DNA from: Parasitella parasitica
Lineage: Eukaryota > Mucoromycota > Mucoromycetes > Mucorales > Mucoraceae
DNA length: 64,000 nt
NCBI GenBank assembly: GCA_025201805.1
Contig: MU619246.1
Coordinates: forward strand, 87,519 to 151,518
Direction of reading: 5' to 3'
The position numbers were made by a program, and so were the translations under genes. The notes below the pieces were generated by a model. That model saw only the letters and a list, made by a program, of their open reading frames with translations. It searched no databases and was not told the DNA's origin. How positions within the stretch are numbered: position 1 is the first letter of the stretch; each line of letters opens with the position of its first letter. Shown piece by piece: positions 1 through 64,000 of this stretch.

Positions 1-1091
1 AAAAAAAACAAGATATGGCATCTCTATTTGACACAGGGTGTACTAATGGGCGTCGGTGCTTCTTTGGTGTGGTTCCCTTGTGTCAGCGCTGCTCAACAAT
101 GGTTCTCAAAACGCAGAGGTTTAAGTGTGGGTATTGCGATTTCAGGCTCAGGGTTCGGTGGTCTCATTCTCTCTAATGTGATACAAGCTGTTATTGACCA
201 TTTGGGGTATCAATGGGCTCTCCGTGTTGTTGGCTTCATCTCGTTCGTGCTACTCATCATCGCTGCCTGCACTGTGCGACCTTTGAATGTACCTCAGAAG
301 AGCGAAATCAAGGTCTTGGACTTGCGGCCTTTCCGCAATTTCCAGTTTGTCTTGCTATTCGCTATCCAATTCATTGGCAATTTTGCCTTTAATGTAAGTA
401 TAAAGGGAATGCGTATGCGTATGCGTGTGCGTGTGCGTGTGCGTGTGCGTGTGCGTGTGTGTGTGTATGTGTGTTTAGCGACTAACTTTTACCGCTGGAA
501 TAGGTTCCTTCTAGCTTTTTGCCCGGTAAGTGTCACTATAATATTAACGAATAGGGGTTAAACGTGCTGACCTGTTTACGTATAGCCTACGCCGACTATC
601 TCGGTTTGGACCCCTGGATCGGTACCAACATGTCTGCTATTATTTCAGGCGTCATGATTGTAGGTAAAATTTCGAGTGGTTTCATCAGTGATTACATGGG
701 TCGTGCCAATATGACGTTTATTACCACCACCTTGACTGGCGTAATGTGTCTTGCTGTCTGGCTTCCTGCGACAACCTCAGCTGCTATCTGGGCATTTGCT
801 GCCCTGTTTGGTTATTTTGGTGGGGGGTATCTCGTCATGGTTCCTGCATTATTGGGTCAAGTAGTTGGTATGGAGGATATTGAATCAGCTAATGGCTTGT
901 TATTCTTTGCTTGGTTCTTTGGCGGGCTATTTGGTTCCCCTATTTGTGCGGCCTTGATAAATGACGCTAGTGACCATCCTACCTATAACCATGCCATCAT
1001 CTTTGGCGGCGTGCTTATGGTTTTTGCTGGCCTACTGGCTTGGGTAGTTCGTGTGCTGAGAGCTGGCTGGGCACCTTTTGTCAAGGTGTAA
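1..1091 (+). CDS. MFS monocarboxylate-type transporter, 5' end cut off by window edge
   Basis: Likely proton-coupled or facilitated solute carrier of the plasma membrane (MCT/SLC16-like branch of the major facilitator superfamily). Exons: 1-393, 504-525 and 586-1091; the frame is already open at base 1, so the N-terminal part lies outside. The N-terminal stretch reads like the family's YLTQGVLMGVGASL segment, followed by alternating hydrophobic helices; the joined second and third exons give SFLPAYADYLGLDPWIGTN, typical of the start of the second six-helix half, and a G..SDYMGRA loop motif follows. The middle exon is only 22 nt; it is required because the frame and the family pattern are restored only when it is used. 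The first intron carries a hexanucleotide repeat. Substrate cannot be told from the sequence. Family call is good; substrate is unknown. Confidence 0.82.
403..472. repeat. Imperfect GCGTGT/GCGTAT microsatellite inside intron 1 of the MFS gene
   Basis: About 65 bases of tandem TGCGTATGCGTG-like units that grade into GT dinucleotides. It sits between the GTAAGT donor at 394 and the acceptor at 503 and has no stop codon in the upstream frame, so automated gene calling will tend to read through it. Confidence 0.9.
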
Positions 1092-2505
1092 CGAATGTGC
1101 TCATTACGACCATTTCATTCAAATACCAATTTTTGTATTATCTTTGTTGTACATTTCCTTAGATCACAAAATACACTAAAATAGATGTAATTTATCATAA
1201 TTCTCCTGATTCTTAATAATAGATATTATACTCTACGCTAAACAACTTTAAGTAATTTATACTCTTTTTCACATTCGCTTTTCAGGAGAATCTTTGCATT
1301 TCATTACACCAGTTCGCCACCTTAGATTTGGTGAAATAGCTAGGTGAGACAATTGATCACAGATCAGTGGCAGGCTAGATTCTTGAGGATCAAATTTATT
1401 GTGCGCTTTGGAATCGTCAGTGACCAAGTGTCGGTACAGTTTGATTGATATTGTCATCGATTTGGTTGCAAAATATTGATGTTGTCTCAGGATTTACAGA
1501 CATAACTGCATTGTACTAGCTGCTCTACACATTCAACATTACTGAATACATTTAAAAGCAACTCCTGGTTTAATTGCGATGGGAGGGGGTTCATTATTGA
1601 GACGATAAATAAATCTAGACAATCGCAAAAAATGAAAAATACAAATAAACTAGCTTTGTGATATAGACAAGAAGTAATAGGATTATTCTGTAGTGATAAT
1701 GCCCAATCTCTCGCTACCAGTAAGAGGCTTTTGCACTGCGAAAAGCTTCACTTCAATTTATCAACCCATTATCTGCTCAGACCGTATTGTAAGTATACAT
1801 AATACGGCGTTGCGCGTTTTCCTATGCAAAAATTTGACACGATTGCTGTCAGGCGTAGACGCCATCAGCACTTGCAACCTTCACTTTTTGAAACATCTCC
1901 TGCAGCCGTCGCTATTTTTGTAGCAAGGAAGAAGAGCGCCAAATTAGTAATAAAGCTTGATTGCAAGAATAGAGACACGCATGATTTGTCAAGCTCAATA
2001 GGCTCATATCTGTTAAATTCCTATGGCGGCGCTGTCGAATCAATATGGCCTGATCTCTCGATAAAAGAAATAGTTATCAAGTTCCAGTAGACAAGCACTG
2101 ATAATAATACGACTCTATTTCGTGTTTAGTTATTTCCAACAAAAAATAACAATACTTGAACAAAGGAAAATACCATTAGACTTGAACCCTAAAAAATGAA
2201 ATCGTATTAGATATATATCAAGACAGATGCTTATAGAAAACAGGTAAAAAAAAACACATATTTTTAGATGTGATGATGGAACCGTCAAGTAAACAAAGCG
2301 CATTGATGGATAGTAGACGATAGAAGAGTTCCATGTAAATAAAACTCGCCTTGTCATTTGACAGGACCTCTGGTGAAACCTTATCAAACCAGACCGGGAG
2401 ATGAAACCTGTGCAACAGACGAGATAATCGATATGAAAATGATGGACATTTTGAACCCGAAAGCCCATCCACTTGTTTCCTCTTCTTTTTTTAGACAATA
2501 CAAAA
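1092..2505. other. Intergenic, no gene seen
   Basis: AT-rich DNA between the transporter stop and the PKA start codon. Only short open frames without recognisable protein character are present on either strand. The last few hundred bases upstream of 2506 should hold the PKA promoter; no specific element could be identified. Confidence 0.5.
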
Positions 2506-2697
2506 ATGTGCACAGAATTCATACAACTGGCGAATTCTTCTTTACCGAAATACCCCAATTTCTCAACAGTTCTAGACAACAGCAGCAGCAATCAGCAGCA
2601 TCTGCTACCTTATACCTCCCTTGTCTGTCGCTGTGCATTGAATAAGACACTTGCAGAGAACAGAGAATCAATTGATTCGGAGCAAGCATTGGTAGAA

Positions 2698-2740
<43 letters not shown>

Positions 2741-4203
2741 CCGCTGTTGTCACTCATAAAGAGGACGAGGTGAAATCAGGTATGTCTGACAAGTGTTTGT
2801 AGACACTTTTCTTCTCATTGTTGTCATGCATGCGTATCTAGGCTCAATCATAAATACACCTATCACTACACCAAAGCTCATTTTTACTCATAATCTTCCA
2901 GACAACTTTTTTTGTTCCAGCTCGCCCCCTGCGCCTATATCTCCTATCAGTAATCTTGCGTCCAGCGTGAATTCACCAGCATCATCTCCACATATCCATC
3001 CTATTGCCATGAGATCTTACCCTACAATTGATCCAATTAGTGAGAGCACCGTGACAAGCGATTCAATAACTCCCTATTACAGCAGCAATATACCCGTACG
3101 CAAAGAATACAAACACAACCAAAACCATTACCACAGATCCCACCAACTCTCGTTGGGTGATTTCCTGATAAAGCAGACAGTAGGCACTGGCTCATCAGCC
3201 CGCGTCCATTTGGCTCAGAGCAAGGTGAATGGCAAATACTATGCTATCAAAGCCCTGAATAAGAAGGATTTGGTTACCAAACGCCAGATAGAGCATGCCA
3301 ACAATGAGCGGGATGTGTTGGGGTCTGTATCACATCCTTTCTTGGTAAAGTTGTGGGGCAGCTTTCAAAGCGAAACTCATGTATTTCTCGTCATGGATTA
3401 CATTCCGGGCGGCGAACTGTTCCGCCAACTTCGCAAGGAAAAGGTAACTCGTGATGTAAAAAGCATAGAATTTACATATTTATGCCATTGCTCGATTAGA
3501 AATTTACTGAAGATGAGGCTAAGTTTTACGCTGCTGAGGTTGTGTTGGCCATTGAGTATTTGCATGGCATAGACGTAGCTTATCGTGATTTGAAGCCTGA
3601 AAACATCTTGGTTGATCGCCACGGCCATATCAAGATTACCGATTTCGGATTTGCCAAGAGAGTCATTGGCCGCACATGGACTGTATGTGGCACTCCGGAT
3701 TACCTGGCACCAGAAATCATCCGTTCTCAAGGTTATACAAAAGCTGTAGATTGGTGGAGTTTGGGCATTCTTATTTATGAAATGCTCGCAGGGTAATTAT
3801 TAACACTCGACATGAATTCCATCATCCTAACACGCGTTATAGGAGCCCGCCATTCACATCAAAAAACCCAGTTGAACAGTACCAAAAAATTCTCGAATGC
3901 GACATATCATTCCCTTCGTACATGAGTTCTGACGCAGTTGATTTATTACAAAGCCTGTTGAAGCTCAATCCATCCGAAAGGTATGGAAACTTGAAAGACG
4001 GAGCAAACGACATCAAGAACCATGCTTGGTTCAAAAACATTGATTTCAACCAGGCAATGGCCCGTAAATTGACGCCACCATTTACCCCAGACATTAAATT
4101 TGATGGCGATACCCACTGCTTTGCTTCTTATGAGGAAATGCAACTACCCTACCATTTGATACACACCAACGAGCCTTACTGCTCTCATTTTCCCCACTTT
4201 TGA
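2506..4203 (+). CDS. cAMP-dependent protein kinase catalytic subunit (PKA-C)
   Basis: Serine/threonine kinase effector of cAMP signalling. Four exons: 2506-2779, 2902-3443, 3500-3792, 3843-4203, giving 489 aa. Diagnostic elements: glycine loop GTGSSARV, lysine in [10 protein letters not shown], the AGC-type YRDLKPEN catalytic loop, DFGFAKRV, activation loop [16 protein letters not shown] with the phosphorylatable Thr, and a C-terminal FPHF that fits the hydrophobic FxxF motif at the extreme end of PKA catalytic subunits. The N-terminal extension of about 200 residues is low complexity and contains 13 consecutive alanines encoded by a GCT repeat. The first ATG in the joined frame was taken as start; an upstream TTG is not credible. 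It should pair with a regulatory subunit encoded elsewhere. Kinase identity is very secure; the N-terminus is less so. Confidence 0.93.
2701..2739 (+). repeat. GCT triplet repeat coding poly-alanine in the PKA N-terminus
   Basis: Twelve uninterrupted GCT codons followed by one GCC, translated in frame as 13 alanines in exon 1 of the PKA catalytic subunit. Pure triplet runs like this change length easily by replication slippage. Confidence 0.9.
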
Positions 4204-6426
4204 ATGCTAATAAATTCTGTCGCTTGTACCGCTTTATTTTTAACAATAGTCAGAGTCTTCAGAACCCAAGCTGTTCAAATTTAACGGGGTATCTCATGAC
4301 GCTGCCAATGCCTTGAAAGCATCACGTACACCAAAGCAACACTTGCCTGACAAGCTACCCAAGAGTATACTATGGCCATCAGTGATGATGAAGCCAAATT
4401 ACGTGTCTGTTTCGAAAAGTTAATAAAGAGCCTCTGTGTGGGGTTTGTTGTATCCATATAAAAGCTACGTATGTCATGTCTAACACAGTTATAATGTACG
4501 GATCATGATATTCATTGTTAGTAATCCTTGTACAAACAAGGAATAAGCTACAAGTTGTGATTGAACCTCCTGCAAGGTTTTAGGCATAGTCAAAGATTAC
4601 ATCAAGATCAGATCGCTGGAATTCAAGGACACAACTTGCTCACATCTTTAATGTAAGATAAAATAATAGGTCTGTTCCTGGAAATGCTGTGATTTAATAA
4701 TGTCTGACACTTCCTGTCAAACATCAGATGTTATGTAGATAAAAATTGATTAGAATATATTTTAATATAAATAGAGATCATATCTTATATCAATAAAAGT
4801 CTTCAGTAGTGTATCTGGGTTAATTTAGAGAAAGCCTTATTTACTTTTTTCATACACCATCTATACAACAATTCGCTGCGCCCTTTACACTGGCACAACA
4901 TGGATTATCTCTATTGTAATACGCTATTTGTCCTCATAATTAGTCATTGTATAGCATGCAGTCATGAGCATATATCTATATCATTGCACATATTATACAA
5001 GTCTGCGTAGTACCAGAGAAGATATTATGGTTACCACTATTTCAACTCAGTTGTCATCATGGCAACCGTTCCTGATCGGATCAAAGGTTAAATGTAGTCA
5101 ATATAAAGTCTTGTAAAAGTAACCATCTATTTGGGCTCCTTTACTGATTCTAAATTAGGAAACTTGTCGATGAAATTTTCACACTCATAATGAATATTAG
5201 AGATAGGTCCTGCTCTGACTACTGCTGTATTGACTAATTGTGAATATATATCGCTTTTTACTGCTTAAAAGTGTCCCATTTTGAGAGATCCAAGCAGGTT
5301 ATTCCAACTTTTTTTAATTAAAAAATCCATCTGTTTACTCGTTTTGATTAACTCTAAACTAAAATGTATTTAAATGTTATTATACTTCAGATGTTGCAGA
5401 TTATAGTCGTATTATTCTCAATTTTTCGATTTTTTACATGATTTTAAATATTTTCCAGAGTTGCGTAACAAGATATTTTACGGTATTAATTTGATGAAAT
5501 ACCCTCAGTGCAATTTATTATCTTTCTCGCCATTATTTATTGCTATTACTTTGAGAGTAACATGATAAGAAATCACAGAAGTTAAAAGAATACGTTCGTA
5601 TTAATCGAAAATTTTTCACTATTTTCTGTTCAATTTCAAGTGATTTTTGAATATTGACTATTAAATTTACATTTTGTTGCTTTTAACATACCTATAGTTT
5701 TTGATATAAAGAATTTATTATAAAAAAAGGTGCAGTCTTGCCTTTTCGAAAGCTACCCAACTAGAATAGAATTGAAAAACCAAACAAATACATTATGGCT
5801 TTGTTTTCATTTTCAATGCTCTTGTGATCTTGTGAGTATACATGCCGGTTATTTCATCGAATAAGCTTTATTTATTAGATGGTTCTGATTTTTCGCTACA
5901 TCCTTTTTCTCTTGGGTAAAGATTTCCTCTTGATCTTCTGAGGGGCCTTCCAAAATTGTTAGAATAGTCTCTGCTATTACTCAGTTTGAGGTTCTGCCAT
6001 AATTTGATCAAAATATTGCTTGCTGTAGTCTGCCGATGGACAATGGTTTAAATACATTTGGCTGTTCTTCCGTCATCTTGGGCATTTTTACTCTCCAGAC
6101 GTTTAACGCTGGCTGGCACTCCAAGTGCATTAGTTGTATAGTCTCTGGCTTTTATGTCTTGGAATTTTTGCTGTAATGGTACTTGACATGGTTTCTATGA
6201 GGTATTTGATATGTTTTATTCAATACTGCGTATATAGCAAAATGCTGATGAACGTTTTTGAGCAGAGATGGATTACATAAAACTTGATTTTACATCAAAA
6301 TCGCCTGAAGAACTCAAAAACTCGGGGAGATACAAGAACAGCTTGTCTGATTTAACAACAGACAGTCTTTTCTTTACCTTTTTTTTTTCTTTTTCCAACA
6401 ATACATTTTACATTTACTTGAGCAGA
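4204..6426. other. Intergenic with an unexplained open frame and one dispersed-repeat copy
   Basis: About 2.2 kb, strongly AT-rich. Immediately downstream of the PKA stop a frame of over 50 codons (about 4250-4420, + strand) runs from an AG acceptor-like site to a TAA with protein-like composition, but has no start codon and no recognised homologue. Around 4961-5013 lies a repeat with a second copy near 54.9 kb. From 5.1 to 6.4 kb I see only AT-rich sequence and the presumed promoter of mdm10. Confidence 0.5.
4961..5013 (+). repeat. Dispersed repeat, copy A (partner at 54903-54952)
   Basis: About 50 bases starting GTCATGAG and ending TAGTAC align with few mismatches and small indels to 54903-54952 on the same strand. 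The similarity is too long for chance in two unrelated AT-rich gaps and suggests a decayed mobile or satellite-like element. Confidence 0.6.
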
Positions 6427-7626
6427 ATGAATGATTTCATGGAATATTGTCTTAAGCAGTTTTATCGTTCATCAGGCTGGAACGAAGAAAACCAATATTC
6501 CAATCTTTGCTCATGGTCTCATGCCATTCTCGACTTTCACACGCCCAAAGGGCTCTCGCTTGGTATGTCCAAACTGCCAACACCCCAATTCAAGCCCTCA
6601 TATACCTTGAATGCTTTACCGACGCTAAATAGCAGTCTTGGATACTTGTATACATCTAGAAAACTGGACATTGGTACCAGTGCCACTGTGGATTTCCAAG
6701 ATATGATTGATCGATTTAGAATTGTGATTAAATCACCAGCGTCCAAAGGCGATGATTACAAAGGTAATACGCATCAACCGATTTATCAGAGTCCATTTAA
6801 TCATCGACGGTAGTGAACCCTGATTACTTACTGTACGGGAGGATGTTCTTTCCTGGAGCTCGGTTGGAAGCAATGTACGTCCGACGTATTTCAGAACATG
6901 TTCAATATTCTGCAACTGCTGTCAGCAATGCCCGTGCATATGTGTCTCCCCAACTTGCAATGCAATTACAGTACGATGTGGGCAAATGGTGCTCAGAGTG
7001 CTCTTATACATCAGACGACGGCTTGTTGGGTTTGAGGGCGCTGTATAATTTTGGACAGCTAGCATCATCAGGACAGTGGTCCGTTGGCACTGAGTTCTAT
7101 TACGGCGTGCTTGATAAGAGTGGTGGATGTAAGTGCACAGACAGATAAAACACACAGGTACAGAATTGACCAACAGCGCTGTATAGTGTCTACTGGCATC
7201 CGCTACCGTACATTGCCATCATCCTATGCACCGCCTATCAGCTTTACTTATACCTTGAATCCTATTGTCGGACACATGTCAACGAGTTACGTAGCCAAAG
7301 TTTCGGATCAATTGGTCATGTGCTCACGATTTGATTTCAGCATCTATTCATACGAGAGTGATCTAGCTGTTGGATTCGAGTATCGCACCAAAAACCAGAA
7401 GCCCACTATAGAGACTGAGGTAGATGACGGCATTGTAACCCTGACTGCAGATCGCACCGAGAAACTAGAGGGACTGATTAAAGCAAGATGGGGGTTTGCA
7501 AAAGGATTAGCGTTAATGTGGGAGGGAAGATTCAAGAATACGCTGTTTAGTCTGGGATTAACAGCAGATCTTCGAAGCACAAGCCCAATTCGTACTATTG
7601 GATTAGAAGTACAATATTTCTCGTAA
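6427..7626 (+). CDS. mdm10: Mdm10, ERMES and SAM complex beta-barrel of the mitochondrial outer membrane
   Basis: Subunit of the ER-mitochondria encounter structure, which tethers ER to mitochondria for lipid transfer; also helps beta-barrel assembly with the SAM complex. Exons 6427-6763, 6814-7128, 7187-7626; 363 aa. The start MNDFMEYCLKQFYRSSGW matches the conserved Mdm10 N-terminus (yeast MLPYMDQVLRAFYQSTHW pattern). Further matches are the LLYGRMFFPGARLEAM block, the LNPIVGHMSTSY strand, and MWEGRFKNTLFSLGL with the closing GLEVQYFS strand ending in an aromatic-hydrophobic-Ser pattern. Both introns are 50-58 nt with good donors. An in-frame TTG further upstream (6268) is not used. Its 3' end converges on cct1 with only 61 bp between stops. 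Confidence 0.93.
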
Positions 7627-7687
7627 ATAATGCTATTAAAAAAAAATCCCTCCCTCTTTTGTTTTATTTTAAATTTATACAAATATC

Positions 7688-9571
7688 CTAATGACCATGG
7701 CCATCGTCCTCAGGATTGCCTCTTTGCTCAGGAGCAACCTTGATAAAGTCGTCAATTCTTAAAATAGCAATAGCAGCTTCGGTAGCACTTTTTAGTGATT
7801 TGATCTTGGACATTGTAGGCTCCAAAATACCAGCCTTGACATTATCGCGGACAGTGCCATCGATCAATTCGAGACCGTACCATTTAAGTGCACGCTTGCG
7901 GTCATCAGCATCAGCATTGAGGGCGGTATTATGATAGGCACGAAGCTTTGCAACCAGCTCGGTGGAATCCTTAGCAGCATTGACAGCAAGTGTCTTGGGG
8001 ATGACAAGCAAAGCATTGGCGAATTCAGCTATAGCAAGTTGTTCACGAGAACCCAAGCTAGTCGCAAAATTTTCAAGGTATATACTCAAAGCGGATTCAA
8101 CAGCACCACCACCGGGAACAACACTGTTGCTCTCTAATGTTCTCTTTACCACACAGAGGGCGTCATGAAGGGATCTCTCCATTTCATCCAACATGTAGTC
8201 ATTAGCACCACGCAAAATGACAGAGGCAGAGTTTTGAATCTTTGTACCCTTTACTAAAATACATTCGTCATCAGAGATACGCTCTTGGACCACTTCTTCC
8301 GCTTGACCAAGAGAGCTGGCCTCGAAGGTTTCTTCGCCCTCCAAATTGGCCAAAGAAGAAACCAAAGTAGCGCCGGTTGCCTTGGCAATACGCTTCAAGT
8401 CTTCCTTTTTACAACGACGAACAGCCATGGCGCCCGCCTCTACAAAGAGCTTGAGACATAAATCGTCAATGCCCTTTGTTGTTAAAATAACATTGGCGCC
8501 AGTATCCAAGATCTTTTGAATACGTTCAGTTGTAATCTCGATTTCTCTTTTGCGAATGTCTTCCAGCTTGTCGGGATCATCAACAACAATATTAACACCA
8601 AGGTGCATACGTGCCTTTTGTAAATTCATATCTAAGCATGCAATTTTGGCGTTCTTGATTTGTTTTTTCATGGCTTGAGATGCAACAGTGCAGTTCAAGG
8701 CATAGCCACGAACAAATTGCGATTCGAGGCCAGATTTACCGTGAGCCTTGAGGATGTTGACAGCCTTGACGGGGTACTTGGTCTCGCCGCGTGTGTTGGT
8801 AGACTTGACAGCCAAGATAGCCTCCACAGCAAGGTTAGCAAAGAACTTGGAGTCGCTAAAAAAAAACACATACACACACACACATTTTATTAGAGCCACT
8901 TGTTCTACACACACAAACACGAACTATCTGCAACTTACGATCCAATAATCTTTGAGCTCATGGAAGTCTTTGCAGCATTGATAAGGCATTCCTTGCCGAG
9001 AGTATCGACTTTGATTGACATTTCGTTGGCAATGAAACGACAGGCTTCCTTGGAAGCTAAACGATAGCCGGTAATGATAGTCGTGGGGTGAATCTTGTTC
9101 TTGACGAGTTCGTTGGCACGCTTCAACAGCTCAGCAGCAATGATAACAACAGAAGTAGTGCCATCGCCGACTTCGCGATCCTGCTGCTGGGCAAGTTCAA
9201 CCAAGACTTTGCCAGCAGGATGCTCGACTTCGAGCAATTGGAGAATAGTAGCACCGTCGTTCGTGATTGTAACATCCTACAAAACATGTTGGTTCCTGAA
9301 TTTGAGATTTTTTTTCCCGAGTACTATGCAAGGACTTACACCAATTTCGTCAACGAGCATTTTATCCAAACCCACAGGACCTAAAGAGCTCTTGACAATG
9401 TTGGCAATAGAAGCAGCAGCAAGGACTGCACAAGCCCAGCGGTTTGATCTGTTAGATAGCAGCACAACAAGACGCGTCAAATGTCAACTTACTGTTGCTG
9501 GCACGGACATCTTGGCCAGTGGTGCGTTCACCTCCCAAGAAGAGCGAATTATTTTGGTCTCGTTGATACAT
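7688..9571 (-). CDS. cct1: T-complex protein 1 subunit alpha (CCT1/TCP-1 alpha chaperonin)
   Basis: Alpha subunit of the cytosolic group II chaperonin TRiC/CCT, which folds actin, tubulin and WD40 proteins using ATP. Exons on the minus strand: 9571-9493, 9425-9340, 9276-8939, 8855-7688; 556 aa, exactly the usual size. The N-terminus has the LFLGGER...GQDVR box, then [24 protein letters not shown] and [12 protein letters not shown] (nucleotide binding, catalytic Asp), and later [13 protein letters not shown] and [12 protein letters not shown]. The tail DDGHGH* fits the alpha subunit. Short exon 1 was found by matching LGGE and the RASN/ILAAAS junction. The 5' leader (TTTAG shortly before the ATG) suggests a spliced 5' UTR. 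Confidence 0.96.
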
Positions 9572-10255
9572 GATGTGTTGGAAAACCTAAAGAAAGATGA
9601 ACTGATGTGGCGAGAATACGAACTCCACCTTTTAAAAGAAAAGCTACTGGCTACCTTTCAAAATTTTCTCCCTCACTCTCGTCTAACACGTCGATTTCGG
9701 CAGCCTTATTAATAGGGGGGCTGTCTATCTCATGGTGGCTTTTTTTTTGTGGAAGTTCAAGGAACAAACCCGAATAATGAAATCGCAAGCCTAGTCTCCC
9801 ATGTTTCCTGGATCGTATAAAAGACTGCAGCTTATTTTTTTTGGGTGTCACTTTTCTCTCTTTTTGCTGAAATTGCACAATGCCGTTTGCCCATCGAAGA
9901 CGGTAGCCATTATTCATTTCAAGGCAGCAATGTTCCCTAGAGCATATATGGCAGATCAGTGTACTTTGACCGACTTTTATTGCGCTTGAAGAGTCCTGAT
10001 TCAGTCATAGCTTAAAATTACAGCAGCCGCGTGTTGATCGTGGATCAGTATTAAATTTGCGCATCACAAAGCTTTCTTAATCGAGGTTGCGTATCAACAA
10101 TGAGAGCCATAATTGCTGCAGGAACAATTTTCACTTGGATCTACCGTTATCCAAATTGACATGTCATTTCAAGTTGGTTTTTATTGTGTTGAAAGGATGT
10201 AAAGTTTAAAAATACAGAATTAACAAAGTAGAGTACGTGGATTCGTTGTGATAGA
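9572..10255. other. Intergenic: cct1 upstream region, no gene seen
   Basis: Region between the cct1 start and the 3' end of the UEV gene. One minus-strand frame at 9651-9917 is open for 88 codons but its composition is not protein-like and it overlaps the expected cct1 leader and promoter, so it is not called. It contains short pyrimidine-rich tracts of the sort seen before highly expressed fungal genes. Confidence 0.5.
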
Positions 10256-11417
10256 TTACGACGACGGCTCCAGTGCATCATCTTCTGCGCCCACGGGAGA
10301 AGGATTCTATATAAAACCAGTGTATTAGTCTTTCTGCCATAACCAAGAGAAAAAGAAAAAAAAAAAAAAGTAGGCTTACAATAATACTACCAAGCATTTG
10401 AGCCTTCAATTCATCTGAATAGAAGAAATCGTTAATCTAGTTGCAGCGCGCACTCTATCACAGAGCCGACGTACCAAATTTAGCATCACTCAATGGCGAA
10501 AAGCGAATTGGATTATTGATATCTTCGGGATGGTCGTATAAGAAGGATTCTGTTACTGAAAGTTGCGCACTTTGATAAGCCAGCTTGGCAAAAATAGCAA
10601 TGTCATGACGGTATCTGTTTTGTATTGCAAAAGTCAATCAATCTCTCGGACTATAGACATCACGCTTTATACATACAATCTGTAGGCATCCTTGTCGTAG
10701 CAGTATTTATCATTCAATCCGTCGAGCACAACCTTTTTAAACATGTTTTTTAGATAGTGAAGCACATGAAAAGTATAGTCCTGGTAGGGCCTCCACACGG
10801 GAAATTGCTGGGATATACAGACATTGCCTTTGTTGTCTACGAGTGGGTGAAAAAGATCTGTTAAAAATGTGATTGATGGAGGCTGATTCGGATAGTTTTC
10901 TGGTAGAGTTAATCGAAATTTAAACGTCCCTGATTTGTAGAATCCCTTATGTACAAACAAGGCGCCATACCATACTAAACAAGCAAAATATTAGATCTTA
11001 ATCATGCGGATCCTACTGTATATTACCATGCAAATTTGACGTGGAGGGCATTACATAGACACCCAAAGGGCAATGACTGGGATTTCGTAAATTGATGCTA
11101 TGATTAAAAGAGAATCTTTGATGAGCAATTTGCTGACATTGGTACCTGATTAATAATTACAGCTCTGTCATGATTTCGTATTGCCGAAAATATTCTGATG
11201 GAAGTCCAGGTGTTTTAGAAGCGGGCTCGTCTGTACCGTCTTTGTCTTGATCGTATATTGAATGAGGAAACTGGCTAGGTGATTGCTCTTGCGGTTGCAG
11301 TGATTTTCTCCCAATACGCTCCAATGCAGCGCTTTTAGTTCTGTCAAACAAGGATCGTCTCGAGCTTGGATTCAGAGCTGCATTCGGTAGGCTGCTACTT
11401 CTTTTAAAGGCATCCAT
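10256..11417 (-). CDS. UBC/UEV-fold protein of the AKTIP (FTS) family
   Basis: E2-like ubiquitin-conjugating fold. In animals AKTIP/FTS works with Hook and FHIP to couple endosomes to dynein; the same role here is an inference. Six exons on the minus strand: 11417-11161, 11097-11027, 10974-10677, 10614-10475, 10414-10380, 10306-10256; 283 aa. The UBC core shows LGVYVMPSTSNLHVWYGALF, GTFKFRLTLPENYPNQPPS, FHPLVD and PVWRPYQDYTFHVL, and an FSPL segment follows as in AKTIP. The canonical HPN is HPL, but a cysteine (codon 10817-10819) sits where E2 enzymes have their catalytic residue, whereas human AKTIP has none there. The N-terminal 85 residues are Ser/Arg-rich and look disordered. Enzymatic activity is open. 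Confidence 0.82.
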
Positions 11418-12382
11418 AGCAAGAGAAAAAAAGCTTTGTCGCAAGTATAAGAATGAAATTGTGGTTAATTAAGTTGAGAATCTCTCAACGTTACATCGTG
11501 TCGTCGTCACTTTTTTCTATTTTTTATTTTTTATTTATGTAGACGTTAAAAAGTGATTTTTGCTAGTTGCATGTGGAATAATCGTTCAGTTGATAACATC
11601 TCCCTATCACATTTAAGAATTTTTATAGGCTTCCCAATGGGATCACCATCGAAAATGAGAAGCCTCGTCTACCTCCCCCCCCCCTCTCTCTCCCAATTGC
11701 CCACTGTGGCTGAAAAAAACAAAGCAACAAGCCTTGGCCTTTTCGAAGAAACAGAACCCAAACAGCCAAGAAATGAACCAAGCAAATGTGGGATTGTACT
11801 TCCGATTTAACTATTTATAACTTGAAAGATACTTACTAATTGCAAGCTAGACGGGTACGGTTTTGTACTCTTTCTTGGCTCAAGCACAGCAAAACAAAGC
11901 ACGTATGCATTTTGTATTTGTCTGAGGAGTAAAAACAAATGTGCATTATTGAATCTATTTGTAAAATAACGTTATCAAAATGGGTTCGAGTAAACGTGAT
12001 ACAAATATAATGGTTAATTAGAGTGATATCTTGTATTTAAAGGTTTCTCTTAACACGTTAGCCCTCAACCTAATCCATATCTTGCCCATTTGCGTTTCAC
12101 AACTAGTTGCTTGGCTATAGTTTTATCGAGGCATTTGTTGCATACACATTTGCTGATTTTCCCGTTAATAAATAGACTTCAAAGTCAGCATTTGATAGTC
12201 TATAACGCAGTGTGTGTGCCTGGCATTTGTGGAACTACTACATCATCTATTATTACGAAAATGGATTAAACGGGCTCCTTGAAAGAGACAAAGCTCGCTC
12301 TCCCTCTTTCTCTCTTCCTTTCCCTCTTTTTCTTTTCACTTTTCTATATTTTCATTATTTTGTTTATTTTTTTTGAAAAAAA
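11418..12382. other. Divergent intergenic region between the UEV and Hsp70-like genes
   Basis: 965 bp separating two divergently transcribed genes; it must hold both promoters. It includes a C-rich tract near 11671 and a CT-rich tract (CTCCCTCTTTCTCTC-like) just upstream of the Hsp70-like ATG, a common fungal promoter feature. No coding signal. Confidence 0.5.
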
Positions 12383-14647
12383 ATGTCGATTGATACACCT
12401 CCTTTTGATCCTTCTGACTATTCTTATGTGATTGGCATAGGTGAGTATGCCTCGATTAACAGCGCTGTAGATTGCTGATTTTCGTCTATAGATTTTGGTA
12501 CTACTTTCTCTGGCTGTTGCTATGCGTTTTCGAAAGACGGAAATGACGAAATCATTGATATTACAAAATGGTACATACAGTAAAGTATTTGTAGCGTGAT
12601 GGCACAACTAATATCTATGAAATCCAGGCCAAAGCAGCAGAACGTATATCCCAAAACACCTACGCTTTCATTATATAGAAATGGCTCAACCAAGTTGGTT
12701 GCTTGGGGTCAAGACGCTAAAAAGACGGCAATGAAGCGTAACAACAACGATCAACTGCTGGCACGTTTCAAGTTACAGCTGGACGAAAACTTGAACCTAG
12801 CTCCATTGCCAAACGGCTTAACAGCTCTAGAGGCTATCACTGATTATCTCGAAGCATTTCACTCACATGTATGCAAGGATCTTCAGCGCGGATTTGCAAA
12901 CAACTATGATCAAAGTAAATTTCGTTACTGTTTAACAGTGCCTGCCATGTGGAGTGATCAAGCAAAAGCGACAATGAGAGAGGCCGCCATCAGAGCCAAC
13001 ATTATCAATCGATGGGATCACCCAAACAGACTCATGTTAATCAGTGAGCCTGAAGCGGCTGCTCTTTACTGTGAAAAGAAATGCGACCAATTCAACCTGG
13101 GACATGGTCAGCGATTTTTGATTTGTGATGCTGGTGGTGGAACTGTAGATCTTATTGTGTTTGAAATTGATGACTCTGGTGAGAGGAGAGCCTTGAAAGA
13201 GGTGACGAAAGGTTTAGGTGACTCTTGCGGTTCTACATTTCTCGATATCCGTATGAGAGAGTATTTGAAGGACAGATTCTACCATCATGGCAAGGTCAGC
13301 GATACCGCCATGGAATCTATGATGGAGACATTCATTGATACCATCAAGGTAAGAAATGGAGAGAGAGGAGGAACCGCAAAATATTCCCCTTTTTGCGTGC
13401 TGGTTATTGTACTCCCCATTCTAATCCCCTATCCCTTGTTATAATAGCCTGAATTCGACGGAGATGAGGATCAGTATCTTGCCTTACCTGCAGCTTTAGG
13501 CATCGAAGGTGTTGATGACCCAGACGCTGGCATTGAAGATGGAACCCTCCATATTCCCTGCCATGAGCTTCGTCAGAGAGTGTTTGAGCCTGTCATCAAC
13601 CAAGTCATTGATCTGATTGAGCAGCAAGTGCAGCAATCCAGGACAAAGCTAGATGCCGTGTTCTTGGTTGGCGGTTTCGGTCAATCGACTTACCTTTACC
13701 GACGAGTGCTGGCCGAATTCCAATCTCGAGTAGGTTTTATTGGCGTCCCACCTCGTGGTGAGCTGGCTGTTGTCCGTGGTGCTGTTTACTTTGGTTTGAA
13801 CCCTCATATGGTGACAGAACGTGTATCCAGACGTACATATGGGCTTGAAACTAGAATGGTCTTTGATCCTCGTAACGATCCTCCCGAGCAGTGCATCAAG
13901 GGTGATGATGATCGCCTGTTCTGTAAGCAGCGTTTCAGTGTTTATGTGCAGAAAGGCCAAACTATCAATGTGGATGATTGCGTGTCAAAGAACTTTATGA
14001 TCGCCTATCCAAACGACACAGACACAGGTTAGTACAATGAATAGGGACAAAATCATTGTTAAATAGGGTTTGAGAATGGATCATTAACTTACCCCTTTTT
14101 TTTAGATTTATTTGCTTATGATGGTGATGGCCCCATTCCTCGTTTGACAACACATGCTAATGTCTTCAAAGTCGCTCGTTTCCCTATCAAAATGCCTAAA
14201 TTCAATGACGTTAAAAATGGCCAGCCTATTTTCATGACAATCAAAATGTATTTTGGTCAAACAGAAATCAAGATTGAGGCTCACATCCGTGATCGTAAAT
14301 TCACCTTTACATCTGCATTCGAGACAATGGAAAGAGAAATGATGCAATCTCTGAACTCGCAAACAAATCTGCTCTCGATCAAACCTGATGAAAACAACAA
14401 CAATGAAAGCGCATTCTCTAATAATGGCAGCCTCTACGGTTTCTCAGGCAATGCTTCAGGCTCTAATATCGGCTCTTCACGTCCTCCATCTATTCCTCCT
14501 CGAGATAATGGATATCCTTCACCAATGTCAAATGCTCGTAGTATTAGGGATGAAGATGGCACATTCTACGATGGCGACTCGAGACACTCTTCTACAATGA
14601 ATAGCTCTAGAAAGATATTTGGCATCAAGTTTGGCAAAAAACGATAA
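12383..14647 (+). CDS. Hsp70-superfamily ATPase of the HSPA12-like type
   Basis: Actin/Hsp70-fold ATPase. Exons 12383-12440, 12492-12570, 12628-13348, 13448-14027, 14106-14647; 659 aa. Phosphate-1 motif VIGIDFGTTFSGCCYAF is built from exons 1 and 2; phosphate-2 is LICDAGGGTVDLIVFEI; LISEPEAAALYC and LVGGFGQSTYLYRRV (adenosine motif) follow. The order and spacing match the divergent HSPA12 family rather than canonical Hsp70: the substrate-binding half is short, and the C-terminus is a Ser/Pro/Asn-rich linker with PPSIPPR and a basic tail ending FGIKFGKKR. Such proteins are, as far as I recall, multi-copy in Mucoromycota and their roles are mostly unknown. ATP binding is a safe inference; chaperone function is not shown. 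Confidence 0.88.
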
Positions 14648-14763
14648 ATCATTTTTTTCAATTACCTTATAATAATATTAATAATAACCTTTTTTTAATT
14701 AATAAAAAAAAATCATACATCTCATTCCCATAAATACATAAGCAACTAGATCTTTTAGCAAGT

Positions 14764-15326
14764 TCATCCATTGCGAATATAGTCAAGTATTGACTGTGCC
14801 TGAAAAAAGAAAGTAACACGATCTTGAGAAATGTGAAATAATTCACTCCGTTTAGACTTGACTTGCTGTACAATGTTTTCACTCTCAATTTACCGAGATT
14901 ATAGGATGTTTGAAGTTCATTGACCAATTTCTGGTCAAATCAACAACAAATATTCTTTAAGCATTCAGGAAAGCAGTTGATAGAATACTGAATGAAGCTC
15001 TGCAAATTCTCAACAGTGATTAGAATACAGTAATAATATACAGGAAGAACTAGATGTATTTTATTGCACCGTTCAATTTTTTTTTGTTCAAAAAAGGCAA
15101 AGACTAAACTCTGGCTAATTGAATACAAGTATTTATAGCTGTTGACAGTGCGGATATAAGGGATAGTAGATTTAGTATTGTGTAGGTTGTCAATATTTTC
15201 AAGAACCAGTTGTATAAACGATTGATACATTTGAACAGAAAGAGTATTATTGACGATCTCAAAAAAAAAAAAAGTAATTAATACATGAGATTTCCAAGAC
15301 AAGTGATAAACAAGGAAAAGATGCAT
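14764..15326 (-). pseudogene. Unrecognised hydrophobic open frame interrupted by TGA
   Basis: Two minus-strand frames (15326-14940 and 14939-14667) are in the same register and separated only by a TGA at 14942-14940. After it the reading DQKLVNELQTSYNLGKLRVK looks protein-like; a possible intron (GTGAAT...TTTTTTCAG) would then lead to AQSILDYIRNG* with the stop at 14766-14764. I do not recognise any family. Ile/Tyr/Cys-rich composition may simply reflect AT-rich DNA. It could be a decayed gene, a real gene with an unrecognised intron removing the TGA, or chance. Confidence 0.2.
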
Positions 15327-15679
15327 GGAGCCAAAACTGCAGCATTATTTAATTTGGTAGACCAAGAAAAATCGCTGGAGGATGAAATCCAATACATGTT
15401 GGATGTGTCATTAAAAGGCCTATTAACAGAAAAAAACTCAAGCGATAAACAAACGCGTTGCCTTTATTAGCTATTGCTGATGTGCCATTAAATATTGTAG
15501 ATAGATTGATTACTCAGGTAAGAGGTACGACGAAATCATACCACCAAGTGTAAAATTACGGATATCTTTTCTTTTATACACTTTAACTCGGTCGTAACTT
15601 TTTAAAACAAGTTGTAAAAAATCGCGTGTCGAATTTACTTTAGGAAAGGGTCTATAAACAATTTTCTTTGACATTTTGA
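15285..15679 (+). pseudogene. Unrecognised small gene or fragment with a frame change
   Basis: ATG at 15285 opens a 61-codon frame with strongly helical, protein-like composition (LVDQEKSLEDEIQYMLDV). It hits TAG at 15468, but the neighbouring frame continues as ALPLLAIADVPLNIVDRLIT up to a consensus CAG/GTAAGA donor at about 15518; the acceptor at 15643 would add ERVYKQFSLTF*. A one-base change near 15450 would join these into about 85 residues. No family recognised. Confidence 0.25.
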
Positions 15680-15968
15680 AGTCTCATTGCAATGAAAACT
15701 GTTGGATATAAACGTCAGAAACATTTAAATACGGAAAGAATAGAAGAAGAAAAAGGGGGCAGAGTCATAATAACATCGATATTACTACTTAAAGACATAG
15801 AAACCCTTCAATCCCTTTTTCTCTTTCCATCTTTTGACAAGCTCGCACAAGCAACGACAAAGATATACATCGGAAAGAAAAACCACAACATTTAAAAACA
15901 TGGGTGGGAAGGCTGCTGTCGTCTTCCCTGCACTCTGTGTATCTTTATTATACAAATCCGCTTATCAA

Positions 15969-16532
15969 TTAAGCAGATTCCAAGACATTACGTTCAGAAA
16001 CGTAAATACCATCCAAGAACTTACGGATATCCTTATTCTTGACGAGACAAGATTGTTGGATGTCAGCTGCAGATTGAGAGACGTTTTCCAAAGAGTTACC
16101 AGTCAAGGTAAGCTCGTCCTTTTGGCCAGTGGAGGCAGAGACAGAGACACCTTCACGCATGTTGACATGGAAGACAACCTTTTGACCCAAGAAGTTACGG
16201 ATCTCGACAGCATCGTTATTGCCGTTGATAATGACGTTGATAGGGAAATGTGCGTAGACATAACGCATCTTGTACTCGAAACCCTTAGTGACGCCGATAA
16301 TCATGTTGTTGACCAAAGAACGAACAGTACGGATACAAGCAACGTGCTTACGGAGACCGTGATGAACGACAAACTTGATCTTTTGGCCTACAATGGTGAT
16401 CTCAATGTTCAAATGACGCAGGTTCTTGGCAAGTTCACCACGAGGACCTTTGACGACAACTTGACGAGACTTGACGGTAACGGTAACACCTTCAGGGATG
16501 GCGAGTTCGTCTTGCTTGTAAATGTCTTTCAT
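15969..16532 (-). CDS. rpl9: 60S ribosomal protein L9 (uL6)
   Basis: Component of the large cytosolic ribosomal subunit near the GTPase-associated centre. Single coding exon of 187 aa, the normal length. Family blocks: [73 protein letters not shown], and the C-terminal [16 protein letters not shown] signature. A CTAG directly before ACATG on the minus strand fits a spliced 5' UTR, common in fungal ribosomal protein genes. Codon use is biased to C-ending codons compared with neighbours, as expected for high expression. Confidence 0.97.
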
Positions 16533-18094
16533 GTCTAGTATGGAAGATGGATTAATTTTCCTGTCTTTGTTTGATGGATGGATTCATCAATCTTACCAAA
16601 TGGATATACAAAGTAAGTTGCAGCTGGAAGGAAGGAAACCAAGGTTGGTACGCATGGGCGATCCATTAAATTCATTAGGAAACAAGTCGTTGCCTCACGG
16701 TCACTTTCGGCACCTATCCGGTTCGAACGGTAAAAATTATCTTCCAACAGCCAGGCTTATGGAAAACTTTGTTTCTGCTGGAACTACCTCACATCATCCA
16801 TGAATCTGCTTTCTACCATTTGGGTCACATATGGTGTTTACAACGTACAAGCTTTGAGCTGATGCACATTGTTCTAAGCAATAATTGGCGATTAAAATTA
16901 GAGATTAGGCGATCTGAATGTATGCTGGCATAAAATTCTGGAAAATGGGACTCCCTTACAAATTAATCCACTATGCTTTGTCTTTTACCATATTGAGTCA
17001 GTACACATTACTCTAAGCAAGCGCTGCGGTTTGTGGAGGTTTCACAATCTGAACGTATTAAACCAGTGTAATACATATTCAACAGTTTTCATTTCATGTC
17101 CTTTTCTCAGTATCAATTCTTCCAAAGCGTATTTGACGACTAGGAAAAAAGTCATGCTATATAAAAAGTACTTCATCAAGTGCCTGTTCCTTTGAAGGGT
17201 TTCGCTTTATTAAGATACCAAATTCAGGTTAAATTTCTATCTAAATGAAACTGGGCTATAATTAAAAATGGGATCCAAGACCTGAGAGTATTTGGCTTCC
17301 TTTTTACTGAATAATAAAAGACACTACGTTCTCCGTGATTCAATTCATTATAGTATCTTAATTCATAATTTTACAAATTACTCTCACAATTTAAAAAATA
17401 TAAACATGCCACAATATAAAGGGATGAATAAGAATTACGAGCTCATCTATTTACATGTGCACTGGAAAAGTGGGGAGTCTCTCATCTGAACTCTTAAATC
17501 CTCACTTTGATTTACCCACCAACAATGGTTCTGAAGCTTTAGCCACCACTGCTCCCAAACGCCTTGGACAAGATTGAAAAACACAAGCAATCAGTAAAAA
17601 CCGACTGCCATCTTTTGACGTCGCCCAGTGGAAATGAAGTAATGTTCAGATACCCCTGGATCATGCCTGTTTCAATGAAGCTTTTTGCTGTGTATCAAAA
17701 CGTATATGCATTTTTTATGTAATTTTATATGAAAAAAAGAGACCTTGTCCTCTTTGAGATGTTTAGTATAAAATACAATCGATCAAAACAAATTGAGAGA
17801 AAGTCTAGATGTGATGATTGTAATCGGACATTACATAATAAGCGGCAAGCGAGCTGTTCATCAAGAATCCTACTATTTTTCCTAGGTTATATAGATACAT
17901 ATAAATGAATAAATTTATCGTGAAACTACTGCACTGTATCCTACAGGAATGTTCAAGTGGAAGTAATTCAACCCATATCTGCGACATACTTGATTAATGA
18001 TCTGTGACCGCCCGGGGAGGGGGTACCAAAAACGTAGCTCTTTGGAGCAAACTTTTATTGTTTGCATATTTGCAACTTTCAAACGAAATCATAA
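16533..18094. other. Intergenic: rpl9 upstream region and AT-rich spacer
   Basis: 1.56 kb. The proximal part upstream of the rpl9 start should carry its leader intron and promoter. Two frames at 16522-16803 (+) and 16535-16747 (-) overlap that leader and are not credible. From 17 kb on the sequence is AT-rich without coding signal; a CCCGGGGAGGGGGT stretch lies near 18010, about 80 bp before the next ATG. Confidence 0.5.
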
Positions 18095-19462
18095 ATGCCT
18101 CTTAGTAAATTAAAACGGACAATTGTGCAAGAATTTCTAAAAGAGAAGCAAATTGAAAGTGATAAATGGCATTGTTGCGACACCGCATTCACATCCATCA
18201 CTGACATCGGATATCATGTCAACCAATCTCATCGATCCGAAATTGATGCGAGAGAGATACAAAGAATAGAAGAAAAGCAAGAAAAACAGAGAAATCTTTG
18301 TCTATTGAAACAGAGGAGAGGCAAAAAGGTTTGTGTTTTCTCCATGTTACATATTGAACTGTTACTAATCGATAATATCAAGGGCTCCTCTGACCCTATA
18401 GCTACAGAATGCCAGTGTCAACCTGAAAATTCCAAAGTGATATTATTTTATAAATATACATTGGTGAAGGATCCTGTCAAGTTTGCTTTAGATCATCAGC
18501 ACTACTGCGCCAATATGACAGGCAAAATACGCATTGCTAGCGAAGGAATCAATGCAACATTGGCAGGTTCCAATCAAGATATTGATCGGTACCTAGACTG
18601 GCTTACATTAAGCCAACCCTTCAATAATGCCGAAGATAGCCTGAAACACTCAGAAAGCCTTCGACTAGACAACACTTCCACTGTGCGCTACAAGTTTTTC
18701 AAACCATCACAAGGATGCAGCCATGTGTTTTCGGAACTGTCTATCAAACTTGTCGATGAAATTTGCCCATTAGGTCAAACCACCGTCGTTTTAGAAAAGC
18801 TACAAAAACCAGACCATGACCATGGAAAATTAAGCCCAAGCGACTTCCATAACATTCTCGCAAAACGGCATCAGGATGATTACATACTTTTGGACACTAG
18901 GAACTATTATGAGAGTAAAATTGGGCATTTTGAAGGCGCTATTCAACCTCCCATTCGCAAATTCAGTCAGTTTCCCAGCTATGTGGAACGCAATAAAGAT
19001 AGTTTGAGAGGGAAAACGATTTTGACGTATTGCACTGGTGGTATCCGCTGTGAAAAGGCAACTGCATTCATGCGTCAAGCGCTACCAGATGAAGACATAT
19101 TCATGCTTGACGGTGGCATACACAATTATTTGGAATGGTGGAAAAGTAAAGGAGACGAAAAAGGCCAAGAGGACAATCCTATATGGCAAGGAAAAAACTA
19201 TGTATTTGATGCAAGGCAAGCATTGGCTCTCGATGATAAAAGCGTTGTTAGCCAATGTCAAAGGTGTAATCAACTTTGGGATAAATACAAGAAATGCGCA
19301 TCTACGGGTTGCCATCTGTTGATTTTATACTGTGATGCGTGCTGTGCATCAAATCAGCCAGTTTTCTGCTGCACTGATTGTCAAAGTGGTCAGCAAAATG
19401 GACTTTGTGCCTGTGAGAAAGAACGTAGATCGCGGGAGCTGGAACAATTGCAAGTGTCATAG
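18095..19462 (+). CDS. Rhodanese-domain protein, TSTD2/TrhO-like
   Basis: Predicted sulfurtransferase-fold protein related to animal TSTD2 and bacterial TrhO (UPF0176, tRNA U34 hydroxylation). The read-through frame is 455 aa; removal of a probable 54-nt in-phase intron (18329-18382, GTTTGT donor, TACTAAT branch) gives 437 aa. N-terminus has a C2H2-like finger (WHCC...HVNQSH); the middle KIRIASEGINATLAGS is the TrhO N-domain signature; the rhodanese domain has LLDTRNYYESKIGHFEGA and the active-site loop YCTGGIRCEKA with its catalytic Cys. The C-terminus is a Cys-rich zinc-binding module (many CxxC pairs around QCQRCNQLW and CCTDCQSG). Whether it modifies tRNA in fungi is an inference from the bacterial relatives. 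Confidence 0.88.
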   Translation: MPLSKLKRTIVQEFLKEKQIESDKWHCCDTAFTSITDIGYHVNQSHRSEIDAREIQRIEEKQEKQRNLCLLKQRRGKKVCVFSMLHIELLLIDNIKGSSDPIATECQCQPENSKVILFYKYTLVKDPVKFALDHQHYCANMTGKIRIASEGINATLAGSNQDIDRYLDWLTLSQPFNNAEDSLKHSESLRLDNTSTVRYKFFKPSQGCSHVFSELSIKLVDEICPLGQTTVVLEKLQKPDHDHGKLSPSDFHNILAKRHQDDYILLDTRNYYESKIGHFEGAIQPPIRKFSQFPSYVERNKDSLRGKTILTYCTGGIRCEKATAFMRQALPDEDIFMLDGGIHNYLEWWKSKGDEKGQEDNPIWQGKNYVFDARQALALDDKSVVSQCQRCNQLWDKYKKCASTGCHLLILYCDACCASNQPVFCCTDCQSGQQNGLCACEKERRSRELEQLQVS

Positions 19463-19850
19463 TTGTCATGTAGAATATATATTTTTGAACTGGCAAAATT
19501 TCATTGATTTCAAACAAACAAACAAAAAACACAATTACGATATAATTAATGCCCTGCCTTTTCGCTATGATATATGTAATGTCTATTATGCCTTAAGCCA
19601 TTTTTTTTTTCCAGCACAATAGTTGAAGGATATCCTGTACTTGACGCTATCACTAATGGAATTAGTAGAAATTAAAAAAAGAAATATATATTTATAATAG
19701 ACAAGATAATAATAATCTTCAACGTTTAAATAAGGAAATTTTCTAGTAAGTTACATGGTTGTTGTTGTTGTTGTTGTTGCATAAGATAGTTGTTGTGTAC
19801 TTGAACACAATAAAGAAAAGATATGTATGTAAAAAAAGAAAGAAAGGGTC
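19463..19850. other. Convergent 3' flanks with a GTT microsatellite
   Basis: 388 bp between two convergent stops. AT-rich with an AAATATATATTTATAATA stretch and seven tandem GTT units at about 19758-19779. No coding signal; likely 3' UTRs and termination signals of both neighbours. Confidence 0.5.
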
Positions 19851-22193
19851 TTATAATGCAGCAACCTTCGTGGTATTAGTATTACACATGTTATCTTCGT
19901 CACTTTCTGGATCATCCATCCATTTGGTATGAGATTGTTGTATTTTCAGGCTGGCAGAGATGTTTTTACGAGGAGGAGGGATAGGAGTTGTGTGGTCAAC
20001 TGATTCTTTTTCCAGAGGGATAATACGCGGTAATTGGTTATTTTGTTGATTAGTTGTGCAAAGAGACATATTAGGTGTTTCGCCACGAGCGACGGTATTG
20101 GACCTTGCACGCCTAGGAGGTGGAATTATATTTCCATTCTGCTCTTGGGTAAAAGCAGATACATTAGGAGCAGAGGTGGTAGCATTATTACAGTTATGAG
20201 CAGCAGGTACAGGGGGCAAAGGCTCAGATGGTGGAGGAGTAGGAGGCAGCATAGGCCAATTTGCTTTTTTCTCGTTGAAACGGCCATTGGGACTAATAAC
20301 ATTAGAAGCACTAAGACGACGGTTCACATCGTCCATTATATCTTGATTAGTCGTAGTAGATTCAGCAATACTACTACTCAAAGAGATGGGTCTTGTTTGT
20401 TGAGATTGGACAGAAGAGTAGGAGAAATGCTTAATTTCTGCAACCTTCTCTTCTTCTGCAGATGAATCAAAGCTGTTGGCAGACGAAGAAACACTTTCAG
20501 CTGGACTTTGCAGAGATATGTTTTCATGGGCCATCAAATGATGATATCGGCTGATATCTTGGAGGGCGTTGCCTTCGTCTTCACTTGAATAACGCAATTG
20601 CTCTTGCTCTCCTTCTTCATTGTCGTCAGAGGTATCATACATTGCACTACAGCTTTGAGACATTTGACGATGTCGAGTAGTATTTGCTGCTTGTTGTTGA
20701 ATCAAAGCTTCTCTGTTATCGTTATTGCTGCTCAAAAGTTTCAAAAGAAAAGTATCCTTTTCCAAAATGGCCTGGGTGAGTTCCATTACTTGGGTGTCCA
20801 AAGACGCCTTTTGAGATTTCAAATCCAAAACGACCTTGTCTTTTGCTGCGAGCGCTTCAGTCAATAAGATGATTTGGTCACGAAGCGCCTCTGCTTCTTG
20901 GTTGTCCGTGGCATCAGAAGCAGACTGGTAGGCGGTAGGTGCAGCAAGCTTCTCCTGCAGGGCTCTCAATTCAGCTTCATGCTCCAGTTGCTTTTGCTTC
21001 AACACGTCCCTGATTTCAACGTTGATTTTATTCTTATATTTTTCGAAATCGTTCTGAATCTGGACAGAAACTGTCATCATTAGCTTCTTGTGGGCTTGGT
21101 TCATCTCCAGCTCTGCGTTGAGGGCTGTAACTGTGCTTTCCAACTGCTCCTTTTGCTTCTTGAACAAAGCTATTTCTTGGTGCAGGCTCTTCATTTCCGC
21201 TTGTGCCTCTTTTACATAAGTGGATTCATTTGCCAATTGCGCCAAAGTGTCCAAATTAAGTTGATATTCGTCTAATAATCTGTCTTGTTTGACAATGAGT
21301 TCGACCAATTGACGCACACGAACAGCCTCCTTTTCTTTCTCCTCGATTGCATTCGCAATGCTTTGACGTGAAATTTCGCCTTGTTGTTCCAGTTGACGCT
21401 TGTAAAATTCAATGTCTTCAGTGGCTTTATTCAAGCGAGCGTTGCTCTGGGCATATTGGGTCTTGAGTGTTTCGCATTGGAACCAAAGGGCAGCAGCCTC
21501 ATCAGCACTGTTCTTTGCAAAAGAAGTGCGGTCGGTCTCGACGGATGTACGGAGAGGGGGCGATGAAAATCCATTTGTGGAAGTCGAGACACTGGAGGAT
21601 CTGTTGCTGTCCTGCATGTCGTTCAGATCTAGACTTGACATGGAACCTTTTGAAAAATAGCCCAGTGATTTTGGTTTTTGCAGGTGCTGCTGATCAATGG
21701 CCTGTTGAATGTCATCAGTCATTGATTTGGTGCCTGAAAACGAACGGGATTTTTCGGTTAGAGATAATGTAGGTTGAATAGAAGAGTTGTTGCTGAAGCT
21801 TTTTCTGATTCCTGTAGCTTGTATATAGTCAGCGTTAGGAAGAGGCGTTGTATTCACTTTGTTTATGCGTCGAGGGGATGGGGTAGGGTCTGATGATGGG
21901 TGTTGTAGTGGATTTAATGGAGGTGATGTTATATTAAAGTTATGGGGAGTAGGGGCTCTTTTATTTTCGCTACTACTACCTCCTGAATTATCTTGTTGAA
22001 CAAACTTATTCGACCAAACCGAGGATACTGCACCAATCTTTTTCAGACTGGCCAATTCTTTATTAACGACATTGTTTACGGCAGCTTGTGTGGTTGAATG
22101 ATTCATTGCGGTTGGTTGCGATGTCGCATTATTAAATTGTGTTGTGCGTTGTTTTAACCACGAGGGTGAGGAGTCCTTCAGTGTGTCAGTCAT
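19851..22193 (-). CDS. 780-residue coiled-coil protein with proline-rich ends, function unknown
   Basis: Intronless frame of 780 aa. Residues about 1-230 are Ser/Thr/Asn/Pro-rich and disordered, with PPLNPL and SPRRINK motifs; about 235-500 is a continuous heptad-rich coiled coil (for example ETLKTQYAQSNARLNKATED, and an EEKEKEAVRV segment); the C-terminal third is again disordered with acidic patches and class I/II SH3-ligand-like stretches (PPTPPPSEPLPPVP, IPPPRRARS, TPIPPPRK). This architecture is common in polarity, septum and endocytic scaffold proteins, which is a guess from layout only. Single-exon structure is unusual among neighbours. I recognise no conserved domain. Upstream 200 bp contain a purine-rich leader. 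Confidence 0.75.
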   Translation of the reverse strand: MTDTLKDSSPSWLKQRTTQFNNATSQPTAMNHSTTQAAVNNVVNKELASLKKIGAVSSVWSNKFVQQDNSGGSSSENKRAPTPHNFNITSPPLNPLQHPSSDPTPSPRRINKVNTTPLPNADYIQATGIRKSFSNNSSIQPTLSLTEKSRSFSGTKSMTDDIQQAIDQQHLQKPKSLGYFSKGSMSSLDLNDMQDSNRSSSVSTSTNGFSSPPLRTSVETDRTSFAKNSADEAAALWFQCETLKTQYAQSNARLNKATEDIEFYKRQLEQQGEISRQSIANAIEEKEKEAVRVRQLVELIVKQDRLLDEYQLNLDTLAQLANESTYVKEAQAEMKSLHQEIALFKKQKEQLESTVTALNAELEMNQAHKKLMMTVSVQIQNDFEKYKNKINVEIRDVLKQKQLEHEAELRALQEKLAAPTAYQSASDATDNQEAEALRDQIILLTEALAAKDKVVLDLKSQKASLDTQVMELTQAILEKDTFLLKLLSSNNDNREALIQQQAANTTRHRQMSQSCSAMYDTSDDNEEGEQEQLRYSSEDEGNALQDISRYHHLMAHENISLQSPAESVSSSANSFDSSAEEEKVAEIKHFSYSSVQSQQTRPISLSSSIAESTTTNQDIMDDVNRRLSASNVISPNGRFNEKKANWPMLPPTPPPSEPLPPVPAAHNCNNATTSAPNVSAFTQEQNGNIIPPPRRARSNTVARGETPNMSLCTTNQQNNQLPRIIPLEKESVDHTTPIPPPRKNISASLKIQQSHTKWMDDPESDEDNMCNTNTTKVAAL

Positions 22194-24341
22194 TATGTTG
22201 TAAGAAAAATAAAAAATAAAAAGTTGTTGTCAAAGAGAAAAGAGAGAGAAAGAAATAGCCTTGCTGTAATTCTCAAGAGTTTTATATATAGAATCAATAT
22301 TGGGTTATAATCAGCGGAGAAAGCAGATTCTTTATGATACAAAAATATATTGCTTGGTATTGCGGAGAAGCTAGACATGGCTAAAAGGAAACAAAGCACA
22401 TGCTTTTCCAGGAACACACACATCGCACCATAAAGAGACAGAAAGGAAAGGGAATCGATAACGATCCACAGGACAAGTTGACCTTTATGCTAATCACAGC
22501 CTAGTTTATATGTTATATTTCAACAATGCACGCATTGTAATGAGGTCTATTGTTTGCTTTACAGTAGCCGGCGACTCTTTCTCTTCATATATATATCCGT
22601 GCTAATAGCTAATTTTAGTATAAATTATATGGATAAAGTATTGCCAGCCGAGCTTGGTGCCAGGGCACTTGGTGTAGTACATACGATTCTTTATTATAAA
22701 AGTTAGCAGAACACGAGTACAGAAATAGACATCCCCCGGGCGCACAAATCAAGTATCCAACAATTATGCTCATTTATTTGCATTGTTAAAAGCATACATT
22801 GGCACAATGGTGCGGCACATAATCATGCCAGCATACTCTACATTTGTAAATCATTTCTATTTCACGAATTGACCCTGTTAATTAATTATATTATGCTAGA
22901 TTCAGACATTCACAGAAAATTTACTTTAATTGAAGGTATGTAAATACTATTCTAGTGATTCTATTAGTTTTTCTATTATTTTTAGAATGTAATGCTATCA
23001 CCAAAACAAAGAAGCTAGTAGCGCTGTAAATCGCTCAAAATAGCCGTCGTTTCCCCTATTAATTATATTTCTCGAAGTTTTCTTTTATTCCTCAATGCAG
23101 CGTAAAACTTGAATTTAATGCATTTCCCTGGCTTATTACTCTTGTGATTAGTTTGCGTAATTAATGAACAATTTCGGACTAGATCCCGACCAAAGCCAGA
23201 TAGATATAACATTAATCGGCGGTACGCGTAGCATAATGAAATCTTCTGTTTAAGAATAAATTTGTGAGCTATTAAGGCTTTTAAAAGCACATTGCGTCTC
23301 GGATCTACTATATACTGCCATTCCAAGTATATTATCACTGAAACCTTCATTATCACTATGTGTTATAATTGTAATACGTATTTTCGAAACCATTCTGGTC
23401 AAAATCATTTAATGACAATATTGGACCAAATGGCTGATTGTATGTTACACGATACATAAATCTGCGGAAGTCGCTCGATTTACACAACAATAGAACTTTG
23501 TATATAGGACTATACAATCAATAAGCCAGAATTAGGTACAAAATTTCTATCGATGTAAGAAGAAATGATTACACTGATAAAAATTGCGCTAAAAAATACA
23601 TCAATATTCGTACAGCTCTATAATAGTTTGTTTTTTTGAGGCACAACGGTGTACAAACTCTACCTCGGTAAATATGAATTAAACTGAAATGTAAAAATAA
23701 TATCTGTCTATTAAGCTGCTTCAGGATTCAAATGATATTCACTATAGAATCTATTTTTTTTTTACGTACATACAAAATTCATTTATAATGTGTATAGGAA
23801 TTGAATAGATGCACATTTATTTCTTTTTCTTTTTTTTTTTTTCTTTACCAGATGCTGCTGGTTATCATATATTTTACATGGACGTCTCAACTTGATTGAA
23901 CACTTGAGTTAGATTTAAAGATGTTGTTGTTTAAAACAAACGTATTTGCATTGTGAAGCGCCTGTTTACACAAAGAATCAGTGCCCCTGGACAAAAATGG
24001 AAATTATTTCTTGACATTTTGATCCGACGCATCATTGTATTTCAAATCTTCAAGGTCAATCTTCCCATTATGATGTACAGGCTAAGGTATCCCATTCGAT
24101 ATGATTTTGACATGTTCCGTACAGGCACAATAACATTAGTTTCAATGTTTCCATCCAATTTTTCCAAAATTCAGGTAACTAACAACGTAATTTGCGTGGA
24201 TTCCTTTGCACTATGGAATAGCAAAACGACATGGTTATCAACAATTTTTTTAAAAAAAAGGGCCAGGTGACATGCAACAAAAATATGTTATTTATACATA
24301 TATTTTTAATATAATTTAATACACAAAAAAGCAGAGCAAAT
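22194..24341. other. Intergenic, about 2.1 kb, no convincing gene
   Basis: AT-rich. Frames at 23063-23356 (-) and 23953-24270 (+) are open for about 100 codons but lack start context, partner exons or recognisable motifs; the latter ends at a GTAACT donor-like site, so a decayed exon is possible. A T-rich tract with TTCTTTTTC lies at 23820-23845. The right edge is the rpl10 3' flank. Confidence 0.45.
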
Positions 24342-24992
24342 TTAAACCTTGGAAGCCTCGCTGAAGTACTTGGCAAGAGGACCTCTTTGAGGAACAAACT
24401 TGACATAACATCCATCGGGTCTGAGAGAACCAGCAGCGCGAGCTTCGACATATTCAGCACGAGTAAGAGGAGTGAAACCCCACTTCTTGGAGATGATGAT
24501 CTTTTGCTGACCAGGGAACTTATACTTGCAACGTCTCAAGGCTTCAATGACAACAGCCTTGTTAGAATCCTTGGTACGGACAGAGAAAATAATTTGACCA
24601 ATGTTGACACGAGCAACAAGGCCGTTGGGCTTGCCGAAAGCACCACGCATACCGGTTTGCAATCTATCGGCACCAGCACAAGACAACATTTTGTTGATAC
24701 GGGTGACATGGTAAGGATGGACACGGATACGCATGTGGAAAGAGTCCTTGCCGGAAGTCTTGGACATGTACTTGTTGGCACAGATACGACCAGCTTCAAG
24801 AGCTTCAGCAGACAATTGTTCATATTCGTTGGAAACCAAGTGGACGCAAAGAGGGAAGTCATCAACAGATGCCTTCTTTCGACCTAAATCGTAGATTCTG
24901 AGCTTGGCATCGGGGACACCACGACAGTATCTAGACTTGGGATAAGGCTTATTCTTACAGTATCTGTAACAGCGAGCAGGACGACGACCCAT
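24342..24992 (-). CDS. rpl10: 60S ribosomal protein L10 (uL16)
   Basis: Large-subunit protein close to the peptidyl transferase centre and the last to join with Nmd3 and Sqt1. One coding exon, 216 aa. Invariant features: [20 protein letters not shown] start, [71 protein letters not shown] and the ISKKWGFT segment. A TTTACAG 2 nt before the ATG indicates that the 5' UTR is spliced, so the true transcription start lies farther upstream (beyond 25000). Confidence 0.98.
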
Positions 24993-25813
24993 TTCTGTAA
25001 ATTTACGTACAAAGAGTGAGTGAAAAAAAGTTGTAGAAAAGACATGACGGAATACAGCAGTTGCATTCCTATTTATTCACTCTGCTCCCCCTCCTGTGGA
25101 CTACGACATCTAATTAGTAAGCAATTCAGTGGAAAACACAGGTCACCTTCCCAGAATGACTAAATGTAGTAAAGTTGACCGATATTGTGAATTGCTGAAT
25201 CAACTGAAACTAACCGCAGTTCCTGTTGCTGTGCAATTGCAGGTTATTTACTACAGTCTGGTCATTGTGGGCATTTAGGCATCCTGCTTTATTCCAACTG
25301 AACTGTATATGACCACTCCCATATCACATCACCGCTCAGCAACTCTCCATCCATCCATCTATTTATCCATTTATATTCTACATATATATCTCCATCTCTA
25401 GGGCTCCATCTATCTATCTATCCTCCTCTGTGTGTCTCGTCTGCGTGCGTATATCACAAATCAGCGCTGATGTCTTACCAAATAGTCAAAGTACAGATGA
25501 TAAAGAAAGAAATCCACGACATTTCGTTATTGTCACTGTGCTGTTGGGTTCGCTTCCCCTCCCCACCCCCAACCCATACTCTCTTCGCACCACCCAAAAA
25601 ACCACACCTTCTTCTATCTCATCCCCCCCCCATTTTCAGCAATGCTATATCGTCATCGTCATACTGTCTAAAAATGCGGTGCAAAAAATTTATTTTTCAT
25701 CCTTTTTGGGTCTAACCTGCGTGCGAACGGTCAATTTCAAACCTTGCTTAGCTAAATGTCTGGACAGTAGGCTTGTCTCTATGCGATTATATATGGTTAG
25801 CTTTTTTTTTTTT
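24993..25813. other. Intergenic: rpl10 leader and promoter, velvet gene 3' flank
   Basis: Contains the presumed leader intron and promoter of rpl10. A CCATCTATCTATCTATCC-like tetranucleotide tract lies near 25345-25422 and a C-rich patch near 25560-25635. The + frames at 25430-25930 are low complexity and overlap the last velvet exon on the other strand; not called. Confidence 0.5.
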
Positions 25814-26716
25814 TCATATGCCAATGTCTGTATTACCTTTCATTCCTGGATACAACTTTGCCGAATACACAGTAAATGGATCCGAGAAAATTTCTTGGAT
25901 TATCTTGTTCCTACAAGGACATGTCTATGAGCACTTGTCGCGCCTTGGCGTTAACCGCCCTCAACTAACCTTGCTAAATGCAACAAGCTGAATTGCAATC
26001 GGTACTGGCCCGTCATTCGTATACTCAGATCAGGAAATGCAAAATAATATGCTTTGTCATTGTTTAGATCTTTCAGTAATGAAGGTGAGCTCACAAGTGA
26101 GCCAAGTAAGAATCGAAGAGAGGTTGGTGTAGTCCCTTCGATGATGTCGTATTTTTTTGTCATATCAGTAGACCATAGCGAAGCATGTATGATATAAAAA
26201 GGGCATTCAATTAGGCTACAAGATTCCACAAAAGTCAGTATAAATATGTACAGTTATCTATGACAGCACCTACTCTTGCATGGATTTGTAAGTATCATCT
26301 ACTACTGCAAGTCGGACAATAGGTGCAGGATCAATTGGTCGTCTGTCTTTTTCGCCATAGCCTGACATGCGACACTGCTGAGGCTGTTCAACAATATCCA
26401 GTCTATATGTACTACGATGCAAAAATCAATAACTCTCTACTTTTATATCTCAAGTCATGTTTCTTTACGTCTTATCCTCAATTGAGGTTTACTTTCTATC
26501 AGGTTTAGAATGGCCGTGATCCGACATCATTTTCTTCAAATTTTCATTGTTCATATTGAATAATTCGCTTTGGTGATTTTTAAAAGAGAGCTTTGCCGAT
26601 AGATCGGTATGGGGTTCCAAAAATGTAACTGCAGGTTGTTGAGTTTGTGTGTCTGCAGTGAGCGGCTCGTCGTAGCTGATCAAGTTGGTAAATAGATCAT
26701 CCCCTTCAGGTGTCAT
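25814..26716 (-). CDS. Velvet-domain transcriptional regulator
   Basis: Fungus-specific NF-kappa-B-like DNA-binding fold that controls development and secondary metabolism. Exons on the minus strand: 26716-26493, 26402-26274, 26215-25970, 25910-25814; 231 aa. Diagnostic blocks: VEQPQQCRMSGYGEKDRRPI (family pattern QqP..aRmcGfGekDRRpi), DPAPIVRL, ECPFYIIHASLWS, FLLGSLVSSPSLLKDLNN, YYFAFPDLSIRMTGQYRLQF and SDPFTVYSAKLYPGM at the end. It is compact, with only a 75-residue acidic/polar lead and no long tail, so it resembles VosA/VelC- or VelB-like small members more than VeA. An in-frame ATG 69 nt upstream would add a hydrophobic leader, which is unlikely for a nuclear factor; the inner ATG was chosen. 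Confidence 0.9.
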
Positions 26717-27109
26717 TGTCCAACAAAAAGAAAAAAACAAAGCAAAGGCGAATGTATTGAGAAAAAGCAAAAGCAGTGGAACCATAAAAAAATAAAAAAA
26801 AAAAACCTCATTTATATAAAGTAGTTAGAATTGCATTCGTTTAAAACTAAGACGAATAACACAGGAAATCGCAGATCTACAAGTGATTCAATGATTCGAA
26901 AAATGAAATCACTTTCCAAAATAAGGGCGCATCATGTATAAACCAGGCTAACTCCGCGTACTCGTTTTGCTTGGAGTATAGTATATGGCTGAAAATAAAG
27001 AAATCGTTTGAATTGCAACTATCATTCAAATTGCTAGAAGGAACCTGTCAATATGTCGGCTTTTTTATTTATTTATCCCGGAAACAGAAAGCATCTAACT
27101 AAAATTGAA
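26717..27109. other. Divergent spacer between velvet gene and CYSTM pseudogene
   Basis: Promoter-sized, AT-rich. Contains an A-rich tract near 26787-26805 and TATATAAA-like sequence near 26812. An ATG at 27053 is in frame with the CYSTM-like start at 27110, adding 19 residues without family character. Confidence 0.45.
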
Positions 27110-27543
27110 ATGGATTATAAAAATCAACAGCAACAAGGTGGGTACTACCAAGAAGCCAAGACCCTCCTCCTCCTCCGCCCCAGAATGTCTATTATTATCA
27201 ACAGCAACAAAATCAAGGTAGTTGGAATTATCTGATTCGATTGTGACACTATGTATGGATCGTGCACTCCTTAAAACATGTATACGTAATTAATAAATTA
27301 TTATCAGCCTCAATAACCAATGTACAGCAATCAACCACCACAACAGCCAACAGCAGCAACAGCAGCAACAGCAGCAACAACAGCAACAACAGCAGAATTC
27401 CAGACGTTGCATGGGCACCTGTTTGACATGGTAAGGTGTATTGCTGACTGGTTGTGTGTAGTCTGTATTGATGTGATTGATATAGCAACTCTGGTGTGCT
27501 TTGCTGCTGCTTGGCACAAGAGTGCTGCTCTATGCTTGTTTAA
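27110..27543 (+). pseudogene. CYSTM-type cysteine-rich tail-anchored protein, disrupted
   Basis: Remnant of a small stress-associated CYSTM protein (Gln/Pro/Tyr-rich cytosolic part plus a Cys-rich membrane tail). MDYKNQQQQGGYYQE opens at 27110, but the expected QDPPPPPPQNVYYY continues in another frame (about 27158-27217), a one-base loss. After the probable intron (27218-27307) the frame reads PQ, then TAA, then PMYSNQPPQQP (27308-27346), and the poly-Gln run is in yet another frame. The last part, RRCMGTCLTC, joins correctly over an intron (27431-27485) to NSGVLCCCLAQECCSMLV*, a textbook CYSTM tail. So intron borders and both ends survive while the middle has two frame changes and one nonsense codon. 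Recent loss of function or sequence errors are both possible. Confidence 0.65.
27351..27395 (+). repeat. CAG/CAA triplet repeat (poly-Gln) in the CYSTM pseudogene
   Basis: Fifteen CAG/CAA codons in the frame that leads into the Cys-rich tail. On the minus strand the same tract produces spurious poly-Leu and poly-Cys frames. Confidence 0.9.
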
Positions 27544-29179
27544 TGACATTGTCACACTGCTGCATGCAAGGAAATGTCCAGCCTTTCAAAAAATAAAACG
27601 ATGCCATCATACTATGATGGTATGATTTTTTTTTCCCGATGCTTTTGTTCAAGTGTTACTTAATTATGGACATTTAATGATAAAATGTAAAGTTGCACAA
27701 TAACTATAATAATCTCCAGTATGTCATCTTCGTTGTCGGCAATCTATTTCCTCGTTTATGACATCGCAAAATATACATTGCATGCCCTGAAAAATTAAGG
27801 AGGTTGCCCGTCATATCACCATCTTTGCACCACGCCCCTCCCCCCTCTTTGAGTTTTACTTTATGCAGTATGAAACAGCGTTCAAAAATACACTAAATAT
27901 TGAGATTCAAAAATAACGTTCTTTTGTTTTTGTAACTGCAGGCACTTAGATAACTCTAATAGTCGAACACATTAGACTTCTTGGACATACAGCTAAATAA
28001 CCTGCAAATAATGATTGTCAGCAAAAAATGCATACATGAACAAGGGCTTTGATGATGCATGGGTATAAAGTTTTCTAATTGAAAATGCAAACAAGATGAC
28101 TCTCTATGTATAATTCGTGGGCTTTTTGGCCAATTCAAGTGTTCAGAATCACTCTAAATGGTTCCCCAGACCCTTTCAGTAACTACTTATGCGTTTGCAT
28201 CGAAAAGAATTGTCAATATCAAATTGGTCGATTTTCTGCATGTTCATAAGCGCTTGTAGTGTTATTAGTCGGAAATGATCCATGTTTCATACTAAATTAC
28301 CATTTTGGATATTTGTTGATGCAAAACAAATTTTCGCGTTTTTTTACATTTGTAGATTACTCTATTTTGGAACTTTGAAACAGCTTGAAAATCTCACATG
28401 AGATGTACAATTATCGATAAAACAGCTTAAACCTTAATGACTATTATCCAGTTTTGTTATCTGGACAGTTGATCGATTGGCAAGAAAACGTGTCGGCTTC
28501 TGAATGCTGTTTGCACCAGCAGCATGCGGCAGCTGCAGCTGTTCAACGCACGATAATAGTTAAAAAAAAAAAAAGGCTCTTACAAAAGATTAGCAGATGA
28601 AAACTTTTCATATTGAAGTGCCTCCAAAAACAAACTTTATATTATTTAAGTTACATGTAAGGTCCTCCTCTCCTTCATCAGCGCTTAATGAAAATGCTAT
28701 GACCCATTTAAAACATCTGACCTGTCAAGCCTTATATTAAAGTCTTTGCCCAATCACAATGATATACCCGACGCAAAACACATGAAAGATTGTTTTATGC
28801 AAGTTCTTGTATTTCAATGATTACTTGAACCCTTGGATGCAATAAAAACAAGAAAGCATTTGTTACTCCATCATAACTTGCTGCGCAATCCTTTCAAAAG
28901 TCCCTTGGTTACCCTTAACAAGATGATACTGAGTTTTAGAGCTGATTGCGTAGCCTCAGATGTGTAATTGGATAGTATTTCTTTCTTTACTGTTGTTGCT
29001 AATGTTAAGCGCAAACTATTTCGAATAAAAAAGATAGAATTACTCTTGGCGGGAACGAAAAATAAACAGAGTTACAGATGCCAATAGTATATTTAAGTGA
29101 GGCAGCAAAATATAAGAACAAAAATATTACATTATATGTACAACAATGGGATTTTCTTTTCGAGAAACAAAAACACTAG
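27544..29179. other. Intergenic, about 1.6 kb, nothing recognised
   Basis: AT-rich spacer between the CYSTM remnant and the 3' end of the WD40 gene. A pure A run lies at 28562-28574, preceded by GCAGCATGCGGCAGCTGCAGC near 28520. No open frame with protein character. Confidence 0.5.
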
Positions 29180-30535
29180 CTAGAGCAGAGCTCCATAAGC
29201 AAATCTTCTGCGAGAACCAGTATCTATATTGAAATCTAAAATGGCATTTTCAAGGCCTGCATTCATGTTAACATTACATGCGTTATTGTTGATAGAAATC
29301 ACTTACCAACAAACATCTTCTGGCTATCATTTGAAAATGTCAAACCAGTAATTGGAGTATCATGACCAACAGGGCCAACTCTCAATGTTTGTTGACCATC
29401 GAATGTACGAGCATCAACAATATGTATATGGGATACATGTTCAGTGAATGCCAATAGATCAACAGCGCCAGTTTGAGTAAATTTAACACATCTTGCAGCA
29501 CCTTTCGTGATGGAAGGGTGAAGTCCTGCAAATCTTGCTAATGGATTACGGCTTCTAATATCCCAAACATGAACAGAGCCATCTTGACTTGATACAGCAA
29601 ATTTTTCAGAAGAGTGATTCCACGCAACGGAGAAATTAGCGTCTCGAGAAACGGCCATGGTCGTCGCTAATTCATAATGTCCAGAGCTTGTGATGTTGAA
29701 TAACTGGACACGATTGTCGTCACCTACTGTAATCATTTTTTTTCCATCTGGGCTGACAGAAGTGTGATTGACAGCAGTTCTGAAATCAAGCGTATCGATC
29801 AACTCTAAATCTGGTACAGTGAATACTCGAATAGAGGCATCGTTGTTGGAGACAAGTAATCTGATTTCGCCATTCAAGTATGAAAAGCTTAATCCATTGT
29901 TAATTGTGCAACCGGGAGAAGTTGTGATGCTCCTATTCACTGTTACTACCGTACTGCGTGTATATAAACCCATGAATACTTACACTTGATAATCACTGCT
30001 TGTGTCCTTTAATGTCAAATCTCCTCGTTGTCCACCTGCTGCCCAATACCCATATCTTCACATGCATAAAAACCCATCAGTGATCGGGTCAAAATTACTC
30101 GATAAGATAAAACACTCACCCTGAAGCCATGCAAGTTGGTGGATACCCAATGTCCTTTAGCAAATAGCTCTTTTGTCCAGTTTTATAGTTGTACTACAGC
30201 GCAAACAAAGAAAATGTGTTGGTGTAACTCTTTCAAAACTATCAAAAAAAAAAAAAAAAAAAAAAACAAATGATATGGCCATACTCTAAAAATATCCTGC
30301 CCAGTTGGGATGATTAATTGGTTTTTGTGGTGGTCATCATCTGTCAATAGCAAGTCTCTCAATTGCCTGGATGAAAATCTGGTAAGATGATCTGCAGCTT
30401 ATTTGTTTATTTATTTGCTGTCTCTTACCAATGGTGGATTGTCACTTTCTGATCATGCACTGTAGGCTTGGGTTGAACGTACATGTTTGTATCGCTATCA
30501 AGACCGTCACTCTGCTGCTGTAATTGCATTGTCAT
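29180..30535 (-). CDS. WD40-repeat protein of the DUF2415 family
   Basis: Beta-propeller protein resembling S. pombe SPBC2A9.03-type uncharacterised WD40 proteins. Exons on the minus strand: 30535-30429, 30366-30285, 30193-30120, 30055-29984, 29953-29307, 29256-29180; 352 aa. Early exons give VTIHHWQLRDLLL, the N-terminal family mark, and SGYGYWAAGGQRGDLTL; the large exon has propeller blades with SSQDGSVHVWDIRSRNPLAR and the DUF2415 region (LLAFTEHVSHIHIVDARTF, GLTFSNDSQKMFVG). The last exon ends in a basic RRRFAYGALL* tail typical of the family. Molecular role is unknown; localisation may be nuclear or cytosolic. A 41-base A run (T run on the coding strand) lies 63 bp upstream of the ATG. 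Confidence 0.88.
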
Positions 30536-30596
30536 CCTTTCTTACCTTGATACGCAAGATGTATCAATAATCGTCATCGTGTGTATAATGTCTGTC

Positions 30597-30640
<44 letters not shown>

Positions 30641-31341
30641 ATGCGTTGCATAATAAGGGTTTCACTTTAGAGGGAGCGAGACAGTTCTAGCTACTTTCTG
30701 ATTCACCGCATAAAGAAAAAGTGACGCAATTCTAGTTTTCCATTATAATTGTTCGAGTTGTAAAGGTGATCTTTTGCAAACATCAGAAGTCGATATACGT
30801 AATGTAACAACCAGATTATATCGCTGCAAAAAAACCAAATAATATTCAATCTCAAGTAAATGAAAGCAAAATTCGACATGTTAAACGAAAAAGTCATCAG
30901 ACACCAAGAGGATTAGTGCCTCATGGATGAAGGCGCTTGGATAGTTTGACATCCGAGATGCTGGGAATGGCTCTCCAGACTCGTACCCTGATTCATCATT
31001 GAAACCCATCAGGAAATGTCTTTTCCTTGATATTTTCAGCATGCATTATAGTTTATTCAAAGTGGGGGGGGGGGTTTTTAGCATATGTGTATAATTGTAT
31101 TTTTTTTCTTGGTATTTCTGGTTAATTACTTTGTTTACTGTACAGAAAGTTCCACCGTAACCTTGAATTGACACTTTACGCAGACACAGACATTTTTAAA
31201 ATACAAATGTGATATTCTTAATAATGATGAAATCGGCCTTGTATAGACACTACATAAATATACAATTATCCATCGAACAAAGCCCTTGATAAGCTCTTGG
31301 TTACTCACACCACATCACCGCCTTGACATTGCTGCTCTTGA
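30536..31341. other. Divergent promoter region between the WD40 gene and cdt2
   Basis: 806 bp with the 41-base poly(A) tract at 30598-30638 and a run of ten G at about 31063-31073. Homopolymeric dA:dT tracts commonly keep fungal promoters nucleosome-poor. No coding signal. Confidence 0.5.
30598..30638. repeat. 41-base poly(A) tract
   Basis: Uninterrupted A run on the plus strand, 63 bp upstream of the WD40 start codon (minus strand). Confidence 0.95.
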
Positions 31342-32896
31342 ATGAAACAAGTCGCGAGTAAAAAAAACTCGGGTTTTGGGACGCGATCTCAGCCTTTCTT
31401 CGTTATTTCCAAAAATTTAAGCATGTTGTCTTCATTTCCTTCAGGTGCTAAAAGAAAACATGAAATAAAAGAGGTCGATTGCAATGGAAAAGTGGCCATA
31501 AGTACGTACAAAGCACTGAAATTGCGTTCTGTGCAGCATCCTCGCACATTTGGTAGAGATTCATTAGGTTTGTGCCATTTCAGATGTTCATGGTTAGCAA
31601 CACTAATTAGTAAACAGTACCTGCAAGGTCTATTTTACCCAGATTCAAAAGCCCAAATAGCATGGTATATCAGTTTGTATTTCCTGACAGTGAATTATGC
31701 ACACCTTTTACCGTGGACTATTGCCATAATATGCATGAGGGTCATATGCTGGCTGTAGGCGATGAAGATGGACGGATCACTCTCTTACGCACTGACAAAA
31801 ACAACAATGCCGATAATGCAGATTACCACCACTCTTTTTACTGCCATAAGCATTCCATTGTCGATGTAAAATGGAGCCAAGATGACACCATGTTGTTGAC
31901 AGCAGCGACGGATCGGTTAGTAAGATTATGGGATACAGAGGTGCAAACATCTTTAGCAGAATTTCCGGGACATGAAGATGCTGTGAAAACAGTGAATTGG
32001 CACCCTAACAACGAACGTAAGTCTTGACAGATCTTTTTATATAATAGCAATATAATAAATTGCGTATTAGATCTGATTGTCACTGGCTCGAAAGACGGTT
32101 CGTTTAGAATTTGGGATACTAGGTATAACCAACGGGCTACAACAAATTCTAGTAAGTATAATTGGCACATGTGTATAGGACAAAGGATTGACACTGTCAA
32201 TAGCCGATTCGTCTACCATACCTGTATATAATCCAATCAAAGTTGCCCCTGATGCGCATAACACATCTGTACCTCGAGGCGGAAGGAAAACAGGGCCCCA
32301 ACCGCAGCGTATTCGGTCGGTTACTTGTGCCATGTTTCTCAAAAACGACGAAAATAAGATTGTGTCGAGTGGAAGCACAGATGGGACAATCAAACTGTGG
32401 GACATTCGACAAGGAAGAGGACCATCAATGATAGCATCGACGACATTTGCAACAGAAGCTGGGATTACCAAAGGGATTTCGGATATGAAAATTGACAGTT
32501 CAGGGCAACGATTATTTAGCAGCTGTTCGGATAACAGTGTCTATATGCATTATTTGGCAGATCTATCGAAACCTGCACTTAGGTTTTCCGATCCTGATTA
32601 TAAAATCAACAGCTTCGATATTCGGATTTCCCTTTCTCCAGACGATCGCTTTTTATTATCAGGCTCCTCTGATATGAATATTTTTGCTTGGGAGGTGGAT
32701 CACCCTAACGCAAAAGCCCAAAAGTTTGAAGGGCACACAAACAAGGTAACAGGTGTATCTTGGAATAAAACATCCGTATTCCAGGTAAGTCATCTAATCG
32801 CTTATCATCAATCGAATGTTTGTATCAATATATTCCATTTAGTTTGCTAGTTGTTCTGAGGATTTCAATACTAGAATTTGGAGCTTCGAATACTGA
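31342..32896 (+). CDS. cdt2: Cdt2/DTL, WD40 substrate receptor of CRL4 ubiquitin ligase
   Basis: Recruits PCNA-bound substrates such as Cdt1 and (in yeasts) Spd1 to the Cul4-Ddb1 ligase during S phase and after damage. Exons 31342-31567, 31618-32016, 32071-32151, 32186-32784, 32843-32896; 452 aa. Cdt2 features: HKHSIVDVKWSQDDTMLLTA blade, RLVRLWDTEVQT, FPGHEDAVKTVNWHP, TGSKDGSFRIWDTR, then a long insert (VPRGGRKTGPQPQRIRSVT) as in DTL, SGSTDGTIKLWDIR, the GISDMKIDSSGQRLFSSCSD strand, LSPDDRFLLSGSSDMNIFAW and a final CSEDFNTRIWSFEY*. It ends with the propeller and lacks the long C-terminal tail of animal DTL, so no PIP-box tail is present. The first intron (50 nt) was placed to give DSLVPARSILPRF. 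Confidence 0.88.
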
Positions 32897-33037
32897 AAGG
32901 ACGTCTGTGCGTTGCATGTATATATGTATATGTTAATACATTTATTACTTTTTATTATACCCCATCTTCAATAAATTAATGAACAAAGCTTTCTTTTTAT
33001 ATATTCGTCAGTGAAAATTGTACATGTAGACAAATTT

Positions 33038-34889
33038 TTATTTATTAGATTTGATATGCTTTACTGGACACACCAATGCTGATGATTCTGCATCATTATA
33101 ATGTGCAGACAAGCAAGAATCTACTTGGTCCTCCTCATCGATTCTGACAATTTTTCTTTTCACCATAAATGCTGCTAAACATGAACAACTTGCAACGGCA
33201 GAACACACAAAAAACGTGAGATTCGGCATCGTTAGAACCGACGAACTGTAAATAAAGTTGATTCCCAGGTGAGAAATAATCACTACTCAGTAATTCATAT
33301 CAATGCATGTGTAATTAGATACTGCATATTCCAAACAAAAAAAGAAAAAAAAAACTGGCCTAAAAAACTTACTTGCAATCGAATCCAAAATTGCGACAGC
33401 GCCCAAAAGTTCTCCCACTTGAGTTTGTTTCACACAAGTTGTCAATAGACCACGGATTGATGGTTGTGCCAACATGGAAACACTCTGTAACATGCCTGCT
33501 GCGGTAAATAAAACTACGCTGGAAGCTAATCCTGCTAATGCTAAACACACAGCATCCATCCCAATACCAATTCGCACCATCCAAATGTCAAATAATGTCG
33601 AGTTGTTTACTATTTTTTCTTGATCCGCAGGTGTAACGTGTGCTTTTGGACACTTCTTTTTGAATAGTCTGGAAAGTAACGGTAAAACACCAATCATCAT
33701 TGTTAGCTTCAATAATGATGTACATGTGTAGTATAAACTGCCTTCGTATGCAGTCCATTTAAATTTAAGCATAGCATATAATAAAGTGGGAGGACGTTTG
33801 ACAAGCGTTAAAAGAAATTCGGCGAGTGCAATGCAAGGTAAAGCATAGCGCGTCAAGTGGATAGGTGGTTCTCTAAAGAGAATTTGGAGTGCAGAGAATA
33901 TGTTGAGAGAGCTGCATACTCCAATTGCTTTTCTATTTGGTCTCGTTTCGTGCTGGTTCCTGTCCATGAACTGGTTTGACTCCGGCAATAGAAAGGTGGT
34001 GTACAAGACATTGATAACGTCAACTATGAATGCAATGTAGAAGACATGGACGACGCTGCCTGTATGTTTAAGAACTAAACTGCTAAAAAATGGACCAATT
34101 GCAGAACCAATGAACAAACTTGCCATTAATCTAGCGAATATGACAGTTCTAAAGGCACTCTGTTAGTAAATGTGACCAAAATAGATTGTACTTCCTCACC
34201 TAGAATCGGATGATGTACAATCGGCGATGTACGCCTGAACAGCAGCCATCAAAACACTCTCACCAGCCATCATACCACGAATTAATGGCCCCAAGAATAA
34301 TAGCACAATACCGATTGAGTCATAATATTTTGCTGTAAGTATATCGCAGGAGACGTATATCAAGCTTCCAATTGTTGATATACGCAAGATCAAAGAGCGA
34401 CCCTTACGATCAGATAGTCGTCCATAGAAACCAGCGCCTAATAAAGCTATCATAAAAAACACTTCAACAACTGCAATAATTCTAACATGCCTAACACTAC
34501 TATACTTGATGCGTATGTTAGAAACATAATAACAGCTTGAGCTTTGGAGACCATCTTCTGGACGGGTGGAATAGCACAGTCTTTGAAGGGTATAATAGTA
34601 TTATCAATGTCGTTCTGTGTTTTATAATATCTATAAAAATTAATGAGAATTCCATGTATTTCTAGTATCCATGTCTAGTTAATACATGTTACAAAACACT
34701 TCTGTGTAAAACTGTACATGAGGTGCAAACAGAGCTCTGCATTATTTTCGGTTAGAGTTTAGAATCTTGTTGCCAAAACACTTCTTACCCTCCCGAGAAT
34801 GCAACTAGAAACATGGGAAATATAGCATGCCATGAAGACGGCATCTCTTTTTTGGCTCTAGTCGCAACTAAAGGTGTACTTTCGTCCAT
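33038..34889 (-). CDS. MFS transporter (TetA/SLC46-like general substrate family)
   Basis: Polytopic membrane carrier. Exons on the minus strand: 34889-34789, 34630-34506, 34470-34200, 34157-33373, 33285-33038; 509 aa with about 12 predicted helices. Signatures: DCAIPPVQKMVSKAQ before helix 2, the loop 2-3 motif GRLSDRKGRSLIL, an RGMMAGESVLMAAVQAYIAD helix, and a second-half FARLMASLFIGSAIGP helix followed by a long polar central loop. Intron 2 is only 35 nt (34505-34471, GTATAG...TTGCAG) and is the weakest part of the model; it is needed to join LTYAS to VEVFFMIALLGAG. Cargo is unknown. The 3' end converges on cdt2 with 141 bp between. Confidence 0.8.
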
Positions 34890-36813
34890 TAATGCAAATT
34901 TTGTTGACAGTGCACGAAAGAGCACTGAATTATTGATACCTGATCAAGGGTGTACCGTATATTAAAGCGACTGTCTTTTCCTTAAACCACATTTGGCAAA
35001 AATCAATTCGTAAAGTTTAGGCACTTGACATCATGCAGCACTACATTATTTATATCATATACAATCACCTGCTGTGATCATTTTCAAGATCTGGCATAAC
35101 AGTATACTTTTGGTATCAAAAACACTTACTTTATAGAGCTATGTCATGTACTAGAATTGATATTGACGTGATATCATCTCCAGATAGATATTTTTTACAG
35201 CTTAAAAGCAAGAACATTAGCTTCGTGTGCCATTTTTTGATTGATTCTGATTATCAAAAGTGCCCTGAAAACACCAGAAATAGTATCCATTGGGAAAAAA
35301 CTATATTATATATGATTTTGGTGCAATTTGAGCATGATTTTTTTTTCGATGCAAAATGCCGGATTTTTTCAATTTTTTCCTTGTATCCACACATCCAAAA
35401 TCATCAAATGTGCATTATTCTCGATTTTGACCCCAAAAATGCAACTTTTTACTATAGCATATATTGGAGGAAAATGATCGCAAAAGACCATTCCTTGATC
35501 TGAAAGACTGGAAATGCGCTCTGATTAAGCAAAATATTGACTTTTCTCTCTTAATCTGTTTTTGAGGTTTTTCGGCAGATTTCCTTCCATAATCATACTG
35601 GGATTATGAAAATGAGACCATCGCGTAGAGCGCCCAAAAATACAGCTATTACCATAGATTGACAGCCGTGGTATGCATAGTATCAGAGGATGATATCTTA
35701 CCTCAAAGGAGTAACTTTGATTTCTTTTTGTCCAAATGGAGTTTCTGAAAGAAGTTTTCCTTCCTGATTTTGGACGCGTTTAATCTCCGCTATCAAAGGA
35801 AAAAATGATGTTCTATTGAAGAGGGCATTCGCTTTAAAAAGTCTTGGCTTACCTAATTCAAGACAAAAACTATTAAAGCCTTGTATATATTAATGATGTG
35901 TTTCTTGTCTTTCCTATGGTAGTACTTGCATGTCTGTACCTGGCTTAACAATCTCACGCTCCGATTTTGAAAAATACTTTTCCGAAAAAAGTCAGAAAAG
36001 TCGTTACCTTCATCTGATTTCAACTCAAAGAGAATAAAGACTTGCTCTAAGCTATGCAAATATGTAATCAAAAGGTGCCTTATAGTCTTATGCATTACTT
36101 TGAATCACGTTTCTTTGTGTTTGAAATCGCTAAGCACTGTTTTCTTACAGTTTTTGTCTTTTTTTCTGACAATAACACACTGAAGTTTGCGTAAAAAAAA
36201 AAAAAAAAAAAAAAAAAATCAGGCGTCTAAAATCTACGTCCCTGGCTTTGCAAAGACATACACTTTCGAGCCATTCCAATATTTATGGAAGAGACGGCAC
36301 AGGTCTGACTAGCTGCTCTACTGTGCAACTGGATATACAGAATCTAACTTGGTACTTGTCTGACAAGAGACCTTTTACACTAGAAGACGCCAGATCAACT
36401 GAAGGTATAACAAAGTGCCAGAGAATAAAGGAAACAATCTGCCATCAGAATAACACACCCATTCATAAAAAATTATCTGTATAGAAATTTATGAAGTCCC
36501 AAGGACATAAATGTGTTTATCTGCAACCTTGCTCTCCGTTCCTGAAGCCAATTAAGGTTTTTGATCCAAAGTCAACAGACACACTTTATATGAAGCTAGC
36601 AGTATTTTTGTCTTAAGATTTTTAGCCTACGAGAGAGGTGGTTTGGAGCCTGTATATTGGCAGATTTGAATAAAATACGTGGCGTCCCAATCTTTTATGT
36701 ATACAGTAGATTTGAATATAAAGAGAGAAAAGAGTTGGGTAATAAACATCCCATAGAGGAAAAACAAGTAAGAAAGTGCATGATATATATAGAATATGGT
36801 AGACAAAATAAAT
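34890..36813. other. AT-rich, possibly element-derived spacer with a poly(A) run
   Basis: 1.9 kb. Short frames at 35141-35503 (+), 35853-36095 (-) and 36248-36484 (+) are open but unrecognisable. A 26-base poly(A) run at 36193-36218 follows T-rich sequence, as at the 3' end of a retro-inserted copy. After it, 36219-36484 is less AT-rich than its surroundings. I see no intact gene. Confidence 0.4.
36193..36218. repeat. 26-base poly(A) tract
   Basis: Uninterrupted A run, flanked on the left by AAGTTTGCGT and on the right by TCAGGCGTC. It may be the tail of a decayed retroelement, but no coding remnant was identified before it. Confidence 0.9.
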
Positions 36814-39800
36814 CTAAACATGGTATCTGAATGGAGAGAGATCAAATGCTGCTGCGTGGTCATGAACGTTGCTTAGTCGTACAGAAGAACCATCTATTGT
36901 GCTTTGTCGACTTTGAATAGAATCCAAGGTAATAATAGGCTCCTTCTTCTCAGCTTTATGACGGGCAGCAGGGCTAAGATCTGTGGATGGTTTAGGAATA
37001 CCCATTTCATCTGCCTTTGTTATAGCTAAATTAACACGCAGGGCTAGTCTATATTCAAAATCGTATTTGCTAAATTTGAGAGCGGATTCCCAGAAAGATC
37101 GGCTGCGAGTTTTGTTGTCCATTCCCCAAGCCGTAACACCAGCTTCCCAGTAAGCAAATGGGACAATCCATTTATCCACTTCAATTTCGTCCTTGTGATC
37201 AATGATCCAATTTAAATGGATAATGGACTCTTTGAATCTGCCCAATGCGTTGAATAGGGACACCTTGATAAGCAACAGAGCACCACGTTGATCAAAATAC
37301 TTGGGTACCGGAGTCTCCGGTATCAATTCTTTGGTGCGAATGCCAAATTCAGTCTTTTCTGCTTCGATGATAGCATCCAAGGCTCGGTCCACATGGGATA
37401 ATGACGCTTCAAGCAATTCAGTATCCATAAAGTCAAATCCAGCAAATAAGCATAGATATTCCAACGCGCAGAGTGACATATCCATATCTTGATAGCCGAA
37501 TTCCTGAAACGCAGTGACCTTGCGCAGTGCATATTTTTCTATGAGAGAAGTGCTGTGTGTCTTGGAGCCAGCCAGCTCGGGTACTTGAGCAAATGCGAGA
37601 ATTGCTTCAGTACGTTGGCCTATCATATCTAAACAAGCACCTGTCAAATAACGGAATATAGCAGGTGACCAATATTTTTCCTTGTAAAGCATATCGAATA
37701 CTTTGGCAGCCTCTTCCCAATTGTGTTCCATCATGTAATTGAAGCCAATTTCATAGTTGCATGCGTGCAAAACTTCAACTTCCGCCCATTCGTTCTTGCT
37801 GATTTCGATCGCATATGTGAAGGATTGGGTTGAAAGTGTTATGTTACGAGCAAGTCGGGATGTGCGGCCAGCAAAATAAAGAAAGAAAGCGGAATTAGGG
37901 TATGTTCTTTGAGCATCAAGCAATGTCTAGTGTTATAAAGCTGTTTAGTTCTAATTTTTCAAGCCGTTTTTAATACATTTCTTACCTCAATGGCTGGTTG
38001 AGTATATTCATTGGATAATACCTGAGGGCATAAAGAAGTGAGGACAGTGTAGTATGCCAATAACCTGGTGAATCAGACTGTAAATATAGTTTAAAAGAAT
38101 AAATGAGCGTTGGATGACTTACATAAGAGACGCCATTGGAGAACGAACCCTTCTTTCTTCCACGCACAATTTGAGCAACGCAAAGCCGAGATGTTTGTCT
38201 GCCTTCCAACCAAAAGCAGATACAATCCGAAGCACTTTTTGGGGCAGAGTGGACAACACGAGATGCACAGCACCAATACTATAATTAACTGCAAGTCAAT
38301 GCCACCATCTCTATGTCTATGATCACTGCTTACCCAAACTGAATACCGGATATTGTGTCTCTATCCACAAACTCATGGTAAACTTGGCCCATACGCTTAT
38401 ATTCTTGCCACACCAGACTATAACTTGCATAGGCTATTAGGATATAAAAGGTTAGTCTCGGTCATTGTCCGTATTGCATTTTGCTGTCTGTTAAGTACCT
38501 CGTCGTAAATTCATGCCACATTTGATATATCCCATCACATTTTCCTGAAGTAGCTGTAGAATCGCTATCTGAAGGCAGCATTCAGCTTTAGCTACGTGAG
38601 CACGCAACACGCCATTGGGGACAAATGTAACACCATCCCGCTGGATCGATTTCATTGTGGCTGGTTTAGGGCTCGCCGGTAAACCAGCTGATCCACGCGC
38701 AAATTTGATGTAGTTGTAGTAGGAGCTCATTGCTTGATAGACTGAATTACCAACCGATTTATTAGTTGCCGCATCAATTTGCGCATTAGCGATACTGTAG
38801 GTTGTGGTCAAAACATCGATGGCATTGCTGGTCATGGATTCGTCTGTTGTCTATATCGAGTGTCAGTATGTTACATTACACGGACAGGACGTAAATAAAC
38901 ACGCAGCGTAGAGGAGGGAGAAAATTTGCATACCATAATCGCTGTTATTGACATTAGATTGGTACCATTGCTGAGAAAAAAAAATTACAATAAGCTTACC
39001 TTTTAAAAATGCCATCGAGCCGAGGCCTAATGCGTGCAGCGGGTCACTGTAGAATACAAATTTTTCGTTAGGATATGTATGCAATGACTCTAGCGCAAAA
39101 GTCTCACGTTTCAGCTTTTTTTTCAAACAGCTGTTTTGCCTTCATGAATCGATTATTGAACAAATGACGAATAGCACGAAGCACTGGCTCATCTATCACG
39201 TATGTAAGCAGGCTAGTACACAGAGAAGCCTTTGCTGCATTGATAAACTAACCTTCTCTTTCTTGCTGTCTTGGAGATAGCGTGTTGGCCTTGATGTCCT
39301 TTATATCAATCTTGTTGAGTGCAATTAAATTGGCACTGCAAGTCTCGATATCAGCCATGTCTTCACTTGGGCGCCCTCCAAACTCAAAGGTCTGTCCCTG
39401 AGGCGCAACGCCTGGCGTAGGAGGGACGATATCATCATCCACTGTTGCGGACTCCACCACTGTAGTCAGCTTCTCTTCTTCTTGGCTGACATTAGTCGAA
39501 GTGGTTGATGTTGCAATAGAATAGCCGTCGTCCACACTGGACCTACCGATGCTGTGAAGCTCCTCGTCTTCGGCTTCTTCCTCTTTTTGGTCTTGTTTCT
39601 TGTCTTCTTTTGCAAGCTGTGCCTTTTCACGATTTTGTTTAACAGTGGACTGAAGTGCGCTAATTACCAAACCCAATTCCTTGGAATCATTTCCCCCTTC
39701 ATCGTCGCTAGTGTTTGTAGACGATTGCTCTCTGTCATAGTCATCCTGTTTGGTCTCCTCCTGCTTCTCCCCATCCACTTGTTCTTTTACTGCTTTTGCC

Positions 39801-39976
39801 CCTTTATCTTGTTCTAGCTGTTGCTCCTTAATAACAGCAACAGCGGACTCGGGTTTTGAAACATCCAGGTCTTCCACTTGGGTTTCCTTTGCAACAACAG
39901 CTTCCTCCTCATTTGTAGCTTGAACTTGAGCAATCATGGAGAGATCAGACTTATCTTTAGTGGAATCGATGGTCAT
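36814..39976 (-). CDS. Iml2/TTC39-family TPR protein, apparent one-base frameshift in exon 2
   Basis: TTC39/Iml2 proteins are TPR-like repeat proteins; yeast Iml2 is a mitochondrial outer membrane/cytosolic protein linked to inclusion-body clearance. Exons on the minus strand: 39976-39253, 39192-39000, 38843-38499, 38433-38334, 38278-38123, 38064-37986, 37926-36814. Family marks are AIRHLFNNRFMKAKQLF, SDPLHALGLGSMAFLK, IGAVHLVLSTLPQKVLRIVS, RSPMASLMLLAYYTVLTS and TYPNSAFFLYFAGR. The exon total is 2710 nt, one too many: an A8 run (T at 39116-39123) switches the frame between QLFE and KKLKRETFALE; with seven bases the product would be about 902 aa. The first 240 residues are acidic and disordered. 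Error in the assembly is the simplest reason; a broken allele is the alternative. Confidence 0.82.
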
Positions 39977-42900
39977 TGTTATGAAAGTAGCAAGGAAAGA
40001 GAAAAGAAGGGATTAAATCTTAGTTGTGATATTACTTTGAACTTAAAAAGCGGCTTTAGAGGTTTGGATTGGTCCAGTTAATTTGAAGAAATCAATATTG
40101 TGCAACAGATCACGGAAGCTGCAGTAGATGTGGTATGAACCGCCATATGTAGTTGCATTCTAGCTATATTGCGCATATATCAAGTTTGGATCCTTGTATG
40201 CGATTTCCAGACAACAGCTTTTAGCACTACGAAAATACACTGGACATTGTATTAGAATCACGTTTTGAAGCAGCTTTATACGTGTGAACAAAAAGCAAAT
40301 ATTAGAGTGGCTCAAAAGAAAATAATTTGTACTACTTGATATCTTGGTCGAAGACCAGTTGAGCGAGAAAAGCCAAAGTCTAATAATGTCAATGTAACAT
40401 GAAAATTAATAAGGATGCATGATTTAACAGCACAGTTTCGATAATTTTTTTGTCGATGCTTTGTAAACTCTCTTCTTGTCAGCTACTATGAATGATATTT
40501 TGGTATTCATTACATTTTTACTATGCACTTTGAGACATCACGCTGGATATTATACATCTGAAGGTATTAAATGTTGAGCGCACGAAATAAGCAAGAGGTT
40601 TTTATATAAAAAATTGTATGAATTACCAATATAAAGTGTGTCTCAGTTGAGATATTTCATTTGAATGAGAAGAGTGAGCTATTGATAGCACGAAATCTGG
40701 TCTTGTTTTGATCTTCTTCTTGGAGTCAATTGGCCGATTATAACGGCTCAAACATGAATTTCAATAAGTTGTCGTATTTTAGCTGCTTTGCCATATTAAA
40801 CAACTTTCTAGGAGTTTCTTTTTTTGGGCAAAGCATTAACAAGAGTTACTTCTACAAAAAGCTTCATTATCCCATGACAAAGCCTTGATGATGATCTGCC
40901 CTTTCAGGTTCCGCTCAGGAACCACCATGGCCAAAGACATGAAAACTGTTAATGTGAAAATATATGTCACTTGCACATTCTACATTAATCACATATATAA
41001 TATTCACATCAAATCTTATAAAAAGTTACAGATGTAAAATTATACAGAATATATGTGTTCTTATAAAGTTGACTCAAGATGCAAGAAGCCTACTCAATTC
41101 CCTCTCCCATAGTTTAACATTACCTTTGAGTAGAGAAGAAAAGAGTAATAGAATTCGTCTGCAATAGAGAAGCTGGCGTTGGTTCAAAAGCCTAGGGTTG
41201 CCAAAGATATGGTGCAAAATGGTTGAAACGGCTTCGATCATACAAGAATATAGTACGTATTACCAATGAGCACAATACATCTCAATTATGCAGCTGTTGT
41301 TTTGAGAAGTTATTTCAGCCAAGATGTTCAAAGCAGAAGATTGCAAAAGGGGCTTTACAATGTGTTAACCCAGCTTGTATGTTTGTCAAAGCTGGAAGGG
41401 CAATCAAATCCCGAGACGCGTTAGCGCCATTATCAATAGGTCTCTCGAGTCTCTCGTACAGCTTATTGGGGAGTAACAATCCCACACTTCCCACAATATA
41501 AAATCAGTCGCTTCGACACTGAAAAATTCAAGGATATTTCAGTAGCCTTCGTAAAAGAAGAGAAAGACAGACAGTAGCGTTACTATTAGAAGTAAGTATT
41601 TTCCAAGCAAACATAATTGATTTGTGGTGCCTTATTTGTTAACATATTTTTTTTTTGCCACGGTGAACGCCTTTGGTCTAATTTCAGCTTCTTCCCGTTT
41701 CGACTTCAAGGATTCTTTGTAACGTCAGGAAAAAAAAGGGGGTCAGAGACGTTATAAGTACTACGGATGAATGAAGTATCTAAAACGTTCAAACCTGTAA
41801 GCCAGTTTTTTTTATTTTTTTTTTCGCATTATTAATTTCCTACAGCATACTGTTCCATCAAATCTGTAGCATCATGTTGGTAGAGTTTTTGAAAAAAGGA
41901 ATAATGAAAATTTAATGCAGTGCATTTAGGCAGAATGTATTAGCACCTGCTTCTGTCACAGTAAATTTAGAGCAAGTATATGTATGCCCAGAACATTTAT
42001 AATTATACTTTTGCTTGTGAAATCTTCATTTCATTGTACTCCAAACAAAGAATCAATATTTGGGTATATTCTGTGTCTACATTTAGACTGAGTCAAATAG
42101 TGTATGGTACCGTATGTGCTGCTCATCTGCGTAGATGCACGTATAGACTACTTGCCACCTCAATGTTCTGATTGTCAAAATTTTCATTTAGCTTTTAAGA
42201 TGCACATGTGTATCACCCGCACCTGTAGCTTCGGCTCAACTTGTAAGCTTAAATTGTTGAGTCTCCAAGTCTGGAGACCCAAGCCATCAAAGCCCCCTCC
42301 CCCTTGTAGGCATATCTGCAGCAATTCAATTAGTCTATTCGAAACACTCAGGGGCACAAAAGCTAATAAAGACAGCAAGATTAACATGTGCAAGAAGAGA
42401 AAAGATTTGCCAGATCGTCAAATATTGGTTGACCTGCAGTTCTATCTTTTTCATGTGAATATGGAGAAAAACGAGTATTTCGGGATATGTATAAATTTGT
42501 ATCTACGCTAGTTCGTGGATCTAGTTGATCAAGTTCTGATATAGTAGCACTAAATATCGTAAATGTCGAAGCTTTCATCATGATGACAGAAACGTAGTAC
42601 AAGTTGGTGGCGTTTTCTTTATTATTGTTGATTTTACAGTTCTAGATTCACTCTGGCGTATGTAATTGCATTGGCCCGTTTGTATTATATAAGTCGGGTC
42701 CAGTGAATTGAAAAATAAAGGGCTCTGAGTCTTTTGTTTACAGTATGACAAGAAATTGTTGAGATTTACATTACATGGTGGAACTTGATACACAAATCAA
42801 CATTGAAACTGTACAATTAAATTTACACAACTTGAAAGTTTTTTTTCTTTATATATTATAATGGGAAAGTTAAAGAAACAGAATAATATATAGATGAAAC

Positions 42901-43065
42901 ATATAGATTGATTGAATGGATTTGAAGTGTACAAACATGACGAATAAATAAAAATTATGTAATAAAAAAGTAGTATGTATAAAAAAAAACGTAAGTGTAG
43001 TAAATTTAAATTGATTAACGATTGTAAAAGGAAGGGAAAGTAATGGGTATAATAATGAATAAGAC
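39977..43065. other. Intergenic, 3.1 kb, with a TnpB/Fanzor-like relic
   Basis: AT-rich spacer. The only recognised content is the pseudogene at 41180-41577. A plus frame at 42104-42511 contains several cysteines (QCSDCQNFH) but no family is evident. Tracts of T and A near 41646 and 41807 and AT-rich 3' flank of the next minus-strand gene complete the region. Confidence 0.5.
41180..41577 (+). pseudogene. C-terminal relic of a TnpB/Fanzor-like (OrfB zinc-ribbon) element protein
   Basis: Reads GAKWLKRLRSYKNIVRITNE then HNTSQLCSCCFEKLFQPRC and KGALQCVNPAC, followed by SRDALAPLSIGLSSLSYSLL. The NE..TSQ.C..C...C....C arrangement before an SRD.LA.L.IG helix is the C-terminal zinc-ribbon plus third RuvC segment of TnpB/Fanzor-type nucleases as seen in Mucorales element proteins; RuvC-III aspartate would be the D in SRDAL. 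The frame stops at 41499, but the neighbouring frame continues PQYKISRFDTEKFKDISVAF and ends at TAG 41575, so a one-base shift is present. Upstream there is a TAG in frame and no N-terminal part, hence a truncated, inactive copy. Family call is from memory of motif layout. Confidence 0.55.
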
Positions 43066-43857
43066 TTATGAAACGATAATCATTTGCTTTTGATTATAGT
43101 ATTTTTCGAAACGGGATGTAGGGTTTTTGGAATATTGGCAGTACCAGACTGGATTTCCGTCATGATGATGATTTTGTAATTCTTGTTGTTGCTGCTGTGT
43201 TTGGTTCGTTTTGTTAAAGAACTTGAAAATGCGTTTCAGCCAAGGTTTCTTGGTATTACTATCGTTATATTGTTGAGGCGCATCGTTATCTTCAGCGATC
43301 TCCAATGATGAAACAGAAGATGAATCAAATGAGGAGCCAGAAGTAGACCTGCGTAAAAATCTGTACCTGGCAAACCTGTTTGCCTTTACAAAACTATCCA
43401 ATCGAGCAGGCAGAGATCTTCTTTCCCGATGATGTGAAAATAATGAAATACTGTAATTACTGCTGCCACGCATGTTTGGGGCTGTCGCAGTAGATTGAGG
43501 TCTCTTGAGTCGGGGCATTAACAGCGGCGACGGAGGAACGCTTGACGAGGAGGAATCAGCCCGAGATGTGCCTGAATAGGTGGTAGTCGCATACCCAGAA
43601 GATTTTTGATATTGCATTTGCTCGGCTGTTGGGAGAAACATAGAGTCATTGTGATATGGGAATGGTAAAAGCCGAGGAGATGCAACCACAACATCGTTAT
43701 TTTTCTGTTGAGGTAACATCAATCGAGGTGGTGTTGATTGGCAGCGTTCTCTGTGTGTTGTTATTTCTTTGCAATAACGCTCCAGCATTTCGTTGTTGTT
43801 GGAAGACAGACTGAGCAAATGTTTTTCTGTCAATGGAAGAGCAGCAGGTTGATTCAT
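43066..43857 (-). CDS. Hypothetical 263-residue basic, low-complexity protein
   Basis: Intronless frame starting MNQPAALPLTEKHLLSL. It has an N-terminal helix around MLERYCKEITTHRER, a central Ser/Pro/Arg-rich region (SSVPPSPLLMPRLKRPQ), a basic stretch with FVKANRFARYRFLRRSTS, and TKKPWLKRIFKFFNK, an amphipathic basic-hydrophobic motif of membrane-binding type. Near the end a poly-Gln run precedes a His-rich patch and an aromatic tail (NPVWYCQYSKN). Codon use and frame length support real coding, and the ATG lies just downstream of a TATA-like TTTTTATACAAG (coding strand orientation, about 43914-43925). No homologue recognised; probably lineage specific. Confidence 0.6.
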   Translation of the reverse strand: MNQPAALPLTEKHLLSLSSNNNEMLERYCKEITTHRERCQSTPPRLMLPQQKNNDVVVASPRLLPFPYHNDSMFLPTAEQMQYQKSSGYATTTYSGTSRADSSSSSVPPSPLLMPRLKRPQSTATAPNMRGSSNYSISLFSHHRERRSLPARLDSFVKANRFARYRFLRRSTSGSSFDSSSVSSLEIAEDNDAPQQYNDSNTKKPWLKRIFKFFNKTNQTQQQQQELQNHHHDGNPVWYCQYSKNPTSRFEKYYNQKQMIIVS

Positions 43858-44917
43858 TCTATGACTTTTACAATTGTATTGAATTGAGAGAGAAATACAA
43901 AATTTGAAATGGATCCCTTTTTATACAAGAAAATCAGATAAACTTCGTGTGTCCCCTTCTCTGGTGTACATTACATTACATGTACAGGATTAGGAGAGTG
44001 TGATGGAATTACCTAAAAAGTCAAATATAAAAATCTTGAAAAAGTTTAAACTAAAAGGAACCGGGAGATAAGCCTTCAAACAACAGAGTAACAGGGAGAA
44101 ACCGAAAGAGGGGGGGAGGGGACCCTTCACTATAAGTAACTCCCAAAAAGAACAATTTAAAATGTATAATGCGTATACAACAGTTACATGGATAGCACAT
44201 GTAACTATTGCTTTTACAAAAGGAGAGGCAGATAACAAGTTGCAATGTCAATTAATCAAAAATGATCGATTCTACTCCACATCTCGATTTTTACGTATGT
44301 GATAAACTCCTTCTTGTCCCCTTTTAACAAAATGCAAGCTTGCTATTTTGTTCTGTTTGGCGATTGTTCCAGACTCCTTCAGTCTTCGTGTGTAAATTAA
44401 TTCAATCATCACCATCATCATGAGCATACCATTATTATTCCGATTTATTTAATTGCAAAATATTGATTAAGGAATGAACAATTCTCACTCGCATTCATGA
44501 TATACATTGCATAGAGACAATATATCAGCTTGCTTTATACAATTAAATTAGGTCTGTGCGTGTCTCAACATGGAGAGAGAGGGAAAAAAAAAGCTATGAT
44601 AAGACATTGTTTAGGTCGTTCAATGTGTAAAGTATTCTTGGCATTTGTGATGCCTACACCATGAGATTGCTCTTTGGCTATAGGAGATGAACCGAGAAAA
44701 AATCAAGGGGCATAAGATTCACGCCGAAAGGGAGCTTCCTTGATACTTTCTTCCACAACAAATAAACTTCGGATTATCCACACAAGGCAATTCCATCTTT
44801 ATCGTCATAATGATATTATATAATCTCTTTGACACATGCGCACATCATAAATTATCATACCAACCGTCTTTTATCCGATCTCTATGGCAACAAATTGTAG
44901 ATCAAAGTTTATTCCAA
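43858..44917. other. Intergenic, about 1.06 kb
   Basis: Promoter of the basic hypothetical protein on the left, 3' flank of tma16 on the right. A G-rich AGAGGGGGGGAGGGGAC patch lies near 44106 and a CATCACCATCATCATGAG tract near 44408. No coding signal. Confidence 0.5.
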
Positions 44918-45575
44918 TTACAATTCCATCATATCCTGTTTTTTTTTGTTATCAATTGCATGAGTTATGGTTTTCTTCTCATTGTCAGGTTTTTGCAATC
45001 TGATTGTAGTCATACGAGGCATTCCGTTTTTATCACCGTCCCATTCTCTTAGTAATTTCAATGTTTTGCCGTTTGTCATATCTGGTAGCTCCATTCCAGA
45101 TATATATTCGCTTATTTCTCTTATTTTGACAGATTCTAAAAGCTGCTGACGAGCACCTTTAGGTGTTTTATGTCCTCTGCATCTCTCCTTTTCTAATTCG
45201 CTTATTTCTTCGTCATGACGTTCAAGATATAGCTCTATTAATTCATGCATTTCTGGTTTGGTAGCCACTGTTTTATCTTCATCGAAAGCGTATCGAAACC
45301 AAAGCCATCTTTCACCTATTCAAGACGGGGAGTTGATAAAATTGCTTAAATTAAACTTTGTTTATAATGTTACCTAATGGGTTATTGGCCTTCTTTTTCT
45401 CCTTGACAGCTAGTTTTTCTTTACGCTGATATACTCGTGAGATTTGCTGTGCTTTGCGTGAATACGGATGAATGGCTTCTCTGTTCTTGATGGTCTTTAA
45501 TGTAATCTTTCTGTTTCCCTGATTTAAGCATCATTTAGCATTTTTATCGATAGAAACTTGTTGCGATGTTACCAT
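44918..45575 (-). CDS. tma16: Tma16, pre-60S ribosome-associated factor
   Basis: Translation machinery-associated protein that binds late pre-60S particles. Exons on the minus strand: 45575-45573 (the ATG only), 45518-45374, 45315-44918; 181 aa, close to the 178 aa of yeast Tma16. The sequence GNRKITLKTIKNREAIHPYS and RKAQQISRVYQRKEKL matches the basic N-terminus (HP...RKaqQl.R...R..kl), ERWLWFRYAFDED follows, then HELIELYLERHDEEISELEK, the conserved acidic helix (rDdEl.elk..RR.grp), and the closing GMELPDMTN...LLREWDGD. The initiator ATG is separated from the rest by a 54-nt intron starting GTAACA; no other ATG precedes the second exon in frame. Divergent from the acyltransferase gene with 284 bp between the ATGs. 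Confidence 0.88.
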
Positions 45576-45859
45576 AGTGTTCTATAAATCCATGTAATGA
45601 AAGAAATATTTTTTTTTGTAGGTAAAAGCTGTAGATCAGAAAAGCCACGAATTGAGCTACATGAACATATTCCTCTCCAATTTAGGTTACCAGTCACCAG
45701 CTGATGCTCTCAAGAACAGATGATGGATCTTTTGATTATCGCCTTTCTCTCTCTCTCTCTTTTAAAGCGTTCTTCTCACCATATACTTCTTCTTCATTTC
45801 CTTTTCTTCTTAATCACTTGACATCACACCAGAAAAAAATTAAACAAACAATTAAATCA
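45576..45859. promoter_or_regulatory. Shared divergent promoter region, tma16 / acyltransferase
   Basis: 284 bp between two divergent start codons. It includes a CT-rich tract (CTTTCTCTCTCTCTCTC) at about 45742-45760, plausible as leader of the acyltransferase transcript. No specific factor site can be named. Confidence 0.5.
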
Positions 45860-47337
45860 ATGGAAACAATTCGAGTCGTTACAAATGGAATACTGTGTAC
45901 ATTAGGTTTATGGGGCCATACAACATTGACTGTGGCTGTTCAACTGCTTTCTGTCTTTATTTGGCCGTTTTCAAAGAAATTGTATTACGCCTTCCATGCA
46001 CATATAATGCGACAATGGGCTCAAAATCTCTTCCAGATCATGAAGACATTTGCACCGGGAGAGTTGATTATTACATTTGACGATAGTATCGCGGAAGACA
46101 TGGACGATGACAGTAGCAATGAAGCATTGGAACAGCTATTAACTCGCAACATGAAGGGTCAGGTTACCGGAATATCTTTTCCCGATAGATTAATTATGAT
46201 ATCAAATCACCAGGTGAAAAATAAAAAGACAACACGAACCTTGAAAACATTTATTCATAGTCGATCATTTAACAGATTTATGCGGATTGGATATATATTT
46301 GGTTCTTGGCTTATTTATCAAAGGCACACGGCGCATTAAAGATTATGCTCAAACATAGTTTGAGCCAAGTACCAATTTATGGCATGTAAGTCATTTTTGT
46401 GCGATTATAGAATCTTTTAAAAGACTAAGCATGTTTAATTTCGAATTAGGGTAAACTATTTCTCCTTTTTTTGATCTAATTTCACCGAATCAAGCTTTTT
46501 TTTCTTTTTTTAATACGCTGTTTTTTAGGGTATGAAATTCTTTGAATTTATCTTTTTAAAACGAAAACTGGAGCATGATAAAGATAACATTGTGAAAAAC
46601 CTTGAAACTGCCAAAAAGAGAGGAAGACCCTTGTGGTTGGTTTTATTCCCAGAAGGCACAGGTATTTTTAGCAATACAATGGGATCGGTCGAATTCTATT
46701 AACCGCCCCATGTGTACAATAGTCATTTCAGACGATACACGCCAAAAATCGAAAGAATTCGCTGCCAAGCTTCACATGGTATTTCTTGGTTCGAAAAGCA
46801 TGATATTTTGTGTGATACTAACTTCTGTACTTTGCGTAGGATGATTACAAATTTACTCTTTTACCAAGAACCACTGGATTGTTGTTATGTAAGCAGACAT
46901 TAGGTGACAGCGTCGAATGGCTTTATGATCTTACTGTTGGCTATCCCGGCATTGAACCTGGACAAAATCCTGAAGATGTCATGACCATGAAACGTATCTT
47001 TTGCGAAGGGAATGGCCCTCATGAAATTCACATTTACATGCGCCGCTATCGTCTCAGAGACTTACCAACCGACACTGAACAGTTTACGCACTGGTTGCTA
47101 AATCGTTGGACTGAAAAGGATAAGCGACTTGTTTACTTTAACGAGCATGGTAAATTCCTTGAAGAGAGTGACATAGAAACTGATCGCATATATAACGGAA
47201 GAACTGTCAAAATCCCAATTCAGTTGCAGAACACTTTGAGAGAGTGCTATGGTTATTGGCTTTACTTGATCATTTACGTACCTGTTATCTACGCTATTTT
47301 GCATTTTCTGCGCCTTGCATATACAACCATAGTATAA
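45860..47337 (+). CDS. PlsC-type lysophospholipid acyltransferase (LCLAT1/AGPAT-like, yeast Cst26/Psi1-like)
   Basis: Integral membrane enzyme that acylates lysophospholipids (lysophosphatidic acid or lysophosphatidylinositol; exact substrate not determinable). Exons 45860-46213, 46276-46385, 46450 (one base), 46529-46661, 46723-46778, 46840-47337; 383 aa. Catalytic HX4D is created across intron 1 (NHQ/IYADW), and block III FPEGT ends exon 4. Other family marks: LKHSLSQVPIYG then MGMKFFEFIFLKR, TRQKSKEFAA, LLPRTTGLLLC. An N-terminal and two C-terminal hydrophobic segments suggest ER membrane insertion. The ATG codon at the YG-M-GMKF junction can be completed only by a single G between two well-formed introns, and the total then is exactly 384 codons. 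Confidence 0.9.
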
Positions 47338-48342
47338 TCCCTTTAATCCAGTATATACAGCAGCATCTTTACTTTTCTTTTTCTTTTTCTTTTTCTTTTT
47401 CTTTTTTTTTTTTTTAATATACTATTCACTATTCACTTGAGTTGTTAAAATGTATTCCATTTTCAACTTGTGAAAAAAAAAAAAGATGCAGGTGGAATGG
47501 AAAGTGAACATTTAAAACAACAGGGACCGATATGGACATTTAGAAATGTGAAGAGTGCTCTTCCTTTTGATATCTGTAAACAAAACATACAAGACAGCTT
47601 ACCTAACGTACACTAACTAATCGCTGCAGCAAATACCTCAAAAGTAATGTTGTGTTGCATACTCTCCATTGACAAAACCGAATTTGCACACCAAAAACTT
47701 GCTTTTTTGGTTTTGTACAAGAAATAGTATTATTATCAAGGTACTATAACTGAATCACTGAGGGAACACCACGCTTAGTAATTTTACTACTTTAAGAAAA
47801 TCCCTTCTCTCAAGTGGACAGGCATTAAAGACTTTGATTTAAAACTTGAGACAACCCAGCACATTGGCAAACTAACACAGCCATCCTCCACTCCTTTACG
47901 GTCCACCTCAGCGTTCCAACATCATGAGATTCACCTTCTCCCCGCTAAAATCATAGCCTATGGAAACGATACATTCGTCACCCTCCATAATCAAGTAGAC
48001 TTTTCAGCAGCTTCAAATCTCACTGAACAAGTATATGAATGCGTCTAACGCAAAAGGTGAGCAATGCTGTCTAATAATCCTGCGTGTATGGTTAAAGTAA
48101 CCTCCTTCTATAAAGTAAACTTGAGATAAATTAAAAAAAAAAAAAAAAAAAATAGCAATCAAGCATCAAATCAATAGAAACCGCATGAATAATTATCATG
48201 GTTTGCTGTAATCTCATAAGCTGTGCTAACAACACATGTGTGGTAACGGATACTATACAAGTCACTGCGTTGCTAATCAATTTTTTCATGGCATTCATTA
48301 GTTGAATCCATTTTCAATCATTCCATACACCTATATTTCTAA
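47338..48342. other. Intergenic, 1.0 kb, with (CTTTTT)n tract
   Basis: Starts with a TTTTTC hexanucleotide repeat in the 3' flank of the acyltransferase gene. A 22-base A run lies at about 48131-48153. The right part is the rtt106 promoter. No open frame of note. Confidence 0.5.
47371..47417 (+). repeat. (CTTTTT)n microsatellite and T run
   Basis: About five TTTTTC units followed by a pure T run, 35 bp after the acyltransferase stop codon, probably within its 3' UTR or terminator. Confidence 0.85.
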
Positions 48343-49590
48343 ATGCCAATGACCTGGTTAAATCAAAGTATTGACGACCCTAATCTTGTTCAATCCGTTG
48401 AAGATTTGATCAAGGCATATCCTGCCAGTTCCAGAGTCATTGAGCGATTGGTGCAATATTACGACAATAAGACTCCATCGGACAGAGATGTTAAACGACG
48501 CAAATTGGAAGATAAAAATGCCTTGTCAAGCGATGAAGTCTTACGCATCATGGATTTATCATTTCAATTACCTGCCAGAAAGAAACTAGATTTGATCATC
48601 ACTCGCACGCGTTTAATATTGTACAATCACAAACAAAATGCCATTGAGACTGAATTTAATCTGGATGATCTTTCACAGCTTGGTGGTGCTTGTGTCCCTA
48701 GCCCAGACAAGGCTGTCCCAAGCTACACCTATACCATATTTCTGAAAACAGAAGATGTCATTGTTTTCAATACGCAAGAAAAAGTCAATGTAACACTCAA
48801 AATGCCCGAGGCAGAAGATCAAATTTTAGAGACCAACAAGCATGAAGTTATCTCGCTTTTAATTACGAAATATGCACGCGTTCCTATTACACAGCCGTCG
48901 AAAGAGTACTTTAGATCTACTGGTGTCTCTTCCACCACTGGTAAAACAGAAGATCGTTCCCATGTCATTGGATATCTTAAAGCCAAGGACGGGTTTTTGT
49001 TCTTTCTGCCCACCGGTATCTTGTTTGGCTTCAAAAAACCTACCCTCTTTTTCCCAGTTTCAAGCTTAGCTTCCACAGTGATTAGCAACATTACACAGCG
49101 TACATTTGATTTAACACTAACTCTGAGACCAGAGTCCAAGGTATTGGGTTCTGCAGGCTTCCGAACAATAAAAGACGGCGACAATGAGACAGTGCAGTTC
49201 TCCATGATTGAACAATCAGATTACGGAGGCATCGAAGCTTACACGAAAAAGCTGAATATAAATGATCATAGCATGGCAGAAGAGAGAAAAGCAGCTAAAA
49301 GTAACGACGGTCACGACCAAACACAAGATGAAGATAACCAAGATGACGACGGCCAAGATACATCAGAAAACGATGAAGATTTTCAGCCTAGCGACGACGA
49401 GAACGAGCCATTGGAGTTTGATACAGACGCCTCTGCTCACGAAGATGACGACGAAGATGACGAGGATGACGAAGATGCAGAGAAACAAGCCAACAAAGAG
49501 CTGGCTCATGAAGAGGAGCATGAGTTTGAGGATGCTGCCATGTCTGAAAACGAAGACGGCGAGGAAGACTTGTTGGATGAAAGTGATTAA
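48343..49590 (+). CDS. rtt106: Rtt106, histone H3-H4 chaperone
   Basis: Deposits newly made, K56-acetylated H3-H4 and acts in heterochromatin and histone gene regulation. Intronless, 415 aa, near the yeast 455. Tandem PH-like domains: the first around LSFQLPARKKLDLIITRTRL and VPSPDKAVPSYTYTIFL, the second with GYLKAKDGFLFFLPTGILFG, FKKPTLFFPVSSLAS and ITQRTFDLTL, the hallmark Rtt106 segment (GiLfGfKKPllFfp...i.sis..sv.QRTFnl). FSMIEQSDYGGIEAYTKK marks the end of the fold. The last 90 residues are almost entirely Asp/Glu, usual for histone chaperones. FACT Pob3 is the nearest alternative but lacks this motif order. Followed on the same strand by met8 after 155 bp. Confidence 0.9.
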   Translation: MPMTWLNQSIDDPNLVQSVEDLIKAYPASSRVIERLVQYYDNKTPSDRDVKRRKLEDKNALSSDEVLRIMDLSFQLPARKKLDLIITRTRLILYNHKQNAIETEFNLDDLSQLGGACVPSPDKAVPSYTYTIFLKTEDVIVFNTQEKVNVTLKMPEAEDQILETNKHEVISLLITKYARVPITQPSKEYFRSTGVSSTTGKTEDRSHVIGYLKAKDGFLFFLPTGILFGFKKPTLFFPVSSLASTVISNITQRTFDLTLTLRPESKVLGSAGFRTIKDGDNETVQFSMIEQSDYGGIEAYTKKLNINDHSMAEERKAAKSNDGHDQTQDEDNQDDDGQDTSENDEDFQPSDDENEPLEFDTDASAHEDDDEDDEDDEDAEKQANKELAHEEEHEFEDAAMSENEDGEEDLLDESD

Positions 49591-49745
49591 GTAACATCAA
49601 GTCCCTTTTATAGAAAAATTTAACTAATTGTGCGTTTGTGAATATTTGTTGTTCCCCGTCAATGCGCATAAAATAAACCATAGTGTCATTATTCACAGTT
49701 TTACATCCTTTTTCATTTTGTTCTCTACTTGTTCTACAGGAACAG

Positions 49746-50468
49746 ATGCTCGCTGCCCAGACATATGCTGATATTGCAACACCTGTGCCTCAAGGTGGTG
49801 CTTCATTGATGATTGCGTTTCGCTGTGATAGAAAAAACGTCCTCGTGGTTGGCCATGATGAAATCGCAGCAAGCCGTGTTTTGTCTGCCTTAGAAGCAGA
49901 CGCTCAAGTTGCTGTTGTGGGCCCACTTGATCGCATGTGCAAAGAGCTGTCGTTCAGAATCCAAAACAGTCAAGTTGAGTGGGCAGGAGAAAAATTTGAA
50001 GAAGAGCAACTCATCGGCAATCATCTAGTGTTTGTCACTCGCTCAGACGACATTGCATTGTGCCAGTACATCTCGAATGCCTGCTGTGCTCGTCGTATAC
50101 CCATTAACGTGGCAAACCAAAAAGACCTGTCTGATTTTGACATGACAAGTTCCTATAGAGACCAGTCATTGCAAGTTGCTGTCTCTACAAATGGACATTC
50201 GTCTGTAAGCTTAGCCAACCGTATCTTACAAAGCAAGATTTCCTGTGCATTAGAGCCTTCTCTCGGCAAAGCTGTTAAAAACGCAGGTCTTTTACGCAAA
50301 GGTGCTGAAAAACTGGATCCAGGGCCTAGTTCAAGTCTTCGCAGATACCAGTGGTTAACTCATATTTGCGATACTAACACGCTTGAGCAGCTGTCAGCTC
50401 TTACAAAGTCTGACATCAAAGATTTGCTTGCTTCCTATCCAAATGAAATGTACCATACGGCTGTCTAA
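49746..50468 (+). CDS. met8: Met8-like siroheme synthase (precorrin-2 dehydrogenase / ferrochelatase)
   Basis: NAD-dependent oxidation of precorrin-2 and iron insertion to make siroheme for sulfite and nitrite reductases. From the first in-frame ATG the protein is 240 aa (yeast Met8p 274). Rossmann start KNVLVVGHDEIAASRVLSAL, then VAVVGP, a VFVTRSDDIALCQYISNAC helix, RRIPINVAN, DLSDF, LQVAVSTNGHSSVSLANRI (equivalent of the STNG.SP...L loop) and LRKGAEKL. Compared with the yeast sequence as I recall it, the residue equivalent to catalytic Asp141 (VNVAD) is Asn here, codon 50115-50117. A CTACAG shortly before the ATG may be a 5' UTR splice acceptor; an upstream GTG-initiated extension is unlikely. 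No SUMT methylase domain is fused. Confidence 0.84.
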   Translation: MLAAQTYADIATPVPQGGASLMIAFRCDRKNVLVVGHDEIAASRVLSALEADAQVAVVGPLDRMCKELSFRIQNSQVEWAGEKFEEEQLIGNHLVFVTRSDDIALCQYISNACCARRIPINVANQKDLSDFDMTSSYRDQSLQVAVSTNGHSSVSLANRILQSKISCALEPSLGKAVKNAGLLRKGAEKLDPGPSSSLRRYQWLTHICDTNTLEQLSALTKSDIKDLLASYPNEMYHTAV

Positions 50469-50623
50469 ATTCCCGAATGACGTCGACCAACTTAACTATC
50501 TGTTTCCCTTCTTCGATTACTACATTTTTTTTCTTTTCTACCCTAAAAAAATCCATCCCCTACAAAGAGAATAAAGCTACATCTTTAATTTTAATCTCTA
50601 AAGAAACTCTCTCTTTTTTTTTC

Positions 50624-53600
50624 ATGTCAAAATTAGAGGATAGCACAAAGCGTCGTTCCAACGAAGTGGAAGAACAAAGTGTTACTCCAAGACCTCCACC
50701 CAAGAAACGCTTTTTGTCTAGAGCATCTTCACCTGAACAAGACACTGACAATGATGACGATGCCAGTGATACATTCAAGGTATGTTTTTCTGTTTACTGT
50801 TTTGTCTGGATCGGTCTAATCTATTGTCACTGTAAAGGAACCGTTGGAAGCTTTCCGTAAAGATGCTATTTCTAGGCAGTGGAAAGACTATCTAGTAAGT
50901 AACTAGGCATTCTACTGCACCAATTTTGTTCTAATTTCTGCGTCATAGAGAGCCAATGAAAGACTTAAAAAGTACATTGACCAAGCCGAGACAAAAAAGC
51001 TTGAGAGCCAAGAGCGTCTCCATCTCTGGGAAGAATCTTTTCAAAAAGTACGCAGTAGCAGGCAGAATTTCAGCGTGTTGGAATATTAATATCAAAATTC
51101 GTAGCTGCAAACCTTTCTTTGTAACATCATTCAAGAAGGCATGTCTAGTCTTGGACAATCATCAACCACAATGAGTAAGAAAGGAAAAGAAAGGAAAAGA
51201 AAAAGTTGTCAAAAACTTACATTTCAGAATCGGTAGATTTGGATCATGCCTCAACAAAGAAGCTATTGCAAGAAAACTGGGCCAAAGAACTCGCACATAA
51301 TATGGTCAAAGCTTTCAGTAGTAAAGACTATCATGAATTGACTATTTTGAAGCTGAATCAGTTGATTGAAGCATGGATTTCTAAAAGAAAGAGTATCACC
51401 ACAGGCTTCCAGCCTGTTTTCGGTAAGTCATATATATACATATATATATAACCCGCTACGATGGTCTACTAATTCTCATGTAGAGCAAGATTCACTGAAG
51501 GAAATTCAGAAAGATCATGAACGTATTTTGGTAGCCTGGGTTGATGGTCAAAGGGCGTTGCAGGATATGAAGAATCGATATAAATTGACCAATTTCAAAG
51601 TAAGTGACAGATGTTTATGTTTGATCAGCATATTAATCGTTTCGTCTGCTGTGTAGTATTTGACACTTTCAGAGGAGTTGCGAATTTTAAACGATCAACT
51701 AGAGCTGACAGAAGCCAATTTACATGAAGCTCAATCAGAATTAGAGAAGATACAAACCCAAGCTTGTAAAAAAAATGAGGATGTAGTCATGACAGAAGCC
51801 ACAGCTACTCCAACAAATGCCACTCAGCCCGAATCTAATACTACTGCTGCAGCTACTTCTACCATCACCCCCTCAACATCAACCACAACAGCACATCTAG
51901 TATCTGTCAGTAATAATGTAAATACCTCGTGAACCTCATATAAATGTCTACATGTTTATTAATAGTACTCATAGAGCCAAGGTCTACCTCAAGACCCTTT
52001 GATTCATACACAGCAACTATTGGAGCAGAGACTACGAGATATTAATATGATTAAAGAAGATCGCATTGGCCTGAAGCAACAAATTGCGCGCTTGGAAATG
52101 GACTTGATTTGTGTCCCCGAATCTCGCATATACAAGGCTCCAATTTGTCGACAACTATCTCAATCTCGTGCGTATAATAAGGATAAATGCAATCGTTTAT
52201 CTGATATTTGCCACGATTTACAAAATGCATTGAATGACTTGCAGGGAAATCGACGTCGTTTGATCAAGGAATTGGATTCTGAGCAAGTAACTCATTCTCG
52301 AAAATTGGAAGAAGAGTTGCGAAAACTGGATGTGGATCTTACTCGTATTCGTGGACAACGTGATGCATTACAGATGAGCTTAGAGGAACGAAAAGCTTCC
52401 ACAGAGGCAGGCCGTGCGTCCATTGTTGAGCTAAAGGTGATTGCTGATACTAGAAAGGAGCGAGTCAACTATCTCGAAACAGAAGTACTTCGCTTACAAA
52501 AGAAAATGGCTGCCAGAACAGGCGTAAAAGAATATTACGAACTGTTGATGAACAGTGATGGTCGTGAGCCGTTATTGCTTCCGCTACAAAACGAACTCAA
52601 GACATTGGAGGATCAAGTCCAGGCAGCAAAAGATGCTTGCATTAATCGAGTCAACATCCCACAAGAAACAGTGGAAACTGAAGTCGCTCAAATCTCAAAA
52701 TTGAAGCAATTAGAATTAGATGTTGTCAAGTTTGAGGAAAAGTATGGGTTCCATCCCTCTGCTGATATGGACGATAATGAAGTTCAACAAGTTCTGCAGG
52801 ACAGAATTGATAAGGAAAAGGCAATCATAGCAGAGTCAGAGGAGAAAATTTCTAATTTGGAAGCAGTAAGTTAACTTTTTTTATTGGAATAATGGAACCT
52901 AAGGGTCTTCCTTTTCTTGTATTAGACTGAAAAACAGCTGTTGAGTGAGATCGAAAGCGTAGCAAAGGCTTATGGAGATTTAGAGGAAGAAAACATGACC
53001 AAAGTAAAAGAACTTGCAGCTGCAGAAGACGAAATCATTAAACTACAAACTGAAAGGGTCAAATATAGCCAAACTTTCACTGCACTCAACAAATCAAAAG
53101 ATGCTCATGCTATGGTTGCTAATTCATTGAGTAAACAAAGCGAGAAGCAACTTGCTCACATCAAGCAAATGAATGAACGCGAAAAGAATTTAAACAGCCA
53201 ACTTGTAACTTTTATTATATGACGCATTCCTGATACTTTTGCTCAATACAACTTGACATTTGTTTTTTAGACTTGTTTGGAACGAGAATTGACTGCGAGT
53301 AACATTGTTTACGATGTCTACAAATCAAAAAGTGAAGAAGCCAAAATGACGTTGGACGAATGGAAGGAAAAGACTTCATTTTCCAAAAGCAAAATATCAG
53401 AGGTAGCAACATTTTGTTGAATTAGCCTGACCATGACTTGTTGACTGATTTTATTTCCGTTAGCTACAAAAGTCCATACTCGACAAAGTGCGTTTAATTG
53501 AAGAAGGGGCCCACACACGACTTCGGTTGGAGGAAAGCTGCGAATTACTTAAACGCAAGATAGATCTAACAAATAAAGTGGAAAGACCCGCAGAGATGAA

Positions 53601-53843
53601 GTTAAGAAAAGAAAGAGAAGAATACAGAGTAAGTCTTGTTAGTTTCTCATCTATTTATTTCAGCTAACCTCATGGATACATTAGTCTCTGCTAAATTGTA
53701 GCTCTTGTCGAACTCGATTAAAGTCCCACATAATCTTGAAATGTATGCACACGTTTTGCAAAGAATGCTTGGAATCCACCAAACGGTGCCCTAGTTGTGA
53801 TGAAACTTTTAGCCATCATGATGTAAAACAATTTTATTTTTAA
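50624..53843 (+). CDS. bre1: Bre1, RING E3 ligase for histone H2B mono-ubiquitination
   Basis: Works with Rad6 to ubiquitinate H2B, feeding into H3K4 and H3K79 methylation. Twelve exons: 50624-50779, 50838-50894, 50949-51047, 51105-51174, 51228-51422, 51484-51599, 51657-51917, 51975-52865, 52926-53204, 53271-53402, 53464-53628, 53685-53843; 859 aa. The body is a long coiled coil (for example RLRDINMIKEDRIGLKQQIA) as in Bre1/RNF20. The last exon encodes a complete C-terminal C3HC4 RING: NCSSC, LKCMHTFCKECL, KRCPSC and the closing DETFSHHDVKQFYF* (family DV..iyL). An acceptor at 53684 was chosen because it joins EEYR directly to SLLNCSSC. A Thr/Ser/Ala-rich linker of about 50 residues sits in exon 7. 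All introns are short with GTAAGT-like donors. Confidence 0.94.
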
Positions 53844-53878
53844 TACATTGCTCGTAAAAAAAACAGCCTTCACTTTCC

Positions 53879-53904
53879 AAAAAAAAAAAAAAAAAAAAAA
53901 AAAC

Positions 53905-53942
<38 letters not shown>
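53879..53942. repeat. Two poly(A) runs separated by CAACAT
   Basis: 25 A, then CAACAT, then 33 A, about 35 bp after the bre1 stop codon. The spacer shows they arose separately or that one long run was interrupted. Confidence 0.95.
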
Positions 53943-53944
<2 letters not shown>

Positions 53945-54902
53945 TAGAAAAACATTCTCCCCTTCTGCCCTTCTGCCCTTCTGCCCTTCTCTCTTCTACC
54001 TTTCTTTTTTTATTTTAAGATAAATTACCATACATTAACCTCACCCCTTCTTTTAGCCACACGATTGTACATATATTATTTCTATTCTTATCACTATCCT
54101 TTTTTTTTTTTTTTACCTTGTAATAAATCAACTTTAATTGAATTTGACAGTACATTTTTAAATTAAATGTAAAATCAGTAACGGGTGTATGCTTGCTTGG
54201 GTCTTTATATAGAATACGGTATAAACTGCTTAACTTAATATTTCAAATCAATTACTTCAGATCGCATTCTAAAATTATATGAAAACAATTAGCTACAGAA
54301 CAAATTAAAGAAACACTCATTACACATAGCGTATAATAAACACTGTCTTATGCGCCATAAGAACAGGCATGATCATCGCTATCTGAGCATAGCTTGATTT
54401 CCACTGGGCAATGTCTCTATCAAACGTTTCTTGGATTTCTTCATCGGAGTTTGAAAAAATCACGTGTTTTAGTTTTTGCAGTGTGTGTAGGGATTGTCTC
54501 GATATAATATTTGAGGTGAAGCTTGTAATGTGTGATTTTTCAATGTTGGCCATCAGTGATTACAAAAGCATATCTCAAATCGATACAAATATGTCTGAGG
54601 AATATAATATCAGATAACTGAAGACATATATTTCAGCAATTCTTGAGGAATTGATATAGGATATTGTATGATTCACTAAAAAAGTCAAGTTTACAAAGAT
54701 AGGGATACTATTATATCAAATCAACAGGTAGGCTTTATTCGTAGTACCCTGATCAGTTTTTTTACATACGAAGATAATTAATAACAGTTTATAAGTGTAT
54801 ATCATTTCTAGTGTAGTCTTATTTAGCCTATGTTAATAGCACATGTTTGAGTGTATATCACTTGGTATATATCACCTTAGCATATATCTGTGTATGTATC
54901 AT

Positions 54903-54952
54903 GTCATGAGTATATCTATAGCATTGCATATATTGTAGAAGTCTGTAGTACA
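54903..54952 (+). repeat. Dispersed repeat, copy B (partner at 4961-5013)
   Basis: Shares GTCATGAG, TATCTATA, CATTGCA, AAGTCTG and TAGTAC in the same order and spacing as copy A, with small indels and a few substitutions. Confidence 0.6.
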
Positions 54953-55741
54953 TAATGTATCTGTAGCTAGTATCATGGATATAAGTATATGTCTTGTAGT
55001 GCGTATCTAGAAACTGGGAATACGCATCTAAAGCATTGATCTTAAATGGCATAGCTCGTAGCACATACTAAATCTAGTAAATGTCTAAGGCTCGTGTCAA
55101 GGTATAAGTACAAGTCTATAGCGCCATCCATCCTAATGGTGCCATCTCTAGCCTACATCTTATATAGTATTAATCTGTATTGTACATCGTATTAACTGTG
55201 CACATATGTAGTCTATATCAATGAAGCACCCATCTGCTATTATAAATCGTACAATCCAATTTTGGTATTCACAATAATCTTTTGCTGTTCCAGATAAATT
55301 ATTATGTAATTCAGAATATTTTTTAATATTATTTAAAGAATAGAGTAAATAGAATTGCTTGTAATTCTGTTTTAGAAATAGTAAACTTTACTGTGTTTAA
55401 TTTGGGATATTTATTAACACGACCAATTGTAAGTTCTGAATGAATATATTGAATTGATTCTAAATCTCTTAAATCTAAAGAAATACTAAGATCATTTCTA
55501 ATATATCCTTTTGGTATTAGTCTTTTGGAGGTGTGACAAAATGTCTCTTAATAAAGAGAAAGGTACAAAAGGTGCAAGTTGAGGAAAGAAACGTGTAATA
55601 GTAACTGCTGCAACCACATCTAATGTTGAGTTACAAATGCTTGCAATGTGTGGTGTGTGGTAAAAAAAAAAGTTTTTGGTGCCACACAACTTTTTGCGGC
55701 AGCTTTCTTCTTTTTTTTTTATTTCATACGACCACAAACAC

Positions 55742-56307
55742 ATGTACTCTACAACCAAACGATTTCCTGCTTCCTGTAGGTTCTTTACTCAAGGAAACTG
55801 CAGGGCAGGAAAAGACTGTCATTTTTCCCATATATTGCCGTTTAATGGAACTTCAAACAGCACGACGCATTCTGCGATCTTAGAAGGTAATGGCGTGGAA
55901 TCACCAGCGCAAGACTTGAACTCGATACAAAAGGCGATTAGAAATCTAGAGATAGGACAGCTGGAAAAGAAATACTCTGCGTTCTTCCAGAGTACAACAG
56001 AAGATGTCTTGAATACAATGATTGATCTATTATTGCCCCTGGAAGACAAGCAGGATTTGAAGGTGCAGCTTGTCATTCCATACAACTATCCAGACACACA
56101 ATGCACGCTGCAGATTAAAAATGGCAACATGACGACGGAAACAAAGAGGTATTTCGCATTGTCGTGAGGCATGAGCTAGTAACTAACACGGCACATTTCA
56201 GCGACATACAAGCTGCTTTCGAAGACTACGAATGGCATCAAATGCGACACAAAACCTTGGTTCAGCAGCTGGACTGGCTAACCACCCATTTCAATAATTT
56301 GAAATAA
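55742..56307 (+). CDS. CCCH zinc-finger protein with RWD-like domain
   Basis: Exons 55742-56148 and 56202-56307; 170 aa. The protein starts MYSTTKRFPAS and immediately has a C-x7-C-x5-C-x3-H finger (CRFFTQGNCRAGKDCHFSH), the RNA-binding type in many mRNA-processing and decay factors. After a polar linker, LEKKYSAFFQSTTEDVL precedes VQLVIPYNYPDTQC, which has the YP turn of RWD/UBC-like domains; the second exon ends in a long helix (EWHQMRHKTLVQQLDWL). The intron (53 nt) has a clear ACTAAC branch point. A short upstream extension in frame lacks features, so the ATG before the finger was used. Biological role unknown. It converges on the uS3m gene with 46 bp between stops. Confidence 0.75.
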
Positions 56308-56353
56308 ACATTCGTCCCTTTTTTTTATTCTCTACATGTGTATACTTTTTTTT

Positions 56354-57139
56354 TTAAAGTTTTGCCAAAGGAGCAGCACTCTTTTCAAGACCTTTTTTGC
56401 CTAATTTTGCCATGGCATTCACACCAAATAGTGCAGAAGCAATCCAGACTTTGACCGTGATACTGCCGTTTTTATTCGCAAATGAATGGCGTCCAACGTC
56501 AACCAAAGACTTGTGGCTAGTAAACTGAAAAGTACCCAATGATTTGCGTAATACCTGTGTCCTTGAAGCACCTTTTCTACGTCCAAGACGGCCTGAAACT
56601 TCGTATTTGATACCCTGAATAGCCGATGTCAATTGTCCATTTGACACTTGAGGCAATAAACTGTTCCATTGGACTGCAAAAGGCATGTTGTGAGGGAGAG
56701 GCGGTTTGACCAATGGCACTCCCTTCATGAATCGACGAGTCAATTGAGACCATCCGATTCTTTCAGAGTTGATTGTTAGATATTGTGCTAAAATCTCGGC
56801 ATTCATGTAGGGATAGTGAACTTGTATGAAACGCAGATCGACAAATTTACCGGGATAAAGTGATGTGATTAGTTTTTCCAGAGGTTCTAGTGTGAAATCT
56901 GCAGCGCGCCCAAATGTAGGATCAGTGTAATAGTAAAGCTGAATAGTAACCTTTGAAGGAGAATGTCGAATGGCAGGGGTTGATGTCAAGTGTTTCTGAA
57001 AGAAATGCTTTAATGCGGCCTTGGTTCCTCCGTCTTTCTCCCACATAATGTTGTTACGAGTATTGCGAGAAAAACAATACACTGATGTATCCCAGTCTTG
57101 CTTACCCTTCAAACTAAGCGCTTTGATACTCTTTGACAT
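56354..57139 (-). CDS. Nuclear-encoded mitochondrial small-subunit ribosomal protein uS3m
   Basis: Intronless, 261 aa. The C-terminal half has the S3 signature IKYEVSGRLGRRKGASRT followed by VDVGRHSFANKNGSITVKVW (bacterial/mitochondrial pattern G.kv.vsGRL.G...ar......G..p......iDyg...a.t..G.iGvKvWI). The N-terminal half shows NIMWEKDGGTKAALKHFF and a region rich in aromatic and basic residues as in fungal Rps3/Var1. It lacks the glutamine/charged insert of cytosolic uS3 and begins MSKSIKALSLKGKQDWD, which is only weakly like a presequence. In many fungi this gene is mitochondrial; here introns, flanking nuclear genes and standard code show a nuclear location. Mitochondrial targeting is inferred. 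Confidence 0.75.
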   Translation of the reverse strand: MSKSIKALSLKGKQDWDTSVYCFSRNTRNNIMWEKDGGTKAALKHFFQKHLTSTPAIRHSPSKVTIQLYYYTDPTFGRAADFTLEPLEKLITSLYPGKFVDLRFIQVHYPYMNAEILAQYLTINSERIGWSQLTRRFMKGVPLVKPPLPHNMPFAVQWNSLLPQVSNGQLTSAIQGIKYEVSGRLGRRKGASRTQVLRKSLGTFQFTSHKSLVDVGRHSFANKNGSITVKVWIASALFGVNAMAKLGKKGLEKSAAPLAKL

Positions 57140-58666
57140 TTTTTTTGCTGGTGTAAAGAAAAACAAAAAAAAAGCGCAACCCCTCCTTTAACCCCCTCCC
57201 CTCATCAGCCATCATTAGGCCTGATTAAAGTGGAGAGTTAATTGCTAGGGATTGGACCCTAATCAAGTCACTGGGCGGTAGACCAACATGTCAACCTTGC
57301 AACACAGTGTTAGTCATATTTCTGCAGCTACTTGAGATACATTCATTAGTATATAATTTCAATACATACAAGACTACTATGTGAATCAACGCATTGCCTT
57401 CTTTTACAGTTGCAATAAAACATCAAATGAAAAAAAAATATGTTTGAGTGACGATGACCACTGCTCTTTACTAACTAATAAATCAGGGATTTTATAATAA
57501 AGATGGCAGAAGGACATTTTTCTTGACTATTTACTCGATTAATATCCTTTATCAAATTAATTATTCTGGTGTATGCTCTCTGACAGCAAAGAAATTATTA
57601 AATATATTCCACTGAATGTAACTAATATTAGTGATTTATAAATCTTTAATAGTGCAGTAGATGATAGAATTTCTTCTTTATGTTCAGTTTAAACATGCTT
57701 GTTATACAAGAGAACATAGTAAAACATTTTCTATAAAGTGCCATAACCAAACCATATTCTGTTAAGATTCAATTGAGCTACCTCACTGATTGAAAAAAAG
57801 AAGTAAACATTCACTTATATTTGATATTTTAAACAAAAGTTATGGCCTAGCATAAGTACACTCTTTTTATCGTAGCGAAAGCAAGATATGAAAAACAGAT
57901 GTAAAGGTTGTTTAATCAAGATACTTGGTACGTTGATCTAATAAGATTTTGCCATAGCAAAGCCAAGATCTGAAAATGAGAACTTGTTTAGAAGCATTTC
58001 TCGAGAGAATCAGCCAGCAGGGCGACGCTTTTATCGAATGTAGCAATATTAAACGGCCAAAGTCATACTGTAGTATCGTATGCAGCTAACTACAGCCGAA
58101 AGCAGACAGCATGATAAATGAAGAGGCCACCAGAATCCATGAATATCTGGAGTCAAGAAAAAAACTTCAGAAGATACCCAGGCCTCATTGATGATCGAAA
58201 ATAAAGTTAATTGTAGATATTGGAATACTCGCTGAAGGCAAAGAATTATAATATAAGCGACTTTTGATTGTTTGGCATTTTCAAACTTTCTAACGTAAGG
58301 TGACATAAGTTACTTTATTTAGGATGTATTAATCCATTGGTATTTATGATTATCATATCTCTCTGGACTCCCTATTCTCGCTAGTTTTACATAGTAGATA
58401 TAACGCTTAGCCTTATGTGAAGCATTCTCAGGCCTTAAAAGACAAGTGTAATCTTGGTATAGTTGTCTAGTAAGTTAATAATAAAAACCATGCTCTTCGA
58501 GAATTCAAGAGTACAGTGCCCAACCTAACTTGAGCTCTTTGTCTTTTCGACCTAAAATGTGTATCCTTATAAATATTATATTACTCAAAGTATTCAAGTA
58601 AAAAGAAAAGGAGATTGATGGGGATATTTTATACAAATAATATATGCTAGCTTTTTTTTTTATCGT
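57140..58666. other. Intergenic, 1.5 kb, no gene recognised
   Basis: AT-rich. A minus frame at 58306-58049 is hydrophobic (for example PDIHGFWWPLHLSCC) with an ATG but no partner exons or family match. The left part should contain the uS3m promoter, with a C-rich AACCCCTCCTTTAACCCC near 57178. Confidence 0.5.
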
Positions 58667-60052
58667 CTATTTTGAAGCAATTCTTTCTTGATAACGAACC
58701 CAACCATAATATCCTGATCCAATTAAAGCCAAGAAGATGCCCAGACCATTCTAAAACAGCAAATTTAAAATTAATGAAAAAAATGATCGCCCGTTTAAAA
58801 CTCTTACCAAACCAGAAATTGGATTTTGGAAGATCATAGCTGCTAATACAGTTTGAACACAGGACTAAAAATAGGATTTTAGATATAGTATATGTAGTAT
58901 ACGTAAAAGCATAGATCTACCTTTGCAGTGCCACTGATAGTGTTTGTCAAAGCGGATGTATACTTGACCTGCAAGAACATGGCGATATTGATACCAAAAC
59001 CGGTAATACCAGTTATGGTCTACTTTATACGTGAGTGGAACTTGCATACCTTGTTGGATCGCCAAAACTTACCATTAACACCCAGAAGTTGAAAGAATAA
59101 ATGATGTCAGACGTAGATACGATTTCGCCAATTTCACCGGAGAACAACAAGAGAGGGGAAAGGAAAATGATGGCAAGCGTTGTGTTGTAATGAAGCAGTT
59201 TCCTGAATAGATTCGGGTTGATAAAATTGTAACAAGATCAAGTCGAAAAAAAAAAGGTTACCATTGATTATTATCCACAGCTGCCAAAGTCTTTTGGACA
59301 TAGATGCCGTAAAGCGCAACAAAGGCAGAAGAACCGACACCGTACACAACACCAGCCCAAGAAAAGTTGATTTCGCCGTACGAACCGATAACAAAACCCA
59401 AAAATACGACAAAACAGGCAACCAAAGCAGGTGCAGATGTCTTTTTTCCAAGGATCACATAGGTAAACAGAATCGTGAAATTGATAGACAATGATCTGGC
59501 AACCTACGCGGCATCATTAGCACGTTTGTGGCGACACATCCCACAGACAAACTTACTTGATAAAAGGTAACTTCGACGTATTTCAAGCACAAATTATTCA
59601 AAACCAACATGCCAACATAGACAAAAGTCAAAGGTGCAACCCTCTTGGCAACAATCATGTTGAATTCATAAGGTGGAATGATACTAAGGAGCTTGTTGCT
59701 ACATGAGAGGAAAAGAGAGAGACAACTCAGTCCATGTAGCCCTCTATGTTTCCTTTTTGCTTTTTCCTTACCTTTTACCAAGTTGGGCCCATACTAACAA
59801 GACAACCAGAGCTACAACAAGCTGATACCAAGTGACAAAGAGGGCATATGGAAATTCGCTTGATCCACTGAGGATGATCTTGTTCAAAAACACCACCGAA
59901 AGGGAGATAACGAAATAAAAACTCACGACGGCAGCAATGAGCGGGAGGGGATGTTGCTTCTCTCTGGCTTGAACGGGTGCAGGCAAGAAGGGTTCTTCGC
60001 TATCATCCATGTCCTTGCGGTTCATTTGAATATCATTATTTGAAGAGCTCAT
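58667..60052 (-). CDS. Golgi nucleotide-sugar transporter, GDP-fucose type (SLC35C1-like)
   Basis: Ten-helix drug/metabolite-superfamily antiporter that carries nucleotide sugar into the Golgi. Exons on the minus strand: 60052-59772, 59698-59557, 59503-59262, 59202-59073, 59019-58921, 58864-58808, 58750-58667; 344 aa. SLC35C1 marks: LNKIILS in helix 1, ALFVTWYQ, NNLCLKYVEVTFYQVARSL (NL.L.yV.vaFY.vgRSl), GEINFSWAGVVYGVGSS, AIYxKK-like GIYVQKTL, VKYTSALTNTISGTAK (the FTSPLTHNVSGTAK motif) and a VRYQERIAS tail. Mucorales cell walls contain L-fucose polymers, which fits, but other GDP/UDP-sugars are not excluded. Exon borders fall in loops and all phases close. Divergent from top3. Confidence 0.87.
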
Positions 60053-60233
60053 TTCGGCTGGTTTCTAGGAAAGAGGGAGGAAGAGAGAGAGAGAGACAAA
60101 AAAAAAAGGGGGGGGGGATCCCTTAAATAGAAAATCATTCAGCCCCCTCTCCTCGCATCGCATCGTGTGGCGCCCATTCAAACTGGCAAGATGTCTGTGT
60201 CAAAGATTTTTCGCCTTTTCGTCCAGCATTGAA
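60053..60233. promoter_or_regulatory. Shared divergent promoter, GDP-fucose transporter / top3
   Basis: Only 181 bp separate the two start codons, so both promoters and leaders must lie here. It contains a purine tract with AGAGAGAGAGAGA and GGGGGGGG near 60080-60117 and CGCATCGCATCGTG near 60155. No TATA box is evident in either orientation. Confidence 0.55.
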
Positions 60234-62500
60234 ATGCGTGTATTATGTATCGCTGAGAAGCCTAGTGCAGCAAAGTCGATCGCTGAAATATTATCCGGAA
60301 ACCAGTTTTCGACGGTAATGTAGCATATTTTCTAGTGAATATCCAGTGCATCTAAACCAAAATCCAATGTGTATAGAGACCGTCTACTGATTGCAATGTC
60401 AAGAACTACGATTTTACCTACAACTTGAATAACACCCCCACGAGATTCACAATGACAGCCGTCAAAGGACATCTAATGCAGCTGCATTTTGAAGGCGATA
60501 TAGATAAGAATTGGAAAGATTTTGCATTGGAAGATCTATTCCATGTGCCTTTAAGAAAAACCGTAATACAAGCGAGTATAGCCTTGTCAAACAACATTCG
60601 ACAGCAGATTAGAGACAACGATGTATTGTTTATATGGACGGATTGTGATCGAGAGGGTGAAGCCATTGGCGGTGATATCGCTGACATATGCAGAGAACAT
60701 AACCCCAGAATCCAGGTATGGCGAGCTAGATTTTCCACCATGCAACCAAACGAAATACATCGCGCTGCGCAAAACCATGCGCTGCTTGACATACGACAAG
60801 TTGAAGCTGTGAGAATTCGATCAGAGTTAGATCTTCGTATTGGCGCAGCCTTTACTCGATTGCAAACTATGCAGCTTAAGCCCTTTTTCGTTGCAAACCC
60901 TCGAAAAGTGATCAGCTACGGCAGCTGTCAATTCCCAACGCTTGGCTTTGTGGTGGATCGATACCAGCAGATTCAAAATTTCATCTCTGAGGAATTTTGG
61001 AAAATCGTCTTGTCCTATGTCCACCGTCGAGACGATGGCACAGAATTGGTTACGTTTTTCAACTGGAGAAGAGAGCATTTATTCGACCAGTGGGCCTGTT
61101 TTGTCTTGTACGAAATATGCTTTGAGAAAAAGATCGCGACTGTGACCAAAGTCAAATCAAAGCAAACATCAAAATGGAAGCCGTTGCCACTGACCACTGT
61201 TGAATTGCAAAAGGTCGCCTGTCGTGTTCTTCGCATGTCTGGCGCCCAGATCATGAGCATTGCAGAAAAGCTATACACAGAGGGCTTGATCAGTTACCCG
61301 AGAACAGAAACAGATCAGTTCGACCCAGACTTTGATTTCATGTCCTTGATAAATATGCAGACGCAAGATCCAAACTGGGGTCAGTTTGCTCAGCTGTAAG
61401 TCTGCTTAGGGTTTTGAGTTATAGACAAGTGTCCACCACTAAACTCGTATGTTAGTTTACGAGATGGCGAATTTGAGCGGCCTCGTAACGGAAAAAACAA
61501 TGACAAAGCCCATCCACCCATCCACCCTACAAAATACATGAAAACTAGCATATCTTTTGACGAAAAACGAGTTTACGAGTTCATTGTTCGTAGATTTTTG
61601 GGTTGCTGCTGGAAAAACGCCGTGGGACACGAAACTATTGTAGAAGTCAATATGGACACCGAGTATTTCGACGCAAAGGGCCTCGTTATCTTGGAAAGAA
61701 ATTACCTGGAGGTGTATACATACGATAGGTGGACGGGCAACCAGATACCCGACTTTGTGGAAGGAGACGAGTTCATTCCAGACACCCTCAAAGTCGAATC
61801 AGGACATACAACAGCGCCGCAGCTATTGACAGAACCTGACCTTATTAGCATGATGGAAAAAAATGAGATTGGCACCGATGCTACTATTGCAGACCATATT
61901 CAGAAGATCATAGACAGGAAATATGTCTACAAGGAGAATCAATATTTTAAACCCTTGACATTGGGCATCGCTTTGATCCTGGGCTATGATCAAATAGGTT
62001 TTGAAACAAGCTTAAGTAAACCATTTTTGCGAAGGAAGGTAAGTAGACGAAAAAAAAAAAAAAATCGCAACATGTGGCTATACGTTAAGTGATACACGTA
62101 GATGGAGTCAGATCTTAAATCTATTTGCGATGGAAATTTCAACAAAGACCAAGTACTTTCAAGAAGTATTTATAGTTACAAGGAGATGTTTTTACGTACT
62201 GTTGAAGAGTTCTCCAAAATCAGAGCATCTATGGATCGACACTTTAGAGAAGACGAGGATTCCAGCCGCAATACTGGGGGCTATGACGATGGCAGTAGTG
62301 GCTATGGCGGAGATCCTCAAGGTGGTGGTGGCCATGGAAGCGGTCGTGGTAGCCGTGGAGGCAGAGGTAGCCGTGGAGGCAGAGGTAGCCGTGGAGGCAG
62401 AGGCGGTCGTGGAGGAGGAGGCGGCCGTGGAGGCAGAGGTGGCCATGGAGGAGGAGGTGATGGCCATGGATTTGAAAGAGGAAATGTCAATAATGGCTGA
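60234..62500 (+). CDS. top3: DNA topoisomerase III (type IA)
   Basis: Single-strand passage enzyme acting with a RecQ helicase and Rmi1 to dissolve Holliday junctions. Exons 60234-60314, 60377-61395, 61456-62038, 62102-62500; 693 aa. Toprim domain: MRVLCIAEKPSAAKSIAEIL and WTDCDREGEAIGGDI with the metal-binding acidic residues. Active site GLISYPRTETDQF contains the catalytic tyrosine. HPPIHPT and EIGTDATIADHI are further type IA motifs. The C-terminus turns into an 80-residue Gly/Arg (RGG) tail encoded partly by an 18-bp repeat, ending NVNNG*. The two GRF zinc fingers that normally end TOP3-alpha are missing from this frame but appear in another frame 800 bp downstream. Confidence 0.95.
62348..62401 (+). 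repeat. Three tandem 18-bp units coding RGG repeats in top3
   Basis: The unit GGTAGCCGTGGAGGCAGA occurs three times in perfect tandem and translates to repeated GSRGGR. Degenerate GGN/CGN triplets continue on both sides. Confidence 0.9.
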
Positions 62501-63305
62501 GATAAAAAATAGAATAAAAAAGCGGAAAGGATATACAATTATAACTCTTTGATATTTATTCAAAGTTAAAAATGTAAGCCAAGATCCATCAAGTTGAAAG
62601 ATCTTGGATGTATTTATATAAAATATAATTGTCTGTTGTGCCTAAGACAATCCTTGTTGCCTTCGCTTCGGTCTCCGAAGTGGTACAGGCTTTCCTGCCA
62701 CGCTTTATTTTCAGTATATAATTAAGAATCTTATCTCATAATCCCCTCTTTCTCCAGATCTTTTCAAGCCACGCATTCGTAGCTAACTATGAGTAGTACT
62801 GAACAATAAGATGCCCCAGTATTTACTCAAAATCAAATTAACCAACTCGTCGAACTCGTCACCCAACAGGTCAGACAGGAAACAGAGGAACGTTACCAAG
62901 GTTGTCCATTACCTTCCTCCATCGTCAAAGAACTGGATCATTGCGCCCAAACAGACAACTTACATAAGACAGTACAAAAGTTCAGAAAGAACATTCCCAA
63001 GTATGTCAGTGAAGACTGGGTCACAGCAGAAGCCATCAATCCCAACTTCGCAAAGGATCTCCGACAGCTCAAGCACTTCATGCCGACATCCAGTGGAACA
63101 AACAATACAGTTGGGCTGTCAAAAAGGCACGTCGTCATATCACTACAAAGACTGGCACAACAATTCCGTAGATTCATTCTGAATGATAATAAAAAATGTA
63201 CAATTGTCTTTATATTTTGAATGTAAATGATGATATTTGTCATGTTCAATGTTGTTCTCAAGGACACGGTTCTTAATAAAGAAATGTCTAAATAATCCAA
63301 ATAAG
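62501..63305. other. Spacer between top3 and the GRF zinc-finger frame, holds a degenerate open frame
   Basis: 62501-62788 is AT-rich with the top3 3' flank and a CT-rich stretch near 62745. A decayed coding region (listed separately) fills 62789-63220. 63221-63305 is AT-rich. No obvious terminal inverted repeats or target-site duplication could be seen by eye. Confidence 0.5.
62789..63220 (+). pseudogene. Degenerate open frame, possibly element-derived
   Basis: ATG at 62789 reads MSSTEQ, then TAA, then 136 open codons in the same frame (DAPVFTQNQINQLVELVTQQ, later PKYVSEDWVTAEAI and FAKDLRQLK) to TGA at 63218. From about 63070 a second frame looks more protein-like (QALHADIQWNKQYSWAVKKA then ARRHITTKTG), indicating a one-base shift. 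The Gln-rich helical start and basic tryptophan-containing end recall Gag-like or element-accessory proteins of Mucorales, but no family is recognised. The nonsense codon differs from CAA by a single C-to-T change. Confidence 0.45.
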
Positions 63306-63782
63306 ATGTGTGAAAGACTGCCAGTAGTTCACATCAATGGCGATAACAACAGATGTAGAGGAAGATCATCAGCAGGGAGAAACAGTAGACGAGAATCTAA
63401 TACAACACGCTCAACTGGATCTCACAAGGATGGCCCATCAGCAGATCCTCCAAAATGCGAACATCATAAACCGATGGCCCTAAAAACTGTTGTTAAGCCT
63501 GGACCAAACAAAGGAAGAGAATTTTACAGCTGCTCAGAGAATGACCAATGCAACTCGTTTCAATGGGCAGATGAGGCGAACAGCAACAATTTTAGAAACA
63601 ATACCTCTACTGACAACAACAGTAGCAGCAATAGTAATGGAGCAGCCACGCCCTTTTGCAATTGCGGAATTCCTTCTGTTGAACGTAAAGTTCGAAAGGA
63701 CAACGCGAATAAAGGTCGTGCATTCTACTGCTGTGCAGCTGAAAAAGACAAAGCATGTGAATACTTTGCATGGGTGGACTGA
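63306..63782 (+). CDS. Twin GRF zinc-finger protein, probable detached TOP3 C-terminus
   Basis: Frame from the first ATG gives 158 aa. Residues about 1-45 are Arg/Ser-rich and disordered. Two GRF zinc fingers follow: CEHHKPMALKTVVKPGPNK then GREFYSCSENDQCNSFQWAD, and CNCGIPSVERKVRKDN then NKGRAFYCCAAEKDKACEYF with AWVD*. The GRF core (K.GpN.GR.Fy.C.......C.fF.WaD) binds single-stranded DNA; paired GRF modules at the extreme C-terminus are characteristic of TOP3-alpha. Position, strand and order directly downstream of top3 suggest that this was or still is its 3' exon. Whether it has its own promoter, or is spliced to top3 over the intervening relic, cannot be decided here. Confidence 0.75.
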   Translation: MCERLPVVHINGDNNRCRGRSSAGRNSRRESNTTRSTGSHKDGPSADPPKCEHHKPMALKTVVKPGPNKGREFYSCSENDQCNSFQWADEANSNNFRNNTSTDNNSSSNSNGAATPFCNCGIPSVERKVRKDNANKGRAFYCCAAEKDKACEYFAWVD

Positions 63783-64000
63783 TCATAAAAGTCTATCCGT
63801 ATACCCTTCTCCTTATACAACCATATATATATATATATTATATTTCAATAAATTGTATTTGTATTTTTGCTCAAGTTGTATTATATGTCTTTTTCATTTT
63901 AGTGCTAAAGTTTTGTGCGATAAACTAATCTGTTTTTTTTTTTTTTATGGGCCATGAAATTTGAGCAAGTTGCATAGATTAATTAGAAGATGCATACACA

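Follow-up and report, generated by a model that had tools for sequence, protein, structure and literature searches.

A one-nucleotide exon in a Parasitella parasitica acyltransferase gene is probably genuine and ancient, and often escapes gene-finding software

The window analysed here, i.e. the whole 64,000-nucleotide stretch on contig C10 of the 30.7-Mb, 232-contig assembly of Parasitella parasitica (a member of the Mucorales), raises the question of how a predicted acyltransferase gene carries its reading frame across codon 155. Exon 2 ends with ATT TAT GGC AT at 46385, and 143 bases separate it from the next conserved exon, which opens with GGT ATG AAA TTC at 46529. The sequence-only reading had given these two ends and stated that joining them directly leaves the frame, and translation confirms it, since the direct join without G46450 yields YGMV followed by a stop.

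The 143 bases consist of a 64-nt intron, a single G at 46450 and a 78-nt intron, that is, two complete canonical introns with one base between them (46386-46528), and this G is needed for the conserved reading frame. With it, the coding sequence starting at the ATG at 45860 comprises 1152 nt, or 384 codons including the stop, and the 383 amino acids encoded are identical at every residue to GenBank P0001 ('acyltransferase-domain-containing protein', Parasitella parasitica). The earlier proposal of a one-nucleotide exon between a GTAAGT...TTAG and a GTAAAC intron, in a gene of 384 codons, is borne out to the base, and we hold with high confidence that G46450 is such an exon, flanked by two GT-AG introns of normal length and splitting codon 155 as AT/G before GGT. 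Regarding the branch sites proposed at the same time, CTAAG is kept as a candidate in intron A, but CTAAT in intron B lies 49 nt from the acceptor, and TTAAT is likelier (Table 1).

Table 1. Exons and introns of the acyltransferase gene in the window (C10) and the corresponding junction of its paralogue on contig C7.
Feature	Coordinates	Strand	Description
Exon 1	45860..46213	+	from ATG; ends NHQ, phase 0; translation, PF01553 match, equals P0001
Intron 1	46214..46275	+	62 nt, GTGAAA...AACAG
Exon 2	46276..46385	+	ends GGC AT, phase 2; intended frame best of three
Intron A	46386..46449	+	64 nt, GTAAGT...TTAG; branch candidates CTAAG or TTAAT
One-nucleotide exon G	46450..46450	+	third base of ATG (Met155) in YG-M-GM; protein equals P0001; C7 paralogue likewise
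Intron B	46451..46528	+	78 nt, GTAAAC...TTTTTTAG; TTAAT 15 nt from acceptor
Next exon	46529..46661	+	GGT ATG AAA TTC..., phase 0 start, encodes GMKFFEFIFLKR
Intron after PEGT	46662..46722	+	61 nt
Exon between last two introns	46723..46778	+	translation and frame score
Last intron	46779..46839	+	61 nt, CTAACT branch
Last exon	46840..47337	+	Acyltransf_C domain (PF16076); TAA at end
C7 intron A'	C7:141469-141527		59 nt, GTAAGT...CCTAG; preceded by GGA CA
C7 one-nucleotide exon G	C7:141528		same codon as in C10 gene
C7 intron B'	C7:141529-141588		60 nt, GTAATG...TTTAG; then GGC ATG AGA

The product is predicted to be a PlsC-type (AGPAT/LPGAT-like) glycerolipid acyltransferase, with matches to PF01553 (66.2 bits, cut-off 23) and PF16076 (57.6 bits, cut-off 26.5) that both exceed the curated Pfam cut-offs; searching the PDB by sequence returned no solved structure matching it at E <= 0.001. 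Coding statistics rank the intended frame best of three in all five full-size exons, with 7.1 bits against -38.2 and -20.4 for the other two frames in the exon at 46529..46661, hence the frames on both sides of the junction are secure.

Between 46300 and 46640, 24 single GT-AG or GC-AG introns are in frame and free of stops, and none of them keeps both YG and GMKFFEFIF; a lone canonical intron using a different donor or acceptor was rejected, since conserved residues are deleted by all 24. Intron retention was rejected too, stops being present in each of the three retention options tested. As these 24 introns do keep the frame, and a comparable skip occurs in 12 of the 55 Mucoromycotina models among the matches listed, a shorter protein made through a longer in-frame intron (e.g. 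46386-46620) has to be weighed, together with a pseudogene. We give next to no weight to either, considering that 20 of the 24 introns delete GMKFFEFIFLKR and the other four delete residues before it, that conservation of the deleted block extends from chytrids to Mucorales, and that the junction at codon 155 is the only frame break in the 383 codons. Blocks of the GMKFFEFIFLKR type (46529-46564 in Parasitella) lie 3' of NHxxxxD, and their absence would presumably remove part of the active site.

A transcript-like sequence from Rhizopus bears on the same block. P0013 (310 aa) comes from a source labelled 'lgn', which we take to denote assembled public sequencing reads, and whose longest contig has 1034 bases; its frame fills about 930 of these at most 1034 bases, too many for the usual introns to fit in as well. 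Compared with P0014, the annotated Rhizopus arrhizus protein, it agrees at 277 of 279 aligned residues, yet the 12 residues of GMKFFEFIFLKR are present in P0013 and absent from P0014, and the PF01553 score is 61 bits with them against 35 bits without, a further point against the shorter protein. P0013 diverges from P0014 over roughly its final eight residues, showing that the contig is not flawless. At the protein level, P0013 fits a spliced RNA that joins YGT to GMKFF, with annotation P0014 skipping ahead to keep the frame.

To judge the splice sites we used as reference 137 introns predicted by a self-trained gene model (63 genes) on C10:1-261518, of which 31,560 bases are N, with no annotation used; this set superseded an earlier intron survey by flanking ORFs, with 11 usable introns. 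Introns A and B are unremarkable for this genome in length and scores, the median length being 60 nt and the percentiles 81 (donor) and 74 (acceptor) for A and 23 and 66 for B. The inner donors score below average in both paralogues (23rd percentile for B, 22nd for B'), and A' has a weak acceptor (12th). If the two parts have to be at least 48 nt each, the chance that a random intron-like 143-mer contains an AG-N-GT is 0.12 regardless of site quality, and 0.0058 if both sites also have to reach the 5th percentile; the corresponding qualifying chance for the C7 paralogue (120 nt) is 0.0033, and the joint chance for the two genes, if independent, is about 2e-5.

Of the genes elsewhere in the genome, this paralogue on C7 (GenBank P0032) is the most closely related, its product being 46% identical to that of the C10 gene. 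AG/G/GT recurs in it at the same codon, which, together with the identity to P0001, supports the reading with the micro-exon: with the G, the C7 translation matches P0032 through residue 202 (the following intron being left in), and without it only through residue 158. The introns themselves have no sequence similarity between the two genes (A-A' z 0.2, B-B' z 0.9), and the idea that B arose as a tandem copy of A was rejected, as no similarity was found within either gene (A-B z 0.5; A'-B' z -1.1). On C41 lies a third, distantly related paralogue, in which FFGWGMW is read through with no intron at the junction, thus confirming one codon between the two glycines and serving as a natural length marker. 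After FFGWGMW the frame of this gene (C41:203000-205800, minus strand) continues with VK and then meets a stop, and the start of an intron is probable at about this point, near but not at the junction position.

A maximum-likelihood tree built from 55 of the collected homologues separates the C10 and C7 genes by a duplication, both copies of which are also found in Rhizopus microsporus and Mucor. Genes of Rhizopus, Cunninghamella and Absidia group on the C10 side (20 sequences, support 97/85), in a clade that does not include the C7-side one (7 sequences, support 100/99); some deeper forks are weak (86/60, 86/89). Since two paralogues across the duplication have the same exon arrangement, it would, most simply, predate the split of several Mucorales families. 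We infer that the two Mucorales paralogues inherited it from their common ancestor, and that an early ancestor of the Mucoromycota probably had it too. An exon of one nucleotide kept in two such diverged paralogues would show that intron-definition splicing can maintain it for a very long time.

Two further explanations were weighed. One extra G would make a single real intron of about 143 nt work, the missing base being then an assembly error; this we regard as extremely improbable, given that the same very unlikely error would be needed at the same codon on another contig, that an intron of 143 nt is at the 97th length percentile, and that the gene model of P0003 (same species name, 89% identical) likewise dodges the junction. 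The other explanation is one non-canonical intron, either TA...AG at 46387-46528, with the donor G belonging to exon 2, or GT...TA at 46386-46527, with the acceptor G belonging to the next exon. Such a single TA-AG or GT-TA intron of 142 nt (119 nt in the paralogue) gives the same mRNA in both paralogues, because the G has an AG before it and a GT after it; all three readings thus end in one and the same mature mRNA in either gene, RNA-seq or RT-PCR of it, the check suggested earlier, cannot separate them, and RNA-seq alone is no proof of an AG/G/GT exon. All three likewise require a G-ending codon at residue 155, which is possible in 34 of 35 intact homologues, a weak test that 6 of 98 comparably variable columns (including 155) pass. 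We nevertheless consider a non-canonical intron quite improbable and prefer two canonical introns, since the alternatives need a very rare non-GT-AG class in both paralogues and leave the internal sites unexplained, the internal AG/G/GT and near-modal lengths in both genes becoming a coincidence (0.0058 and 0.0033). Moreover, 9 of the 12 insertions in the models of relatives, among the matches listed, resemble translated phase-0 donors inside the region, their codons being inferred (see below).

Concerning the way in which the one-nucleotide exon is spliced, stepwise splicing had been put forward as its alternative; the two are the same structure, seen as product and as process. An exon of this size would hardly be recognisable across the exon by the spliceosome, and introns A and B would be taken out consecutively, by intron definition. 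The first donors are strong in both genes (10.2 and 9.7 bits) and the second ones weaker (6.4 and 6.2), which suggests that intron A, with its GTAAGT donor, is most likely removed first, the reverse order being less likely. Once A is removed, ATG would stand before the already complete GTAAAC donor of B, which would then be removed. The change in donor score upon removal of the first intron (B from 6.39 to 5.92 bits, B' from 6.20 to 7.24) gives no consistent clue to the order. Constitutive use of the G46450 exon is presumed in this scheme.

How far the arrangement reaches beyond Parasitella was approached through public gene models, a search of the contig sets viral_contigs and genome_contigs having brought up no relative. 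At least 208 homologues were collected, one set being the best 120 of 1072, and the 163 with an organism name and a fungal group were classified; 45, mostly nameless, were dropped. A model was counted as abnormal if it shows a skip, an insertion or a start at the junction, and three visibly wrong joins (P0008, P0084, P0136) were counted as normal. Among the matches listed, abnormal models make up 24/55 in Mucoromycotina, 19/21 in Mortierellomycotina, 11/15 in Glomeromycotina and 2/3 in Basidiobolus, i.e. 56/94 in total, with 38/94 reading through normally, as compared with 1/69 in the outgroups (15 chytrids, 49 Dikarya, 5 other zoopagomycetes). At control positions, which need not be introns in every species, the same 94 models are abnormal in 3 (PEGT/V), 7 (HM/DD) and 24 cases (intron 1), the last control not being clean, as truncated models inflate the intron 1 and junction counts alike.

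The way in which the models fail is informative as well. Nine of the 12 insertions among the matches listed begin with VN, VS, VC or VR straight after a W or L codon, and are apparently translated GTAAAT, GTAAGT, GTATGT and GTACGT donors in phase 0, with the codons deduced from protein; the three others (P0105, P0106, P0127) start differently. Outside the Mucorales, insertions at the same junction read VNFPLLQ, VNIYSMLYFARLLQ and VC in P0050, P0051 (both Basidiobolus) and P0128 (Bifiguratus). In the Mortierellomycotina models P0129, P0133 and P0134, FGW is followed immediately by FFDFI; such a join would call for a phase-2 donor and an AG/G acceptor inside ATG AGG TTC, again judging codons from protein. 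The combination of a phase-2 donor with a phase-0 acceptor, one base short, is exactly the Parasitella pattern. Residues are missing at the junction in 19/55 Mucoromycotina and 13/21 Mortierellomycotina models among the matches listed, and the GMKFFEFIFLKR-type block is absent from 12 of those 19. Hence, many public records of this acyltransferase are probably wrong.

These model breaks across Mucoromycota and Basidiobolus, which are annotation errors, suggest that the exon is older than the Mucorales paralogue split. We lean slightly towards an origin ancestral to the Mucoromycota (Mucoro-, Mortierello- and Glomeromycotina), perhaps shared with Basidiobolus, in which case the exon would have survived duplication and complete turnover of its flanking introns and would be among the oldest known. 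If so, one-nucleotide exons can be evolutionarily stable and are systematically hidden by gene-prediction software. P0022 from Gongronella butleri has an F at the split codon, and no G-ending codon encodes F, so the one-nucleotide exon has probably been lost or altered in that gene.

Single-base exons had been called extremely rare, and they are rare, but precedents exist, one of them in a fungus (PMC12940212). A search of titles and abstract starts of open-licence papers gave the nuclear cases plant APC11 and VPS55 and Fusarium CYP621A, and no nuclear one-nucleotide exon in Mucoromycota; the Parasitella exon is a new, probably deeply conserved case of a known phenomenon. According to extracts of the respective papers, CYP621A is described as the first fungal one (Nelson and Syed 2026, PMC12940212) and resembles the Parasitella gene in being a fungal nuclear gene with a one-nucleotide G exon in AGGGT, flanked by two short introns and lying inside a conserved motif, in that the alternative single intron (139 nt in CYP621A) exceeds twice the median, and in having an intronless homologue as length marker. 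It differs in gene family and phylum, and its join is backed by 18 SRA reads, whereas that of Parasitella is deduced from genomic DNA and protein identity; unlike CYP621A, the Parasitella exon is common to two old paralogues and perhaps to much of a phylum. To judge from the AGGGT described in PMC12940212, we suggest that CYP621A may carry the same mRNA ambiguity.

In Arabidopsis APC11, as far as the extract of Guo and Liu (2015, PMC4674806) goes, a one-nucleotide exon is likewise required for the frame and constitutive, sequential splicing is proposed, but the base is an A and the exon was proven by base swaps in protoplasts, whereas the Parasitella base is an ambiguous G. The land-plant APC11 and VPS55 exons are, like the Parasitella one, long conserved and missing from annotations, and differ in being from plants and supported by RNA-seq and RT-PCR; the annotated VPS55 protein is shorter without the exon, which one VPS55 clade lacks (extract of PMC8831610). 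Excerpts also report a placozoan mitochondrial cox1 case (PMC5436844) and contain the phrase 'single-nucleotide exon' in two papers on fungal mitochondrial introns (PMC12308204, PMC8208691). Stwintrons (spliceosomal twin introns), as outlined in parts of PMC6616335 and PMC5639578, are alike in having two U2 introns almost at one place that are removed consecutively, but there the inner intron interrupts a splice element, whereas in Parasitella all donors and acceptors are intact with one exonic base between. A [D1,2] stwintron was rejected, the base before intron A being T in C10 and A in C7, and the B donor being uninterrupted.

Finally, although the gene model was permitted exons of 1, 2, 4 or 5 nt, it placed none in the 261,518 bases of C10; the de novo gene finder also failed to model the acyltransferase gene, owing to its weak codon bias, so this hunt is uninformative on frequency. 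Nine of the 137 predicted C10 introns are at least 120 nt long and might be two introns merged with a micro-exon.
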